The translations under genes were made by a program, and so were the position numbers. The notes under the pieces were generated by a model. It saw nothing but the letters and a program-made list of their open reading frames with translations. It was not told the origin of the DNA and ran no database searches. A stretch of 64,000 bases of DNA, from positions 1,117,117-1,181,116 of the forward strand of contig NZ_KB889967.1 in assembly GCF_000372885.1 (NCBI RefSeq), in the 5' to 3' direction. Below, in pieces: positions 1-64,000 of this stretch (the first letter of the stretch is position 1; each line of letters starts with the position of its first letter). Origin of the DNA: Methyloversatilis thermotolerans. GTDB lineage: Bacteria > Pseudomonadota > Gammaproteobacteria > Burkholderiales > Rhodocyclaceae.

Positions 1-535
1 CCGCCGCGCTCGCCTGCTGCGCGAGGGCGAGCGAGTCGCGCGCGATGCGCTGGCTTTCCTGCGCCGCCAGCAGCGCGTGAAAGGCGCTGTACACGGCGGC
101 GACGGTCGCGCGCCTGCGCGCCTGCAGATCGTGCCGCGCCACCGCTCCGGCCAGATCCGCGGCCGCCATGCGCGCTTCGCGCTTGCCGCCCCGCTCGATG
201 CGCTGCGACAGCTCCAGCGTGGTGCTGCGGCTGCGGTCGCGCACATCCTCCACCTGCACGCCCAGCTCCGGGTTCGGGCGCAGCGCGCTCTGGATGCGCG
301 CGCCCTCGCGCGCCTGCACCTCGCGCACGGCCACGCCCAGTTCGGGATTGGCCGCCAGCGCGTAGTCGATGGCCCGCTGCAGTGTCAGCGGCGCCGACGG
401 CTCGACGAAAGCGGCATCGTTTTCGCCGCCCGATGGCGCCCGCGCGAGCGCGCCGGCTTCGGGCATCGCCGTCTGCGCCGGGGCGTCGACCGCCCCTGCG
501 CAGGCGAGCGCCCACACAATGAGTATTCGATACAT
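1..535 (-). CDS. czcC: TolC-family outer membrane protein, CzcC-like (partial)
   Basis: Outer-membrane channel of an RND or CBA-type heavy-metal efflux system. The frame is open from an ATG at 535 to the window edge, so only about 178 N-terminal residues are seen and the 3' part is outside. The product starts MYRILIVWALACAGAVDAPA, a signal peptide. It is followed by a stretch typical of the family: LTLQRAIDYALAANPELGVA, then RPNPELGVQVEDV and a helical SQRIERGGKREARMAAA segment. The gene lies downstream of a His-rich CzcI-like gene on the same strand, the usual czcI-czcC order. Substrate (Co, Zn, Cd or Cu/Ag) cannot be told from this fragment. Confidence 0.85.
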   Translation of the reverse strand, partial: MYRILIVWALACAGAVDAPAQTAMPEAGALARAPSGGENDAAFVEPSAPLTLQRAIDYALAANPELGVAVREVQAREGARIQSALRPNPELGVQVEDVRDRSRSTTLELSQRIERGGKREARMAAADLAGAVARHDLQARRRATVAAVYSAFHALLAAQESQRIARDSLALAQQASAA

Positions 536-670
536 GAAATCCGCTCCAGGGTTCGACCAGAAAACCCGGCGCGCACCGTGCCAGCCGGAGGGGCGCGGGG
601 CGTCGGGCGTCAACCCGTGCTGGCCCGCCCCGTGCGGCGCGCGCACCGACGGATGTCGATGCGGACGGAC

Positions 671-1060
671 TCAGCTCGGAAGCGGGTACAGCCGGGAGGT
701 GTCCCGGTGTGTGGGCGGCCGGTCGAGGCGCGGAGGAAAGAAGGAGCGGAAGTCGGTGCGATCGGCCGATGCGACGCGTTCCCGCGTCAGCGCCGGCGAC
801 CAGGTCGACGCGGCCATCAGATGGCCGGGGATGTGCGAGAACTGGTGCGCAGCGCAGCCGTGATGATGCGACTCATCGTCCGCGGTGCCGGCGCAAGGCG
901 GCGCAGGGGACGCCTCATGGCCGTGGGCGTCGAGCGCTGCATGCAGCCCATGTCCTTCGAGCTGCTCGGCCACCATTTCCCAGCCGAAATGCGGACTGAG
1001 CAGGGTGACCAGCAGCACTGCGGCAAGCAGTGAGGACAGGATGGGAGGCAGACGGCGCAT
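671..1060 (-). CDS. Small His-rich periplasmic metal protein, CzcI-like
   Basis: Product of 129 residues. The start at 1060 (MRRLPPILSSLLAAVLLVTL) gives a clean signal peptide or N-terminal anchor; a longer in-frame extension to 1216 has no signal-like start and is less likely. The mature part is rich in His, with HGHE near residue 45 and DDESHHHGCAAHQ near residue 65, which suggests metal binding in the periplasm. Position just upstream of czcC and the size match CzcI, a small regulator of the czc efflux operon. Identity as CzcI rests on context and composition, not on a diagnostic motif. Confidence 0.6.
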   Translation of the reverse strand: MRRLPPILSSLLAAVLLVTLLSPHFGWEMVAEQLEGHGLHAALDAHGHEASPAPPCAGTADDESHHHGCAAHQFSHIPGHLMAASTWSPALTRERVASADRTDFRSFFPPRLDRPPTHRDTSRLYPLPS

Positions 1061-1452
1061 GCCCGTCCTTATACCACTGCCCCATTGCGCATGGAACCCG
1101 TTGCCCGTATCGATGACGCATTCCCGGGGCGAGGGGAACTCGTCATCGCGCGGACTGTCGTCCCACAGCGCACGGCCACGCGCGATGCCCAGGACATCGC
1201 GATCCGGCGCGAGCACCGCTGCCGGCCGGTGCCGTCAGCGAAGTCTGATCTAATGCGAAGAACGTCATGCATGCGTCGTTCGCACTTCGTCCGCGTCGTG
1301 TGCAGCCGTTGGTCTCCCGGTTGCGCCCCAAGGACGGATGCGGACGATCCACATCCGTCCATCCTTCGCGACGCAGCGCCCGCCTCACGCATCACCCGGC
1401 ACCCGGGCCTTCATCGGACGGGATGTTTCATACACAACAAGAACCCGCACAC
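1061..1452. other. Intergenic region between divergent czcI-like and ybaL-like genes
   Basis: About 390 bases with no convincing gene. It must hold the promoters of the minus-strand efflux operon and the plus-strand antiporter. An imperfect palindrome lies around 1259-1280 (GAACGTCATGCATGCGTCGTTC read as arms GAACG and CGTTC around a TGCATG core). Short open frames on both strands here look like chance in high-GC DNA. Confidence 0.4.
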
Positions 1453-3168
1453 ATGCCGCACGACATCAACCTCATCGCCACCATTGCCGCAGGCTTCGGG
1501 CTCGCCATGGTGTTCGGCCTGATCGCCACCCGCCTCGGCCTGCCGCCCCTGGTGGGCTATCTGCTCGCCGGCATCGCGGTGAGTCCGAGCACCCCCGGTT
1601 TCGTTGCCGATGTGAGCCTCGCCGGGCAACTCGCCGAGATCGGCGTCATGCTGCTCATGTTCGGCGTCGGCCTGCACTTCTCGCTGGCCGACCTGATGGC
1701 GGTCAAGCGCATCGCGATACCGGGCGCCATCGTGCAGATCGTGGTCGCCACGCTGCTCGGTGCGGGGGTGGCGATGTTCTGGGGCTGGGATGCCGGCGCG
1801 GCCGTCGTGTTCGGGCTTTGCCTGTCGGTCGCCAGTACCGTGGTGCTGCTGCGTGCGCTCGAGGCGCGCGGCGTGCTGAAGTCCATCAATGGCCAGATCG
1901 CGGTCGGCTGGCTGGTGGTGGAAGATCTGGTGATGGTGCTCGTGCTGGTCTTGCTGCCGGCTCTTTCCGGCGTGCTGGCCGCCGATCCCGGGGCCGTGCA
2001 TTCCCATGCCGGCGGACTGTGGTCTGCCATGGGCATCACGCTGGCGAAGGTGGTGGCCTTCATCGTGCTGATGCTGGTGGTGGGACGGCGCGTACTGCCA
2101 CGCATGCTTTGGTGGGTGGCACGTACCGGATCGCAGGAGCTGTTCACGCTCAGCGTCGTGGCCATCGCGGTGGGCGTGGCGTTCGGCGCGGCCGCGCTGT
2201 TCGACGTGTCGTTCGCGCTGGGCGCCTTCTTCGCCGGCATGATGATGCGCGAATCCGAATTCAGCCATCGCGCGGCCGATGAGTCGCTGCCCTTGCGCGA
2301 CGCCTTCGCGGTGCTGTTCTTCGTGTCGGTCGGCATGCTGTTCGACCCGACCGTGATCTGGACCGAGCCGGTCAAGCTGCTCGCGGTGGTGGCCATCATC
2401 ATGCTGGGCAAGACGCTGGCCGCCGTATTGCTGGTGCTCGCCTTCCGCTATCCGCTGAACACCGCACTCACGGTGGGCGCCAGCCTGGCCCAGATCGGCG
2501 AGTTCTCCTTCATCCTGGCCGGTCTGGGCGTGGGCCTGGGACTGCTCCCGCCCGAAGGACAGAGCCTGGTGCTGGCCGGCGCGCTGATTTCCATTGCCGC
2601 CAATGCCGCACTGTTCTCGCTGGTCGAGCCGGCACGCAACTGGATCATCGAGCGCTCGGCACTGGCGCGCGAACTCGAGTATCGCAGCGACCCGCTGGCC
2701 GAACTGCCGCAGAACACCGACCAGAGCACGCTGAACAGACAGGTCGTGCTGGTGGGCTATGGCCGGGTCGGCCGACGCATCGCCGATTCATTGAGCGAAC
2801 ACAAGATTCCATTCGTGGTTGCCGAACAGAATCGCGAGCGGGTGGACCAGCTCCGGCGAGAGGGCATCGCCGCGGTATTCGGCGATGCGCAGACGCCCGA
2901 GGTGCTGATCCAGGCGCACATCGCGCAGGCCGCGCTGCTGGTGATCGCCATCCCGGAAACGGTCAATCTGCGGACGATGATCGATATCGCACGCACCCTC
3001 AATCCGCAGATTGAAGTCGTGCTGCGCACGCACAACGAGGAAGAAGCCGAGCTGTTGAGGCGTGAAGGTCTGGGCACGGTGTTCCTGGGCGAACACGAAC
3101 TGGCGCGCGGCATGGCGGATCACGTCGCGCGCCACTTCGCAAAGGCGACAAGCGGTAACGGCAGTTAG
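1453..3168 (+). CDS. ybaL: Kef/YbaL-type monovalent cation:proton antiporter
   Basis: Inner-membrane CPA2-family antiporter of 571 residues (E. coli YbaL is 558), probably exchanging K+ for H+. The first 390 or so residues form about 12 membrane helices and carry the family phrases GYLLAGIAVSP and MLLMFGVGLHFSL. A cytoplasmic TrkA-N domain follows, with the nucleotide-binding motif GYGRVG near residues 434-439, extending to about 560. I chose the ATG at 1453 because it aligns with the YbaL start; ATG 1423 is a possible alternative. The stop codon overlaps the ribosome binding site of the next gene, so the two are probably co-transcribed. Confidence 0.93.
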   Translation: MPHDINLIATIAAGFGLAMVFGLIATRLGLPPLVGYLLAGIAVSPSTPGFVADVSLAGQLAEIGVMLLMFGVGLHFSLADLMAVKRIAIPGAIVQIVVATLLGAGVAMFWGWDAGAAVVFGLCLSVASTVVLLRALEARGVLKSINGQIAVGWLVVEDLVMVLVLVLLPALSGVLAADPGAVHSHAGGLWSAMGITLAKVVAFIVLMLVVGRRVLPRMLWWVARTGSQELFTLSVVAIAVGVAFGAAALFDVSFALGAFFAGMMMRESEFSHRAADESLPLRDAFAVLFFVSVGMLFDPTVIWTEPVKLLAVVAIIMLGKTLAAVLLVLAFRYPLNTALTVGASLAQIGEFSFILAGLGVGLGLLPPEGQSLVLAGALISIAANAALFSLVEPARNWIIERSALARELEYRSDPLAELPQNTDQSTLNRQVVLVGYGRVGRRIADSLSEHKIPFVVAEQNRERVDQLRREGIAAVFGDAQTPEVLIQAHIAQAALLVIAIPETVNLRTMIDIARTLNPQIEVVLRTHNEEEAELLRREGLGTVFLGEHELARGMADHVARHFAKATSGNGS

Positions 3169-3181
3169 GAGGTTTCAGGCG

Positions 3182-5893
3182 ATGGGCAGCGCACCCGGTG
3201 CACGGATGATCGACAACCCGGCATGGCATGCGATGTCCGCAGATGCGGCTGCAGCCGCACTTGCTGTGCAGCCCTCGCGAGGACTCGCGAATGCCGAAGC
3301 CGCCGCTCGCCTCACCCTGCATGGCCCGAACAGCCTGCGCTCGGCCACCCGGAAACCCGTGTGGCTGCGTTTCCTGCTGCAGTTTCACAATCCGCTCATC
3401 TACGTGCTGTTGCTGGCCGGCATCGTGACGGTCGCGCTCGGCCATGAGGTCGATTCTGCAGTCATCTTCGGCGTTGTGCTCATCAATGCGCTGATCGGCC
3501 ACATGCAGGAAGGCAAGGCGGAGCGAGCGCTCGATGCGGTACGCGGCATGCTGGCCGCGCGCGCGACCGTACTGCGTGACGGTGAGCGACACCAGATCGA
3601 CGCGGCAACGCTGGTTCCGGGCGACGTTGTGCTGCTTGAATCCGGCGACAAGGTGCCCGCCGATCTGCGCCTGCTGCGCAGCAAGAATCTGCGGCTGGTC
3701 GAAGCGGCACTGACCGGCGAATCGGCCCCTGTGGACAAGGACGTCGCTGCGGTGGCCCCGTCGGCGGCCGTGGCCGACCGCCGCTGCATGTGCCATGCCG
3801 GCACGCTGGTCGCGAGTGGTCAGGCGCACGGCCTCGTGGTGGCCACCGGTACGCACACCGAGATCGGGCGCATCGGGGAGCTGGTGGGTGAAGTGGATGT
3901 GCTGGCGACTCCGCTGACCCGGCGCCTGGACCAGTTCGCGCGCCAGATCACCGCGGTCATCCTGGTGGTGGCGCTGCTCACCATGGCATACGGGTACTTC
4001 GTTGCACGCATGCCGCTGATGGAACTCTTCCTCGCCGTGGTCGGACTGGCGGTCGCCGCCATTCCCGAAGGCATGCCGGCCGTGGTGACCATAGTCCTGG
4101 CCATGGGCACGCGCAGGATGGCGCAGCGCAAGGCCATCGTGCGCCGCTTGCCGGCGGTCGAATCGCTGGGATCAGTCACTGTCATCTGCAGTGACAAGAC
4201 CGGCACGCTCACGCGAAACGAAATGACAGCCGTGCGGCTGACTCTGGCTGATCGCGAATTTGAGGTCAGTGGCAGCGGATACGCCCCGGAAGGCGGCTTT
4301 CACCGGCAGGACAAACCGGTCGTTGCGAGCGAGGACGAGGCCATCCTGAGCGCGCTGCGCTGTGCGCTGCTGTGCAACGACGCGCGGCTGCATGCGCAGG
4401 ACGATGGCGGCTGGGAGCTGGCCGGCGATCCGACCGAAGGCGCGCTGGTGGCATTGGCCATGAAGGCGGGAATCGAACCGCAATCGTGCGCGGCGCAATG
4501 GCCTCGCGTGGATGCCCTGCCCTTCGAATCGGAACGGCAGTACATGGCCACGCTGCATCACGACCACGCCGGACGCGCCTGCGTCTTCCTGAAAGGCTCG
4601 CCGGAACGCGTGCTGGCACTGTGCGCGACGCAGGCCGGCGGCGCACCGGTGGACCTTTCATACTGGAGCGAAGCCGTCACGCGTGCGGCGGGTTCCGGGC
4701 AGCGCGTGCTGGCGCTGGCGCAGGCGGATTTTGAAACCGGCCGCACGCATCTCGACCTGCAGGACATGCGTCGCCGTTTCGAACTGCTGGCTCTGGTCGG
4801 CATCATCGATCCGCCGCGCGAGGAGGCGGTGACTGCCATACGTCAGTGTCACCAGGCAGGCATAAGGGTGAAGATGATCACCGGCGATCATGCCGTCACC
4901 GCCATGGCGATCGCGAAACAGCTTGGCCTGCAGGCCGATCGCGCGCTGACCGGCGAACAGCTCGACCGGCTGGACGCAAACGCGTTGCGGCGGCAGGCGC
5001 TGGATATCGACGTCATCGCCCGGGCGAGTCCGGAGCACAAGCTCAGGCTGATCGCCGCCCTGCAGGCGGAGGGTCAGCAGGTAGCGATGACCGGCGATGG
5101 CGTCAACGACGCCCCCGCCCTGAAGCTCGCCGACATCGGCGTGGCCATGGGTAACAAGGGGACCGATGCAGCGCGCGAAGCATCCGATCTGGTGCTGACC
5201 GACGACAACTTCGCGACCATCGCCAGCGCGGTGCACGAAGGGCGCGTGGTGTTCGACAACATAAAGAAGTCGCTCATGTACATGCTGCCCACCAATGGCG
5301 GCGAAGCGGGCGTCATCCTGCTGGCCATCTTCGCCGGACTGCCGCTGCCGGTCACCGCCGGGCAGATACTGTGGGTGAATACCATCACCTCGGTCACACT
5401 GGCGCTGTCGCTCGCCTTCGAACCGGCCGAGCGCAGCGTGATGCGCCATCCTCCTCGCCCACCGGGAGAACCGCTGATCACCCGTGCATTGGCGCTGCGC
5501 ATCCTCTTCGTGATCGGATTGATGGTAGTCACCACCTTCGGCGTTTTCCATTGGGAGCTTGCGCGCGGCAGCAGCCTGGAAGTGGCGCGCACCGCCGCGG
5601 TAAACATGATCGTGGTCGCCGAGCTGTTCTATCTGTTCAACGTGCGCCACTTCACCGCGCATGCCTTCCGTCCGGAAACAGTTGCCGGAAACCGCGCGGC
5701 CCTCGTCGTGTGCGTAGTGCTGATCGGTCTGCAGCTTGCTTTCACCTACTCGCTGCCGATGCAGCAGCTCTTCCACAGCCGCGGACTGGACCTGAATTCC
5801 TGGCTGATCATCCTCAGCCTGGGGCTGCTCGTGTTCCTGGCTGTCGAGTTCGAGAAAGCCGTCCTGCGCAGACTGGCCATCCATAGACTTTAG
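3182..5893 (+). CDS. Cation-transporting P-type ATPase (Ca2+-ATPase-like, P2 type)
   Basis: Inner-membrane ATP-driven cation pump of 903 residues. It has all parts of the family: N-terminal cation ATPase domain, actuator motif TGES (about 178-181), ion-site helix AAIPEGMPAVVTIVLAMG, phosphorylation motif DKTGTLT with Asp338, hinge GDGVNDAP near 638, and a C-terminal cation ATPase domain. The PEGMPAVVTIVLA pattern resembles bacterial Ca2+ pumps more than heavy-metal CPx pumps, but the ion is not proven. Start at 3182 has an excellent AGGAGG 11 bases upstream that overlaps the ybaL-like stop, suggesting translational coupling. A possible 40-codon extension overlaps that gene and is rejected. 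Confidence 0.92.
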   Translation: MGSAPGARMIDNPAWHAMSADAAAAALAVQPSRGLANAEAAARLTLHGPNSLRSATRKPVWLRFLLQFHNPLIYVLLLAGIVTVALGHEVDSAVIFGVVLINALIGHMQEGKAERALDAVRGMLAARATVLRDGERHQIDAATLVPGDVVLLESGDKVPADLRLLRSKNLRLVEAALTGESAPVDKDVAAVAPSAAVADRRCMCHAGTLVASGQAHGLVVATGTHTEIGRIGELVGEVDVLATPLTRRLDQFARQITAVILVVALLTMAYGYFVARMPLMELFLAVVGLAVAAIPEGMPAVVTIVLAMGTRRMAQRKAIVRRLPAVESLGSVTVICSDKTGTLTRNEMTAVRLTLADREFEVSGSGYAPEGGFHRQDKPVVASEDEAILSALRCALLCNDARLHAQDDGGWELAGDPTEGALVALAMKAGIEPQSCAAQWPRVDALPFESERQYMATLHHDHAGRACVFLKGSPERVLALCATQAGGAPVDLSYWSEAVTRAAGSGQRVLALAQADFETGRTHLDLQDMRRRFELLALVGIIDPPREEAVTAIRQCHQAGIRVKMITGDHAVTAMAIAKQLGLQADRALTGEQLDRLDANALRRQALDIDVIARASPEHKLRLIAALQAEGQQVAMTGDGVNDAPALKLADIGVAMGNKGTDAAREASDLVLTDDNFATIASAVHEGRVVFDNIKKSLMYMLPTNGGEAGVILLAIFAGLPLPVTAGQILWVNTITSVTLALSLAFEPAERSVMRHPPRPPGEPLITRALALRILFVIGLMVVTTFGVFHWELARGSSLEVARTAAVNMIVVAELFYLFNVRHFTAHAFRPETVAGNRAALVVCVVLIGLQLAFTYSLPMQQLFHSRGLDLNSWLIILSLGLLVFLAVEFEKAVLRRLAIHRL

Positions 5894-5956
5894 GGTGCGG
5901 CCATCCGGCTCATGCCTCTTGCGCGAGGCCGGGGCCAACCTCGTCGGGAGACATCC

Positions 5957-6892
5957 ATGTCGAAACTCCATCACATCATCGCCGCCACCGATCTGTCGCC
6001 CGCTTCGCTTCAGGCCGTGGATCGCGGCTTCGATCTGGCATCGCGGGCGGATGCGCGCTACACGCTGATCCACGCGCTCGGGCTCGATGCCCTGGGTCCG
6101 CTGCGCAACCTGCTGGGCGATGACGCGGAAATCGTTGCCGCCAAAGCGCTGCAGCGTCAGTACGAGGCAATGGCCGCGATCGCCGGCGATGCTGCGCGCA
6201 ATCGGGGGGTGATCGCGGAACTCAAGGTCGAGGCGGGACTTGCGCAGTTCTTCGTGCCGGCGTTCGCCGCGTCGGTCGCCGCCGATCTGGTCATCGTCGG
6301 CGCACACGGCGAAGGCGCCCTGCGCCGGCTTCTGCTCGGTTCGACCGCATCCCACCTGTTGCGCAGAAGTACGTGCCCGGTATTGATCGTGAAGACGCCG
6401 TGCTCCTCACACTACACGCGCGCACTGGTCGCAGTGGATTTTTCGCCGGCGTCGCTGGCCGCGATCCGCATGGCACGCAAGATCGCATGCCGGGCGGATC
6501 TGCTGCTGCATCACACCTTTGACGTGCCGTTCGAAGGCATGCTGCAGTATGCCGGCGTGTCGCAGGAGGTGATCCACGGATACCGCGCCGAAGCCCGCGA
6601 GCGCGCTCTGCACAGGCTGCACGGGCTTGCCGCGGAAGCCGGACTCGATCGCAGTCACTACACGGTCATGGTGGAACACGGGGATGCCGCCCGTCACATC
6701 GCCGACGCGCAACGCAGGCATGGCTGCGATCTGCTTGCGATGGGCAAGCACGGTACTCATGTGACCGAGGAACTGCTGATCGGCAGTGTGACCCGGCACG
6801 TGCTGGCCGAATGCGATGTCGACACGCTGGTGGTGGTCGATCCGCGTCCGGCGGCGCTACTTCCCGCTGGAGCGGAGGAGGAATTCGTCTGA
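5957..6892 (+). CDS. Tandem universal stress protein (UspA family)
   Basis: Cytoplasmic stress protein of 311 residues made of two Usp domains, roughly 4-145 and 150-295. The first has the ATP-binding pattern GAHGEGALRRLLLGSTA; the second has a looser GKHGTHVTEELLIGSVTRH, so nucleotide binding may be weaker there. Start at 5957 follows GGGAG. It lies 63 bases after the P-type ATPase on the same strand and may belong to the same transcription unit, as Usp genes often accompany ion transporters. A strong terminator follows at 7013. Confidence 0.9.
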   Translation: MSKLHHIIAATDLSPASLQAVDRGFDLASRADARYTLIHALGLDALGPLRNLLGDDAEIVAAKALQRQYEAMAAIAGDAARNRGVIAELKVEAGLAQFFVPAFAASVAADLVIVGAHGEGALRRLLLGSTASHLLRRSTCPVLIVKTPCSSHYTRALVAVDFSPASLAAIRMARKIACRADLLLHHTFDVPFEGMLQYAGVSQEVIHGYRAEARERALHRLHGLAAEAGLDRSHYTVMVEHGDAARHIADAQRRHGCDLLAMGKHGTHVTEELLIGSVTRHVLAECDVDTLVVVDPRPAALLPAGAEEEFV

Positions 6893-7010
6893 GTGCCGGA
6901 CCGGCGCGACCCAGGTGCCGAGGGTTTGAGCTGGATCATGCCGCGCGTCGGAGCGAAAGCCATACTGGAGCCCATTGCTCGACTCCTCCTTGTCCTATTG
7001 GGTAGGACAT

Positions 7011-8195
7011 TCACGCCGACTTCGTGTCGGCGTCCTTTTTTGTCGCGCCTTCGTCGATCAGTTCGAGAAACACGTCCGGCAGCATGCAGGTCTGCAGGCT
7101 GCGCTGTGCGAACAGGAAGCGGCCGTCGCAGACGAATCCCAGCTCCGACCAGTCGACCGCGTCATTGAGCAGGTCGGTCGCCCGGTGCACATCGCGCACC
7201 TGCGGACGCAGGAACAGCGCGAGAACCGAGCCGTCGTAATTGCGGCACGGATGCAGGAAGAACGGACGCGGCTTGCGGGTCTTGCTGTTCACATAGATGC
7301 GCGGCGCGTCCGAGCGATGGTGCATGCGCCCCCAGCGCCACCAGTTGCTCTCATCGAAATCACGTACGCGGCGCGCCAGCAGGCGGGGCTTGTGCCGTTC
7401 CAGCCAGTCGTTGCGCACGTCGAAAAAGGCGCGCCGGGTGGCGCCGGTATCCAGCGTGGTGGAACAGACGAATTCCATATTGCCATCGGGATGCACGAAA
7501 ACGTCGTCAGCCCCGGAAACCGCACCCACCCTGACATCGAACAGCGAGGCGAGCGGCACCGAGTAGTCACGGTGCAGGAACATGAGCTGGCCACGCTCGC
7601 AATGCAGGCGGCGCCCGTCGCTGAGCGCACGGTCGCGGCGGCCCTTTTCGAAGCGGAAGATGGCGCAGTTCGGGACATAGGGCCCGAACACGCGGCTGTC
7701 GCCGGTTTCGATGAAATCGGTGATGCTGCCCTGGTCGAACAGCCACTGGTTCAGCCGGCGTGCGGCGGTGAGCTTGATGAAGTCGCGCGGAACGATGAAA
7801 ATCAGTTCTCCACCCGGTTTCAGATGACGCACGCACTTTTCGATGAAGAAAAGATAGAGGTTGCTCCGGCGGTCGAACAGATCGCTGTCGAGCAACTGTT
7901 TCGTTGCGGGCAGGATGTCCTGGTAGCGCACATAGGGCGGATTGCCGATCACGGTGTCGAACTGCTCGCTGACCGGGTAGGCGAAGAAATCCATCACGCG
8001 GGCGCCATCCGGCGCCACCGCCGGATCGATTTCGATGGCGGTGCATCCCGGCAGATGATGCGCAAACGCGCCATCGCCGGCCGAAGGTTCGAGCACGCGG
8101 CCGGCGTTCCTGCGCAGTGCGAGCATGGTCTGCACCACGTCGTCGCGCGTGAACACCTGGCCCAGGCGTTCCACCCGGTGAGTCCTGTCATCCAT
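7011..8195 (-). CDS. Orphan N6-adenine DNA methyltransferase
   Basis: Product of 394 residues from ATG 8195. It has the SAM-binding motif EPSAGDGAF (about 36-44) and the catalytic motif NPPY (85-88), characteristic of N6-adenine methyltransferases of the Taq/Eco57I type. The C-terminal two thirds should hold the target recognition domain. No restriction endonuclease or specificity subunit is next to it, so it is probably solitary and may act in gene regulation or strand marking; the recognition site cannot be read from sequence. It faces the stress-protein gene and is divergent from the iminopeptidase gene. Confidence 0.85.
   Translation of the reverse strand: MDDRTHRVERLGQVFTRDDVVQTMLALRRNAGRVLEPSAGDGAFAHHLPGCTAIEIDPAVAPDGARVMDFFAYPVSEQFDTVIGNPPYVRYQDILPATKQLLDSDLFDRRSNLYLFFIEKCVRHLKPGGELIFIVPRDFIKLTAARRLNQWLFDQGSITDFIETGDSRVFGPYVPNCAIFRFEKGRRDRALSDGRRLHCERGQLMFLHRDYSVPLASLFDVRVGAVSGADDVFVHPDGNMEFVCSTTLDTGATRRAFFDVRNDWLERHKPRLLARRVRDFDESNWWRWGRMHHRSDAPRIYVNSKTRKPRPFFLHPCRNYDGSVLALFLRPQVRDVHRATDLLNDAVDWSELGFVCDGRFLFAQRSLQTCMLPDVFLELIDEGATKKDADTKSA
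7013..7042 (+). terminator. Rho-independent terminator, overlapping the end of the facing methyltransferase gene
   Basis: Perfect stem ACGCCGAC / GTCGGCGT with loop TTCGT, followed by CCTTTTTT on the plus strand. It ends transcription from the stress-protein side. The left part of the hairpin is also the last codons (Asp-Thr-Lys-Ser-Ala-stop) of the minus-strand methyltransferase. A second inverted repeat, TGTCCTA-N5-TAGGACA, sits just before it at 6991-7009. Confidence 0.85.
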
Positions 8196-8282
8196 CGCGC
8201 GATTGTCCCATGTGCGGCCGCTACATGTGCGCCCGCCGCGCATCGGCTACCATCTGCGCCCCGCCCTTCGCTGCCCAGGCCG

Positions 8283-9251
8283 ATGCTGCATCCCGTTTCA
8301 GAACCTTACGACAAGGGCTGGCTTGACGTCGGCCAGGGCCATCGCATCCGCTACGAACAGAGCGGCCGCCGCGACGGCATTCCGGCGCTGTATCTTCACG
8401 GCGGCCCGGGATCCGGCTGTTCGCCGCGCCAGCGCGCCCTGTTCAACCCCGCGCTCTACCGCGTGGTGATGTTCGACCAGCGCGGTTGCGGACTGAGCAC
8501 GCCGGCGGGCGAAACACGTCATAACCATACTGATGCGCTGATATCGGATATCGAAACCCTGCGCGCGCATCTGAACATCGACCGCTGGCTGGTGTTTGGC
8601 GGTTCCTGGGGCGCGACGCTTGCCGCGCTGTATGCCGCCCGCCACGCGGGCGCCTGCAGCGGTGTGCTGATGCGCGGGCTTTTCCTGGCCGGACGGGCGG
8701 ATATCGAGTGGTTCTTCCACGGTGCGGCGGCGCTTGCGCCGGTGGCGCACGAACGCTTCCTGCAATCCTTGCCCGCGCGTTGGCGTCGTCGTGTGGTCGA
8801 GGCACTGGCACGCACGTTCGCCTCCGGCGACCGGCAGCGCATCGAAACCGCTACGCAGGCATGGCGGGACTGGGAGCATGCGCTGGGCACCTGGCCGGCG
8901 CACGACACATTGCCGGCACCGACCGGCGACGAACTGGCCGCGCTCGGCAACCGTTACCGCATCCAGTCGCACTACCTGCAGCATCGCTGTTTCACGTCGG
9001 AAGCGAAGGTGCTGGATGCGATCGCGCGGCTGCGCGGACTGCCGGTCGCTTTCGTCCATGGCACGCGCGACATGGTGTGCCGGCCGCAGAACGCCTGGCG
9101 GGCGCACCGCACGCTGAGCGGCAGCGCGCTCTTCTGGGCCCACGACGCGGGGCACGATCCCTACCAACCCGCCAGCCTGGCGGCAATCGACGCCGCGCTG
9201 AGCGCCTTCGCGCGGGACGGCGTGTTTCCCGCTGCGTCCGGGATGGAGTAG
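8283..9251 (+). CDS. pip: Proline iminopeptidase
   Basis: Alpha/beta-hydrolase of 322 residues that removes N-terminal proline from peptides in the cytoplasm. It has the oxyanion motif HGGPGSG (39-45), the nucleophile elbow GGSWG with Ser108, and a late HGTRDMVC segment with the catalytic Asp, then HDAGHDP with the His. Length and motifs match the peptidase S33 family. The start at 8283 gives the family N-terminus; the frame stays open far upstream, antisense to the methyltransferase, but that part has no homology. The next gene starts 6 bases after the stop. Confidence 0.93.
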   Translation: MLHPVSEPYDKGWLDVGQGHRIRYEQSGRRDGIPALYLHGGPGSGCSPRQRALFNPALYRVVMFDQRGCGLSTPAGETRHNHTDALISDIETLRAHLNIDRWLVFGGSWGATLAALYAARHAGACSGVLMRGLFLAGRADIEWFFHGAAALAPVAHERFLQSLPARWRRRVVEALARTFASGDRQRIETATQAWRDWEHALGTWPAHDTLPAPTGDELAALGNRYRIQSHYLQHRCFTSEAKVLDAIARLRGLPVAFVHGTRDMVCRPQNAWRAHRTLSGSALFWAHDAGHDPYQPASLAAIDAALSAFARDGVFPAASGME

Positions 9252-9257
9252 ACATCG

Positions 9258-10604
9258 ATGAGCCTCCGACTCAAGCTCAATCTGCTGATCGCACTGCTCA
9301 TCCTCACCTTCACCAGCACCATGATGATGCTGGAAATGATGGGTACGCGACGCGCGGTCACCGAGGAGATCGAGGCGGCCAATCGCGTGGCGACGCAACT
9401 GCTGTCGCGCGTGGCCATCGTGTACGCCAATACCGGTTCGCCGGCCCTGGTGGATTTCCTGCACCGGCTCGGGCGGGTGCGCGCCACTGAAATTTCGCTG
9501 GTGGATGCGCGCGGCGGCATGATCTACACCTCGCCGCCATCGCCCTACAAGGCGGGGCGGGATGCTCCGGACTGGTACGCGGACGCCATCATGCCTTCGC
9601 GGCCGCAGCAGGAAATCACGCTGACCGATGGCGCCCGGCTGGTGATCAGCGCCGACGCCTCGCGTGCCATCCTTGATGGCTGGGACGAAGCGATGCAGTT
9701 GCTGATCGCCGGATCGATCGCGCTGGTGATCGGCAACGGTCTGGTGTTCTGGCTGGTGAGCCGCGAAATCCGGCCTTTCAGCACGATAGTCCGCGGCCTG
9801 GAGCAGATGCGCGCGGGTGACTACCACACGCGGCTGCCGACCCTGCCCGGCGCGGAGGCCGGCACCATGGCGCTGGCCTTCAACCGCATGGCGCAAGCGA
9901 TCGAGGAAAACATGAATGCGCGGCAGGAGGCACTTGAAGCACGCAGCAATCTGGAAGAGAACCGCGAACTGACGCAGTTCATCCAGAGCCGCCTGGAAGA
10001 GGAAAGGCGCGACATCGCGCGCGAACTGCATGACGAAATGGGCCAGGCGGTGACCGCGATCAAGAGCATGGGGCTGTCGATCGCGCGACGCGACGCGCAG
10101 TGCGATCCGCGCAGCGCGGAGGCGGCGCAGCTCATCGTCGATACGGCCAATCATCTGTACGACGTCATGCACAGCATTATCCCGCGGCTGCGGCCGCTGG
10201 CGCTGGACAATCTGGGCCTGCAGGATGCACTGGAGGATCTGGTGTCGGAATGGCGGCGGCATCATCCTGACATCCAGTTCGAGCTGTGGCTGCACGGGCT
10301 GCCCGAGTCGCCCGGAGACTCGTTCAAGCTGGCCGCCTATCGCATCGTGCAGGAGGCGGTGACCAATGCGCTGAAGCACGCGCACGCCGGATCGATCCGC
10401 ATTTCGCTGACCGGCAACGAACGTACGCTGGCGATCGCGGTCGAGGACGATGGACGCGGACTGGAAGACGGCTGGTCCGCCAAGCGCGGCCATCATGGTG
10501 TGCGTGGCATGCGCGAGCGTGCGCAGGCGCTGGGCGGCGAACTGGAACTTTATCCGCGCGACGGCGGCGGCACGCGTGTGTGTGCCCGACTGCCGCTGGA
10601 CTGA
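9258..10604 (+). CDS. Two-component sensor histidine kinase, NarL/LuxR-partner type (HisKA_3)
   Basis: Membrane sensor kinase of 448 residues. There is an N-terminal membrane helix (about 7-27), a periplasmic sensor region, a second helix near 150-170, a HAMP linker, and a HisKA_3 domain with the phospho-acceptor His258 in ERRDIARELHDEMGQ. An HATPase_c domain follows, with an N-box around RIVQEAVTNALKHAHA and a G-box at DDGRGL near 397. The signal is unknown. It is transcribed with the response regulator 21 bases downstream, which is certainly its partner. Confidence 0.92.
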   Translation: MSLRLKLNLLIALLILTFTSTMMMLEMMGTRRAVTEEIEAANRVATQLLSRVAIVYANTGSPALVDFLHRLGRVRATEISLVDARGGMIYTSPPSPYKAGRDAPDWYADAIMPSRPQQEITLTDGARLVISADASRAILDGWDEAMQLLIAGSIALVIGNGLVFWLVSREIRPFSTIVRGLEQMRAGDYHTRLPTLPGAEAGTMALAFNRMAQAIEENMNARQEALEARSNLEENRELTQFIQSRLEEERRDIARELHDEMGQAVTAIKSMGLSIARRDAQCDPRSAEAAQLIVDTANHLYDVMHSIIPRLRPLALDNLGLQDALEDLVSEWRRHHPDIQFELWLHGLPESPGDSFKLAAYRIVQEAVTNALKHAHAGSIRISLTGNERTLAIAVEDDGRGLEDGWSAKRGHHGVRGMRERAQALGGELELYPRDGGGTRVCARLPLD

Positions 10605-10625
10605 AAAGAACGGGAGGAGGACGAC

Positions 10626-11264
10626 ATGGGGCCGATCAAGGTCATGCTGGTGGATGATCATGCCGTGGTGCGCATGGGCTTCAAGCTGCTGCTGGCTGCG
10701 TGCGAGGACATCGAGGTGGTGGGCGAGGCGGACAGCGGTGAGGTGGCTTACCAGCGCTACCCCGAGCTGAAACCCGACGTGATCGTGATGGACCTGTCAA
10801 TGCCGGGCATGGGCGGTATCGAGGCGGTGCGCCGCCTGGTGGCACGCGACAAGGCGGTGCGCGTGCTCGCACTGTCGGCGCACGAGGACACGGCGCATCC
10901 CAAGCGCGTGCTGAAGGCAGGCGCCAGCGGTTATCTGTCGAAACGAGGGGCACCCGAGGCCTTGATCGATGCGGTGCGCACGGTGGCCGCAGGACGCATG
11001 TACCTCGACGCCGAAATCGCCCAGAAGCTGGCGATGCAGGACGTTACCGGTTCGCAGAACCCGGTCGAGGCGCTGTCGGAACGGGAATTCGAAGTGTTCA
11101 TCCATCTCGCGCGCGGCGAGTCGGTGAACCAGATCGCGGAAACCCTGCATCTTTCTTCATCGACAGTGGGTACCCATCTTTACAACGTGAAGCAGAAACT
11201 CGGCGCCTCCAACCAGGCCGAGCTCACGCTCATCGCGCTGCGCAACGGGCTGATCGAAGCCTGA
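10626..11264 (+). CDS. LuxR/NarL-family response regulator
   Basis: DNA-binding regulator of 212 residues. The receiver domain (about 4-120) has the acidic pair DD near residue 11, the phospho-acceptor Asp56 in VMDLSMPGMGG, and the conserved Lys in YLSKRGAPEAL. A LuxR-type helix-turn-helix follows (about 145-208, LSEREFEVFIHLARGES then STVGTHLYNVKQKL). Start has GGAGGA upstream. It forms an operon with the preceding kinase and probably the iminopeptidase gene. Targets are unknown; the protease gene 470 bases downstream is one candidate. Confidence 0.93.
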   Translation: MGPIKVMLVDDHAVVRMGFKLLLAACEDIEVVGEADSGEVAYQRYPELKPDVIVMDLSMPGMGGIEAVRRLVARDKAVRVLALSAHEDTAHPKRVLKAGASGYLSKRGAPEALIDAVRTVAAGRMYLDAEIAQKLAMQDVTGSQNPVEALSEREFEVFIHLARGESVNQIAETLHLSSSTVGTHLYNVKQKLGASNQAELTLIALRNGLIEA

Positions 11265-11502
11265 TTGCAGCGTCCCCGGGCGCGGGAACGACCAAGGCCT
11301 GCTCACAGGCATCCTGTTTGCACCGCAATGGTGCCTGCGCGCAACGGCACGCACCCGGCGAGGACATCCTCCCGTGTGCGCGCATGCCCGCTCCCCGCAT
11401 GCACATGCTTCATTTCCCGCGCACTCCTGTTGAGCGGTGAAACATGCCTGACACACCCGAACCTGTTGCGCTGCAACATGCAACGGCCGCGAGGAGGTGC
11501 GT

Positions 11503-11595
11503 ATGTCCATCGAACGAACGAGCCATCGCCATTTAACCTTCTGCATCCAATGCATCGATGCGATGCATGAAGGCTGGCACGCTTCGAGCTTTTGA
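11503..11595 (+). CDS. Possible 30-residue small protein
   Basis: A short frame that begins with ATG 7 bases after a perfect GAGGAGGTG ribosome binding site and ends with TGA at 11593-11595. The product contains two Cys separated by two residues (FCIQCIDAM) and several His (SHRHLTF, MHEGWHA), which would suit a metal-binding peptide. The good ribosome binding site is the main reason to list it; there is no homology evidence, and its 3' half coincides with a 19-base inverted repeat. Confidence 0.25.
   Translation: MSIERTSHRHLTFCIQCIDAMHEGWHASSF
11550..11568. repeat. Perfect inverted repeat ATGCATCG-ATG-CGATGCAT
   Basis: Eight-base arms around a three-base centre, AT-balanced in an otherwise GC-rich region, 167 bases upstream of the secreted protease gene. 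It could be an operator or a small RNA hairpin. Confidence 0.5.
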
Positions 11596-11734
11596 TGGTG
11601 CAACGCGGCAAAAAAACGGCGCTCGCGCCTTCCATAACGGATTCGCCCATACAGGTTTCCAGCAATGTCCCGTTAGTTCACCTGCCGCCGCCAAGGAGGA
11701 TCGCTCTCCGGACGCGGACAAAAGGAGAGTCATC

Positions 11735-12544
11735 ATGCGCACCCTTGGCCTGCTTTTCATGCTCACCATGGCTCCAGGCGTACACGCCTACGACGCCGAG
11801 CTTTATCTCCAGTTGTCCTCCCACATGGTGAAGGTGATGGCTGCGGATGCCGATGGCCGCATGAGCAGCGGCAGCGGTGTGCTGATCGATGACCACCACA
11901 TCGTCACCAACTGCCATGTCGTCGGCCGTGCCTCGCACGTGATCGTGGCGCGTGGCAGTTACGGCGTACCGGTCAGCGCGCGCACCGCGGATACGCGGCA
12001 TGACCTGTGCGTCATGAACAGTGCGACCACCATGGGCAATCCCGCTCCCTTGTCCGCGTCGCGCGAGCTCAAGGTCGGCGACACGGTCCGTGCGGTCGGC
12101 TTCTCCGGCGGGCGTGCCCTGTCGATCAGCGAAGGCCGCGTCATCGCGCTGCACGAAATGGATGGTGCCCAGGTCATCGAAACCGACGCCTTCTTCAAGC
12201 AGGGCGCATCGGGCGGCGCATTGTTCGACGAACAGAACCGCGTGGTCGGTGTATTGACCTTCTTCGTGCCTGGCCTGCAGCGCAACTTTGCCGTGCCGGT
12301 CGAATGGGTGAAGAAGGGGCTGGCCGAAGCCCGCGACATAGAACTTCCGCTGCAGATGGCGGCAGCACCGTTCTGGGCTGCCGAGGATCACGACAAGCCC
12401 TTCTTCCTGCGGGCGATACAGCTCGAGAACGAAGGCAACTGGAACGGCCTGCGTGCGGTGGCGCGGGAGTGGGCGGATGCAGAGCCCGACAGCCGGGGCG
12501 CCATAGAAGCCGCAGTAAAGGCGAGCCGGTTGCCTCCGCGGTAA
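11735..12544 (+). CDS. Secreted trypsin-like serine protease
   Basis: Product of 269 residues with a signal peptide (about 1-18, ending PGVHA) and an S1C-like trypsin fold. The catalytic triad is visible: His61 in TNCHVV, Asp90 in RHDLCVM, Ser159 in [10 protein letters not shown]. There is no PDZ domain, unlike DegP/HtrA; the last 70 residues form a small unknown tail. Start at 11735 follows AAAGGAGAG. It probably acts in the periplasm or outside the cell. Substrate unknown. Confidence 0.85.
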
Positions 12545-12596
12545 AGCTGAACACTCCGGTCCGCCGCTTGACGGCAACGAGGTGCTTCGTCGCAGG

Positions 12597-12635
12597 CCCC
12601 GTCCCCCGTCCGTGTCGACACGGCGGGGGACGGGG
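12597..12635. terminator. Long GC-rich hairpin between convergent protease and hppA genes
   Basis: Outer arms CCCCGTCCCCCG and CGGGGGACGGGG pair perfectly, with an inner 14-base palindrome CCGTGTCGACACGG in the loop. It lies between two stop codons that face each other (12544 and 12644). There is no U-run on either side, so factor-independent termination is not certain, but the stem is very stable. Confidence 0.6.
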
Positions 12636-12643
12636 TCGCCGCG

Positions 12644-14800
12644 TCATCGCGCGTCGCTCTGCACCGAAGCGACAGGCGCGGCGGCGGCATCCTGCAGGGC
12701 AACCTGCCCTCCGCCCGCCGACGGCAGCAGCGGCACGATGAGCAGTGCCACGATGTTGATGATCTTGATCAGCGGATTCACCGCCGGGCCCGCCGTATCC
12801 TTGTACGGATCGCCGACGGTATCGCCGGTCACCGCCGCCTTGTGCGCATCGGACCCCTTGCCGCCATGATGGCCGTCCTCGATGTATTTCTTCGCGTTGT
12901 CCCATGCACCACCGCCGGTGGTCATGGAAATCGCGACGAACAGGCCGGTGACGATGGTGCCCATCAGCACCCCGCCGAGGGCCTGCACACCGGCTTCCGC
13001 CCCCATCAGGAAGGCCATGCCGAATGCAACGACCACCGGCACCAGCACCGGCAGCAGCGACGGCAGCATCATTTCCTTGATCGCCGCCACGGTGAGCATG
13101 TCGACCGCGCGTGAGTAGTCGGGCTTGGCCGTACCTTCCATGATGCCGGGGATTTCCTTGAACTGGCGGCGCACTTCAACCACCACCGCGCCGGCCGAAC
13201 GCCCTACCGCTTCCATCGCCATCGCACCGAACAGGTAGGGAATCAGGCCACCGATGAACAGGCCGATGATGACTGCGGGATTCGCGAGATCGAAAGCCAC
13301 GCTGTGTCCGACCGCCTCCAGCGCGTGCGTGTAGTCGGCAAACAGAACCAGTGCGGCAAGACCGGCCGAGCCGATGGCATAGCCCTTGGTCACCGCCTTG
13401 GTGGTGTTGCCCACGGCATCGAGCGGATCGGTCACGGCCCGCACAGAATCGGGCAATTCCGACATTTCCGCGATACCGCCCGCGTTGTCGGTGATCGGAC
13501 CGTAGGCATCGAGTGCCACCACGATGCCGGACATGCTGAGCATGGAGGTGGCCGCAATCGCGATGCCATACAGGCCGCCCAGCGTGTAGGCCGCCCAGAT
13601 CGCCGCGCACACGGCCAGAACCGGCCAGGCGCATGACTTCATGGACACGCCCAGGCCGGCGATGATGTTGGTGCCGTGACCGGTGGTGGAGGCCTGCGCG
13701 ATATGCTTGACCGGATCGAAGTCGGTGCCGGTGTAGTACTCGGTGATCACCACCATCAGACCGGTCAGCACCAGCCCCACCACCGCCGCACCATAGAGCC
13801 GCCACTGCGCGCCGTCGGCGATGCCCATCGATGCGCTCAGTGCGTCGTCGGGCATGAGCAGCGTGGTCAGCGGATAGAAGGCGATGAGCGCCAGCACACC
13901 GGCGACGATGAGGCCGCGGTAAAGGCCGTTCATGATCTTCTGGCCGGGCGCGGTCTTCACGAACAGGCAGCCGATGATGGACGCAATGATGGAGAACCCG
14001 CCCAGCGCCAGCGGATAGATCACCGCCGCCTCGGCGTGGTCCTTCAGCATCAGCGCGCCCAGCAGCATGGTGGCCACCGTGGTGACGGCATAGGTTTCGA
14101 ACAGGTCGGCCGCCATGCCGGCGCAATCGCCGACGTTGTCGCCGACATTGTCGGCGATCACCGCCGGGTTGCGCGGGTCATCCTCCGGAATGCCGGCCTC
14201 GACCTTGCCCACCAGGTCGGCGCCCACATCCGCGCCCTTGGTGAAAATGCCGCCCCCCAGTCGCGCGAAGATGGAAATGAGCGACGAGCCGAATCCCAGC
14301 CCGATCAGTGGATGGATGATGTGGTCCATCGCATCGCCCGGCGCGGCACCGCTGCGCAGCACGGCGAAATAGCCGGCCACGCCGAGCAGACCCAGCCCGA
14401 CCACCAGCATGCCGGTGATGGCGCCACCGCGGAAAGCCACATCGAATGCTTCGGAAATGCCTTTGCGCGCCGCCTCGGCGGTTCTTACGTTGGCACGCAC
14501 CGACACATTCATGCCGATGTATCCCGCCGCACCGGACAGCACGGCGCCGATGACGAAGCCGGCGGCGGTGGAGACGCCCAGCGTCAGCGCGAGCACGACC
14601 GCCAGCACCACGCCAACCAGCGCGATGGTGCGGTACTGCCTGTTCAGATACGCCTTTGCCCCCTCCTGCACCGCATCGGCAATTTCCCGCATTCGCGGAT
14701 TGCCGGTGGGCTGGGCAAGTATCCACCTGCTGGACAAGGCGCCGTAAAGAATGGCCAGAACGGCGCAAGCGAGTGCGAACCACAGACCGTAAGTCGACAT
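12644..14800 (-). CDS. hppA: Membrane-bound proton-pumping pyrophosphatase
   Basis: Inner-membrane enzyme of 718 residues that hydrolyses pyrophosphate and pumps H+. It has about 16 membrane helices and the pyrophosphate-site motifs [18 protein letters not shown] and [19 protein letters not shown]. The segment [16 protein letters not shown] carries Lys and Thr where K+-dependent enzymes have Ala and Gly/Ala, so this should be the K+-independent type. Start at 14800 follows GAGGAGGGG; a 16-codon extension is less likely. It lies downstream of the PPi-type phosphofructokinase gene on the same strand, 151 bases apart, a pairing known from methanotrophs. Confidence 0.96.
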
Positions 14801-14951
14801 CACCCCTCCTCTTGTACTGACTGCAACAAAAGGGCGGCGCCAGAACACCGCCCCGGACGCTGCAAGCAGCCTGGTGGGCTGCCCGATCGGCCTGCCTTGC
14901 GCAGCCGATCCGGTAAGTCACCCGTGCGCGGCCAGGCGCACGGTCACAAGT

Positions 14952-16208
14952 TCAGCCGGCGAAGGGAGCCAGCACCGCCGGCACCCCGACATTTCGCAGC
15001 TTCACATAGACGGGCAAGCCATCGACATAGGGCGGGACATCCTCACCGACGATGAGCGGCCGGATGTAATCCCGGCATGCGTCGGTGATGCTGAAGCCAT
15101 CGTCCGATATGAAGTGCCGTGGCATCATCTTCTCGTGGTTCGCGACATCCTGAAGTTGCGCCACGTCAATCTTCCACGCATACGGACGGTCGGACACGCG
15201 CGTGATGGCGGGCATGACCGCGTTGCGCTCTGCCAGCGCCAGTTCCACCGCGCGCCGGCCCAGCGCGTACGCCTGCTCGACGTCGGTCGCGGACGCGACA
15301 TGACGGGCACTGCGCTGCAGATAGTCCGGCAGCGCCCAGTGATACTTGTGGCCCAGTGTCGACTTGATCAGCTCGGCCACCTGCAGGCCCACGCCACCCA
15401 GTTGCGCGTGGCCGAACGCGTCGCGTACGCCGGACTCGGCAAGCAGTCGCCCGTCCTGACCGCGCAAACCTTCCGACACCGCGATCGCGCAGAAGCCGTG
15501 ATCGCGCACGCAGGCATCGACGCGGGCGAGGAAGGCCGGCTCATCAAACGGAATTTCGGGGAACAGCAGCAGGTGCGGCGCGTCGCCGGGCGCACGTGCG
15601 GCCAGTCCGGCGGCGGCGGTGATCCAGCCAGCGTGACGGCCCATGACTTCCATGACGAAGATGCGGGTGGACGTGCGCGCCATCGACGCGACATCGAGCC
15701 CGGCTTCCATCATGGACACGGCGACATACTTCGCGACCGAGCCGAAGCCCGGGCAGTTGTCGGTGTGCACCAGATCGTTGTCTATGGTCTTGGGAATGCC
15801 GATGCATACCAGCGGATAATGCATGCGTTCGGCAATCTGCGACACCTTCCATGCGGTATCCATGGAATCGTTGCCGCCGTTGTAAAGGAACCAGCGGATG
15901 TCGTGCGCGCGGAAGACTTCGATCAGCCGTTCGTAGGACGCGCGATCCTCATCGGGGGCTTTCAGCTTGAAACGGCACGAACCGAAGGCGCCGCCCGGCG
16001 TGTGCCGCAGCGCCGCGATGGCCTCATCGCTTTCGTGCGAGGTATCGATCAGGTCCTCGTGCAGGGCGCCGAGGATGCCGTTGCGACCGGCCAGCACGCG
16101 GCCGATCCGGTCGGGGTGTTCGCGTGCCGCCTGGATGACGCCGCAGGCGGACGCATTGATCACCGAAGTGACGCCGCCGGACTGTGCATAGAACAGATTG
16201 GCGGCCAT
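14952..16208 (-). CDS. pfp: PPi-type 6-phosphofructokinase
   Basis: Glycolytic enzyme of 418 residues that phosphorylates fructose 6-phosphate, probably with pyrophosphate, and reversibly. The loop GGNDSMDT (112-119) has Asp114 where ATP enzymes have Gly, and IPKTIDND has Lys140; both mark PPi use. The first Asp of the usual GGDD is Asn here, as in a branch of the family, so the donor should be confirmed. Sequence starts ANLFYAQSGGVTSVINAS. It probably forms one unit with hppA downstream, coupling sugar metabolism and membrane energy through PPi. Confidence 0.9.
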   Translation of the reverse strand: MAANLFYAQSGGVTSVINASACGVIQAAREHPDRIGRVLAGRNGILGALHEDLIDTSHESDEAIAALRHTPGGAFGSCRFKLKAPDEDRASYERLIEVFRAHDIRWFLYNGGNDSMDTAWKVSQIAERMHYPLVCIGIPKTIDNDLVHTDNCPGFGSVAKYVAVSMMEAGLDVASMARTSTRIFVMEVMGRHAGWITAAAGLAARAPGDAPHLLLFPEIPFDEPAFLARVDACVRDHGFCAIAVSEGLRGQDGRLLAESGVRDAFGHAQLGGVGLQVAELIKSTLGHKYHWALPDYLQRSARHVASATDVEQAYALGRRAVELALAERNAVMPAITRVSDRPYAWKIDVAQLQDVANHEKMMPRHFISDDGFSITDACRDYIRPLIVGEDVPPYVDGLPVYVKLRNVGVPAVLAPFAG

Positions 16209-16216
16209 CGCGTCGG

Positions 16217-16972
<756 letters not shown>

Positions 16973-16987
16973 TCAAACCGCAGCGCG

Positions 16988-17752
16988 TCACAGCGCGCTC
17001 TGTTCGAATACGGCGCGTATGCGCTCCAGGTCTTCCGGGGTATCCACGCCGGGGTGAGGCATCGGCACATCGCGCACGACGCGGATGCGGTAGCCATGCC
17101 ACAGGGCACGCAACTGTTCGAGTGCCTCGACCTGTTCCACCGGTGCCGGTTGCAGGCGTGCGTTGCGCTGCAGGAAGCGCACGCGGTAGGCATAGATGCC
17201 GATGTGGCGCTGTGCGCCCAGGTCGGCCGGCAGCGTCCGGCTGTCGGCGGCGAACGCGTCGCGCGCCCACGGGATCGGCGCACGCGAAAAGTAAAGGGCG
17301 CGGCCATGGACGTCGCAAATCACCTTCACCACCGCCGGATTGAAGAAATCGGACGCGTCGTCTATCGCGCTGCTGGCGGTCGCGATCGATGACTCCGGAT
17401 CCTGGTCCAGCGCCGTGGCAACCCGGTGTATCAGATCCGGATCGATCAGCGGTTCGTCACCCTGCACATTCACCACGACGGTCGCTGGCGACCAGCCCAT
17501 GATGTCCGCCACCTCGGCGATGCGGTCGGTTCCGGTCGCATGGTCGCTGCGCGTCATGACTGCATCGAAGCCGTGGCTGCGCACGACATCGGCGATCTGT
17601 TCGTGGTCGGTCGCCACGACCAGCGATTCGGCGCCACTGCTTGCCGCGCGCTGGGCCACCCGCACGATCATGGGCAGACCGGCGATATCGACCAGCGGCT
17701 TGCCGGGCAAGCGGGTCGAGGCGTGGCGCGCGGGGATGACCACCTTGAACAT
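16988..17752 (-). CDS. kdsB: 3-deoxy-manno-octulosonate cytidylyltransferase
   Basis: Enzyme of 254 residues that makes CMP-Kdo for lipopolysaccharide. The N-terminus [19 protein letters not shown] is the nucleotide-binding signature; [11 protein letters not shown] carries the Mg-binding Asp. Cytoplasmic. It sits between a Trm112-like gene and adk in the standard betaproteobacterial lpxK-ycaR-kdsB order, with 19 bases to the upstream gene. Confidence 0.97.
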
Positions 17753-17771
17753 GGGGATTCTCCGTGGCGGT

Positions 17772-17981
17772 TCAGGCGCTGCGGCCCGGTGCCTCGCGCA
17801 GGGCCGCCACCTCGTCCTCGCTCATTTCACGCGCCTCGTCCTCCAGCATGACCGGTATGCCATCCCGGATCGGATAGGCCAGCCGGCTCGCCTTGCATTG
17901 CAGCTCATTGCGGCTGCGATCGAACACGAGCGGCGCTTTGGTGACGGGACAGACAAGAATTTCAAGAAGACGGGGGTCCAT
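17772..17981 (-). CDS. Trm112-like / YcaR family small protein
   Basis: Product of 69 residues, [20 protein letters not shown] at its start, the hallmark of the UPF0434/Trm112 family. The family usually has a zinc-ribbon-like fold; only one Cys of the usual site is kept here (CPVTK), so zinc may not be bound. Its 5' end overlaps the lpxK stop by 20 bases, so it is translated from the same message. Its role in bacteria is unclear although linkage with lpxK and kdsB is strongly conserved. Confidence 0.9.
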
Positions 17982-18969
17982 TCATCCACTCCGTGAGGCG
18001 AACCGAAATGACGGCCGCCAGATCAGGGTCGAGATGAGCCTCGACCGGCAACACCCACATGGGGATGTCCGACAAACCATGACATTTTACCGCGTCCTTC
18101 TCGGTCAGCAGTATCGCGTCGCAGTCGGCGAATTCCAGATCGGCCGCCGAATAGGCGTGATGATCCGGAAAAGGATGTTCGACGACGGCAAGTCCCAGCA
18201 TGCGCAGATGATCGAAGAAGCGCGCGGGCTCGCCGATGCCGGCCACCGCGTGCAGACGCAGTCCGGCCAGGCCCTCCGCCATGCAGCGCACGGAACGGTC
18301 GTCGAGCCGCTCGAACAGCTCGCCATGCAGGGTCATGCGGAACACCGCTGCGCCCCCGGGCGGTGCGTGAGCCGTCCCGTTCAGCACCACGGCATCGACG
18401 GCCGACAGGCGCGACATCGGCTCGCGCAGCGGCCCGGCAGGAAGATGGAAGCCATTCATGATGCCCCGCCGGTCGAACACCACGATCTCGATATCGCGTA
18501 CCAGGGCATAGTGCTGCAATCCGTCATCGCACAGCACGACATTGCACTCCGGATGGGCAGCGAGCCCGGCAGCGGCGGCGGCGGCGCGCGCTCTGCCCGT
18601 CCACACCGGCACGCCGCTGCGCCTCGCCAGCAGCAGCGCCTCGTCGCCGCACTGCGCGGCATCATCGGAGGACCCCACCTCTCGCGGCGAAGATGCGGAC
18701 CCTCCGTGTCCTCGCGTCACGATCAGCGGATGCCAGCCGAGCCGCGACAGCTCGCGCGCCAGATGGAGGGTGAGCGGCGTCTTGCCCGCGCCTCCCGCAA
18801 TCAGGTTGCCGATTACCACCACCGGAACCGGCAGGCGCGAAGCACGCAGCACTCCTGCGGCAAACATGCGGCGCCGGATGCGGACGACAGCGGCAAACAG
18901 GAGGGACAGGGGCCACAACAACCAGGCCCGCGGGCCGCGGTGGCGCCACCAGGACGGCGCCGAGCTCAT
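17962..18969 (-). CDS. lpxK: Tetraacyldisaccharide 4'-kinase
   Basis: Inner-membrane-associated kinase of 335 residues that adds the 4'-phosphate to lipid A. A hydrophobic N-terminal helix (about 16-30) is followed by the P-loop [11 protein letters not shown], then HHAYSAADL and LLTEKDAVK near the C-terminus, both conserved in LpxK. Start at 18969 overlaps the exbD stop by four bases (ATGA), so it is translationally coupled; the frame is open further upstream only as antisense or overlapping sequence. Confidence 0.95.
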
Positions 18970-19394
18970 CGCCCGGGAGCCGCGTCCGACTGAGTGGCAA
19001 AGGACACGCCGGCTATGCCGGCTTTCTGGGCCGCCTGCATCACGTCGATCGAGGACTGCAGCCGTGCATCCTTGTCCGAAGAAATGATGACCACGGGTTC
19101 CTGCTTTCCGGCGGCCGCCGTCGCGATGGCCGTCGCCAGCGCATCCGCGTTTCCTGCGGCCACCTGCTCCCGATTCACCAGGATGTCGCCCCGTGCGGTG
19201 ATGAGCACATTGATCTCGCGATCCTTCTGCTCGGACGCGGATGCGTCCGCGCTTGGCAGCGTGATGTCCAGTCCGGCTGTCTTCGAATACGTGGTGGTCA
19301 CCATGAGGAAGATCAGTATGACCAGCAGCACGTCGATCAGCGGGATCAGATTGATCTCCAGTTCCTCGCGGCTGCGTCCACGGCGGAAATTCAT
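18966..19394 (-). CDS. exbD: ExbD/TolR family biopolymer transport protein
   Basis: Product of 142 residues with one N-terminal membrane helix. The motif INLIPLIDVLLVILIFLMVT holds the proton-path Asp of the ExbD/TolR family; the rest is a periplasmic domain. Together with the ExbB-like protein upstream it forms a proton-driven motor. In this conserved exbB-exbD-lpxK arrangement the pair may serve envelope or lipopolysaccharide functions; a second exbBD pair next to tonB (27.9-29.1 kb) is the more likely partner of TonB. Confidence 0.92.
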   Translation of the reverse strand: MNFRRGRSREELEINLIPLIDVLLVILIFLMVTTTYSKTAGLDITLPSADASASEQKDREINVLITARGDILVNREQVAAGNADALATAIATAAAGKQEPVVIISSDKDARLQSSIDVMQAAQKAGIAGVSFATQSDAAPGR

Positions 19395-19403
19395 GCTGTG
19401 TCC

Positions 19404-20015
19404 TTACTTCACCAGGCGTTCGCCGTGCACGATCTCGACCAGCTTGACCGCCTGCTGCTCCATGTCGACGATGAAGTCGTCGACGCGGCCGCGAAAGTAG
19501 CGATAGAAGATGAGGGCGGGAATGGCGACGAGAAGACCAAAACCGGTGTTGTACAAGGCGATCGAAATGCCGCTCGCCAGTTGCTGGGGATTGCTGCCGC
19601 TGGCGGTTTGCGACGCGAAGATCTCTATCATGCCGACCACCGTGCCGAACAGGCCCATGAGCGGTGCCGCGGCGGCAATCGTACCCAGCGTCGTGAGATA
19701 GCGCTCGAGGTGGTGCGCCACCGCGCGCCCCTCCTCCTCGATCGCTTCCTTCATCACCTCGCGCGAGCTGCGCACATTGCGCAGGCCGGCGGCCAGGACA
19801 CGCCCGAGCGGCGAATGCGCGGCCACCCGGCGTATCATGTCGTCCGAAGGCTGACCGCCTTTGAGGTCGGCCGCCAGCGATTCGATCAGGCCGGCCGGTA
19901 CGACCTTCACGCGGCGCAGGCTGGCCAGGCGTTCGATGATCAGCGCAACGGCAATGACGGAAGCAGCAAGCAACGGCCAGATCGGCCAACCGGCGGCGCG
20001 AATGATGTCAAACAC
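19404..20015 (-). CDS. exbB: ExbB/TolQ/MotA family proton channel protein
   Basis: Inner-membrane protein of 203 residues with three membrane helices (about 10-30, 105-130, 150-175). The segment LGTIAAAAPLMGLFGTVVGMIEIF is the MotA/TolQ/ExbB signature. Ends 9 bases before exbD. First gene of the exbB-exbD-lpxK-ycaR-kdsB unit, so the promoter should lie in 20016-20260, next to two DnaA boxes. Confidence 0.92.
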   Translation of the reverse strand: MFDIIRAAGWPIWPLLAASVIAVALIIERLASLRRVKVVPAGLIESLAADLKGGQPSDDMIRRVAAHSPLGRVLAAGLRNVRSSREVMKEAIEEEGRAVAHHLERYLTTLGTIAAAAPLMGLFGTVVGMIEIFASQTASGSNPQQLASGISIALYNTGFGLLVAIPALIFYRYFRGRVDDFIVDMEQQAVKLVEIVHGERLVK

Positions 20016-20117
20016 GTGAAGTCCCTTCGCTTTACAGGCGGCGAACTGTAGCGTGCGTGGGCACGAGCGGCAACCCTGGCCTTCTGCCGGTGGCGCCGGT
20101 CCCGCGCTTCTCTCGGC

Positions 20118-20140
20118 TTATCCACAGAAAGTGTGGATAA
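20118..20140. promoter_or_regulatory. Two perfect DnaA boxes in inverted orientation
   Basis: TTATCCACA (20118-20126) and TGTGGATAA (20132-20140), separated by GAAAG. Both match the DnaA consensus at all nine positions. They sit between the divergent exbB and xseA genes, so DnaA could regulate either. The inverted pair can also form a hairpin. There is no dnaA, dnaN, AT-rich unwinding region or box cluster, so this is not the replication origin. Confidence 0.75.
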
Positions 20141-20272
20141 CCGTGTGGGTTTCGCGGGTCCAGCGCTTGTAAGCCGCCATCACGTAAGTGATTTTCTTAC
20201 AACGTACAAAAATTAAGCTTCGATGAAAAACCTGCAAAACCGGTCCGAGCGGCGCTTGCCGGCAAGGTGGCG

Positions 20273-21637
20273 ATGACCGTGCCAGCGCCCGCAGCGGACG
20301 CATCGGCCAGCATCCCCGTGTCCGAGCTGGCGCGCCGCGCCCGCCTGATGCTCGAACGCGAATTTCCGGTCGCCTGGGTGAGCGGCGAGTTGTCCGGTGT
20401 GACGCGTGCCGCGTCCGGACATCTCTATTTTTCGCTGAAGGATGAAGCCGCCCAGGTGCGCTGCGTCATGTTCCGCACGCGCGCGCAATTGCTGCCTTTC
20501 GAAGCGCGGGCGGGTCTGCGTGTCGAGGTGCGCGCGCAGGTATCGCTGTACGAGGCGCGCGGAGATTTCCAGCTCAACGTCGAGGCGATGCGTACCGCCG
20601 GTGTCGGCAGCCTGTACGAAGCTTTCCTGCGGCTCAAGTCCCGGCTGGCCGAGGAGGGGCTGTTCGAGACAGAACGCAAACGGCCCTTGCCGCGCCTGCC
20701 TTCGAGCGTGGCCATCGTCACCTCACCGGCCGCGGCCGCTTTGCGCGATGTATTGATCACCCTTTCGCGGCGCGCGCCGCAGATCAGACTCACCTTGCTG
20801 CCCTGTCCGGTGCAGGGCCCGGACGCTCCCCCGCGCATCGCGGCCGCGCTCCACCGGATTGTCGACACCGGCTGCGAACTTGTCCTGCTGGTGCGCGGCG
20901 GCGGTTCGGTGGAGGATCTCGCGGCTTTCAACGACGAAGCCGTGGCACGCGCCATCGCGGCCTGTGCGGTGCCGGTGGTCACCGGGATCGGGCACGAGAC
21001 GGATTTCTCGATCGCCGATTTCGTCGCCGACCTGCGGGCGCCAACCCCCACTGCCGCTGCCGAAATGATCAGCGCCGGCCATGTGGAACTGCGCGCGAAG
21101 CTGGCTGCGCTGCATGAGCATCTGCAACGACGCATGCGCGAACGCCTCGATCGGCAAGGCAGACGCCTGGACGATGCGGCCAGCCGCCTGATCGCGCCTT
21201 CCCGCCGTCTCGAACTGGCGCGCGAGCGACTGGACGGGCTGCAGCAACGGCTGTTCCGCGCCACCGCCGTGGCTGCCCGCAGGCGGCGGGATGGCATCAC
21301 GGCGCTTGGGCTGCGTCTGGGCGCCACGCGTCCGGACCTGCCGCTGCGCCGAGCCACGCTGGCCCGTCTCGAACGCGCTCTGGCCCGCGGCGCGGAACAG
21401 GCTTTGAGCCATGCCGCGCAGCGGCTGCAACTTGCCGCATCGTCATTGCATGCGCTGGACCCGGATGCCGTGCTGATGCGCGGCTTTGCCATCGTACGGG
21501 ACGAAGCCGGCCACATCGTCGGGCGAGCCGATGAACTTCGATGCGGCCAGCCGGTTCTACTTCAATTCGCGGAAGGGCGCGCGCGTGCCGACATCACCGG
21601 TTTTCCGGGCGATACTGTCGCTGGCGATGGCGGCTGA
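20273..21637 (+). CDS. xseA: Exodeoxyribonuclease VII large subunit
   Basis: Large subunit (454 residues) of the nuclease that degrades single-stranded DNA. An N-terminal OB-fold (about 10-110, with [27 protein letters not shown]) is followed by the catalytic domain ([64 protein letters not shown]) and a coiled-coil tail. ATG 20273 is preceded by an in-frame GTG at 20267. The small subunit gene is not in the window. AT-rich promoter-like sequence lies at 20180-20220. Confidence 0.95.
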
Positions 21638-21716
21638 TGTCGCCTTGTGCGGCCCTGCTGCGAAGCCCTACACTCATGTGCTTGTTTTTTTGAACCGACT
21701 GACGGGAGAACACAAT

Positions 21717-22304
21717 ATGGAACATACGCTGCCCCCCCTGCCCTACGCGATGGATGCGCTTGCACCGCACATTTCGCGCGAAACGCTGGAATTCCACTAT
21801 GGCAAGCATCATCAGGCCTATGCCACCAACCTGAACAACCTGATCAAGGGTACCGAGTACGAAAGTCTGGACCTGGAAGCCATCATCAAGAAGGCGCCCG
21901 CGGGTGGCGTGTTCAACAACTCGGCCCAGATCTGGAACCACACCTTTTTCTGGAACAGCATGAAGCCGAATGGCGGCGGTGCGCCGACCGGCGCGCTGGC
22001 AGCGGCGATCGATGCGAAGTGGGGCAATTTCGACGAATTCAAGAAGGCGTTCAAGACCTCCGCCGTCGGCAATTTCGGCTCCGGCTGGACCTGGCTGGTC
22101 AAGAAGGGCGACGGTTCGCTGGACATCGTGAACACCACCGGTGCCGGCACGCCCCTGACGTCTGACGCCAAGGCGCTGCTGACCATCGATGTGTGGGAGC
22201 ACGCCTATTACATCGACTATCGCAACCGTCGTCCGGACTTCGTGGACACCTTCCTCGCGAGCCTGGCGAACTGGGATTTCGCGGCCGCGAATTTCACGTC
22301 CTGA
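21717..22304 (+). CDS. sodB: Superoxide dismutase, Fe type
   Basis: Cytoplasmic enzyme of 195 residues converting superoxide to peroxide and oxygen. Metal ligands are visible: His27, His75 (in QIWNHTFFW), Asp158 and His162 (in DVWEHAYY). [17 protein letters not shown] and the lack of Mn-type changes favour iron. Start at 21717 follows GGGAGAA; an in-frame extension upstream overlaps xseA and is not used. The gene is 79 bases after xseA. Confidence 0.95.
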
Positions 22305-22401
22305 GCGATCGCCGGAGATCACCTCCGGCATTGCCCGCAGCGCGCCGCCGCGCGCATGCCACGGCGGCATGAGCGCGACGGACTTCATTCAGGAGAACAG
22401 C

Positions 22402-22791
22402 ATGTCGCAATGGAGAAAGGCCGGGCCGAACGAAACCTTCACCGCCGAGGAAATCGATGCCCGGCTGAAGGCAGAACTGCCCAAATGGACCTACGAGGAC
22501 GGCTGGATACGCCGCAAGTACAGGACCAGCGGCTGGAAGGGCACCCTCATGGTGGTCAATACGGTCGGCCATCTGGCTGAAGCGGCTTTCCACCACCCGG
22601 ACCTGACGGTGTCCTATGCCTTCGTGATCGTGAAGCTCGTGAATCACGAAGCCAAGGGCGTCACCGAACGCGATTTCCAGCTTGCCCGCAAGATCGAGGA
22701 TGTGATCATGTGGCAGCCCGCCGGGGAGGAAGGCAGTGCTCTCGCCGGAACTCCGGACGATCCCCGCTTCAAGTACATCAAGTACGACTGA
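22402..22791 (+). CDS. Pterin-4a-carbinolamine dehydratase
   Basis: Product of 129 residues. The family core is clear: LPKWTYEDGWIRRKY, the active-site HHPDL (64-68), and NHEAKGVTERDFQLARKIE. It dehydrates 4a-hydroxy-tetrahydrobiopterin and would recycle the cofactor of phenylalanine hydroxylase, but no such gene is near. The protein carries about 25 extra C-terminal residues (ending DDPRFKYIKYD) compared with the usual 95-100. Start at 22402 follows AGGAGAA. A role in another pterin pathway, such as H4MPT or molybdopterin, is possible but unproven. Confidence 0.9.
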   Translation: MSQWRKAGPNETFTAEEIDARLKAELPKWTYEDGWIRRKYRTSGWKGTLMVVNTVGHLAEAAFHHPDLTVSYAFVIVKLVNHEAKGVTERDFQLARKIEDVIMWQPAGEEGSALAGTPDDPRFKYIKYD

Positions 22792-22810
22792 CACCTTTGT
22801 AGCGCCGCCC

Positions 22811-23971
22811 GTGCGTATCGAATATCCGAGTTCCATCGATGCCATTCCGGCGGCGCAGTGGAATGCCCTTGTCGGCCTCTGCACGCCGGTCACGCACGCC
22901 TTCCTGTCCGCGCTCGAACGCAGCGGCTGCGTACGGGCGGAGACAGGCTGGGTTCCGGATCACGTCGCGCTGTATGACGGTGATCGCCTGGCGGGCGCCT
23001 TGCCGGGCTACCGCAAGTTCCACAGCTACGGCGAATATGTTTTCGACTGGGCATGGGCGGAAGCGCTGGAACGCAGCGGACGCGCCTACTACCCCAAGCT
23101 GCTCTGCGCAAGCCCGTTCACGCCGGTGCCAGGTCCTCGCCTGCTCGCGATCGACGCGGCTGCACGCACCGGATTGCTTGACGCATGGCTCGAGCACGCC
23201 CGTACGCAGGGTGTGTCTTCCGCGCATCTGCTGTTTCCGGACGCGGAATCGCTCGACGCCGTCAGCCGGGCCGGCATGCTTCTGCGAACGTCGGTGCAGT
23301 TCCATTGGCATAACCATGGGTATCGCGATTTCGACGATTTCCTTGCCTCGCTGAGTGCCTCCAAGCGCAAGAAGATCCGCCAGGAAAGACGCCGGGTCGC
23401 CGAGCTTGGCGTCACTGTCCGCATTGTGGAAGGGCGCGATATCACCGATTCGGAACTTGAGCTTTTCGTGCGGTGCTATCGCAACACCTATCGTGTGCGG
23501 GCGCAGCGTCCCTATCTCAACCAGACCTTCTTCGAAGCGCTGAGGCAGGACATGCCCGAGGGTCTGGTGCTGTTCGTGGCGTCGCGGCAAGGACGCGATT
23601 TCGCGTGTGCGATGAACCTGCGCGACCGGGAGCGGCTGTATGGGCGCTGGTGGGGGGAAATCGAACATCACCCCTTCGTCCACTTCGAAGTCTGCTATTA
23701 CCAGGGCATCGCCTATTCCATCGAGCACGGCATGAAAGTCTTCGAAGGGGGTGCGCAAGGCGAGCACAAGATGGCGCGCGGCTTCACACCGGTCGAAACC
23801 TTTTCCGCTCACTGGCTGAGGGACCCGGACATGCGAGAGGCGGTGGCCGACTACCTGGCACGGGAACGGGCCGGCGTGGCGCGGCATATCGACGAACTGG
23901 AGGATCGCAGTCCATTCCGGCAAAGATGCGCGAGCGAGGATGCCGCGCCCACCCCCGGCGACCGGGTCTGA
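22811..23971 (+). CDS. GNAT/FemAB-like N-acyltransferase (COG3146 type)
   Basis: Product of 386 residues of the family once called DUF482 (peptidogalycan biosynthesis), with an acyltransferase fold. Typical phrases are CTPVTHAFLSALERSGCV near the start, YPKLLCASPFTPVPGPRLL, HWHNHGYRDFDDFLASLSASKRK and FEGGAQGEHKMARGF near the end. The exact substrate is unknown; a role at the cell wall or in amino-acyl transfer is inferred from the fold. The likely start is GTG 22811, 20 bases after the dehydratase gene; a GTG at 22736 would overlap that gene. Confidence 0.8.
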   Translation: MRIEYPSSIDAIPAAQWNALVGLCTPVTHAFLSALERSGCVRAETGWVPDHVALYDGDRLAGALPGYRKFHSYGEYVFDWAWAEALERSGRAYYPKLLCASPFTPVPGPRLLAIDAAARTGLLDAWLEHARTQGVSSAHLLFPDAESLDAVSRAGMLLRTSVQFHWHNHGYRDFDDFLASLSASKRKKIRQERRRVAELGVTVRIVEGRDITDSELELFVRCYRNTYRVRAQRPYLNQTFFEALRQDMPEGLVLFVASRQGRDFACAMNLRDRERLYGRWWGEIEHHPFVHFEVCYYQGIAYSIEHGMKVFEGGAQGEHKMARGFTPVETFSAHWLRDPDMREAVADYLARERAGVARHIDELEDRSPFRQRCASEDAAPTPGDRV

Positions 23972-23976
23972 ATCAA

Positions 23977-24001
23977 GGCGGCGCGCGGCCCGCGCGCCGC
24001 C
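23977..24001. terminator. Perfect GC hairpin shared by two convergent genes
   Basis: Arms GGCGGCGCGCG and CGCGCGCCGCC around GCC, between the stop of the acyltransferase (23971) and the stop of ppa (24008). No U-run, so a bidirectional terminator is inferred from position and stability. Confidence 0.6.
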
Positions 24002-24007
24002 AGGGCA

Positions 24008-24556
24008 TCAGTAGTTGGGCTTCGAATCGGACTGCAGGAAGCGGTCGACGCCGGCCATGATTTCGGCCTTGGCATCCTCGATATCGCCCCAACCCTCGAC
24101 CTTCACGAACTTGCCCGGTTCGAGATCCTTGTAATGCTCGAAGAAATGGGAAATCTGGTCGAGCAGGATCTGCGGCAGATCGGACGGGCTCTTGACCGAA
24201 CGGTACATGGGAGTGAGCTTGTCCACCGGAACGGCAAGCAGCTTTGCGTCCTGGCCGGCCTCGTCGACCATCTTCAGCATGCCGATCGGGCGGCAGCGCA
24301 CGACCACCCCGGGCGGCAACGCGAACTGGGTCAGCACCAGCACGTCCACCGGGTCACCGTCGCCGGCGATGGTGTGCGGAATGTAGCCGTAGTTGCACGG
24401 ATAGTGCATGGCGGTCGACATGAAGCGGTCGACGAAAATCGCGCCGGATTCCTTGTCCACTTCGTACTTGACCGGGTCCGAATGCATCGGGATTTCGATC
24501 ACAACGTTGAAATCGTTGGGCAGATCCTTGCCCGACGGAACTCGCTCCAGACCCAT
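24008..24556 (-). CDS. ppa: Inorganic pyrophosphatase, family I
   Basis: Soluble enzyme of 182 residues hydrolysing pyrophosphate. The signature [10 protein letters not shown] carries the metal-binding Asp residues; KYEVDKESG and FVKVEGWGD are also conserved. It is monocistronic and convergent with the acyltransferase gene. Its presence together with the PPi-dependent phosphofructokinase and the proton-pumping pyrophosphatase means three enzymes compete for PPi in this cell. Confidence 0.97.
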
Positions 24557-24586
24557 TTAGATGCGCTCCTATTGAAAAGCCGCGGA

Positions 24587-25576
24587 TTATAGCGATTGGT
24601 GCGATGCAGCAGAAGTGCGCTGATCACGCTTCACGTCGACAGTGATGTGCGCCAGCGCTGAATCCGCTTCCAGCATGGCGCGCAGTACCTCCGGATCGCC
24701 ATCGGACGGCGCCGCGCTTACCGTCAGGGAAAGAGCATGGCGGCCGGGCGCGAGCAACCACACATGCAGATCGAGCGTCCTCCCGCCCCACGCGGCGACC
24801 TTCGCCATCACCCGGTCGGTCAGCGCGCCTTCCATCTGTCGGTCGAGCAACACGGCCGAACTGTCCCGCGCGAGATTGGCAGCCCAGCGCAGGATGACGA
24901 TGCCGCCGACGCAGGCCACAACGGGATCCATCCAGTCCATGCCGGCCCATTTACCCCCCATCAGGGCGGCGATGGCGGCGATCGAGGTCAGGGCATCCGC
25001 CACCACATGCAGATAGGCCGCCCTCAGATTGTGATCATGATGGTGATCGTCGTGGCTGTCTTCATGGTCGTGATCGCCCTGCGCATGATGATGATGATCG
25101 TGCAACAACAGCGCGCTGAGCAGGTTCACCGCCAGCCCCAGCACCGCTACCAGCAAGGCCTCGTCATACTGGATGGCCCGGGGTTCGAAAAGGCGGGTTA
25201 CCGCTTCGAAAATCATCAGCGCAGAGGCGCCTGCCAGCAGCAGACTGGACGAATACGCGGCGAGATAGGACACCTTGCCAGGGCCGAAGCTGTAGTACGC
25301 GCTGGCGGCATGAGCGCGCATGTAGCGATAGGCAAAGGCGCTGATCGCCATGGCGGCCACATGGGTACCCATGTGCCAGCCGTCGGCCAGCAAGGCCATC
25401 GACCCCGATACATAGCCGGTCACGATCTCGACCAGCATGGCGATGCAACTGATCCAGAAGACCCGTGTGACCGCCCGTTCGGCGCCCTCGGGTTGCATCA
25501 GGAAATCCGGGTGTGCCGTCGGACAGTGTGCGCGCGGACAAGAGTCCGCTGAATTCGGGAGTGTGTGCCGGTCCAT
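24587..25576 (-). CDS. dmeF: Cation diffusion facilitator, DmeF-like, with His-rich loop
   Basis: Inner-membrane metal exporter of 329 residues with six predicted helices. LLADGWHMGTH in helix 2 carries the transport-site Asp and His. A His-rich loop of about 30 residues follows helix 4 (DHHHHAQGDHDHEDSHDDHH), as in the Co/Ni/Zn exporters DmeF and CzcD. The C-terminal cytoplasmic domain is present. The start was set at ATG 25576 (MDRHTLPNSADSCP); the frame extends to a GTG at 25690 that would overlap the hemP promoter region. The metal is not certain. Confidence 0.85.
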   Translation of the reverse strand: MDRHTLPNSADSCPRAHCPTAHPDFLMQPEGAERAVTRVFWISCIAMLVEIVTGYVSGSMALLADGWHMGTHVAAMAISAFAYRYMRAHAASAYYSFGPGKVSYLAAYSSSLLLAGASALMIFEAVTRLFEPRAIQYDEALLVAVLGLAVNLLSALLLHDHHHHAQGDHDHEDSHDDHHHDHNLRAAYLHVVADALTSIAAIAALMGGKWAGMDWMDPVVACVGGIVILRWAANLARDSSAVLLDRQMEGALTDRVMAKVAAWGGRTLDLHVWLLAPGRHALSLTVSAAPSDGDPEVLRAMLEADSALAHITVDVKRDQRTSAASHQSL

Positions 25577-25669
25577 GCGGCACATTGTAAGTGCTGCCGC
25601 AGCGGCTGTCGCCGAGGCCGGATTGAACAGGGAATACCGGCCGCTTTTCGCGCATTGCTGCAAAAGCAC

Positions 25670-25713
25670 TTGACATCGCTGCGAATCCACGAATAATACG
25701 AACCATTCTCATT
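25670..25713 (+). promoter_or_regulatory. hemP promoter with Fur box
   Basis: TTGACA at 25670-25675, 17 bases, then ATAATA at 25693-25698. A 19-base site AATACGAACCATTCTCATT (25695-25713) overlaps the -10 and matches 14 of 19 positions with the site at 29219. It resembles the Fur consensus AATGAGAATNATTCTCATT, so the hemP-bfd genes are probably repressed by iron. Confidence 0.7.
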
Positions 25714-25730
25714 ACTAACTCTGTTGGCGA

Positions 25731-25916
25731 ATGGACCGTCCGGAAACATCGCAGTCTCAGGCGCCCGTGGCCACCAAGACACCGGCCTCGCAAGCGCCTG
25801 TCGTGCTCGACTCGAATCAGCTATTGGCCGGTCGGAAGCAGGTATCGATCAGTCATGGCGGCGAGCTGTACTCATTGCGACTGACCCGCAACGGCAAACT
25901 CATTCTGACCAAATAA
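25731..25916 (+). CDS. hemP: Hemin uptake protein HemP
   Basis: Small cytoplasmic protein of 61 residues. The C-terminal half, LLAGRKQVSISHGGELYSLR followed by LTRNGKLILTK, is the HemP/HmuP signature. In Burkholderia and Bradyrhizobium the homologue is an activator needed for expression of the heme receptor, so it may act on the receptor at 31.3 kb. The first 25 residues are Gln/Ala/Pro-rich and probably disordered. A Fur-box promoter lies just upstream and bfd starts 6 bases downstream. Confidence 0.93.
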   Translation: MDRPETSQSQAPVATKTPASQAPVVLDSNQLLAGRKQVSISHGGELYSLRLTRNGKLILTK

Positions 25917-25921
25917 GCGCC

Positions 25922-26143
25922 ATGTACATCTGTCTTTGCGAGCCGGTAACCGAACGGGACATAAAGACCGCAGTCCAGGAACGCGGATGCCGCACAGTGC
26001 GCGACATCGCGGGCGAACTTGGATGCTGCCGCGATTGCGGCCGCTGTGTGCGCGCCGCCAAGGAAGTGATCGAAGCAGCAAGAACGGAAGGCAAGGTGCT
26101 CACACTTCACCGGGATCCGGTTCTTCAAGGCATTGCGGCCTGA
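25922..26143 (+). CDS. bfd: Bacterioferritin-associated ferredoxin
   Basis: Product of 73 residues with a [2Fe-2S] cluster that gives electrons to bacterioferritin to release stored iron. The cluster ligands follow the Bfd pattern: Cys4 and Cys6 (CLC), then Cys39 and Cys42 (CRDCGRC). An extra Cys pair (35, 36) is seen. It lies between hemP and bfr, and shares the Fur-regulated promoter, which fits iron release when iron is scarce. Start at 25922 is 6 bases after the hemP stop. Confidence 0.93.
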   Translation: MYICLCEPVTERDIKTAVQERGCRTVRDIAGELGCCRDCGRCVRAAKEVIEAARTEGKVLTLHRDPVLQGIAA

Positions 26144-26291
26144 ACATCGAGAAAGGGAATGAGAGCAGTTGCTAACACCGTTCCCATCTGGCTCTGGGAA
26201 AGGCTTTCCGGCTTGTCGCATCGGCTCGAACAGGGCCTAGAATGTCGCCAAGACGCCAACTTCGTGGCGTCGTCTGACCGGGAGAATTCTC

Positions 26292-26771
26292 ATGAAGGGC
26301 GACAAGAAAGTCCTGCAGTTCCTGAACAAGCAGCTTGTCAATGAACTGACTGCGATCAACCAGTATTTCCTGCATGCGCGCATGTACAGGAACTGGGGAC
26401 TGAAAAAGCTGGGCGATCACGAGTACCACGAATCGATCGAGGAAATGAAGCATGCGGATGTGTTGATCGAGCGCATCCTGCTGCTCGAAGGCATTCCCAA
26501 CCTCCAGGATCTGCACAAGCTCATGATCGGCGAGAATGCGCCGGAAATGCTTGCCTGTGACCTGAAGCTCGAACAGGTGTCGCATGCCACACTGAAGGAC
26601 GCGATCACGTGTTGCGAAACGGCCGGTGACTACGTCTCCCGTGATCTGTTCCGGAAGATTCTCGCCGACACCGAAGAACATATTGACTGGCTTGAAACCC
26701 AGCTCGACCTCGTGGACAAGATGGGCTTGCAGAACTATCTGCAGTCCGCGATGGGCGAAGTGGGTAGCTGA
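26292..26771 (+). CDS. bfr: Bacterioferritin
   Basis: Iron-storage protein of 159 residues forming a 24-subunit shell. Ferroxidase ligands Glu18, Glu51 and His54 and the heme-binding Met52 are in place, so this is the heme-containing type. [20 protein letters not shown] is the usual N-terminus. Start follows GGGAGAA. A gap of 148 bases separates it from bfd, so it may have its own promoter, as bfr is normally induced by iron while bfd is repressed. Confidence 0.96.
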
Positions 26772-26828
26772 TCGAAGTGCGCGGCTCCGGTCCCGCCTTC
26801 GGATATACCGACCTGCCGGAGCTGCGCC

Positions 26829-26960
26829 ATGAATTCCCGCCAACCGCCTGCGCCTCTGTTTTCGCACCGCCGCATGGCTGCGGGCATGGGCAGAACCGTT
26901 CTGTCGGCGCTGATCAGCGCAGGTATACTTTGGATGCTCATTGCGCTGCCGGGAACCTAG
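26829..26960 (+). CDS. Hypothetical 43-residue membrane protein
   Basis: A short frame with ATG at 26829 and GGAG about 8 bases upstream. The product has a basic N-terminus (SRQPPAPLFSHRRMAAG) and one hydrophobic helix (VLSALISAGILWMLIAL), as expected for a single-pass small membrane protein. It lies between bfr and tonB on the same strand, 55 bases before tonB. Function unknown; a role with TonB or iron uptake is only suggested by position. Confidence 0.45.
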   Translation: MNSRQPPAPLFSHRRMAAGMGRTVLSALISAGILWMLIALPGT

Positions 26961-27015
26961 CCCTGTTGCCTCAAGCGCGCATGTATCACCGTTTCAACCT
27001 GGGGCGACACACCCG

Positions 27016-27828
27016 ATGTCCGGCGCAGCCACTGATCGAATACCGGAAATTCCTCAGCAGACCTTGGCCGTGAACACGACGGGACATGTCCCGCATGGGC
27101 GGGAACATGCCTACTCGCATTCCCGTTTCGGCTACCGATCCTGCGCGCTCCTCCTTGCCGCCATGCTGCATGCGCTGGCCGTGTTCTGGGCAATGCGCAT
27201 GCCGGCGCCCGAAGCGCTTCAACCGCCCGTCATTCTGCAGGCTGCACTCATCGCCCCCGAGCCACTGCCGATGGCGCCGCCCGAACCGCCCAAGGAAAAG
27301 CCCAGGGTGGAGCCGGAACAGCCCAAGGCAAAACCGAAGCCACAACCCCGGACGCGTCAGGAGCACGCCCTGCCGCAACTCGTGAGCCCGAGTGACGCGC
27401 CCAGCCCGGTCAGTGCGCCGCCTCAGCCGCCGGCCCCGCCAGAGCCGGTCGCGATCGACGCCCCGCCTGCGCCGCCGGCACGTGAGTCCAGTCCGGCACC
27501 CGCGCCGGTCGCGGCCTCAGCCCCGGTGGCTGAACCGCCTCCTCCTGCCCCACCCAGGTTCAATGCGGCCTATCTGCAGAACCCGCGTCCGCCCTATCCC
27601 GCGATGTCGCGGCGTCTGGGAGAGGTCGGGCGGGTGGTGTTGCGGGTCATGGTCGAGGCGGACGGCCTGCCATCCAGGGTTGAAGTCCGACGTTCCAGCG
27701 GTTTCCCGCGTCTGGACGACGCCGCGCTTGAAGCGGTGAAGAAGTGGAAGTTCGTTCCGGCGAAGCGCGGCGACGAAGCGGTTGCCGGCGCGGTGGATGT
27801 GCCGATCGACTTCAGTCTCAGTTCATAA
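27016..27828 (+). CDS. tonB: TonB energy-transducing protein
   Basis: Inner-membrane-anchored protein of 270 residues that transmits proton motive force to outer-membrane receptors. It has an N-terminal helix (about 45-62, ALLLAAMLHALAVFWAM), a long Pro/Ala/Glu/Lys-rich periplasmic spacer (about 75-185), and a C-terminal TonB domain (PPYPAMSRRLGEVGRVVLRV onward). The unusually long 40-residue tail before the helix makes the start uncertain: ATG 27016 or GTG 27070. First gene of tonB-exbB-exbD. Confidence 0.94.
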   Translation: MSGAATDRIPEIPQQTLAVNTTGHVPHGREHAYSHSRFGYRSCALLLAAMLHALAVFWAMRMPAPEALQPPVILQAALIAPEPLPMAPPEPPKEKPRVEPEQPKAKPKPQPRTRQEHALPQLVSPSDAPSPVSAPPQPPAPPEPVAIDAPPAPPARESSPAPAPVAASAPVAEPPPPAPPRFNAAYLQNPRPPYPAMSRRLGEVGRVVLRVMVEADGLPSRVEVRRSSGFPRLDDAALEAVKKWKFVPAKRGDEAVAGAVDVPIDFSLSS

Positions 27829-27903
27829 TCCACACACGACAGGCGCGCTCGTACTACACTGCGGCGCGATCTGGCAACCGGCTTTCCACAGGAGAACCAC
27901 AGA

Positions 27904-28662
27904 ATGAATGAAACCCTCGGTTTTGCCCACTTTCTTTCCAATGCGGATGGCGTGGCAAAGACGATCCTCGTGCTCATGGTGATCGCTTCGGTCGGCACCT
28001 GGTTCCTGATCGTGCTCAAGGGCATCGTCGCGCTGCGCCAGCGCAGCGCGAGCGGCAACTTCCTTGACCGCTTCTGGAATGCATCCTCGCTCGAGGACGT
28101 CGCACGCGACATGCGCTCCAATGGCGTCACCGATCCGTTCTCGCACCTCGTGCACGAGGGGTTCAGCGCGGTGGAGACATTGCGCAGTGGCAGCGCGGGC
28201 ACGCGTGGCCTGATCGCGACCGGCAGCGCCGACGAATTCCTGACGCGTGCGCTCAAGCGTTCGATCGAACGTGACCGGAGCCGGATGGAGTACGGACAGA
28301 CCTTCCTGGCGTCGGTCGCCTCCAGCGCGCCCTTCATCGGCCTGCTGGGTACCGTGTGGGGCATCTATCACGCCCTGCTGGCTATCGGTGCATCGGGTCA
28401 GGGTACGCTGGACAAGGTGGCCGGCCCGGTGGGCGAGGCGCTCATCATGACCGCCATCGGCCTGGCCACCGCCATCCCGGCGGCACTTGCCTTCAACTTC
28501 TTCGCCCGTTCGACGCGCAATGTGATGGCCGAACTGAACAGTTTTGCGCACGACGTATTCGTCATGCTGTCCACCGGCGTCAAGGACAGCGGTTCAAACG
28601 ATCCGCGCGCTACGGGTGATCGCGTGCTGTCGCTGGTCGAACGCAACCGCGGCACGCACTGA
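27904..28662 (+). CDS. exbB: ExbB proton channel protein (TonB partner)
   Basis: Inner-membrane protein of 252 residues with three helices. VASSAPFIGLLGTVWGIYHAL is the family signature and GEALIMTAIGLATAIPAALAF is the third helix. Forms the motor with ExbD next to it and drives TonB. It follows tonB by 75 bases. Better suited to heme and iron uptake than the first exbB (19.4 kb), which sits in the lpxK operon. Confidence 0.95.
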   Translation: MNETLGFAHFLSNADGVAKTILVLMVIASVGTWFLIVLKGIVALRQRSASGNFLDRFWNASSLEDVARDMRSNGVTDPFSHLVHEGFSAVETLRSGSAGTRGLIATGSADEFLTRALKRSIERDRSRMEYGQTFLASVASSAPFIGLLGTVWGIYHALLAIGASGQGTLDKVAGPVGEALIMTAIGLATAIPAALAFNFFARSTRNVMAELNSFAHDVFVMLSTGVKDSGSNDPRATGDRVLSLVERNRGTH

Positions 28663-28676
28663 ACGGAGTCCCCATC

Positions 28677-29096
28677 ATGGCATTTGCGAGTTTCGAGCAG
28701 GATGACGACGGTCCGATGGCGGAAATCAACATGATTCCGTTGATCGACGTGATGCTGGTGCTGCTCATCATATTCATGGTGACCGCGCCCTTGCTGACGC
28801 ATGCGGTGAAGGTTGACCTGCCGAAGGAGTCGACCAGCGCCAACCAGCTTCCTCCCGAGAACATCCAGATCGCGATCGGGCCCGACGAACAGCTTTACTG
28901 GGCCGGCGAGAAGGTCGATTCCGCCACGCTGACGGCACGTCTGCAGGAAGCGGCCGCCAAGGACAAGAGCACCGAAGTGCAGTTGCGCGCGGACCAGGGT
29001 GTGGCCTACCGCGCAGTAGCCCATGTCATGAGCGAAGCCGCGCGCCTGGGCTTGACGCGCATCGGCTTCGTGACCGATCCGAGCGCTGCGAAATAG
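28677..29096 (+). CDS. exbD: ExbD biopolymer transport protein (TonB partner)
   Basis: Product of 139 residues. One membrane helix with the proton-path Asp24 in INMIPLIDVMLVLLIIFMVT; the rest is periplasmic. It lies 14 bases after exbB. Completes the tonB-exbB-exbD unit that powers the heme receptor at 31.3 kb. Confidence 0.95.
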   Translation: MAFASFEQDDDGPMAEINMIPLIDVMLVLLIIFMVTAPLLTHAVKVDLPKESTSANQLPPENIQIAIGPDEQLYWAGEKVDSATLTARLQEAAAKDKSTEVQLRADQGVAYRAVAHVMSEAARLGLTRIGFVTDPSAAK

Positions 29097-29192
29097 GCGT
29101 TGCCGGGTCGGTAGCGCTGCTGTGCAGATCGCCTCTTGCTGCGGAAACGATTGCATTGGCGATAAAATGTTTCGTGTCCAGGCCTCACTTGC

Positions 29193-29237
29193 TTGACAGA
29201 GCGTGCGCCCGCTGTTGTAATGCGAATTGTTCTCATC
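29193..29237 (+). promoter_or_regulatory. Promoter with Fur box before the 81-residue gene and S4 paralogue
   Basis: TTGACA at 29193-29198, a 17-base spacer, then TGTAAT at 29216-29221: a near-consensus sigma-70 promoter. The 19-base site AATGCGAATTGTTCTCATC (29219-29237) overlaps the -10 and the start point. It shares 14 of 19 positions with each of the sites at 25695 and 33714. Zur is a possible alternative regulator. Confidence 0.7.
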
Positions 29238-29378
29238 GCGTCCCACGACGGGAACAATAGCCAGCCCCGCTCTGCTCCCCCGTCCGCAGATCAACGCCAG
29301 CCACCGCTTCATTCACGCGGGCGCGCCCTGGAGCTTTTCCAGGACGGTTGGCGTGAACACTCAAGACGGAGGATGCAC

Positions 29379-29624
29379 ATGAGTACGGACTGCAGCGAGA
29401 ACGCAGAGGCTAGCCCGAGCACGCTTGCCGCCGCCACGCTGTTCGTGATGACCCGCTTTGCCGAGCGTCCGTGCCCGGAAGTGGCTCAGATGGTCATCCG
29501 GCATCTGGAAGTCGTCGCCGACGACGAACGCGCCGATCCACTGATGCGCGAAGTCTGCGGCGCGCTGATCAACCGCTGGACCTTGCATGCCGTCGGCGAT
29601 ATATCGCCCCGGCCCGCACACTGA
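29379..29624 (+). CDS. Conserved small protein of unknown function
   Basis: Product of 81 residues, soluble, with no recognised domain. It is acidic and helical, with a core LAAATLFVMTRFAERPCPEVAQ and a C-terminal VCGALINRWTLHAV. Start at 29379 follows ACGGAGG; ATG 29373 is also in frame. It stands directly behind a Fur-box promoter and 17 bases before the alternative rpsD gene, so the two form an iron-responsive operon. Confidence 0.7.
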   Translation: MSTDCSENAEASPSTLAAATLFVMTRFAERPCPEVAQMVIRHLEVVADDERADPLMREVCGALINRWTLHAVGDISPRPAH

Positions 29625-29641
29625 AACAACACGGAGTTCCC

Positions 29642-30256
29642 ATGTCCCGTTACACCGGCCCCCGACTGCGCGTACTGCGCGCCCTCGGCACCGAGCTTCC
29701 CGGCCTGACCCGCAAATCGGCGGAAAACCGTACTTCGCCTCCGGGCCAGCACGGCGCACGTCCCAACCGTCGCAAGTCGGAATTCGGCGCCCAGTTGATG
29801 GAAAAGCAGAAGCTGCGCTACAACTACGGCCTGACCGAAACCCAGTTGCGCGCGGTGTTCAAGGAAGCTGAACGCTCCAAGCTGCCGACCGGTGAAAAGC
29901 TGGTCGAGCTGCTGGAGCGCCGCCTCGACAACATCGTGTTCCGCGGAGGCCTGGCGCCGACCATTCCCGCCGCGCGTCAGCTTGTGCGTCACCGTCACGT
30001 ACTGCTGAATGGTCGCAAGGTCAATATCCCGTCCATCCGTGTCCGCGTGGGCGACACCATCACGCTGACCGAGAAGGGCCGCAAGGTGCAGAGCGTGGTC
30101 GATGCGCTCGCCACTCCTTCACTTGAACGCGCGGAATGGATCGCCTTCGACGAGGCTTCGCTCACCCTTCGGCTGGCGCATTTGCCGCCGGGCGACGCCA
30201 CACCCTTTCCGTTCGAATCGCAGAAGGTCGTCGAGTTCTACGCCTTGCGCGTGTAA
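29642..30256 (+). CDS. rpsD: Divergent second ribosomal protein S4
   Basis: Ribosomal protein S4 of 204 residues. Family features are PPGQHGARPNRRKSEFGAQL, EKQKLRYNYGL, LLERRLDNIVFRGGL and the S4 RNA-binding domain (about 95-155). It differs strongly from the housekeeping betaproteobacterial S4 (ARYIGPK then CKLSRREGTDLF): it starts MSRYTGPRLRVLRALGTELP and has no Cys. It is not in a ribosomal operon but behind a small gene with a Fur-box promoter. So it is probably an alternative S4 used under iron (or zinc) limitation; that use is inferred. Confidence 0.9.
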   Translation: MSRYTGPRLRVLRALGTELPGLTRKSAENRTSPPGQHGARPNRRKSEFGAQLMEKQKLRYNYGLTETQLRAVFKEAERSKLPTGEKLVELLERRLDNIVFRGGLAPTIPAARQLVRHRHVLLNGRKVNIPSIRVRVGDTITLTEKGRKVQSVVDALATPSLERAEWIAFDEASLTLRLAHLPPGDATPFPFESQKVVEFYALRV

Positions 30257-30608
30257 CGCGGATCGCCGTCACCGCGCCATGCGGCGGACGGCGGAATCTG
30301 CGCGGCTGTCCGCTTGACGCGAACAGCCGGTACGGAATCAATCCACCGGTGATGCTGCACATGTTGTCCTTCCTCTCTCCTTTCCAGATCCTGCCTGCCG
30401 CAGGCCAGGGCACGTCCTGTACGAACTGCTGATCGGCATTCCGGCGCTCAGGGTGCGCGGCGCCGACAGCAGACCCTGGTAATCCGTCGTTCGACGGATT
30501 CACGACAGAAAGATCGCATGCGCTGACGACGCGGGGTCGTGGCTGATCCGTGAGGCCTTTCATGTGCCTTTCACGGAAGCGATCGATGCAGAGCTCGAAA
30601 GGACGATC
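30257..30608. other. Intergenic region between S4 paralogue and PEP-CTERM gene
   Basis: About 350 bases with no gene. A perfect 20-base palindrome is at 30481-30500. Sequence around 30263-30296 (CCGCC ... GGCGG) could end the rpsD transcript. No Fur-like site was seen here, unlike in front of the other iron genes. Confidence 0.4.
30481..30500. repeat. Perfect palindrome AATCCGTCG-TT-CGACGGATT
   Basis: Nine-base arms with a TT centre (effectively a 20-base inverted repeat), 109 bases before the PEP-CTERM gene. Likely an operator for a dimeric regulator or a transcript hairpin for the heme receptor locus. Confidence 0.55.
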
Positions 30609-31262
30609 ATGCATCTGAAGAAGACTCTGGCGACCGCGTTCGCCGGTGGCATCCTGGCCATTTCCTCGATGGCCGCCCATGCCGAAAGCTGGTATTCCAG
30701 CTACACCACCTCGTTCGATGTCAGCGGCTACGCCGAGTGGGACGTGTTCTCGACGGCCAGCGGTCAGAATGCGCCGGACGTGGCGACCAATCTGAGCGGC
30801 GCCTGGGTGCAGGAACACTCCGGTACCAGCTTCATCACCGGTGGCGGCAACATCTACAGCTTCGCGATGCCGACCGACTTCACGCTCTATGCGCCAACCG
30901 CAAGCGGCACTGGCACACGCGACGTCGTGCTGCGCATCATGACCCTGGGCACAGCGCTCGATCTCAGTTCCATCACGCTGGGCGGTCTGACCTATGACAG
31001 CTATTCGCTGCTCGGGTCAGAAACGCTTGGCGGCATGGGCGGCGAAGGTCAGGAGCTGGTATTCGTCTGGAATGACGTCGCGAATGCCGACGGACTGACT
31101 TTCGACTTCAACGCACTGGGCAGCAGCATGAGTCTTGCCCGCGCCTCGGTGTATTACAGCTCCCTCGAATCGCTGCCGGCCGTTCCCGAGCCTTCGACAT
31201 GGGCAACCATGATCGCCGGCCTCGGTCTGCTCGCAGCCATCGGACGTCGCCGCCTCGGCTGA
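30609..31262 (+). CDS. PEP-CTERM surface protein in heme locus, copy 1
   Basis: Exported protein of 217 residues. Signal peptide about 1-25 (ending SMAAHA) and a C-terminal PEP-CTERM sorting signal (192-217: VPEPSTWA, hydrophobic helix, then RRR). Such proteins are processed by an exosortase and placed on the cell surface. The mature domain is beta-rich, with GNIYSFAMP and SETLGGMGGEGQE; it resembles the PEP-CTERM protein at 34066. It sits 46 bases upstream of the heme receptor gene. Function unknown; heme capture at the surface is a hypothesis. Start follows AAAGGA. Confidence 0.85.
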   Translation: MHLKKTLATAFAGGILAISSMAAHAESWYSSYTTSFDVSGYAEWDVFSTASGQNAPDVATNLSGAWVQEHSGTSFITGGGNIYSFAMPTDFTLYAPTASGTGTRDVVLRIMTLGTALDLSSITLGGLTYDSYSLLGSETLGGMGGEGQELVFVWNDVANADGLTFDFNALGSSMSLARASVYYSSLESLPAVPEPSTWATMIAGLGLLAAIGRRRLG

Positions 31263-31272
31263 TCTTCGGCCT

Positions 31273-31297
31273 GCCCGTCGGCCGTCGGCCGACGGGC
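31273..31297 (+). terminator. Strong hairpin between PEP-CTERM gene and heme receptor gene
   Basis: Perfect arms GCCCGTCGGCC and GGCCGACGGGC around GTC. It ends 11 bases before the receptor ATG and there is no U-run. It may act as a partial terminator, a message-stability element, or a structure limiting translation of the receptor, which has no clear ribosome binding site. Confidence 0.55.
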
Positions 31298-31308
31298 GCC
31301 CTCGTACC

Positions 31309-33522
31309 ATGACCCATTCCGTTTCCGGGCCCTCCTTCGGGCGGCTCGTGTTCGCTTTCGCCCTTGCGCTGGGCACGTCCGCGTCCGTCGCGCAGGTGGT
31401 CAGCGACGACGATGCAGCCGACAACGCAGAGAACGTCGTCGAACTGCCGGACGTGAAAGTCCAGGACACCCGCATCGATGATCGCATCGACCGCTCGCGT
31501 TCCATTACGCGGATCGACAGCGAAGAAATGCAGAAGCGCATGCCCGGCAATATTTTCGACGCGGTGCGCGATGTGCCCGGCGTGCAGATCAATGGTGGCG
31601 TGCGCGCCAGCGGCATGACCTTCGAAATCCGCGGATTCAGCGATACCGAGGACGTACGCGTCAGCGTGGACGGGGTGTCCAAGGGCTTCGAGAAATACCG
31701 CTTCGGCGGCACCTTCATCGAGCCCGAGCTGTTGAAATCCATCGAAATCCAGCGCGGCCCGCAGATCGATGCGATGGCGGGTGCCGTCGGCGGCGCGGTC
31801 AAGGCGGAAACCAAGAATGCATCCGATCTGCTCGATCCCGGTCAACGGGTGGGCGCGACGGTGCGGACCAGCTTCGCGACCAATAACAGCGAGCGCATGC
31901 GCTCGGCCGCCTTGTATGGCCGTCCGCACGACAGGCTGGATCTGCTGTTCAATACGCTGGAAAGGGATTCGCAGAACATCAAGCTGCCCGATGGCAGCCG
32001 ATACGCGAATTCGGCAGTGCAGACCGACAGCGCACTGCTCAAGACGTCCTGGTGGGTGACCGACGAACTGATCTGGAGCTATTCGCTCACCCGCTACAAG
32101 GACGCGGGCCTGCAACCTTACGATGCCGCGACCGGCAACCCGGGGGTCGGCGGCATCGTGAGGAGACAGATCGACGATACGACGCATGCCCACACTATCC
32201 GTTACCAGCCGGCCGACAATCCGCTGATCAACACACGTGCCAGCTTCGGCTACAGCGCTACGGAACTGGTCGATCAGCACCGCCTCGGCCTGTCCACTCT
32301 GGTCAGTTCGAGCAATCCGTCGCGCGACGATTTCTGGACTTACCGGCATACCACCCTGGGCCTGTCCAACCTGTCCGATTTCGGCCCGGGCTTCGGGCTG
32401 GACAGCCGCAAGCTGCTCATCGGCATCCAGTACGACAAGAACCGGCGCGAATCGCTTACTTTCGTCGCCAATGCCTTGACACAACAGAACCAGTTTCCGG
32501 GTGGATACAACCCGCAACAACCGCCCGGCACCCGGGTTGCACACGGTGTCTACGTCCAGCCTCAACTCACGGCAGGCATCGTCACGCTGATGCCCGGCCT
32601 GCGCTATGACTACAGCAAGGTGATCGCGGAAGGTCCGGCCGCCGTGACGCTGGCCAATGCGGGCGAAGCGGACCGCATCACCGTGAAGCGCTACAGTCCG
32701 AGTCTGGGCATCCTGGTCGATCCCGTGCGCGGCTGGACGCTGTTCTACAACTACGCGGAGTCCTTTCGTCCCCCATTGGTCGACGAGTACTTTTCATCGG
32801 GCATCTACAGCCGCTGCCTGGCCGGCTACGTGGGCGCTGCACGCCGGTCAACGGACATGTGCGGAGACGCCTACCTGCCGCAACTGAACACGACGCGGGA
32901 GTTCGGGACATCCTGGCGTTACGCTGATCCGCTCACGGCGCGTTCGCTGTCGGCCAAACTCACCTACTTCGACATCCGCTCGACCCAGTTGCTTGATTCC
33001 ATTACCGCGGTCGGTACCGAAATCGTGCAACCCGGTCATTCCGAGCGTCACGGCGTCGAGCTCGAATTGAATGCCGCCTACGGACGCTACTTCGGCAGCT
33101 TCAGCTACAGCTATCTGCGCGGTGACATGTTTACCTGCTATGGCAGCGGCATCTGCTACGTGACCGGCTCCCGCCCCAACCTGCCGCAATCGGCACCGCT
33201 CAGAGGCGCTGGCGAAAGTGCATCGCTGCGCGTCGGCGCAGGTTTCCTGGACGGTATGCTGGAGCTGGCCTACACACTGCGTATCGTGTCCGGACGCGAA
33301 GCCTATGGCGCAGTCATGGTCGGCGGCAGCGCCGAAGTACTTGAACTTGACGGCTACCGCCTGCACGGCGTGCAGATGTCGGTTCGCCCGAATCGCCACG
33401 TCGAGTTCCAGGTCGCGGGGGAAAACCTGGGCAACGCCTCCTATTACACGATGGCCGGCCAGTCGCGCGGCATCCCGGCGGCCGGACGCAATGTGCGATT
33501 CGCGCTCACGCTGCGCTATTGA
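31309..33522 (+). CDS. TonB-dependent heme/hemoglobin receptor
   Basis: Outer-membrane receptor of 737 residues. Signal peptide about 1-28, a probable TonB box ELPDVKVQDTR near 45, plug domain (about 60-165, with VPGVQINGGVRASGMTFEIRG and VSVDGVSKGFEKYRFGG), then a 22-strand barrel ending with aromatic Tyr (LTLRY), as outer-membrane barrels do. Plug and barrel motifs fit the hemoglobin/transferrin/lactoferrin family (HemR/HmuR). Context with hmuSTUV and hemP supports heme as ligand. Extracellular Cys residues (CLAG, MCGD, TCYGSGICY) may form disulfides. No good ribosome binding site was found. Confidence 0.92.
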   Translation: MTHSVSGPSFGRLVFAFALALGTSASVAQVVSDDDAADNAENVVELPDVKVQDTRIDDRIDRSRSITRIDSEEMQKRMPGNIFDAVRDVPGVQINGGVRASGMTFEIRGFSDTEDVRVSVDGVSKGFEKYRFGGTFIEPELLKSIEIQRGPQIDAMAGAVGGAVKAETKNASDLLDPGQRVGATVRTSFATNNSERMRSAALYGRPHDRLDLLFNTLERDSQNIKLPDGSRYANSAVQTDSALLKTSWWVTDELIWSYSLTRYKDAGLQPYDAATGNPGVGGIVRRQIDDTTHAHTIRYQPADNPLINTRASFGYSATELVDQHRLGLSTLVSSSNPSRDDFWTYRHTTLGLSNLSDFGPGFGLDSRKLLIGIQYDKNRRESLTFVANALTQQNQFPGGYNPQQPPGTRVAHGVYVQPQLTAGIVTLMPGLRYDYSKVIAEGPAAVTLANAGEADRITVKRYSPSLGILVDPVRGWTLFYNYAESFRPPLVDEYFSSGIYSRCLAGYVGAARRSTDMCGDAYLPQLNTTREFGTSWRYADPLTARSLSAKLTYFDIRSTQLLDSITAVGTEIVQPGHSERHGVELELNAAYGRYFGSFSYSYLRGDMFTCYGSGICYVTGSRPNLPQSAPLRGAGESASLRVGAGFLDGMLELAYTLRIVSGREAYGAVMVGGSAEVLELDGYRLHGVQMSVRPNRHVEFQVAGENLGNASYYTMAGQSRGIPAAGRNVRFALTLRY

Positions 33523-33703
33523 GCCAGGATTCGCGCGGATTCCCGCACGTTTCATCGCATGCCGGTCCGGACCCGGCTCACGATGCCCGCGACGCGTCGC
33601 GGCAATGCGATGGCCAGCAGGCGCTTCATGCGGCTTTCGCTGCCGGGCTGACGCCCTGCATGGCGCCGGATGCATAGGCAGGTCGCGGTTAACATTCTCC
33701 GGG

Positions 33704-33732
33704 TTGACGCATAACTGCGAATCATTATCATT
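33704..33732 (+). promoter_or_regulatory. Promoter with Fur box before the hmu genes
   Basis: TTGACG at 33704-33709, 16 bases, TATCAT at 33726-33731. The 19-base site ACTGCGAATCATTATCATT (33714-33732) covers the spacer and -10 and is a good Fur-box match (GAATCATTATCATT). It should drive the 62-residue gene and the downstream PEP-CTERM-hmuSTUV genes. Confidence 0.75.
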
Positions 33733-33772
33733 CATAAAGTCGGCTTTTGTCTTTTCAATGTGGATCGAATTC

Positions 33773-33961
33773 ATGACAGACACCGGCCAGAACGCCCAGG
33801 CACTGAAAGCGCGCCTCGGTACCTTGCTCGATGAGCTGATACGCCATGACGGCTTCGGTTCGCTCAAGGTCGAGGTGCGCCTGCTCAAGCGCGGGCAGAA
33901 GGAAGTGATCATCGACTGCGGCAAGCAGTATCGATACGTGATCGACTTCGTACCGGGTTGA
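33773..33961 (+). CDS. Small protein of unknown function, first gene of hmu operon
   Basis: Product of 62 residues, MTDTGQNAQALKARLGTLLD at the start and QKEVIIDCGKQYRYVIDFVP at the end, with one Cys. It has a helical first half and beta-rich second half, soluble. An in-frame ATG at 33758 would add five residues. It is placed directly after a Fur-box promoter, so it is probably made when iron is scarce. I do not recognise the family; a heme-handling or regulatory role is possible. Confidence 0.6.
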   Translation: MTDTGQNAQALKARLGTLLDELIRHDGFGSLKVEVRLLKRGQKEVIIDCGKQYRYVIDFVPG

Positions 33962-34065
33962 CCTGCAATCGTCCAGCGGCGCGAGGCCGCGGACAGTCAA
34001 CCTTTTCCCTACATACAGACTTGCCTTCGCGGGGAAGGAAGCATCTGATCCAGGACATCACCAGA

Positions 34066-34710
34066 ATGCTCATCCGTCCCTTTCTCGGCGCACTGCTGAT
34101 CAGTGCCCTCCCCTTGCAAGCCCATGCGCTCAGCGGCAGTTGGGACAGCCCCCTGGCTGGCCTGTCCGGTACGGGCAGTTCCGCATCCACCGCATGGATT
34201 GCCGACGGCATCGGCGCAGAGTGGAACCGCTTCGACAATCCGCTCACCGACAACAGTCCGGATATCGCCGGTAGCGGCACGCTCAGCCAGACGCTTCCAG
34301 GCGCCGGCAGCTTCCTCACCAGCACCGGCAATCTATACAGTTCAGGGGGACCGGCCAGTTTCAGCGTCGCCCTCGATGCGGCCCTCAGCGGCACCTGGAC
34401 GATATGGCTGCGGGTCGCCACCCAGGGTACCGTGGCGGACGACATCGCCACGCTCAATGGCGTCACCGCCAGCAAGACCGTGAGTTACAGCTCGACGCTC
34501 GGCGGCTTCGGCGGCAGTGAAGAGGAAGCATGGTGGAGCTGGACGGTGACCAGTCCGCTGTCGCTCGATTTCCTCTTCACCAGTTCCGCCGCCCATATGA
34601 GTCTGGACCAACTTGCGATTCTCGCCGCGCCGGTGCCCGAACCGCGCGCCTGGATGCTGCTTGCATCCGGTCTGGCGCTGCTCGGACTGGCCCCGCTTCG
34701 CAGACGCTGA
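34066..34710 (+). CDS. PEP-CTERM surface protein in heme locus, copy 2
   Basis: Exported protein of 214 residues with a signal peptide (about 1-21, ending LQAHA) and a C-terminal PEP-CTERM signal (190-214: VPEPRAWM, hydrophobic helix, then RRR). The mature part (W-rich, GTLSQTLPGAGSF, GNLYSSGG, SSTLGGFGGSEEEAWW) lines up with the first PEP-CTERM protein through a shared GN(I/L)YS, a TLGG(M/F)GG(E/S) motif and the same spacing to the sorting signal. It is 12 bases before hmuS, so it is co-transcribed with the heme transport genes. Function unknown; surface heme binding is a plausible guess. Confidence 0.83.
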   Translation: MLIRPFLGALLISALPLQAHALSGSWDSPLAGLSGTGSSASTAWIADGIGAEWNRFDNPLTDNSPDIAGSGTLSQTLPGAGSFLTSTGNLYSSGGPASFSVALDAALSGTWTIWLRVATQGTVADDIATLNGVTASKTVSYSSTLGGFGGSEEEAWWSWTVTSPLSLDFLFTSSAAHMSLDQLAILAAPVPEPRAWMLLASGLALLGLAPLRRR

Positions 34711-34722
34711 CAGGAACCCGCC

Positions 34723-35778
34723 ATGACTGGATACGCCACCCCCCAGGACCTTCACAAGGCTTTTCACGCGCTGAAAGCGGAACGCCGTCTGCGCAATCGC
34801 GATGCCGCGCAGGCGATGGGCATCACGGAATGCGAGGCCATCGCCAGTGGCGTCGGTGTGGACGCAGTACGGCTGGCCGCCCCGCTCGATGCATTGTTCC
34901 GCCGCATGCCCGAATTGGGCGAAGTGATGGTACTGACCCGCAATGAAGCGGCCGTGCACGAGAAGACCGGCCGCTTCGAGCAGGTCTCCGGCGATGCGAA
35001 GGTGGGTCTCACGCTCGGCGTGATCGACCTGCGCATATTCTTCGGCCGCTGGGCCCATGGCTATGCGGTGGTCGAACAGACCCCGCGCGGCGAATCGCGC
35101 AGCTTCCAGTTCTTCGACGCGCACGGGGAGGCGGTGCACAAGGTGTACTCGCGCGCCGACACCCGGCTCGATGCCTGGGACACCCTGGTGCGTGAACACG
35201 CTGACAGCAATCAGTCTCCCGGCGAGACCGTGGTCGCGAAGGACGCTCCGGTGGCCGAAAAGCCGGCGGAACAGATCGACGTCGAGCGCTTCCGTCAGGA
35301 CTGGCTGGCGATGAAGGACACGCACGAGTTCTTTCCGCTGCTCGGCCGTCATGGCGTGTCGCGCCGGCAGGCGCTGCAGTTCGCGCCGGCCGGGCATGCG
35401 GAACGCATCGGCAACGAGCGCATCCAGCAGATGCTGGACAGCGCGGCGCGCGATGGCACATCCATCATGTGCTTTGTCGGCAATCCGGGCATGATCCAGA
35501 TCCACACCGGCCCGGTGCACCGGATCGAAGTGATGGGGCCATGGCTCAATGTGCTGGACCCGGGATTCAATCTGCATCTGCGCACCGACCTGGTCGAGCA
35601 GGCGTGGATCGTGCGCAAGCCGACGTCGGATGGTGTCGTCACATCGGTCGAACTGCTCGACGCCGCCGGGGAAACGATCGCGCTGTTCTTCGGCGAACGC
35701 AAGCCCGGCAAGCCGGAACGGGAAGACTGGCGTGCGCTGGTCGCCACGCTGTCGTCCCCGGCCAGCCTCGCCGCATGA
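34723..35778 (+). CDS. hmuS: Hemin-degrading factor HmuS
   Basis: Cytoplasmic heme-binding protein of 351 residues of the HemS/ChuS/HmuS family, which takes heme from the transporter and degrades or delivers it. Two similar halves, about 1-165 and 185-350, are visible by the repeated pattern of GD.KVGLTLGVIDLRIFFGRW and PGMIQIHTGPVHRIEVMGPW. Ends with the ATGA overlap to hmuT. Its position after the receptor and PEP-CTERM gene supports heme import. Confidence 0.94.
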   Translation: MTGYATPQDLHKAFHALKAERRLRNRDAAQAMGITECEAIASGVGVDAVRLAAPLDALFRRMPELGEVMVLTRNEAAVHEKTGRFEQVSGDAKVGLTLGVIDLRIFFGRWAHGYAVVEQTPRGESRSFQFFDAHGEAVHKVYSRADTRLDAWDTLVREHADSNQSPGETVVAKDAPVAEKPAEQIDVERFRQDWLAMKDTHEFFPLLGRHGVSRRQALQFAPAGHAERIGNERIQQMLDSAARDGTSIMCFVGNPGMIQIHTGPVHRIEVMGPWLNVLDPGFNLHLRTDLVEQAWIVRKPTSDGVVTSVELLDAAGETIALFFGERKPGKPEREDWRALVATLSSPASLAA

Positions 35779-36608
35779 TGCGCTGGCTGCTGTCCTTTGC
35801 CCTGGCATGGTGTGCTGCCGCTCACGCGACCGCCGACAGGCTGGTGACCGTGGGCGGTGCGGTAACGGAAATCGTCCACGCGCTGGGCGCCTCGGATCGC
35901 ATCGTCGCGACCGACACCACCAGCACCTGGCCGCCCTCGCTGCAGCACCTGCCGCGGATAGGCTATCAGCGCACGCTGGCCGCCGAGGGCGTGCTGTCGG
36001 TGCGCCCCACGCGCCTGATCGCCACTGCCGATGCCGGCCCGCCCGCCGTGCTGACGCAGTTGCGCGGCGCTGGCGTGAACATCGTGCAACTGCCGCAGAC
36101 GCACAGCGCGGAGGCCGTTGCCGAAGCGATACGTCGGGTGGCCGATGCGCTGGGGGAGCGCGAAGCCGGCGAGAAGCTGCTGACGTCCTATCGACGCGAA
36201 TGGGAAGCCAGTCAGCGCGCCATCGCTGCACAGCCGACCCATCCGCGCGCGCTGTTCATTCTCGATCACGGCGGCGGCAGTCCGATGGTGGCGGGCGACG
36301 ATACCGCCGCCAGTGCGATGCTGCGCTACGCTGGCGCAACCAATGTGCTGGCCGGGCGCTTCAGCGGCTACCGCCCGCTCACTGCTGAAGCCGCTCTGGC
36401 GGCAGATCCTGAGGTGATCGTGACCACCGACGAGGCGGTGCAGGCAGCCGGCGGCCGCACTGCCTTCCTGGCCCGTCCCGCGCTGGCGGCCCTGCCCGCT
36501 GCGCGCGCAGGGCGCCTGGTGTCGCTCGATGCCCTTCGCATGCTCGGATTCGGCCCCCGCCTGCCGGAAGCCGTGAGCGAACTGGCGCGAAAGATGCGCA
36601 CACCGTGA
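35775..36608 (+). CDS. hmuT: Periplasmic heme-binding protein HmuT
   Basis: Solute-binding protein of 277 residues with a signal peptide (about 1-20). ADRLVTVGGAVTEIVHALGA and DTTSTWPPSLQHLPRIGYQR are typical of the heme BtuF/HmuT cluster, with an essential Tyr in IGYQR. It passes heme to HmuU. Start ATG overlaps the hmuS stop (ATGA), so translation is coupled. Confidence 0.94.
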   Translation: MMRWLLSFALAWCAAAHATADRLVTVGGAVTEIVHALGASDRIVATDTTSTWPPSLQHLPRIGYQRTLAAEGVLSVRPTRLIATADAGPPAVLTQLRGAGVNIVQLPQTHSAEAVAEAIRRVADALGEREAGEKLLTSYRREWEASQRAIAAQPTHPRALFILDHGGGSPMVAGDDTAASAMLRYAGATNVLAGRFSGYRPLTAEAALAADPEVIVTTDEAVQAAGGRTAFLARPALAALPAARAGRLVSLDALRMLGFGPRLPEAVSELARKMRTP

Positions 36609-37645
36609 ACGCCCCTGCCCTGCCCCTGCGTCGACCGGCCTTCGTGTTCGGATGCATCGGCACGCTGTCACTCGCGGTGATGGCGATTGCCATCCTGTCC
36701 CTGGGTGCGGGCGCGGTGCCCATTCCGGCGCACCAGGTGCTGCGCGCACTGCTCGGGCTCGAACCCGGCACCCAGGCGGAACTGGTAGTAAAGACCCTGC
36801 GTCTGCCCCGCGTTCTCCTTGGTCTGGTGACCGGAGCGGGTCTGGGCATGGCGGGCGCCACCCTGCAGGGTCTGATGCGCAATCCGCTGGCCGACCCCGG
36901 TCTGGTCGGCGTGAGCAGCGGCGCGGCACTGGCAGCCGCCTTCGTCGTGGTGCTCGGCAGCGCGCTCATCGTGCCGGGAAGCTGGCTGGCCAGTGCTGCC
37001 TTGCCGCTTGCCGCGTTCGCCGGGGCCGCCGCAACCACCGCCCTGGTCTACGCAGCATCGCGTCGCGACGGCCGCAGTTCGGTCACGCTCATGCTGCTGT
37101 CGGGTATCGCGATCAACGCACTCGCGCTCGCCGGCATCGGCCTGCTGCTGTTCATGGGCAGCGATGCACAGGTCAGGCAGTTCACGTTCTGGACACTGGG
37201 CAGTCTTGCGTCCGCCACCTGGCCGGGCGTGGTCGTGACCGGCTGCATCGTGATGCTCGCACTCATGCTGCTTCTGCGCAGCGCCGGTCCGCTCGACGCG
37301 CTGGCGCTGGGCGAGGCGCAGGCGCAGCACCTGGGCGTCGACACCTCGCGGCTCAATCGCAACAGCATCGTGCTGATCGCACTGTCGGTCGGCGCGACGA
37401 CGGCATTGACCGGTACGCTCGGCTTCATCGGCCTGATCGCACCGCATGTGGCCCGCCGTCTGGTCGGTCCGTCACATGCCTTGCTGCTGCCTGCCAGCGC
37501 ACTGAGCGGTGCCGGACTGGTGATGCTCGCCGACAGCGCTGCACGCACCTGGGCCGCGCCGGCCGAACTTCCGGTGGGCGTGCTGACCGCCCTGCTGGGG
37601 GCCCCCTTTTTCATCATGCTGTTGCGCCGACGCGGCCCGCACTAG
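36605..37645 (+). CDS. hmuU: Heme ABC transporter permease HmuU
   Basis: Inner-membrane permease of 346 residues of the FecCD family with about nine to ten helices. Typical phrases: RLPRVLLGLVTGAGLGMAGA, NPLADPGLVGVSSGAALAA and TGTLGFIGLIAPHVARRLVG. GTG start overlaps the hmuT stop. Partner of HmuV. Confidence 0.95.
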   Translation: MNAPALPLRRPAFVFGCIGTLSLAVMAIAILSLGAGAVPIPAHQVLRALLGLEPGTQAELVVKTLRLPRVLLGLVTGAGLGMAGATLQGLMRNPLADPGLVGVSSGAALAAAFVVVLGSALIVPGSWLASAALPLAAFAGAAATTALVYAASRRDGRSSVTLMLLSGIAINALALAGIGLLLFMGSDAQVRQFTFWTLGSLASATWPGVVVTGCIVMLALMLLLRSAGPLDALALGEAQAQHLGVDTSRLNRNSIVLIALSVGATTALTGTLGFIGLIAPHVARRLVGPSHALLLPASALSGAGLVMLADSAARTWAAPAELPVGVLTALLGAPFFIMLLRRRGPH

Positions 37646-37647
37646 TC

Positions 37648-38426
37648 ATGCTGTCCACTCACCACCTGACGATCACCGTTCCCGGTCGCACCCTGCTGGA
37701 TGCGGTGAGCATGAGCGTGCGCCCGGGCGAACTGCTGTGCATCATCGGCCCGAATGGCGCGGGGAAAACCACGCTGCTGCGGTCGCTGGCAGGGGAAATC
37801 GACGCTGCGCGCGACCAGGTGCGGTTGGCCGGGCGCCTGCTGCGCGACATGTCGCCCACCGCGTGCGGGCCGTCTACGCCCAGCATCAGCGCAGCGATCT
37901 GGACTTCGCTGCGATCGACGTCGTGCTGCTGGGACGTTTCCCGCAGCACGGCGGTCGTCCCGGGCGCGACGACCGGGCGATCGCGCTTGCCGCGATGACG
38001 CTGACCGGATCGCTGGAACTGGCCCACAGGCGTTGTGCCACGTTGTCCGGCGGCGAACAGGCGCGCGTGCATCTGGCGCGCGCGCTGGCGCAACTATGGA
38101 CCGCGCCGGACGGGGGGCAGGCACTTCTTCTCGATGAGCCAGCCGCCGCGCTCGACCCGCACTGGCAGCATCGCGTGCTTCATGTGGCGCGCGAATTCGC
38201 GCGCCAGCGCGGCTGCGCCGTCATGGCCATCGTGCACGACCTGAACCTTGCAGCGCGTTACGCCGACCGCATGCTGCTGCTCGACCATGGCCGCGTGCTG
38301 GCCGAAGGCGAGCCGGAGCAGGTATTGCGCTCGCCCTGTCTCGCCAGCGCTTTCGGATTGCGCTGCCGGCTGATCAACGACGCCGGAAGCGGACGCCCGG
38401 TATTGCTGACCGAAGCGGCGTTCTGA
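37648..38426 (+). pseudogene. hmuV: Heme ABC transporter ATP-binding protein HmuV, frameshifted
   Basis: The ATPase of the heme importer, split over two frames. From ATG 37648 the product has MLSTHHLTITVPGRTLLDAV and Walker A GPNGAGKTT (34-42), but the frame runs into a stop at 37998 after about 116 codons. The rest, VVLLGRFPQH, LSGGEQARVHLARAL, LLLDEPAAALDP and IVHDLNLAARYADR, is in the other frame and continues to 38426. The switch falls at about 37858-37862 (after MSPTA), where the expected LAR residues are missing. A net loss of one base (modulo three) explains it: a real deletion or a sequencing error. If real, this importer lacks its motor. Confidence 0.85.
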
Positions 38427-38446
38427 CTTGACGCGCTGCGTGCGCT

Positions 38447-38653
38447 TCAGCGCCGCGTGCCCTGTGCGCCGCCTTCCGCACCATCGCCGCATGCGGCGGT
38501 TTTCGATGCCGGCGAGCAATGGTTGCAGCCACCACACCCGGTGCCCGCAGCGCCCTGGCGCAAAGCCGACAGCCAGCGCCAGGCACGACGGCCGACGACC
38601 GCGGCGCAGAAAGCCACCAGGCACAGCGCGATCAGGTCGGTCAGTCCGCTCAT
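38447..38653 (-). CDS. FeoB-associated Cys-rich membrane protein
   Basis: Product of 68 residues with one membrane helix (about 5-22, TDLIALCLVAFCAAVVG) and a Cys-rich tail (TGCGGCNHCSP, then a further Cys). This layout is that of the small FeoB-associated membrane proteins and its gene directly follows feoB with an ATGA overlap. It probably helps ferrous iron uptake, perhaps by binding Fe2+; the exact function is not established. Convergent with the hmuV remnant. Confidence 0.8.
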   Translation of the reverse strand: MSGLTDLIALCLVAFCAAVVGRRAWRWLSALRQGAAGTGCGGCNHCSPASKTAACGDGAEGGAQGTRR

Positions 38654-40545
38654 GAGCAGCAACTCGACGCGATGCGGAAAGTCGCGAACGACGCCAGCCA
38701 GGCCAGACCGAACAGATAGCCGGCCATCAGCAGCGGTGCGCGCCAGCCGCCGGTTTCCCGGCGTACGGTCGCCAGCGTGGACAGGCACTGCGGCGCAAAC
38801 ACGAACCACGCGAGCAGCGAAAGCGCGGTGGGCAGACCCCAGCTCGCGGCGATCAGCGGCGCCAGCGCTTCAGCGGTATCGTCGCCGGTGGCCGACAGCG
38901 CGTACACGGTTCCCAGCGCGCTCACCGCAACCTCTCGTGCCGCCATGCCGGGCACCAGCGAAATCGCGATCTGCCAGTTGAAGCCCAGCGGCTCGAACAG
39001 CGGCAGCATGAAGCTGCCCAGCATGCCGGCGAAGCTGTATTCGATGGCCGGACCGGCAGCCCCCTCGGGTGGCGCCGGAAAGGTCGCCAGGAACCACAGC
39101 AGTACGGTCAGCGCCAGAATGATGCCGCCGACGCGGCGCAGGAAGATCATCACCCTCTGCCACAGCCCGATGGCGATGTTCCGCATGGAGGGCCAGTGAT
39201 AGTCGGGCAGTTCCATCATGAGGGTCTGCGTGCGGTCGCGCGCGCCGAAGTGCTTCACCAGCCAGGCAATCGCGATGGCCGACACGATGCCGGCGATATA
39301 CAGAGCGAACAGCACCAGACCCTGCAGTTCAAGTCCTCCGGCCACTTCCCGGGCAGGAATGAAGGCACCGATGAGCAATGCATATACCGGCAAGCGCGCA
39401 GAACACGTCATCAGCGGCGCGATCATGATGGTGACCCAGCGGTCACGCGGATTCTGTATGGTGCGTGTGGCCATGATGCCCGGGATGGCACAGGCGAAAC
39501 TGGACAACAACGGAATGAAGGAGCGGCCGGACAGGCCTACACCGCCCATGAGCCGGTCAAGCAGAAAGGCTGCGCGCGGCAGATACCCCGATTCCTCAAG
39601 CAGAAGAATGAAGAAGAACAGGATGACGATCTGCGGCAGGAACACCAGCACACCTCCGAGGCCGGCGACGATGCCATCCACCAGCAGGCTGCGCAGCAGG
39701 CCTTCCGGCAGCAGGCCTCCGACGAGATCGCCGACCGCACCGGTGGCCGCCTCGATCCAGCCCATGGGCGCTTCCGCCCACGCAAACACCGCCTGGAAGA
39801 TGAGGAACAACAGCGCCACCAGCACGACCGGCCCGAGCACCGGATTGAGCAGCAACTGGTCGGCGCGCATGGTGAACGTGTGAGCCTGCAGTGCGTCCAG
39901 ACCGAGTGCCGTCAGAATTTCGCGCACCCGGCGATGATCCTCCCGCGGGTCGCCCGCCGCAGCCGCCACGGCCTGTGCCGGAATGCGCAGCGCGACATCC
40001 TTTGCGACGCCCTGTTCCAGCTCCGCCAGCAACGCCTCCGCTCCACGCGCCTTGACCGCCACCGTCGACACCACCGGCACGCCCAGTTCCCGCGACAGTT
40101 TTGCGGCATCGACCTCGAAGCCGCGCGCACGCGCCAGATCCGTCATGTTCAGAGCGACCACCACCGGCAGCCCCATGCGTATCAATCCCAGCACCAGACG
40201 CAGTTGCCGCGGCAGATGGGTCGCGTCCACCACGGCGATGATCATGTCCGGGCGACGCTCTCCCTGCAGGCGTCCGGACAGCACATCGCAGGTCACCTGC
40301 TCGTCCGGAGAATGCGGCACCAGGCTGTAGGTGCCCGGCAGATCGAGCACCGCGAGGCGGCGGCCCGATCGCGTACGCAACACCCCCTCCTTGCGCTCGA
40401 CCGTCACGCCCGCGTAATTCGCCACCTTCTGCCGGCTGCCGGTCAGCAGGTTGAACAGCGCGGTCTTGCCGCAATTCGGATTGCCGACCAGCGCAACCAG
40501 CGGTGGCGCGAGATGGCTCATATCGACCGGAACGGCTGTACTCAT
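38650..40545 (-). CDS. feoB: Ferrous iron transport protein B
   Basis: Inner-membrane Fe2+ transporter of 631 residues. The N-terminal G domain shows G1 GNPNCGKTALF, G3 DLPGTYSL and G4 NMTD; the C-terminal part has about 9 helices with gate motifs. It is shorter than E. coli FeoB (773 residues). Start at 40545 follows GGAGGGG. feoA ends 2 bases before it, so the feo genes form one operon under the Fur box at 40860. Confidence 0.94.
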   Translation of the reverse strand: MSTAVPVDMSHLAPPLVALVGNPNCGKTALFNLLTGSRQKVANYAGVTVERKEGVLRTRSGRRLAVLDLPGTYSLVPHSPDEQVTCDVLSGRLQGERRPDMIIAVVDATHLPRQLRLVLGLIRMGLPVVVALNMTDLARARGFEVDAAKLSRELGVPVVSTVAVKARGAEALLAELEQGVAKDVALRIPAQAVAAAAGDPREDHRRVREILTALGLDALQAHTFTMRADQLLLNPVLGPVVLVALLFLIFQAVFAWAEAPMGWIEAATGAVGDLVGGLLPEGLLRSLLVDGIVAGLGGVLVFLPQIVILFFFILLLEESGYLPRAAFLLDRLMGGVGLSGRSFIPLLSSFACAIPGIMATRTIQNPRDRWVTIMIAPLMTCSARLPVYALLIGAFIPAREVAGGLELQGLVLFALYIAGIVSAIAIAWLVKHFGARDRTQTLMMELPDYHWPSMRNIAIGLWQRVMIFLRRVGGIILALTVLLWFLATFPAPPEGAAGPAIEYSFAGMLGSFMLPLFEPLGFNWQIAISLVPGMAAREVAVSALGTVYALSATGDDTAEALAPLIAASWGLPTALSLLAWFVFAPQCLSTLATVRRETGGWRAPLLMAGYLFGLAWLASFATFRIASSCCS

Positions 40546-40546
40546 G

Positions 40547-40858
40547 TCACCGCCCCTCCGCGGCCGGGCGCACCCGCACGCAGGCGGCTTCCGCCTTGCG
40601 CAGCGCGAAGGTCGACACGCCCACCCGCACGGCCAGCGGTTCACCGCCAGGCTGGCCGCGCCGCAGCACGGCGACCGGCTCACCTTCGATGAAACCCAGC
40701 TCCCTCAGGCGGGTCGCCCACTCGGGCGCGTCGGCAATCGACGACACGGCTGAAACGATCATGGCTTGTCCGACAGGCGCTGCGTGAAGCGGGATTTCAT
40801 CGGCAATGGCAGGAATGTGAGGCGTGCTGGGGGAATTCAAGCGACGAATCCATGGCAA
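40547..40858 (-). CDS. feoA: Ferrous iron transport protein A
   Basis: Small SH3-like cytoplasmic partner of FeoB. The conserved core is RLRELGFIEGEPVAVLRRGQ then GEPLAVRVGVSTFALRKAEA. The start is unclear: the frame opens with TTG at 40858 (103 residues), and the only ATG, at 40762, would give 71 residues and drop the first beta-strand (LHAAPVGQ). A Fur box at 40860-40878 would put the transcription start near 40855, which argues for a start downstream of 40858, possibly TTG 40840. Confidence 0.85.
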   Translation of the reverse strand: MPWIRRLNSPSTPHIPAIADEIPLHAAPVGQAMIVSAVSSIADAPEWATRLRELGFIEGEPVAVLRRGQPGGEPLAVRVGVSTFALRKAEAACVRVRPAAEGR

Positions 40859-40859
40859 A

Positions 40860-40878
40860 AGTGAGAACGGTTATCATC
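40860..40878 (-). promoter_or_regulatory. Fur box of the feo operon
   Basis: Read on the minus strand: GATGATAACCGTTCTCACT, matching 13 of 19 positions with the hemP site. A possible -35 TTGCAG and -10 TGATAA (spacer 18) surround and overlap it. Supports iron repression of feoA-feoB. Confidence 0.6.
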
Positions 40879-40974
40879 TTACAGAAACTGTCCGCTGCAA
40901 CGGCAGATCTGTGCGCCCGCCGCCCGCATCTACCGGCGCTCATCGGCGCCGGGATCGGTTCCCCCACCGCGCCA

Positions 40975-42021
40975 TCAACGCGAAGGCGGCGCCACGCCGG
41001 CACCGCTGAGCGTGACACGCTGCCAGCCGGCGGGCGATTCGCACATGCCGTACCGGAAGGGCGTGCCGTCCCGCCCCGGTGTTTCGAAACGCAGATCGCG
41101 GAAGGCCGCGCATCGTGCGCCCGCGATATGAACCACCGATTCCAGCACCGGAAACTGCGCGAACCAGCGGAACACGGCCAGGTCTGGCGCATGCCAGGCG
41201 CGGCGAGCGAAAACCGCGTCGTCAGCGTCGCCGAAGCGCGCACGCACCATCCATTGCGCGTGCGTAACCGGGCGGTAGTGGCTGGACAGACGCGCGAGGA
41301 AACCGTCTTCGGGTGACGCCAGCGCCACCGCCTGTCGCCGCGTATTGATGTGGGCCACATGAAAGCGTTCGCCATCATCGATGACCGCGGTCCAGTTGAA
41401 GGGCGATGCCGGGCGTGGAATCGCATCGATTGATCGTGCCTCGATGCCCGCATCACGCGCATGCTGTCGCGCCGCATCCAGTGCCTCGGCCTTGCCGAGC
41501 GCACCCACGCCAACCCAGGCGACCATGGCCAGCAGCGCTGCCAGCGACGGCAGCCGACTGCGCGGCATCAGGGCGCTCACGACCAGACCCGCCAGCAGCA
41601 AGCCGGTCAGCGGCAGATCGATGATGAAAGTGGTGCCCCACCCGAAGCGGCGATCCGACAACGGCGCCAGAATCATGGTGCCGAACTGGGTGATCAGGTC
41701 GCCCAGGATGTGGATGGCGATGCCGCCACAGGCCACGCCATAGAACGCGCGCCAGCCCGCCTGTCGCGCGCGCAGCAGTCGAGGCATCAGGGCGGCGAGC
41801 AGCAGTGCCCACAAGGGCAGCAGGAGCACGGAATGCGTCACACCGCGATGGCCTTGCAGATAAGCCAGATCCGACACATAGCCGAGCACGAAATCGCTGT
41901 CCGGAAAGGCGGCGCTCAGGCCTCCGGCCAGCACCGCCTGCCACACGCGCGGCTGCGCAGCGGTATCCGGAGCGCGCGTCATCAGACGACCCAGCAGCGC
42001 CCCAGACAGCGCGTGAGTCAA
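40975..42021 (-). CDS. YdjM/DUF457-type membrane-bound metal-dependent hydrolase
   Basis: Inner-membrane protein of 348 residues. THALSGALLGRL, AAFPDSDFVLGY and GHRGVTHSVLLLPL hold conserved His and Asp residues typical of the LexA-regulated YdjM/DUF457 family. Four to five helices fill the first 180 residues, and the last 150 are hydrophilic. It is divergent from the oxidoreductase gene downstream. Substrate unknown. Confidence 0.8.
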   Translation of the reverse strand: MTHALSGALLGRLMTRAPDTAAQPRVWQAVLAGGLSAAFPDSDFVLGYVSDLAYLQGHRGVTHSVLLLPLWALLLAALMPRLLRARQAGWRAFYGVACGGIAIHILGDLITQFGTMILAPLSDRRFGWGTTFIIDLPLTGLLLAGLVVSALMPRSRLPSLAALLAMVAWVGVGALGKAEALDAARQHARDAGIEARSIDAIPRPASPFNWTAVIDDGERFHVAHINTRRQAVALASPEDGFLARLSSHYRPVTHAQWMVRARFGDADDAVFARRAWHAPDLAVFRWFAQFPVLESVVHIAGARCAAFRDLRFETPGRDGTPFRYGMCESPAGWQRVTLSGAGVAPPSR

Positions 42022-42142
42022 GGTATCCAGATAAAGTCCTCGTGGTTCATGTGGTCACTCGCGGCGCACAACGCAACGATTCTGGCGCAGTGCACAAGAA
42101 AAGCGGCGTATACTGCCGCCTCGCTTGTTTGATGGCTTGTTG

Positions 42143-45100
42143 ATGGAATCCGCTACCGCGCTCATCGATGTACAAGCTTCGCGCGACCCTACCCGACTGC
42201 GCGAAATCCCTTACAACTACACCTCGCTGTCGGACCGCGAAATCGTCATCCGGTTGCTCGGCGAGTCGATGTGGGACACCTTGTGCCGGCTGCGCGACGA
42301 GCGCATGACCGGTCGTTCCGCTCGCATGCTGTACGAGGTGCTCGGCGACATCTGGGTGGTCAGGCGCAATCCCTATCTCGAGGATGACCTGCTCGACAAC
42401 CCGCCACGCCAGAGAGCGCTGGTCGACGCACTGCACCATCGTCTGAACGAGATCGACCGCCGGCGACGTCCGGCCGACGGCGCAGCCGGTGCCCGCGAAC
42501 GCGAACAGGCGGTCGAAGCGCTGCTGACCGCCACGCGTGCCGCAGTCGACGACTTCGCGGCCTCCTTCGATGCCACCCGCCAGTTGCGCCGGCGCATCGT
42601 GCGTGTGCTCGGGCGCCACACACGGGCGCACAACATCGCCTTCGACGGCCTCGCACGCGTCGCCCACGTGACCGATGCCACCGACTGGCGCGTCGAATAT
42701 CCGGCGGTGGTGCTGTATCCGGACAGCGAAGACGAGGTCGGTCCACTGGTGCGCGGTTGCATCGAGCTGGGACTGACCATCGTTCCGCGCGGCGGTGGCA
42801 CCGGCTATACCGGTTCCGCCGTGCCGCTGTCCGCGCATTCAGCGGTGATCAACACCGAAAAGCTGATCGACCTCGGTCCGGTGGAACCCGTGGTGCTGCC
42901 CGGTCTGGCCGAGCCGTACGCCACGATACGCACCGGCGCCGGCGTGGTAACCCGGCGAGTGATGGACGCGGCGGAGGCCGCCGGCCTGGTGTTCGCCTGC
43001 GATCCGACGTCGGCTGACGCTTCCTGTGTCGGCGGCAATATCGCCACCAATGCCGGCGGCAAGAAGGCGGTGCTATGGGGCACGGCGCTGGACAATCTGG
43101 CGAGCTGGCGCATGGTGGATGCCGATGGCTGGCCGATGGAAATCACGCGCCTGGACCACAATCTGGGCAAGATCCACGACGCGGAGCGGGTACGTTTTTC
43201 AATTCAGCGCTTCGAACCGGACGGGCGCACGCCGCGTGGCGAGTGCGAGTACCTGGAGGTGCCGGGTTCGAGCTTCCGCAAGGTGGGCCTGGGCAAGGAC
43301 GTGACCGACAAGTTCCTGGCCGGTCTGCCGGGCGTGCAGAAGGAAGGATGCGACGGCCTGATCACCTCGGCGCGCTGGATACTGCACCGCATGCCGCCGG
43401 TCACGCGCACCGTCTGCCTTGAATTCTTCGGACAGGTACGTGAAGCGGTGCCCGCCATCGTCGAGATCAAGGACTATCTGGACGGTCTGCCCAAGAATGG
43501 CGACGCACGCGTCATGCTGGCCGGCCTGGAACATCTGGACGAGCGCTATGTGCGCGCGGTCGGCTATGCCACCAAGGCACGGCGGCACGGCCGTCCCAAG
43601 ATGGTGCTGATCGGTGACATCGTCGGCGACGACGCCGCCGCGGTCATGCTCGCCGCGTCGGAGGTGGTGCGCCTGTGCAACCAGCGCGGCGCCGAAGGCT
43701 TCATCGCGGTATCCGCCGACACGCGCAAGACCTTCTGGCTGGACCGCGCGCGGACCGCTGCCATCGCGCGCCACACCAACGCGTTCAAGATCAACGAGGA
43801 CGTGGTGATCCCGCTGCCGCGCATGGGCGACTACTGCGATGGCATCGAGCGCATCAACATCGAGCTGTCCATCGCCAGCAAGCTGCGCCTGTGCGATGCG
43901 CTGATCGCTTTCCTGCAGGGTGATCTGCCCTTGCACGAAGGCGATGCGAATGTCGACAGCGAACAGTTGATCGGCGACCGTCGCACCCAGGCGCTGCAGC
44001 AGATCGCCGCCGTGCGCGGCCGCTGGAAGTGGCTGCGGGACAATCTGGACATGCCGCTCGCGCGCGCCGAACCGCTCATGATGTCGATAGGCGTGGAACT
44101 CGGCGTACTGGCCAATCGCGCGCCGCACCCCACGGTGTTCCACCGGCTGCAGGACTATTCGGTACGCGTGTCGTGGAAGCGCGAACTGAAGCCGCTGCTC
44201 GACGAAATCTTCGATGGCGCGACCTACCGGCCCATCCTCGGGCGCATCGAAACGATACGCCGCGAGGTGCTGCGCGGTCGCGTATTCGTCGCGCTGCACA
44301 TGCATGCCGGCGACGGCAACGTGCACACCAACATTCCGGTGAACTCGGACGACTACGGCATGCTGCAGGAAGCCAATGCGGCGGTGGCGCGCATCATGGC
44401 ACTCGCGCGTTCACTCGGTGGCGTCATTTCCGGCGAGCACGGCATCGGCATCACCAAGCTGGAATTCCTGACGCCGGACGAACTGGCGCCCTTCGTCGAA
44501 TACAAGCGGCGCATCGACCCGCACGGCCATTTCAATGCCGGCAAGCTGCTGCCGGGTGGCGATCTGGCGCGTGCCTACACGCCTTCGTTCTCGCTGCTCG
44601 GCACCGAATCGCTCATCATGGAAATGAGCGACATCGGCGGCATCGCCGCATCGATCAAGGATTGCCTGCGCTGCGGCAAGTGCAAGCCGGTATGTTCGAC
44701 CCATGTGCCACGCGCCAATCTCCTGTATTCGCCGCGCAACAAGATCCTCGCCACCTCGCTGCTGATCGAGGCCTTCCTGTACGAGGAACAGACCCGGCGC
44801 GGGGTGTCGCTGCGCCACTTCGACGAATTCGGTGACGTGGCCGACCACTGCACCGTATGCCACCGCTGCGAGAAACCCTGTCCGGTGGACATCGACTTCG
44901 GTGACGTATCGATCGCCATGCGCAACGCGCTGCGTCGCCAGGGCAAGCGCACGTTCAACCCGGGCACCGCCGCATCGATGGCCTTCCTGAACGCCACCGA
45001 TCCGGCCACCATCAAGGCGCTGCGCGTGGCGATGATGGGCGCAGGCTACACCGCGCAACGCCTGGCGTACCGCGTCGGCAAGGCGCTCGGTGTGGTCGGC

Positions 45101-46081
45101 CGTCAGACGCAGGCGCCTCCACCGACGCTGGGCAAGCCATCGGTCAAGGCTCAGGTGATCCATTTCATCAACAAACCGATGCCCGGCAAGCTGCCGAAAC
45201 GCACTTCGCGCGCGCTGCTGGACATCGAGGACGCAGCCATCGTGCCAGTCATCCGGGACCCGAAACGCGCGTCCGAGGACCAGGAAGCGGTGTTCTACTT
45301 CCCCGGCTGTGGCTCGGAGCGCCTGTTCTCTCAGGTGGGACTGGCCACCCAGGCCATGCTTTATCACGTCGGCGCCCAGACCGTGCTGCCGCCCGGCTAT
45401 CTGTGCTGCGGCTACCCGCAGACCGCCGGCGGCGACGCCGAGAAAGGGCAGCAGATCAGCACCGCCAATCGCGTGCTGTTCCACCGCGTCGCCAATACGC
45501 TGAACTATCTCGACATCAGGACCGTGATCGTGTCCTGCGGCACCTGCATGGACCAACTGCAGCAGTACGAATTCGAACGCATCTTCCCGGGTTGCCGGCT
45601 GCTCGACATCCACGAATACCTGATGGAAAAGGGTGTCAGACTCGAGGGCGTGAATGGCGTGCGCTACATGTACCACGACCCCTGCCACACGCCGATGAAG
45701 ACACATGCGCCGATCAAGGTGGTGAACCAGTTGCTCTCCACCGCGGATGGCACGCAGGTGACCTTGAACGATCGCTGCTGCGGCGAAAGCGGCACGCTGG
45801 CCGTGAGCCGGCCGGACATTTCCACCCAGGTACGCTTCCGCAAGGAAGAGGAAATGCGCAAGGGGGCCGATGCGCTGCGCGCCGACGGCTTCGCCGGTGA
45901 CGTGAAGATACTCACCTCCTGTCCCTCATGTCTTCAGGGGCTGTCGCGCTACGACGAGGACAGCGCGACGCAGGCCGACTACATCGTGGTCGAGATGGCG
46001 CGCCACCTGCTCGGCGAGGACTGGGCCGAGCGCTATGTGAGCGAAGCGAACGCCGGCGGCATAGAACGCGTGCTGCTGTGA
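42143..46081 (+). CDS. Large FAD- and Fe-S-containing oxidoreductase (DUF3683/GlcD/GlpC fusion)
   Basis: Product of 1312 residues combining several modules. An N-terminal DUF3683 domain (about 1-170) is followed by a FAD-binding type 4 domain (about 190-420, [18 protein letters not shown]) and a FAD-oxidase C-terminal domain with [13 protein letters not shown] near 725 and GEHGIG near 775. Two 4Fe-4S motifs follow ([11 protein letters not shown] and [14 protein letters not shown], about 840-920), then CCG domains with [17 protein letters not shown] and CCGESG. It probably oxidises a 2-hydroxyacid such as lactate or glycolate at the membrane. Substrate uncertain. ATG 42143 was chosen. Confidence 0.87.
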
Positions 46082-46090
46082 GCGGCGCGC

Positions 46091-46642
46091 TCAGCGGCGT
46101 TGCGCCGCGGCCGCGCCCTCGCGCAACTGCTGCATGAAATCGTCCAGCACGCGGTACTCGGCCGCCGCACCCGGTGCGACTTCCAGCCTCATGGCGCCCT
46201 TGCCGGCGGCGCTCTGGTCACGTGCACACGCCATGGTGGCCAGCATGCTGCCGAAGCGTTCGCTCCGGCCCTCCTGCTGCAGATAGCGGTTCTGCGCGCG
46301 ATAGGCCTCGCGCTCGGACTGCAGCGTGGTTTCGCAGTCGGTCTGGTAGGCCGCCCCCTTCTGCCGCGCTTCGAGCACGTGCACGAATTCGTGCACGAGG
46401 AAGGAGTTGTCGGTCGCGTCATCCAGATCCAGGTCGTCGCGGATCAGGATCTGCTGCCTGTCCTGGTCGTAGAAGGCGACCAGCCGCTCGCACTGTGCAG
46501 GCTGGTCCGGACAGGCCTCGGCCATCAATGCCTGCTGCGGCACGATGCGCAGCAATGGCGCATCGTCCGCGGGCAACTCCGGATAGCCCGACAAGGCGGC
46601 GGCGACGCTCATCAGATAGCTCAGCAAGGCGGTATCGGGCAT
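46091..46642 (-). CDS. Putative zinc metallopeptidase-like protein with HEFVH motif
   Basis: Product of 183 residues. SFLVHEFVHVLEARQKG is a gluzincin-type HExxH zinc site, and CETTLQSEREAYRAQNRYL downstream may supply the third ligand (Glu). Similar to small proteins of the DUF6647 type. There is a weak hydrophobic N-terminus (about 5-18). Peptidase activity is inferred from the motif only. It is convergent with the large oxidoreductase. Confidence 0.7.
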   Translation of the reverse strand: MPDTALLSYLMSVAAALSGYPELPADDAPLLRIVPQQALMAEACPDQPAQCERLVAFYDQDRQQILIRDDLDLDDATDNSFLVHEFVHVLEARQKGAAYQTDCETTLQSEREAYRAQNRYLQQEGRSERFGSMLATMACARDQSAAGKGAMRLEVAPGAAAEYRVLDDFMQQLREGAAAAQRR

Positions 46643-46835
46643 GGCACGGTCCAGTCATTCCGGCGGTCTTGCAGTGGATTGTCACCGCGCCCGGCAGTTC
46701 CTGGCCGCCGCTCAGTCCGCCTGCCTCTGCCGAAACTTGCGCCGGCGCCGCCGGTCGGATACCCGGCATTCACAGCAAGCGTTCATTCAGCGCATGCGCG
46801 CCCCATCATGCTCCACTCGCCGCCAGGAGTTCTCC

Positions 46836-47276
46836 ATGAAGTCGTTCTGCCCTGCCCTGTTCGCCCTGTCTCTTCTCGTATCCAGTGCGGCGCTGGCACT
46901 GCCCGATGCTTCGCCGGCCAGCCCGCCGCACCTGGTCGGAAGCTGGAGCTGGAGCGACCCGCGGCAGTGCAGCGAAACCTACGAGTACGCCGACGATGGC
47001 AGCGGGCGGGTCGCCAGCGGCGAGGAACGTGCCGAAATGGCCTACATCTTCGATCCTGCGCCGCTCGTGAACGGCTTCCATCGGCTGGATGCGACCATCA
47101 CCCGCGATAACGGCATGACCGACTGCGCAGGCGCCGCGAACGATGACACGCGTGCGCGCTACACCGTGTTCATCAAGTTCAGCCAGGATGGCGAGCAGCA
47201 CATCGTCTGCATGGAACCCGATCTGGAACACTGTTTCGGCCCGCTGCAACGGCAGCGCGCAGGTCGCGGCATCTAG
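46836..47276 (+). CDS. Hypothetical exported protein
   Basis: Product of 146 residues with a clear signal peptide (about 1-22, ending AALA). The mature protein is small, with four Cys (QCSETYEY, DCAGAAND, IVCMEPD, HCFGPLQ) that could form two disulfides, and a WSWSDPRQ motif. Start follows AGGAG. No known family. It is divergent from the metallopeptidase-like gene. Confidence 0.65.
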   Translation: MKSFCPALFALSLLVSSAALALPDASPASPPHLVGSWSWSDPRQCSETYEYADDGSGRVASGEERAEMAYIFDPAPLVNGFHRLDATITRDNGMTDCAGAANDDTRARYTVFIKFSQDGEQHIVCMEPDLEHCFGPLQRQRAGRGI

Positions 47277-47330
47277 GGCAGGCAGGCGGTCGCGGCAGCG
47301 CGGCCACCGCGATGCGCTGCGGTCAGGTGC

Positions 47331-48014
47331 TCAGGCCGGTCCGAGCAGATCGGCAACCCGCGGGCTTTCGTCCGGGCCGACCAGTCGGCGCGCCACTTCG
47401 CGCAGATCGGGCGTATCGACATACTCGGCGGCGCGACGGGCGACGATGTCGCGACGGACCACGCCGCCAAAGCCGATCACATGCGCGCTGGCTTCGGCCG
47501 CTTCGAGATCGGTGATGCCGTCGCCGACCATCACCAGCCGCTCGGCGCCCGCGCCGAGCAGGCGCGCAATCACCGCCTTGCCGCCACTGCGCGCAAGCGG
47601 GCTGGCGGTATCGAAACCGGCGTAGTGCCCGTGCGCATCGAACCGCAGGTCCACCGCGTGCACATGATCGTCGGGCACCCCGAGAAAGCGGGCGATGACC
47701 AGCACCGCCTGGCGGATGCCGCCACTGACCACATGCACCTGCCAACCCAGCCGTTGCAGTGCGGCGATCGCCTCCACCGCGCCGGCGACCCGGGTATCGA
47801 TGTAGAGCTGGCCGATGCCGGCCAGCGTGGAGGCGTCGGGACGTATCAGGTCGAGGCGTGCGGCATAGGCCTCCTCGAGCCTGAGCCGGCCGTCCATCGC
47901 GGCATTGGTGAGCGGCACCACCTGGTCGACCACGCCCGCCTGTTCCGCCAGAACGTCTATGCCCTCTATCGTCGACAGCGTGCTGTCGCAGTCGAACAGC
48001 ACGACCCGCTTCAT
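47331..48014 (-). CDS. serB: Phosphoserine phosphatase
   Basis: HAD-family enzyme of 227 residues that makes L-serine from phosphoserine. The nucleophile motif FDCDSTLS has Asp8 and Asp10; HVVSGGIRQAV and VMVGDGITDLEAA supply the other catalytic residues. It has no N-terminal ACT domains, unlike E. coli SerB. The start overlaps the serC stop (ATGA), so the two are coupled, giving the last two steps of serine synthesis. Confidence 0.9.
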   Translation of the reverse strand: MKRVVLFDCDSTLSTIEGIDVLAEQAGVVDQVVPLTNAAMDGRLRLEEAYAARLDLIRPDASTLAGIGQLYIDTRVAGAVEAIAALQRLGWQVHVVSGGIRQAVLVIARFLGVPDDHVHAVDLRFDAHGHYAGFDTASPLARSGGKAVIARLLGAGAERLVMVGDGITDLEAAEASAHVIGFGGVVRRDIVARRAAEYVDTPDLREVARRLVGPDESPRVADLLGPA

Positions 48015-49177
48015 GCGTCGGCCCCGGCCTTCACGGTGGCGTAGCCCCAGTCCAGCCAGGGCGTGAGCGCCACCACGTCCTCGGTATTGACGGTCGCGCC
48101 ACACCAGATGCGCAGCCCCGGTGGCGCATCGCGATAGGCCGAAATGTCGAACGCCGCGTTCTCGCGTTCGAGCAGCGCACACAGTCGCTGCACGATGGCC
48201 CAGCGCGCCTCCAGCGACTGCGACTCGAACCACGGATCGGTGATCCTCAGACACACCGAGGTATGCGAGCGGGTGTCGGCGCGATCGGCCAGAAAGTCCA
48301 CCCAGCCGGTGCGCGCCACCCAGCTTTCCAGCGCGGCAAAACTGGCCTTGCTGCGCGCGATCAGCGCGGGCAGCCCGCCAATGGATTCGGCCCAGCGCAG
48401 CACGTCGATCTGGTCCTCGACGCAGATCATCGACGGCGTGTTGATGGTGTTGCCTTCGAACAGATCCTCGGTGAGTCGCCCCTTGTTCATGAGCCGGAAC
48501 AGCTTGGGCACCGGCCACGGCGGCGTATGCCGGTACAGGCGCTCGACCGCGCGCGGGCTCAGCACGATCATGCCGTGCGCCGCCTCGCCGCCCATCACCT
48601 TCTGCCATGACCAGGTGGTCACATCCAGCTTGTGCCAGGGCAGGTCCATCGCGAAAGCGGCCGAGGTCGCATCGCAGATCGACAGGCCTGCGCGGTCGTC
48701 GGCGATCCAGTCGCCGTCCGGCACGCGCACACCGCCCGATGTGCCGTTCCAGGTGAACACCACGTCGCGCGTCCAGTCCACCGCCGACAGATCGGGCAGG
48801 CTGCCGTAGGGCGCGACCACCAGTCGGGCATTCGCGAGCTTGAGTACCGGGCCCACATCGGTCACCCAGTTCGCGCCGAAAGCCTCCCATGCCAGACAAT
48901 CCACCTCGCGCTCGCCCAGCAGGGTCCACAGCGCCATCTCGACCGCGCCGGTATCCGAGCCAGGCACGATGGCGATGCGGTAATCCGCGGGCACACCGAG
49001 CAATTGACGGCTGCGGTCTATCACTTCCTTCAGCTTCGCCAGCCCCTCCTTCGCGCGGTGCGAACGGCCGAGGAAGGCGTCCTGCAGCACATCCAGCGTC
49101 CAGCCCGGACGCTTGACGCAGGGACCGGAGGAAAAATACGGACGGGCCGGACGTATTTCGGGCTTGGCGACAGTCAT
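48011..49177 (-). CDS. serC: Phosphoserine aminotransferase (Methanosarcina/alphaproteobacterial type)
   Basis: PLP enzyme of 388 residues making phosphoserine from phosphohydroxypyruvate. PARPYFSSGPCVKRPGW, IVPGSDTGAVEMALWTLLG, WNGTSGGVRVPDGDW and the PLP Lys in TWSWQKVMGGEAAHG define the SerC_2 branch, different from the E. coli type. Start at 49177; a 17-residue extension is unlikely. It is adjacent to the fhc cluster, which suits a methylotroph that needs much serine or glycine, but a serine cycle is not shown here. Confidence 0.93.
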   Translation of the reverse strand: MTVAKPEIRPARPYFSSGPCVKRPGWTLDVLQDAFLGRSHRAKEGLAKLKEVIDRSRQLLGVPADYRIAIVPGSDTGAVEMALWTLLGEREVDCLAWEAFGANWVTDVGPVLKLANARLVVAPYGSLPDLSAVDWTRDVVFTWNGTSGGVRVPDGDWIADDRAGLSICDATSAAFAMDLPWHKLDVTTWSWQKVMGGEAAHGMIVLSPRAVERLYRHTPPWPVPKLFRLMNKGRLTEDLFEGNTINTPSMICVEDQIDVLRWAESIGGLPALIARSKASFAALESWVARTGWVDFLADRADTRSHTSVCLRITDPWFESQSLEARWAIVQRLCALLERENAAFDISAYRDAPPGLRIWCGATVNTEDVVALTPWLDWGYATVKAGADA

Positions 49178-49222
49178 GGCAAGTGCGGGGAAATCGGGAA
49201 AAAGCGGATGAGTATAGCGGCG

Positions 49223-49297
49223 CGCCACGCGCGAGCGCGCGTGGCGGCGTCCGTCACGAATGTTTTGTGCCGGTGCGGCCGGATGACAGTCCGGCCG
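49223..49297. repeat. Two strong inverted repeats between fhcC and serC
   Basis: First: CGCCACGCGCG / CGCGCGTGGCG around AG (49223-49246). Second: CGGCCGGA / TCCGGCCG around TGACAG (49276-49297). Both lie between the fhcC stop and the serC start on the minus strand; a TATACT sequence at about 49213-49218 could be the -10 of serC. They may end the fhc transcript. Confidence 0.5.
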
Positions 49298-49325
49298 TCG
49301 GCAACCGGTGGCCGCGACGGTCCGA

Positions 49326-50141
49326 TCAGCCGCGGATCAGCATTTCGCCGCGGCCGGTCGCACCCATGTCGCCCATGAAACGGCGTACCGTGCATGCGCT
49401 GGCATCGAGCGCGCCAAAGGCGCCCGGCAGCCCCTTCCAGCTCGCGTACAGCAGGCTCAGGAAGCCCAGACGGTGCGCACCGCAATCCACCATGCCCGGC
49501 AGCATCTGCACCGGCAGCGCGTTAAGGATGAGGGTGCCACGCTTCATCAGGTAGCCCGGATAGGCACCGACCGTACCGGCCACCGCGATGGTGCCGGCGA
49601 TCATGCGCGACGCGCAGTAGTCGCCCGCATTGCCGCTGACCAGGATCTGGCCGCGCCGCATGCGATCGCCGAGGCGTTCCCCGGCATTGCCGGCGACCAG
49701 CAGCAGGCCGCCCGCCATGCCCTTCATGTCGCCGGGCACGGCGCCACCGGCGTAATCGCCGACATTCCCGCGCACCTCGACCCGGCCACCCTTCATGCCG
49801 GAGGCGCAGAACGCGCCGGTGCTGCCGGTCACGATGACTTCGCCGCCCAGCATGCGCTGCGCGACATAGCCGCCAGCATCGCCTTCTACCGTCACGCGTC
49901 CGGATTTCATGCCGGCGCCGATGCGTTCGAAGCGGCTGCAGTCGCCGCGGAACACGATGTCGCCCGGATCGTCGCCGGACAGATCGAACAGCGCATCGAC
50001 ACGCACGACATTCTTGCCGACCTGGAGCGTCAGTGCCGCCACATCGGCCGGCGTCATGCCGGCCAGCGCCGTCGGATTCAGCGCGCCCGCGTCCACGCGT
50101 TGCGCCGGCGCGCTGCGCAGGGTCAGGACCAGTGCACTCAT
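49326..50141 (-). CDS. fhcC: Formyltransferase/hydrolase complex subunit C
   Basis: Subunit of 271 residues of the complex that turns formyl-H4MPT into formate. It is a beta-helix protein of the FwdC/GltS-C type with repeated Gly-rich turns (GDAGGYVAQRMLGG, GNVGDYAGGAVPGDMKG, GNAGERLGDRMRRG, GNAGDYCASRMIAG). It helps bind the methylofuran-like cofactor arm. Last gene of fhcBADC; the start overlaps the fhcD stop (ATGA). Confidence 0.95.
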   Translation of the reverse strand: MSALVLTLRSAPAQRVDAGALNPTALAGMTPADVAALTLQVGKNVVRVDALFDLSGDDPGDIVFRGDCSRFERIGAGMKSGRVTVEGDAGGYVAQRMLGGEVIVTGSTGAFCASGMKGGRVEVRGNVGDYAGGAVPGDMKGMAGGLLLVAGNAGERLGDRMRRGQILVSGNAGDYCASRMIAGTIAVAGTVGAYPGYLMKRGTLILNALPVQMLPGMVDCGAHRLGFLSLLYASWKGLPGAFGALDASACTVRRFMGDMGATGRGEMLIRG

Positions 50142-51034
50142 TTCAGGATCTCCCGCAGGTGGTACTGGAACTGCCCCAGCTTGCCACCGTAGTTGCCGGC
50201 GGACAGACGACGGATGCCGCCGGCCGCGCCGATCTTGCACACTTCGCGCATGCCCACTTCCATCGCCTTCTTGACCGATGCATCGGTCAGCCCGTCGATC
50301 ACGATCTCCAGCACCGCGCCGATGCGCTCGTCCAGTTCGGACTTCGTGGCGCCGCGCAGGGTGGGGCAGAAGGCATCGTTGGTCGATGCCGACAGCGCCT
50401 TGTATTTCGATCCGACCTTGGAGCCGGAGCGCACAACGCCCCCCGGAAAGGGCATCACGACATCGGGCAGCTTGCGCATTTCGCGGATCGCCGCTTCGCA
50501 GGCCTCCAGTGCCTGTACCTGGCTGTCGGCCAGCACGAGGAAATTGCCCCCGCCCACCGACTTCACCATGCGCGCGGTATCCTGCACCAGGAACTCGCCA
50601 TCCATGACCGGCACGCGCCAGTAGCGCTTGCCGGCGATCTGCTTGGACGTCTGGAAGCCATCGCCGAAGAAGCGCAACGTCTTGCCCAGCGGCACCGGAT
50701 CGCCTTCGTCCAGACCGGCGAAGATGGCACTGGTCGGACTGGTGAGCACGCACTGACCGACGCGTCGCTCGATCTGCTTGATCAGTTCCTTGCTCGATAC
50801 CGCGAATACCAGCACCGACACGCCGGGCCGGCCATCGGGCGTTTCCGACGGCGACAGCACGCGTTCGATGCCCGCTTCCGCACCGCAGGCGATGACCGAA
50901 GTCGCGAAGCCGGTCATCGCAGCGGCCGAATTCATGGCCCAGGTTTCGTTGTAGGCGGTGATGATGAGGCGTATGCCCCGCATGCCGAACGCTTCGGCGA
51001 AGGTATCGTCGATCGATACACCGTTGATGATCAT
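50138..51034 (-). CDS. fhcD: Formylmethanofuran:H4MPT formyltransferase (complex subunit D)
   Basis: Cytoplasmic enzyme of 298 residues (Ftr homologue) that moves the formyl group from formyl-H4MPT to methylofuran. Starts MIINGVSIDDTFAEAFGMRG, the usual Ftr N-terminus, and keeps FPGGVVRSGSKVGSKYK. ATGA overlap with fhcC downstream; 4-base gap to fhcA upstream. Confidence 0.97.
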   Translation of the reverse strand: MIINGVSIDDTFAEAFGMRGIRLIITAYNETWAMNSAAAMTGFATSVIACGAEAGIERVLSPSETPDGRPGVSVLVFAVSSKELIKQIERRVGQCVLTSPTSAIFAGLDEGDPVPLGKTLRFFGDGFQTSKQIAGKRYWRVPVMDGEFLVQDTARMVKSVGGGNFLVLADSQVQALEACEAAIREMRKLPDVVMPFPGGVVRSGSKVGSKYKALSASTNDAFCPTLRGATKSELDERIGAVLEIVIDGLTDASVKKAMEVGMREVCKIGAAGGIRRLSAGNYGGKLGQFQYHLREILK

Positions 51035-51038
51035 GTGC

Positions 51039-52709
51039 TCAGCTCCGCTTGCGGCAGGCGTGGGGAATCAGCTTCGAACCGCCGCCGCATTCGCACAGCT
51101 CGTCGTCACTGATCTTGAAATTGTTCATGCGCACCGAGTGGTACTGGCGGAAGTAGGGTTCGATCTTCTTCTCGATGCCGCGATCGAATTCCGGCTTCAC
51201 CACATGCGTGTTGCCACGCACCACCTTCACCACCTTGCCGTCGCGCACCACCAGCTCGCCGTCCTTGAACACCAGTTCCGGCTTTTCGAACATGCGCTCG
51301 CGGTCGGCGTCCTCCTTGTAGACGACGATGTCGGCTGCCGCGCCCGGTGCCAGATGGCCGCGGTCGGTCAGTCCGAGGATGCGCGCCGGCGCGGCGCGCG
51401 TCATGATGGCGATCTCGTAGAGCGAGTACTCGCGCTCGAGGCTGGCCAGATTGCTCATGGCCTTCGCATCGGCGTTGATCGTGTCCAGCATGGAATTGCG
51501 GAAGCTGCGGTCGGTGAGCAGCTTGATCAGATGCGGATAGGTGGTGAACGGCGCGCCATTCGGGTGATCCGTGGTCAGGAAGATGCGCCACGGATCGTCG
51601 ACCATCAGGAAGATTTCCAGACCGATCGCCCACTGCAGCGCATTGACGAAATTCTGGTCCTTGTACTTGAACGGCACCACGCCGCAGCCGGCTTCCATCT
51701 CGATGTCCATCACCGCCGACTTCTTCGGCGACGCCAGACCGGAGTTCCGGTACTGCGACATGTTGTCGCCGGACGCGGTGACGGTCTGGCCGAACAGCAC
51801 CTGGCCGACGTCCGCGGTCACGTTCTTGTGCCGGTTGATCGCCTCGGCGATGCGCGCGGCGCCGGACGAGAACTTGCGGTCACCCTCGCTGCCGTAGCTG
51901 TGGAACTGGATGTGCGTCAGGTGGATGGGCAGACCTTCGGCCGCATCCATCGTCGCCAGCGTGGAATCCACATTGCCCGCCACGCCCAGATTGCTCGCAT
52001 GCACGTGCAGCGGGTGCGGCACGCCCAGTTCATGCACCGCACGCGACAGCGTGCGCAGAATCTGGCGCGGTGTCACGCCGTAGTATGCGTTCTGTTCATC
52101 GACATCCAGCTTGCGCTGGTTGAACTTGAACGCCGAAATGCCGCCCGGGTTCACCACCTTGATGCCCAGCGTCTGCGTGGAATGCAGGATCCACGCAACA
52201 TAGTCGTTGATGGTCTGCTGGTCTTCCTTCGCCACCAGCATGCGCAGCAGGAAGTCGTCGCTGCCCAGCATGGCGTAGCCGCCGGTATCGACGATGGGCG
52301 TGTCGCCCATTTCCATGTGCGCCTGACGCGCATTCATCGGGATGATGGCCGGCTCGAAACACGAGGTATAGCCCATCTCCGCATAGCGGTAGCCCGCCGC
52401 CAGCGTGCCGGGTGCGCAGTAGCCGCAGCTCGAGCGGGTGATTTCAGTGCGCGCCACCGGATCGTCGCGATGATCCTCGGGCAGCATTTCGCGCGCGATG
52501 TTGACCTTGCCGCCGCCGATGTGGGTGTGCATGTCGATCGCACCCGACATGACGATGCGACCCGACACATTGTATTCGGCGCTCACCTTGTCGCCGTCGG
52601 CGAGCGAGGCGACGATGCGGCCATCCTTCACGTAGATGTCGCGCACCTGGTCGTCGACGCCATTCGCCGGGTCGATCACCCGGCCTCCTGTCAGCTTGAT
52701 GACGCTCAC
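51039..52709 (-). CDS. fhcA: Formyltransferase/hydrolase complex subunit A (formylmethanofuran hydrolase)
   Basis: Metal-dependent amidohydrolase of 556 residues (FwdA homologue) that releases formate. DMHTHIGGGKVNIAREM holds the first metal-binding His pair; later His and Asp residues (HVHASN, TDHPNG) complete the site. The last 20 or so residues have an unusual Cys cluster (LCECGGGSKL, HACRK), resembling a small metal-binding tail. Start is GTG 52709 overlapping the fhcB stop (GTGA). Confidence 0.96.
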   Translation of the reverse strand: MSVIKLTGGRVIDPANGVDDQVRDIYVKDGRIVASLADGDKVSAEYNVSGRIVMSGAIDMHTHIGGGKVNIAREMLPEDHRDDPVARTEITRSSCGYCAPGTLAAGYRYAEMGYTSCFEPAIIPMNARQAHMEMGDTPIVDTGGYAMLGSDDFLLRMLVAKEDQQTINDYVAWILHSTQTLGIKVVNPGGISAFKFNQRKLDVDEQNAYYGVTPRQILRTLSRAVHELGVPHPLHVHASNLGVAGNVDSTLATMDAAEGLPIHLTHIQFHSYGSEGDRKFSSGAARIAEAINRHKNVTADVGQVLFGQTVTASGDNMSQYRNSGLASPKKSAVMDIEMEAGCGVVPFKYKDQNFVNALQWAIGLEIFLMVDDPWRIFLTTDHPNGAPFTTYPHLIKLLTDRSFRNSMLDTINADAKAMSNLASLEREYSLYEIAIMTRAAPARILGLTDRGHLAPGAAADIVVYKEDADRERMFEKPELVFKDGELVVRDGKVVKVVRGNTHVVKPEFDRGIEKKIEPYFRQYHSVRMNNFKISDDELCECGGGSKLIPHACRKRS

Positions 52710-53998
52710 GCGCTCACCTCCTTCAGTTTTGCGGTGATCGCGGCCGCGACGGTCGCTGCGGACGGCAGGCCGGTGGCACGCAGGGCGCGCAGCGGCAGCG
52801 TGGCGCCCTTGTCGCCGCGGAAGAAATGACCGACATGATGCACGCCGGGCGTGGATACCGGAATGAATACTTCCGGCTCGCGCTCGAGCTTCAGTGTCGG
52901 CGGGGCGATCACCACGCAGGCTTCGGCCGGCGGCTGTTTCGTGTCGTTCAGTGCGCTCACCCAGACCACGGTGTCGGTTTCGCCTTCGGCGATCAGACGC
53001 GCGCTGCCGTTGTGCACCGGGTCGTACAGCGGAATGCCGCTCGCGAAACTGGTGCGCATCGGATAGCCGGTCTGCCAGGCATGCACCATGGATGCGTTCA
53101 GTTCGCCGTCCGCACCGCCCAGACCCAGACCGTTGCAGCGCGTGCTGACATTCAGTGTGCGCACCACGGCCATGATGGCGTTGATGTTCAGGTCCACCTG
53201 GGATGGCTGGAAATCGCCGGCCATCCAGACCAGTACCGAGTACTTCGCGGCGCGCAAGGCATCCGCCAGTGCCTGCCAGCGGGCAATCTCGATGCCCAGC
53301 GGCGCGGCGTCGCGCACCGGCTGCTTCGCCAGCAGCGCATTCAGTGTCGACAGCGCCTCCGGCATGCGGCTGCAGTCGAAATCGAATACCTCGGGTTCGC
53401 GCCCGTCCGGCGAACGACCGGGTGCCGTATTCAGGTCGCCACCCAGATAGACGATGCGTCGCGCCGACGGTGCCGGCTCGAACATCGCTTCGTCGTTCCA
53501 CACATAGCGCTCGAAGAAACGGGACGACTTGGTCACCACGTCGGTACCCACCAGCACGATCAGGTCGGCGCGGTTCTTCACCTCGGCCAGCGTGGTGGTG
53601 ACATAGCCGATGTCCTGTACGACACGCGTCGAACGCCAACCGATTTCGGAATACAGGTGATCGACCACACCACCGGCGGCATCCGCCAGATCCATCACTC
53701 CGCGCATGCCATTCACATCGAGCGCCATGCCGCTGAATACCGGCAGCGCCGAGGTCTTCACGCGTCGCGCGACTTCCGCGTACGCCTCCTCGAAGCTGAC
53801 CGCCTTGCCTGCGATACGCGCGCCGGCGCCGGCATGCGCGACGCCCATGCGGGCAAAACCCGCCTGCGCCTTCGGGCATCCTCCCGCCACCACCGCGAGC
53901 GCATCGCCGCCGGTGTCCACGCTCAAGTCGTCACATGCCAGCCCACAGAAGGGACAGGCGACTTCGGCGACGACGCTTGAAGTCGCTTCATTCGTCAT
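52706..53998 (-). CDS. fhcB: Formyltransferase/hydrolase complex subunit B
   Basis: Product of 430 residues related to the molybdopterin subunit FwdB, but in the methylotroph complex this subunit is not redox-active. The N-terminus keeps ACPFCGLACDDL; the rest follows the FwdB fold without a full cofactor site. First gene of fhcBADC, transcribed leftward; the start is 270 bases from the divergent beta-RFAP synthase operon. Confidence 0.95.
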   Translation of the reverse strand: MTNEATSSVVAEVACPFCGLACDDLSVDTGGDALAVVAGGCPKAQAGFARMGVAHAGAGARIAGKAVSFEEAYAEVARRVKTSALPVFSGMALDVNGMRGVMDLADAAGGVVDHLYSEIGWRSTRVVQDIGYVTTTLAEVKNRADLIVLVGTDVVTKSSRFFERYVWNDEAMFEPAPSARRIVYLGGDLNTAPGRSPDGREPEVFDFDCSRMPEALSTLNALLAKQPVRDAAPLGIEIARWQALADALRAAKYSVLVWMAGDFQPSQVDLNINAIMAVVRTLNVSTRCNGLGLGGADGELNASMVHAWQTGYPMRTSFASGIPLYDPVHNGSARLIAEGETDTVVWVSALNDTKQPPAEACVVIAPPTLKLEREPEVFIPVSTPGVHHVGHFFRGDKGATLPLRALRATGLPSAATVAAAITAKLKEVSA

Positions 53999-54128
53999 GA
54001 GTCATCCGTTTCATCAGCTTGATTGAACCCGCAATCCGCAACGATACAACAAGCCTCAAAGCCCGTCGGAACTCGCGTTCTCTTGTCGCAACGCAGCATC
54101 CAGAGCCGGCCTGAGGACCACGATCAGA

Positions 54129-54148
54129 CTGTTACACAAGCGTAACAG
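54129..54148. promoter_or_regulatory. Inverted repeat CTGTTAC-N6-GTAACAG between divergent C1 operons
   Basis: Perfect seven-base arms with a 6-base centre (ACAAGC), between fhcB (starts 53998, leftward) and the beta-RFAP synthase gene (starts 54273, rightward). Its symmetry and place suggest an operator that controls both C1 operons. A possible -10 (GATAAT, about 54237-54242) for the rightward operon lies downstream of it. Confidence 0.5.
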
Positions 54149-54272
54149 CACGATCCGTAAACGACCGCGAGCGCGGCCGCTTGAACGGCCCGCATCCGAT
54201 TGCAAGGGTAACTTGCCTTCACGGCGCGCTATTTTGGGATAATCGCAGACTTTTCCACGAGTACCTCCATTG

Positions 54273-55247
54273 ATGAACACAGCGCATGCGACCGCCGCCA
54301 CCCTGGAAGTCAGGGCACCCGCTCGCCTGCACATGGGCTTCATCGACCTGGATGGCAGCCTCGGGCGCCGCTTCGGCAGCATAGGGCTGACGCTGGAGGG
54401 CCTGAACACCACTCTGCGCATCCGGCCTTCGGCCGCGCTCGAGGTCAATGGTCATGATGCGGATCGCGCCGGACGCTACGCGCGTACCCTGATTGATCAC
54501 TACGCACTGCCGCCGGTCCGGATCGACATCGTCGGAGCCATCCCCCCGCACTCCGGTCTCGGCTCCGGTACCCAGCTCGCGCTGGCAACCGGCATGGGTC
54601 TATCCCGCCTGTTCGGTCTGGGTCTGACCGCGCGCGACGTCGCCGCCCTGCTCGACCGCGGCGCGCGCTCCGGCATCGGCATCTGCGGTTTCGACAGCGG
54701 CGGCTTCATCGTCGATGCCGGCCGTGGCGCCGTCGACGCGCCGCCGCCCATCGTGGCGCACATGCCCTTCCCGGACGCCTGGCGCATGGTGCTCATATTC
54801 GATCACGCGTGCCGTGGTCTGCATGGCGCGGCCGAGAAAGAGGCTTTCCGCGTGCTGCCGCCGTACGCGCCCGGCGTGGCCGACCGGCTCTGCCGCCTCG
54901 TGCTGATGCGCGCCCTGCCCGCGCTCGCCGAATGCGACATCGACATGTTCGGCGCGGCCATCAACGAAATCCAGCGCAGCGTCGGCGACTATTTCGCACC
55001 GGCACAGGGGGGGCGCTATACCAGTTCGCTGGTCAGTTCGGTGGCGGAACACATGGCGGCGAACGGCGCGGCCTGCATAGGTCAGAGTTCCTGGGGTCCG
55101 ACCGGCTTTGCGCTGGCGGCGTCGCCGGACGAGGCCGCCGCACTGGTCGCGTCGGCACGCGAACGCTTCCCCGGACATGACGGACTGGAATTGATGATTT
55201 GCGCTGCGCGCAACCAGGGCGCGCAGTGGGAGGAAACGCCGGCCTGA
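54273..55247 (+). CDS. Beta-ribofuranosylaminobenzene 5'-phosphate synthase
   Basis: First committed enzyme of H4MPT synthesis, condensing PRPP and p-aminobenzoate. Product of 324 residues of the GHMP kinase superfamily, with PPHSGLGSGTQLALATG as the phosphate-binding loop. It starts the rightward operon with mtdB, the ATP-grasp genes, mch and fae. In methylotroph clusters this gene was called orf4. ATG 54273 was preferred over an adjacent TTG at 54270. Confidence 0.93.
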   Translation: MNTAHATAATLEVRAPARLHMGFIDLDGSLGRRFGSIGLTLEGLNTTLRIRPSAALEVNGHDADRAGRYARTLIDHYALPPVRIDIVGAIPPHSGLGSGTQLALATGMGLSRLFGLGLTARDVAALLDRGARSGIGICGFDSGGFIVDAGRGAVDAPPPIVAHMPFPDAWRMVLIFDHACRGLHGAAEKEAFRVLPPYAPGVADRLCRLVLMRALPALAECDIDMFGAAINEIQRSVGDYFAPAQGGRYTSSLVSSVAEHMAANGAACIGQSSWGPTGFALAASPDEAAALVASARERFPGHDGLELMICAARNQGAQWEETPA

Positions 55248-55352
55248 CTCACCCGGTCCGGTCAGCAACAGAGGAGAGGTGCTCCGGCACCACACAAGGA
55301 CGTCACTTCGACGAGAACATGCAGCCCTAGGGCGGAAAGAGCGAGAACGACC

Positions 55353-56255
55353 ATGGAAAACCCGTACATCCTGCACATGTTCAGCCCCACCAACAACATC
55401 AGTCCCTTCGATGTGAACATGGCGTGCGACGCCGGTTTCCAGGTGCTGATGCCCTACTCCGGTGTCGGTCTGGACCAGATCTATGGCCTTACGCAGGATG
55501 CGATCTTTTCGCGCGGCCCCAATGGCGTGAAGCGCACCGGCATCTTCATCGGCGGCCGCGACATCGGTCTGGCGGCCGACATGCTGGATGCCTGCCGTGG
55601 TGCCATGGTGCCGCCGTTCGAAGTGTCGGTGTTCGCCGATCCGAGCGGCGCCTTCACCACCGCGGCCGCGCTGGTGGCCTGCGTGGAACGCCAGTTGCGC
55701 AAGGCACACAACACCGGTCTCGAAGGCAAGACGGTTCTCGTGCTCGGAGGCACCGGACCGGTGGGCACCGCGGCTGCGGTACTGGCTTCGGGCGCCGGCG
55801 CCAAGGTGCTGGTCGGCAGCCATTCCAGCGCGATGCGTGCACGCGTGGCGTCGGAAGTGGTGAATGCGCGCTACGGCTCTTCGGTGGAACCGGTTGAAGC
55901 CGGCTCGAACGAACAGAAGATGGGCCTGCTGCCGCAGGCCAACGTGATCTTCTGCACCGCCAAGGCCGGCATCCAGGTGCTCAGCAAGGAACAGCTCAAG
56001 CGCGCCAGTTCGCTGCTGGTCGCGGCGGACGTGAACGCAGTGCCGCCGGCCGGCATCGAAGGACTGGGCGTGATGGATGACGGCACGCCGCTGGAAGCCG
56101 GTTCGGGCAAGGCGGTCGGCATCGGCGCGCTCGCCATCGGCAACGTGAAGTACCTCTGCCAGCGCGGTCTTTTCCAGCGCATGATCAACACCGAGAAGCC
56201 GGTCTACCTCGATTTCCGCGACGCCTTCGCAACCGCCCGCGAACTGGTTGCGTGA
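55353..56255 (+). CDS. mtdB: NAD(P)-dependent methylene-H4MPT dehydrogenase
   Basis: Cytoplasmic enzyme of 300 residues that oxidises methylene-H4MPT to methenyl-H4MPT with NAD(P)+. Starts ENPYILHMFSPTNNISPFDV, and the Rossmann motif LGGTGPVGTAAAVLASGAG is near residue 128. The gene follows beta-RFAP synthase by 105 bases. Step two after Fae in formaldehyde oxidation. Confidence 0.96.
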   Translation: MENPYILHMFSPTNNISPFDVNMACDAGFQVLMPYSGVGLDQIYGLTQDAIFSRGPNGVKRTGIFIGGRDIGLAADMLDACRGAMVPPFEVSVFADPSGAFTTAAALVACVERQLRKAHNTGLEGKTVLVLGGTGPVGTAAAVLASGAGAKVLVGSHSSAMRARVASEVVNARYGSSVEPVEAGSNEQKMGLLPQANVIFCTAKAGIQVLSKEQLKRASSLLVAADVNAVPPAGIEGLGVMDDGTPLEAGSGKAVGIGALAIGNVKYLCQRGLFQRMINTEKPVYLDFRDAFATARELVA

Positions 56256-56290
56256 GTGGATGCGCCGGGCCTCGCCCGGCGCAATGAGCG

Positions 56291-57421
56291 ATGCCGCACT
56301 GGCTCATCGTTGCCGCGAACGCCGGGCCGCTTGCGCGCGCTTGCGTCGACGCGGGCCACGGTTGTGACCTGATCGAACCGTTCGGCGACGTCGATACCTG
56401 CGCGCTGGCCGACCGGCATGTTCGCGTGGATGTCGGCATGTACGGCTTCACCACCCGCGTGGTCGAGGCCGCCGCCTCGCTGCGCGGCGACTGGGACGGC
56501 ATCGTGCTCGGTTCCGGTTTCGAGGCGCGGCCCGGACTGATCGATGACATGGCCCGCCTCGGCACGGTGTTCGGCAACGATGCGGCAACGGTCCGCAGGT
56601 GCAAGGATCCGGTCGTGCTCGCGGCGGTGGCCCGGGACAGCGCATTGCCAATGGCCGAACCCCGCACATGCGGGGCGCTGGACCGGAGCTGGCTGGTAAA
56701 ACCGATCGGCGCTTGCGGCGGTCTGGGCATCCGGCAGGCGGACGACGGCGAACATATGGCCCCCGGCTGGTACGGCCAGCGCTTCGTACGCGGGATGCCG
56801 GCGTCGGTGCTTTTCCTCGCCGATGGAGCACGCGTGCGCATCGTCGGCTTGAGCGAACAGCGTCCCGGCGGCAAGGCCGGTCCGTTCGCGTGGCGCGAGG
56901 CGATCAGCCATGCGCCGGTCGCCGCCGAGGTCGAGGCAGGCATTGCGCAGGCGCTCGCCATGCTTGTCGCACGGCTCGGCTTGCGCGGCCTCAATGGAGC
57001 GGACCTCGTGTTTGACGGTGCCACGCCGATATTGCTGGAGATCAACCCGCGCCCGACGGCAACGATGGCGCTGTACGATCACGAGGTGGACGGCGGGCTG
57101 TTCGCCGCGCACATCGCGGCCTGCACCGGACGACTGGACCCGGTGCCGCCTTCGCGGCGCTGCGGACGGCGTGGATTGCGCGTGGTCTATGCAGAACGCG
57201 AGACGGACATTCCGGCTGCAGCCGGCTGGCCAACGGGCACCACCGACCTGCCGGCGGCCGGCAGCCGCATCGCGGCTGGCGCCCCGATATGTACCGTCTA
57301 CGCGGCGGGAGAGGACAATGAATCGATTCGCGCCGGCCTCGACCGGCACGAACGAGCAGTGCTGTACATGTCCGCATCGTCGAACGAACGCGGGCAGACG
57401 ACGACAACAGTCTTTACGTGA
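56291..57421 (+). CDS. ATP-grasp enzyme of the C1 cluster (COG2232-like)
   Basis: Product of 376 residues with an ATP-grasp core (about 110-270). SWLVKPIGACGGLGIRQAD is the ATP-grasp lid and ILLEINPRPTATMALYD holds the metal-binding residues. Such genes always travel with H4MPT or methylofuran clusters in methylotrophs. It probably joins an amino acid or carboxylate during cofactor synthesis; the substrate is unknown. Ends 12 bases before mch. Confidence 0.85.
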   Translation: MPHWLIVAANAGPLARACVDAGHGCDLIEPFGDVDTCALADRHVRVDVGMYGFTTRVVEAAASLRGDWDGIVLGSGFEARPGLIDDMARLGTVFGNDAATVRRCKDPVVLAAVARDSALPMAEPRTCGALDRSWLVKPIGACGGLGIRQADDGEHMAPGWYGQRFVRGMPASVLFLADGARVRIVGLSEQRPGGKAGPFAWREAISHAPVAAEVEAGIAQALAMLVARLGLRGLNGADLVFDGATPILLEINPRPTATMALYDHEVDGGLFAAHIAACTGRLDPVPPSRRCGRRGLRVVYAERETDIPAAAGWPTGTTDLPAAGSRIAAGAPICTVYAAGEDNESIRAGLDRHERAVLYMSASSNERGQTTTTVFT

Positions 57422-57433
57422 GGAGCAAGGCCT

Positions 57434-58432
57434 ATGAGCAATCCCGAACACGGCCCGGTGCTGACCGGCGCACAGCCCAGCGTGGGCAAGCATGTGATGG
57501 CAATCGTCGAGGGTCTGGTCCGCGACGCCGATGCATTGCGCATCAAGGTCGATGCCCTGCCCGGTGGTGGCCGCGTGATCGACGCCGGCATCAACGTGCC
57601 CGGTGGCATGGAAGCGGGTCGCCGCATCACCGAAATCTGCATGGGCGGCCTCGGCACCGCGACCTTCAACACGCGCGAAGCACACTGGCCGCTCATCATC
57701 AATGTGCATTCGACGCACCCTGTGGTCGCCTGCCTGGCCAGCCAGTACGCCGGCTGGAGCCTGTCTCACGGCGAAGGCAAGGAAGCTTTCCATGCTCTGG
57801 GTTCCGGTCCGGGCCGTGCGCTGGCGGTCAAGGAACCGCTGTACCAGGAACTGGGCTACAAGGATGACGCGAAGCACGCCGTGCTGGTGCTCGAGGTCGA
57901 TCGCCAGCCGCCAGCGGAAATCCTGGCCAAGATCCGCCGCGACTGCAATGTGCCGGACGACGGGGTCACCCTCATCCTGACGCCGACGCGCAGCCTGGCC
58001 GGCACCGTGCAGGTGGTCGGCCGCGTGCTGGAAGTGGCGCTGCACAAGGTGCATGCACTCGGATTCCCGCTGCAGGACATCATTGACGGCTCGGCCAGCG
58101 CGCCGATCGCTCCGCCGGCACCGGACTTCCTGAACGCGATGGGCCGCACCAACGACGCCATCCTGTTCGGCGGCGTGGCTCAGCTCTACGTCGATTGCGA
58201 GGACGACGCAGCCGCCGATCTGGCGCAGAAGCTTCCGTCGTCGGCCTCGCGCGATTACGGCCGTCCGTTCGCCGAAGTGTTCAAGGAAGTGAAGTACGAC
58301 TTCTACAAGATCGATCCGATGCTGTTCGCGCCGGCCCGCGTGGTGGTGAGCAATCTGCGCACCGGCAAGAGCTTCCGCGGCGGCCAGATCAATACCGAGC
58401 TGCTCGCGAAGTCCTTCGGCGAATCCAGGTAA
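57434..58432 (+). CDS. mch: Methenyl-H4MPT cyclohydrolase
   Basis: Enzyme of 332 residues that hydrates methenyl-H4MPT to formyl-H4MPT. The family features [27 protein letters not shown] and GGRVIDAG are present, with length as in other Mch proteins. Start follows AGGAGCAAGG. It links MtdB with the Fhc complex. A second ATP-grasp gene starts 3 bases after it. Confidence 0.97.
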
Positions 58433-58435
58433 GTC

Positions 58436-59380
58436 GTGCAGTCGCATCCACCCGCCGCACCGGCGGACATCGCCATCGTCACCGATGAACCGGGTTGGCA
58501 CGGCAAGCGGCTGGTCGAGGCTTTCCGCGCGCGCGGGTACACCGCGCGTTACGTGAGCCTCGGCGACTGCCATATCGACCTGCCCCGCGGCGTGTCCGGC
58601 ATCGTCATGCCCGGCTTCGAACAGAAGCTGCCGCAGGCGGTGTTCGTGCGCGGCGTGGCCGGCGGTTCGCTGCAGCAGGTCGTGCTGCGCATGGACTTCC
58701 TGCACTACGTCGGCGAACTGGGCATCCCGGTGTACAACCACGCACGCGCGATCGAGAAGAGCGTGGACAAGGCCATGACCAGCGTGCTGCTGCATCGCGC
58801 AGGCATTCCCACCCCGCCGACCTGGGTCACCGAGCAGGAAGCCGAGGCACGCGCGGTGCTCATGCGCGAGTTCGCCGCCGGACACGATGTACTGGTGAAA
58901 CCGCTGTTCGGCTCCCAGGGCGAAGGCATCGTCCGGCTGAGGCCCGGCGACGCCTTGCCGGCGGCCGAGCTGGTGGGCCATGTCTGGTACATGCAGCGTT
59001 ACGCGGCACGCTCGCGCGATACGGTCGGCGAGTGGTCGGACTGGCGTGTCATGGTGATCGACGGCAAGGCCGTGGCAGCCATGCTGCGCCGGGGCAAGAG
59101 CTGGCTCAACAATGTCGCGCAGGGCGGCGTGTGCGAGCCGATCTCGGTATCGCCGGACGACGCGCTGATGCGGCTGGCGGTCGACGCCTCGCGTGCCTGC
59201 GGCATGGATTACGCCGGCATAGACATCCTGCGCGACGACCACGGTCAGCTCACCGTGCTCGAGGTCAACAGCATTCCGGCCTGGAAGGGCCTGCAGGGCG
59301 TGACCCCGTTCAGCATCGCACAGACGCTGGCCGACGATCTGTTGCGGCGCATTCCGAGCGCGGGCGAAATCGCGTGCTGA
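58436..59380 (+). CDS. RimK-type ATP-grasp ligase of the C1 cluster
   Basis: Product of 314 residues. VLVKPLFGSQGEGIVRLRPG is the nucleotide loop and VLEVNSIPAWKGLQGV the metal site of RimK-like L-glutamate ligases. In M. extorquens a similar gene (orf17) is needed for H4MPT-linked C1 metabolism. It probably adds glutamate to the cofactor side chain (H4MPT or methylofuran). GTG start 3 bases after the mch stop. Confidence 0.85.
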   Translation: MQSHPPAAPADIAIVTDEPGWHGKRLVEAFRARGYTARYVSLGDCHIDLPRGVSGIVMPGFEQKLPQAVFVRGVAGGSLQQVVLRMDFLHYVGELGIPVYNHARAIEKSVDKAMTSVLLHRAGIPTPPTWVTEQEAEARAVLMREFAAGHDVLVKPLFGSQGEGIVRLRPGDALPAAELVGHVWYMQRYAARSRDTVGEWSDWRVMVIDGKAVAAMLRRGKSWLNNVAQGGVCEPISVSPDDALMRLAVDASRACGMDYAGIDILRDDHGQLTVLEVNSIPAWKGLQGVTPFSIAQTLADDLLRRIPSAGEIAC

Positions 59381-60234
59381 GTGCGCCGCCATGGCTGGAG
59401 CGGGCCTATCTGGACGCCTGCCGCATCGACGTCGAGGCACTCAAGCCGGGCAATGTCGGCATGCATGGCGACGGGCATCGCATGCAGGTGAGCGATTTCC
59501 TGCGCAGCGCCGAAGTGTCGTCAGAGGCCTTGTGTCGCGCCGATGCGACGGTCGGCCAACGCATTGAAGGCGCCATGCGAGCGACATGGCGGGCGGTGGG
59601 ATGCAACACCAATCTGGGCATCGTGCTCGGCTGCGCGCCCATCGCCCATGCTGCACTGCATCGAGACGAAACTGAAACGCTGGCGACATCGTTGCAGCGC
59701 ACACTGCACGGGCTGGATGTGGAGGACGCGCGACATGCCTATGCCGCCATCCACCTCGTCCAGCCGGCGGGAATCGGGGAACGTTCCGAACACGACGTTG
59801 CCGAAGCGCCGTCGATCACGCTGCTCGACGCGATGCGCATCGCCGCGCATCGCGACAGTATCGCGGCGCTGTACGCACACGATTACGCGCTGGTGCTCAA
59901 GCATCTGCTGCCGGTTCATGCTGCAGCGCGTCGTCGATGGTGCAGTGAAACATGGGCGGCGACCACAGTGTTTCTGTTCTGTCTCGCTCTGATTCCCGAC
60001 ACCCATGTTGCGCGCAAACATGGTGCGGAAACGGCGCGCTCCACACGCGAAAAAGGCGTCCAGATGTACTTTCAGCTTGAACAATGCGCTGATCCGGTTA
60101 TGATGCAAGACGCGCTGTTGCAGTGGGATGCCGACCTCAAGCAGGCGGGCATCAACCCCGGTACGAGTGCAGACCTCACGGTCATCACGGCCTTCATGGC
60201 CACGGTGCTCGAACAGACGGCGATCCGCAACTGA
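59374..60234 (+). CDS. CitG-like triphosphoribosyl-dephospho-CoA synthase family protein
   Basis: Product of 286 residues of the CitG/MdcB family. It begins LSAPPWLERAYLDACRIDVEALKPGNVGMHGDGHRM and has GCNTNLGIVLGCAPIAHA, the family core. There is no citrate lyase or malonate decarboxylase near, so the usual role is improbable. Homologues (COG1767) travel with H4MPT clusters; the reaction probably attaches a phosphoribosyl part during cofactor synthesis. GTG 59374 overlaps the previous stop. Confidence 0.8.
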   Translation: MLSAPPWLERAYLDACRIDVEALKPGNVGMHGDGHRMQVSDFLRSAEVSSEALCRADATVGQRIEGAMRATWRAVGCNTNLGIVLGCAPIAHAALHRDETETLATSLQRTLHGLDVEDARHAYAAIHLVQPAGIGERSEHDVAEAPSITLLDAMRIAAHRDSIAALYAHDYALVLKHLLPVHAAARRRWCSETWAATTVFLFCLALIPDTHVARKHGAETARSTREKGVQMYFQLEQCADPVMMQDALLQWDADLKQAGINPGTSADLTVITAFMATVLEQTAIRN

Positions 60235-60273
60235 AGTAGTTTCGATCCTGTGTTTCGAACCCCGGAACATGGG

Positions 60274-60327
60274 TTATCCACCGGGGGGGGAAACCCCCTA
60301 TAACTGCCTTGTATGAGGAGAATCAAT
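60274..60327 (+). promoter_or_regulatory. fae upstream region with G8 tract and probable -10
   Basis: A run of eight G (60283-60290) is followed by AAACCCCC, so G and C can pair. TATAAC at 60299-60304 may be the -10 of fae, with a weak -35 TTATCC at 60274-60279 (spacer 19). GAGGAG at 60314-60320 is the fae ribosome binding site. The G run lies in the promoter spacer. Confidence 0.4.
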
Positions 60328-60837
60328 ATGGCGAAGATTAACGGTCTGTGCGTCGGTGAATCCCTGGTTGGTGACGGCAACGAAGTTGCTCACATCGACC
60401 TGCTGATTGGCCCGCGCGGCAGCGCTGCTGAAACCGCTTTCGCGAATGCCCTGGTCAATAACAAGGATGGTTTCACCTCCCTGCTGGCCGTCGTCGCCCC
60501 GAACCTGGTCTGCAAGCCGGCCACCGTCATGTTCAACAAGGTGACCATCAAGGGCGCCAAGCAGGCTGTCCAGATGTTCGGCCCGGCCCAGCGCGGTGTC
60601 GCGATGGCTGTTGCTGACAGCGTTGCTGACGGCACCATCCCGGCCGACGAAGCCGACAACCTGTTCATTTGCGTTGGTGTGTTCATTCACTGGCTGGCCG
60701 ACGACGACGCCAAGATCCAGGACTTCAACTACCGCGCGACCAAGGAATCGATCGCACGCGCAGTGGCCGGCACCCCGACCGCTGCCGAAGTGGTTGCCAA
60801 GAAGGGTTCGGCGACCCACCCGTTCGCTGCCAACTAA
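60328..60837 (+). CDS. fae: Formaldehyde-activating enzyme
   Basis: Very abundant cytoplasmic enzyme of methylotrophs, 169 residues, that condenses formaldehyde with H4MPT to methylene-H4[25 protein letters not shown] contains the catalytic His; [20 protein letters not shown] and the C-terminal SATHPFAAN match other Fae proteins closely. The start at 60328 follows GAGGAG; an in-frame ATG at 60313 is not used. A strong terminator follows. Confidence 0.98.
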
Positions 60838-60860
60838 GCTTTCGAGCTTCGTTGCGAACG

Positions 60861-60893
60861 ACGCCTCCGGCCGCAAGGCCGGGGGCGTTTTTG
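60861..60893 (+). terminator. Rho-independent terminator of fae
   Basis: Stem ACGCC-T-CCGGCC / GGCCGG-G-GGCGT with loop GCAA (one T-G pair), followed by TTTTT. It is 24 bases after the fae stop and fits a highly transcribed gene. Confidence 0.93.
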
Positions 60894-61029
60894 TTTGTGC
60901 GCCACACACCGGATCGCGACTTTGGGTCGCTCTTGCAGAACCGCACGCCAACCGCGAACGGAGCCCGGCTTTGTGCGAGCTGGCGTGCCCGCCGATGCAG
61001 CCTGGAACGAAGCCCGCCCGCATCAGCCG

Positions 61030-61054
61030 CATCGCGGCCAGAGGCCGCTCCCAC
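61030..61054 (-). repeat. REP-like palindromic unit A (minus)
   Basis: On the minus strand it reads GTGGGAGCGGCCTCTGGCCG followed by CGATG. The GTGGGAGCGG start is typical of extragenic palindromic elements in pseudomonads. Faces unit B 80 bases away. Confidence 0.6.
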
Positions 61055-61133
61055 AAAAGCTCGCCCATGCCACGAACGCGGCCGGTTGTCAGGCCCACCG
61101 AGATCACCCGGGCCACGAGCGAGCAGGAGTCGG

Positions 61134-61160
61134 GTGGGAGCGGGCTTGCCCGCGATGCAG
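61134..61160 (+). repeat. REP-like palindromic unit B (plus)
   Basis: GTGGGAGCGGGCTTGCCCGC followed by GATGCAG. Same head as unit A but different loop, in opposite orientation, so the two form a REPIN-like pair. Confidence 0.6.
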
Positions 61161-61272
61161 CTTCGAACGAAGCCGGCGGCCGACATGCGCCGCGTCGCGA
61201 CCTTTGGGTCTCTCGTACCGAAGCGCGCACTGACTTCAAGCGGAGCCACGATTTTGCAGAAGCGGACAGCCC

Positions 61273-61956
61273 TCAGAGCTGATCCGCCAATTCGATCAGC
61301 TTGCCAACCTCGACGTCGACGCTTACCGACGCCGTCCGCTCGCCCTGCCCTGCGCCATATTCATCGGGTCGTGCGATGAATGCCGTACGCAGTCCGGCCA
61401 TCGCCGCCGCCTCAAGATCCGATGAGTGTGCGGCCACCATCATCACTTCGTCCGGCGCGAGATCGAAAGCGCTCGCGGCGCACAGATACACCGTCGGCCG
61501 CGGCTTGTAGTCGCGCGCCAGTTCGGCGCCGGTGATCGCATCCCATATGAATCCGTTGTGCCGCGCCAGATTCACCATCAACGCGATATGTCCGTTCGAG
61601 CATGGTGCCAGGCGGTACTTCTCGCGCAGTCGCAGCAAGCCTGGCCGTACATCCGGCCAGGCATCCAGCCGGTGCCAGACACGATTCAGTTCGTCGCGCG
61701 TGGCGTCGTCGCAGTCCAGTGCGAAGTGCTCCAGCACGATATCCAGATTGCGCCTGTGCAGGACATCCAGCTTGCAATAGGGCAGACGCCCCGCCCTCAC
61801 TTCTTCCATCGCCGGCTGGTACTGCGCCCGCCAGGCGTCGGCGAATGCCGCGCCATCCACCTGTCCGCCGAACCGTGCATCAACTTCGCGTGCAATGGAT
61901 GATCGCCAGTCGACCAGCGTGCCGAACACATCGAACACCAGTGCCTTCACATGCAT
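61273..61956 (-). CDS. Haloacid dehalogenase, type II
   Basis: HAD-family hydrolase of 227 residues. FDVFGTLVDWRSS carries the Asp9 nucleophile; CSNGHIALMVNLARHNG and VAAHSSDLEAAAMAG are typical of 2-haloacid dehalogenases. Cytoplasmic. Whether a haloacid is the true substrate is not known. Start ATG 61956 (MHVKALVFDV). Confidence 0.88.
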   Translation of the reverse strand: MHVKALVFDVFGTLVDWRSSIAREVDARFGGQVDGAAFADAWRAQYQPAMEEVRAGRLPYCKLDVLHRRNLDIVLEHFALDCDDATRDELNRVWHRLDAWPDVRPGLLRLREKYRLAPCSNGHIALMVNLARHNGFIWDAITGAELARDYKPRPTVYLCAASAFDLAPDEVMMVAAHSSDLEAAAMAGLRTAFIARPDEYGAGQGERTASVSVDVEVGKLIELADQL

Positions 61957-62059
61957 CGCCTCATCTCCCCTCGCCGTGCGGCGTCGCCTGCCGCGGCCCG
62001 CCCCGGCATCTGGCTTAACATGATGCCGTCCATTCACCCCACACGCTCCGGAGTCCGAA

Positions 62060-62479
62060 TTGAACGTCCCGCACATGGCCTGCGCGCTGCTGCTGACCGG
62101 CATCCTGTCGGTCGCGCACGCGGCCCCGCCCCCCGATTTCAGCGGCCAGTATGACTGCACCGGCCAGGACCACCACGAAGGCCACTACACCGGCCGCGTC
62201 ACGCTCGAGCGCGTGCCAGGACAGAGCCGCGGGCAGTACGGTGCCTACCGCTTCACGCTCGAGGTGCCCGGTTACGGCGAGTACCTGGGACACGCCGCAT
62301 CGGAAGGACGACAGATGGCCATCCATTTCGCGCTGTCCGACCAGAGCACACGCGACCATGGCACCGGCATTGCCCGCTTCTCCCGCAACAAGGACGGCAA
62401 GTGGTCTTTCCGCAAGTTCTATTACGAGCCGGAATTCAAGGGCGGCAACCACGGCTTCGAACAGTGCACGCAGCGATGA
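62060..62479 (+). CDS. Hypothetical exported protein
   Basis: Product of 139 residues with a signal peptide (ending AHAAP) and two Cys (DCTGQ near 32, EQCTQR at the end) that could form a disulfide. Mature domain has TGRVTLERVPGQ and KWSFRKFYYEPEFKGGNHGF. Start TTG 62060 has GGAG 7 bases upstream; ATG 62075 is the alternative. Unknown function. Confidence 0.6.
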   Translation: MNVPHMACALLLTGILSVAHAAPPPDFSGQYDCTGQDHHEGHYTGRVTLERVPGQSRGQYGAYRFTLEVPGYGEYLGHAASEGRQMAIHFALSDQSTRDHGTGIARFSRNKDGKWSFRKFYYEPEFKGGNHGFEQCTQR

Positions 62480-62566
62480 CCTCGCACGGTCCGGCCATGT
62501 ACGAACGACCTTAGCGATCGGACATCGGCCAGACGGAGGCCGCGCACGGCAGGTCGGCGCAGCCGT

Positions 62567-63445
62567 TCAGATCTGTCCGGCGCGACGCGCCGCGGTACGT
62601 GACAGCGCTGCCCAATCCAGGTGGCCCTCGTGGTGGGCCAGGCTTTCGATATGCGCATCGCGCAGCACGCTGGCGAGCGACATCGGAACATTCACCTGTG
62701 CCGCCGCATCCAGCGCCAGCCTGACGTCCTTCAGCCCGAGCTCGAGCCGGAAGCCGGCGGGCTCGAACTGCCGGTCGGCGATCGCCTTGCCATAGCCCTT
62801 GTAGACCGGGGCGGCAAAAGCGGTCGAGGTGATCATGTCGAGGAACTGAGCCGCGTCCACACCATGCCCCTGGGCGAGCGCGACGGCCTCGCTCATCGCG
62901 CCGATCGCGGCAGCGATCATGAAGTTCGCGGCAAGCTTGGCCGCATTGGCCTGTTCCGGTCGTTCGCCCACCCTCCAGGTTTTCTGTCCCATGGCGCCGA
63001 AAACGGGCTGCAAGATCACCAGCGCATCGTCAGGGCCGGCGGCAAGGATGTTGAGTTGTCCAGCCTCGGCGACATTCACGCGCCCAAGCACCGGCGCCGC
63101 GACGTAATGCAGCCCGCGCGCCCGGTGCAAGCGCGCGAATTCGCACGCCAGATCAACCGATACGGTGGCCATGTTCGCATGCACCGCAGCGCGCGGCAGC
63201 GCATCGAGCGCGCCACCATCGAGCAGCGCGAACCGCGTCGCCGCATCGTCCGCCAGCATGGAAATGAGCACCTCGGCATCCTGTGCCGCCTCCGCCGGCG
63301 TGGCGGCCGGCTTCGCACCCAGCGACGCCAGCCGGTCGACCGGTGCGGGAGAACGGTTCCAGGCACTCACGGAGTGGCCGGCCTTGAGGAGATTGGCGGC
63401 CATCGGAAAACCCATGGTGCCCAGTCCCAGAAACGCGATTTTCAT
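62567..63445 (-). CDS. 3-hydroxyisobutyrate dehydrogenase family oxidoreductase
   Basis: NAD(P)-dependent beta-hydroxyacid dehydrogenase of 292 residues. FLGLGTMGFPMAANLLKAGH is the Rossmann motif; the substrate loop (APVLGRVNVAEAGQL) and the catalytic Lys in ANAAKLAANFM are in place. Could reduce glyoxylate or succinate semialdehyde, like GLYR-type members, or oxidise 3-hydroxyisobutyrate. Start 63445 is 7 bases after GGAG; ATG 63448 adds one Met. Confidence 0.9.
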   Translation of the reverse strand: MKIAFLGLGTMGFPMAANLLKAGHSVSAWNRSPAPVDRLASLGAKPAATPAEAAQDAEVLISMLADDAATRFALLDGGALDALPRAAVHANMATVSVDLACEFARLHRARGLHYVAAPVLGRVNVAEAGQLNILAAGPDDALVILQPVFGAMGQKTWRVGERPEQANAAKLAANFMIAAAIGAMSEAVALAQGHGVDAAQFLDMITSTAFAAPVYKGYGKAIADRQFEPAGFRLELGLKDVRLALDAAAQVNVPMSLASVLRDAHIESLAHHEGHLDWAALSRTAARRAGQI

Positions 63446-63486
63446 CATCAAGCTCCTGCGGTCGGCGCCGGCTGCGGGCGCCGGAT

Positions 63487-64000
63487 TCAGAATGCCTCGG
63501 CCTCCGCGCCCAGCATGGCCTGGGTGGTATGGCAGGCCGATTTTTCGCCCGAACCGCAGCGCGCCTGACCGTCGCTGCGGCCGCCCAGTATGGGGCAGCG
63601 GCCGAACAGTTCGGCCACCCAGTCGACGAAGGCACGCACCTTGGGCGACAAATGCCTGTTGTGTGGATACACCACCGAAATCGGCATGGCAGAGGGTCGC
63701 CACTGCGGCAATACCTCGCGCAGCGCCCCGGATTCCAGATGTGGCTGCACCATGAAACGCGGCGGCTGTATCAGGCCGAAGCCCTGCAGGCCGCACGCGA
63801 CATAGGCATCGCCATCGTTGACCGACACCCGGCTGGCCACCTTCACTTCGGTGACCTCCCCCTCGACCACGAAATCGAGCTCATAAAGACGTCCGGTGCG
63901 ACTGGAGAAGTAATGCACCACGCGATGCCGGGGCAACTCGTCGAGCGACATCGGCTCGCCATAGCGCTCGATATAGCCCGGCGAGGCGCAGGTGACCGTA
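63487..64000 (-). CDS. LysR-family transcriptional regulator (C-terminal part)
   Basis: The frame continues past the right window edge. About 171 residues are seen, from the effector-binding domain: ASPGYIERYGEP, LPRHRVVHYFSSRTG and LSPKVRAFVDWVAELF. The DNA-binding N-terminus lies outside. It is just upstream of the dehydrogenase on the same strand. The effector cannot be guessed. Confidence 0.85.
   Translation of the reverse strand, partial: TVTCASPGYIERYGEPMSLDELPRHRVVHYFSSRTGRLYELDFVVEGEVTEVKVASRVSVNDGDAYVACGLQGFGLIQPPRFMVQPHLESGALREVLPQWRPSAMPISVVYPHNRHLSPKVRAFVDWVAELFGRCPILGGRSDGQARCGSGEKSACHTTQAMLGAEAEAF

Follow-up and report, generated by a model that had tools for sequence, protein, structure and literature searches.

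Why should a bacterium keep a second gene for ribosomal protein uS4, with a product free of cysteine, among genes for iron and heme use? uS4 is an early assembly protein of the 30S subunit and is tied to decoding accuracy. To our knowledge, metal-controlled swaps of ribosomal proteins have so far all concerned zinc and have been run by Zur. Here we ask what controls this second gene, which we call rpsD C-, and what its product might do. The window, meaning the whole 64,000-nucleotide stretch of DNA analyzed, corresponds to G000:C1:1117117-1181116 of a 4.16-Mb genome, and the closest named relatives by uS4 are Methyloversatilis (94% and 90% identity).

A Cys-free uS4 gene among iron and heme genes

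Profile match and translation identify the gene (P0001; 29642-30256, plus strand) as a uS4 paralogue of 204 aa. The protein scores above the cut-off of the rpsD equivalog TIGR01017 (209.6 versus 177.2 bits) and above that of NF003717 (230.8 versus 116). It contains no cysteine, the CxxC...CxxxxC stretch found in the main protein is missing and, as is characteristic of the bacterial C- form, the N-terminus is shorter than in the C+ form. The main rpsD lies at G000:C1:3981445 in the alpha operon, where genes read as rpsK and rpoA flank it, and its product carries the cysteine motif as KCRQC...KCFTDKC. The two proteins are 41% identical over query residues 26-201. The original prediction, of a second, divergent, Cys-free S4 preceded by an 81-residue gene, thus agrees with what we find: the genome has another rpsD, the absence of which would have undone the idea, and positions 29379-29624 (plus strand; P0002) encode 81 aa, with GGAGG 5' of the start.

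The surroundings are likewise of the iron/heme kind that had been proposed. On the plus strand, upstream, lie a bacterioferritin-type gene (26292-26771; Pfam Ferritin, 1.3e-38), exbB (27904-28662; MotA_ExbB, 7.6e-32) and exbD (28677-29096; ExbD, 1.5e-33). A TonB-dependent receptor gene (31309-33522; TonB_dep_Rec and Plug) follows 3' of rpsD C- on the same strand, as does the hemin utilisation gene hmuS/hemS (34723-35778; HemS, 7.1e-82). Also encoded among these genes are two PEP-CTERM-type exported proteins, at 30606-31262 (Pfam) and 33958-34710 (by reading). An Rfam scan of 28900-30700 gave no match up to E 0.5. Compared with three genomes of the same genus by the Nei-Gojobori method, P0001 has dN of 0.045-0.091 and dS of 0.76-0.85, and P0002 has dN of 0.039-0.097 and dS of 0.62-0.96. 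Because dN is low relative to dS in each case, both genes are apparently under purifying selection.

A putative Fur operator overlaps the promoter

A promoter of the form TTGACA-N17-TGTAAT had been claimed ahead of the small gene, and it is present at the positions given, with the -35 hexamer at 29193-29198 and the -10 hexamer at 29216-29221, both read from the plus strand. A promoter/terminator scan of 29000-30700 listed none; it demands an A at position 2 of the -10 hexamer, where TGTAAT has a G, which explains the missing promoter. Overlapping the -10 hexamer and the probable start site is a putative Fur operator of the 7-1-7 form, TGCGAATTGTTCTCA (29221-29235, plus strand). This operator form is described in a paper on Nitrosomonas europaea Fur (PMC3050691). 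The operator scores 19.0, a value reached by none of 40 shuffles, with a 7-1-7 matrix that we set by hand from the consensus once some of the sites had been inspected. The Fur-like box of the original prediction had been drawn as a 19-mer at 29219-29237, which agrees with the E. coli Fur 19-mer consensus at 9 of 19 positions. The best frame (29216) reaches 12 of 19. Since matches at this level turn up 26 times on a single strand of the window, counting 19-mer matches has no significance by itself, and we dropped the count as evidence for Fur. What survives is the 15-bp 7-1-7 form, which is rare genome-wide. Among five Methyloversatilis promoters, two of which (L040 and L091) are from close kin, CTTGAC and a AATGCGAAT..TTC island are kept, and the flanks are poorly alignable.

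The pattern TGMKAAYNRTTMKCA occurs at seven sites in the genome, compared to zero for a reversed-pattern control, and three of the seven fall inside the window. By matrix, the window has four sites scoring >16, and reading assigns their loci to bfd, rpsD C-, hemin and feoB. Besides the operator described above, these are a site at 25697-25711 (16.5, with one pattern mismatch), 5' of a bfd-like gene named by reading; one at 33716-33730 (22.8), before a small gene and then the hemin genes; and one at 40862-40876 (16.7), beside a minus-strand feoB-type gene named by reading only. All three are on the plus strand. Elsewhere in the genome, one pattern site adjoins a gene pair for a DUF2325 protein and a solute-binding protein, the latter read as being of the iron type, whereas at three others (L171, L175 and L176) reading revealed no clear iron gene nearby. 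The genome encodes three FUR-family proteins, which by reading appear to be Fur (FUR family, 1.4e-46), a Zur-like protein (L178) and a PerR-like protein. Both features by which we judged membership of a Fur regulon, a genome encoding Fur and a conserved 7-1-7 operator over the promoter, were therefore found.

Fur-type sites precede rpsD C- across the family

To see how general this arrangement is, we surveyed 150 genomes of the family and found a C- uS4 in 43, the host included. These calls rest on close matches of at least 222 bits, the remaining listed matches scoring at most 136 bits. Thirty-eight of the 43 genomes have two S4 matches and five have one (G013, G035, G047, G090 and G102), G035 and G090 being less than 90% complete. 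An earlier set of 44 loci also contained L037; because it comes from a duplicate of genome G090, already represented by L064, it was left out of the 43 loci. The four-cysteine motif is missing from all 43 C- proteins, 24 of which contain no Cys at all. All four cysteines are retained in the C+ proteins of 10/10 two-copy and 10/10 C+-only family genomes.

With the same hand-set matrix, a Fur-type site scoring >12 was found in the 500 nt before the S4 start at 20 of the 43 loci, compared to 1 of 224 control genes drawn from these genomes in 20 arbitrarily chosen stretches of 13 kb (Fisher P = 2.7e-17). At the same threshold and distance, a hand-set Zur-type matrix of the E. coli form gave no site at any of the 43. 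Seven additional loci have a Fur-type site within 6 kb. When we looked further upstream, 13 of 14 loci had a site >12, 12 of them newly counted. This brings the total to 39 of the 43 loci when Fur-type sites as far as 12 kb upstream are included. In 260 kb of control DNA there are two such sites >12. The original prediction had called an S4 paralogue at an iron-type box unusual, but in this family it is near the rule. The loci with no counted site are L023, L050, L061 (10.5) and L071 (11.3, before a TonB receptor), the latter two falling below 12 despite the presence of both S4 forms.

The far-upstream boxes precede ExbB/ExbD, HemP-like, DUF2325 or TonB-receptor genes on the S4 strand; beyond these box-proximal genes come CobN and then, nearer S4, ExbB-like and DUF2149 genes. 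One caveat here is that co-transcription across the 8-12 kb is an assumption. Nine loci (L045, L049, L058, L071-L075 and L078) share a same-strand run of a TonB receptor and a CobN-type chelatase, together with ExbB-like and DUF2149 genes, and rpsD C- comes late in the run. In most such loci, a Fur-type box stands ahead of the run. CobN/TonB operons elsewhere are Zur-linked.

Iron genes change around a constant rpsD C-

One or more core iron genes are present within 6 kb at 29 of the 43 family loci versus 1 of 20 controls, and at 7 of 9 loci from the order. Among 80 named loci, comprising 70 C- and 10 C+ forms, the corresponding numbers are 20/70 for C- and 0/10 for C+. These counts lean upwards, since some of the query proteins were taken from the very loci examined and one of the 29 is the window itself. 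At the other 50 named C- loci, no core iron gene was found in this range, and the C+ status of these genomes is established in a minority. Several arrangements recur: rpsD C- may diverge from feoAB (feoA named by reading), follow a hemP-like gene (identified by tblastn and reading) or ChaN, or stand behind the box with no partner. Further partners are Bfr, FecR and TonB-receptor genes, and many of the annotated neighbors are iron or heme genes. Across these varying iron neighborhoods, rpsD C- is the constant part. An Azoarcus MAG (L100) has neither a core iron gene within 6 kb nor a box.

Distribution of the box in other lineages

In family f25, probably the Methylophilaceae, four genomes with both S4 forms have boxes scoring 19.3-22.8, and two C--only genomes have scores of 12.5 (AT-rich) and 5.2. 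In C--only G173, exbD and a TonB receptor gene still adjoin the C- gene. Two C--only genomes of genus g47 in family f1 have no box. By contrast, G013, likewise C--only, keeps a Fur-type site ahead of a hemP-like gene, at -834. A rule that the box is found only where the C+ form is kept would thus have two lineages for it and one against. Another exception may be L145, a Polyangia MAG in which we found a single S4 match and a site scoring 17.1. Among genomes of the order outside the family, 7 of 10 have a site >12 within 500 nt, the weak G173 site included. G482 has its site at -1121, and G376 has both S4 forms and no box upstream.

We found a comparable arrangement in another phylum. All three Nannocystis genomes tested have both S4 forms, and at four Nannocystis loci the C- gene has the box TGAAAATTGATATCA at -41, with a score of 13.5. 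At all four, the C- gene and an importer operon point in opposite directions; the operon comprises genes for a periplasmic binding protein, a FecCD permease and an ABC protein, identified by Pfam in L125 and L134 and by tblastn in L127 and L128. The Nannocystis box may be a target of either Fur or Zur in that phylum. Two Sorangium genomes have both S4 forms and neither an iron gene nor a box. On a uS4 tree of 125 proteins (115 C- and 10 C+, after merging of seven identical proteins from 132), the iron label changes 10 times, compared to a mean of 41.8 for shuffled labels; the tree was made by a quick method and has several long branches.

The 81-residue protein

P0002 has no family match in Pfam or NCBIfam, and 14 relatives gave nothing better than E 0.13 in Pfam and nothing in NCBIfam. 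Its predicted fold consists of three helices (mean pLDDT 85) and has no match in the PDB (best E 0.64). Profile comparison links P0002 to small genes beside rpsD C- in other lineages, with E values of 7e-9 to 0.012, compared to 0.053 or worse for controls (shuffled and HemP). Several of the rpsD-linked small-gene groups do not match one another, and the feo-linked group is the weakest. An HMM of the small-protein family found members in 22 of 369 genomes of the class. For the homologues outside the window (L234-L256), a Fur-type site >13 lies upstream in 19 of 23 loci, a count that stands without a shuffle control. In these loci of ~3 kb, no rpsD was read beside the homologues. P0002 seems to be a small protein of general association with Fur, into whose operon rpsD was drawn. 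A role as helper in the assembly of the swapped 30S subunit is a guess.

A model for iron-dependent exchange of uS4

On the evidence of sequence, it is very probable that rpsD C- is under Fur control. In the model that we propose, Fe-Fur would occupy 29221-29235 when iron is present, covering the -10 hexamer and the start site and blocking transcription. As iron falls, Fur would depart, and the small helical protein and the Cys-free uS4 would be made alongside the heme/iron uptake genes. The Cys-free uS4 would then enter new 30S subunits instead of the main uS4. Thermus uS4 is reported to hold an Fe4S4 cluster (PMC10450194), and it is on account of this report that we propose an iron-sparing swap. 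Since the CxxC...CxxxxC site of the main uS4 here also probably holds an iron-sulfur cluster, ribosomes with the C- form would spend neither iron nor cluster-assembly capacity on uS4. The presence of a second S4 and an iron-repressor switch in many relatives suggests that an iron-binding part of the ribosome is swapped when iron is short, and the C- form could in this way change ribosomes under metal stress.

Regulation is the well-supported half of this model. The function of the C- form in the ribosome we infer, as we do Fur binding, induction at low iron, entry into the ribosome and the metal of the main uS4. We put the probability of the model as a whole, a Fur-controlled iron-starvation unit with an iron-sparing replacement of uS4, at about 0.55. 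Taken by itself, the iron-sparing swap stands at roughly even odds. A broader version, in which a Fur-derepressed Cys-free uS4 replaces an iron-sulfur uS4 to give an iron-sparing ribosome in at least two phyla, is tentative and falls a little short of that.

Three other explanations deserve consideration. Control by Fur may be real and yet save no metal, the C- form serving instead to tune decoding or 30S assembly, or acting outside the ribosome (e.g. on S4-regulated mRNA). We regard this as unlikely, though it is the strongest of the three. Ribosomes of the E. coli type are not known to require a metal in S4, and iron is here the presumed metal of the main uS4. Chen et al. (PMC3087516) report C- copies linked to sporulation in Clostridia. 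However, the C- form lacks every ligand of the motif while its C+ partner retains all four cysteines, and that it can serve alone is shown by genomes with no S4 found other than C-. A more doubtful view is that the box serves the small gene or the neighboring uptake genes, with rpsD C- as a passenger. The small-protein family stands alone behind Fur-type boxes in other Gammaproteobacteria (the 19 of 23 loci above), and S4 may have joined a pre-existing Fur operon. Against this, in some loci the box lies close before rpsD C-, at -39 in L046, for example, which leaves no room for a gene, and the partners change (feoAB, hemP-like, ChaN, CobN or none) from locus to locus.

Finally, the exchange might concern zinc and be run by Zur, as in the L31, L36 and S14 pairs. 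Such swaps are established for other ribosomal proteins, Zur boxes resemble Fur boxes, and the genome has the Zur-like gene (L178, named by reading). Moreover, L045 has one Zur-matrix site (12.3), which lies ~9 kb upstream and overlaps the Fur sites of that locus. Nevertheless, within 500 nt the Zur-type matrix found 0/43 against 20/43 for Fur, the neighbors are iron genes, and the same box occurs beside iron uptake genes in the host genome itself. The L31 gene (L312) is at G000:C1:1706264; it is single-copy and keeps its cysteines, so a zinc-type L31 swap is absent from this genome, in which ZnuA was not found. Chen et al. likewise saw no Zur site near S4 paralogues (PMC3087516). These data make zinc exchange the least probable of the alternatives, and very improbable in absolute terms.

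If the iron-sparing model is correct, two questions become accessible to experiment: whether in ordinary mesophilic bacteria the cluster of uS4 is of the iron-sulfur kind in vivo, and whether cells remodel their ribosomes to save iron. The model would also account for a puzzle from 2009, that of S4 paralogues with no Zur site nearby (PMC3087516).

Relation to known systems

Within the literature covered, which excluded most subscription journals and preprints, we found no report of iron or Fur control of uS4. The accessible text on Nitrosomonas europaea Fur (PMC3050691) contains neither 'ribosomal' nor 'rpsD'. The closest precedent is the work of Chen, Roberts and Luthey-Schulten (2009; PMC3087516), where C+ uS4 is called zinc-binding and the table has Nitrosomonas europaea as its sole betaproteobacterium, plus three deltaproteobacteria. 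The gene studied here resembles their C-(IV) uS4 paralogues, in being Cys-free and outside the alpha operon with a C+ copy inside. It differs in having a candidate regulator: section 8 of that paper names none for S4 paralogues, and the word 'iron' is absent from the text.

The Zur-controlled zinc-free paralogues of L31, S14, S18, L28, L33 and other ribosomal proteins offer a second comparison, since there too a metal-free copy stands behind a repressor of the Fur superfamily. In our case, the box is of the Fur type, the neighbors are iron genes, and the protein is one reported with an iron-sulfur cluster in Thermus. The arrangement proposed here is thus an extension of the known Zur/zinc swaps to a Fur/iron case.

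Iron saving of this sort is also familiar from metabolism. According to PMC3377617, the Pseudomonas fagA-fumC-orfX-sodA operon, led by fagA, lies downstream of a putative Fur motif, and under iron limitation fumC and Mn-sodA go up and Fe-SodB goes down. The saving that we propose for the C- uS4 can be likened to that achieved by Fur-linked FumC and Mn-SodA. The difference is that the Pseudomonas operon replaces metabolic enzymes, whereas the unit described here would replace a ribosomal protein.
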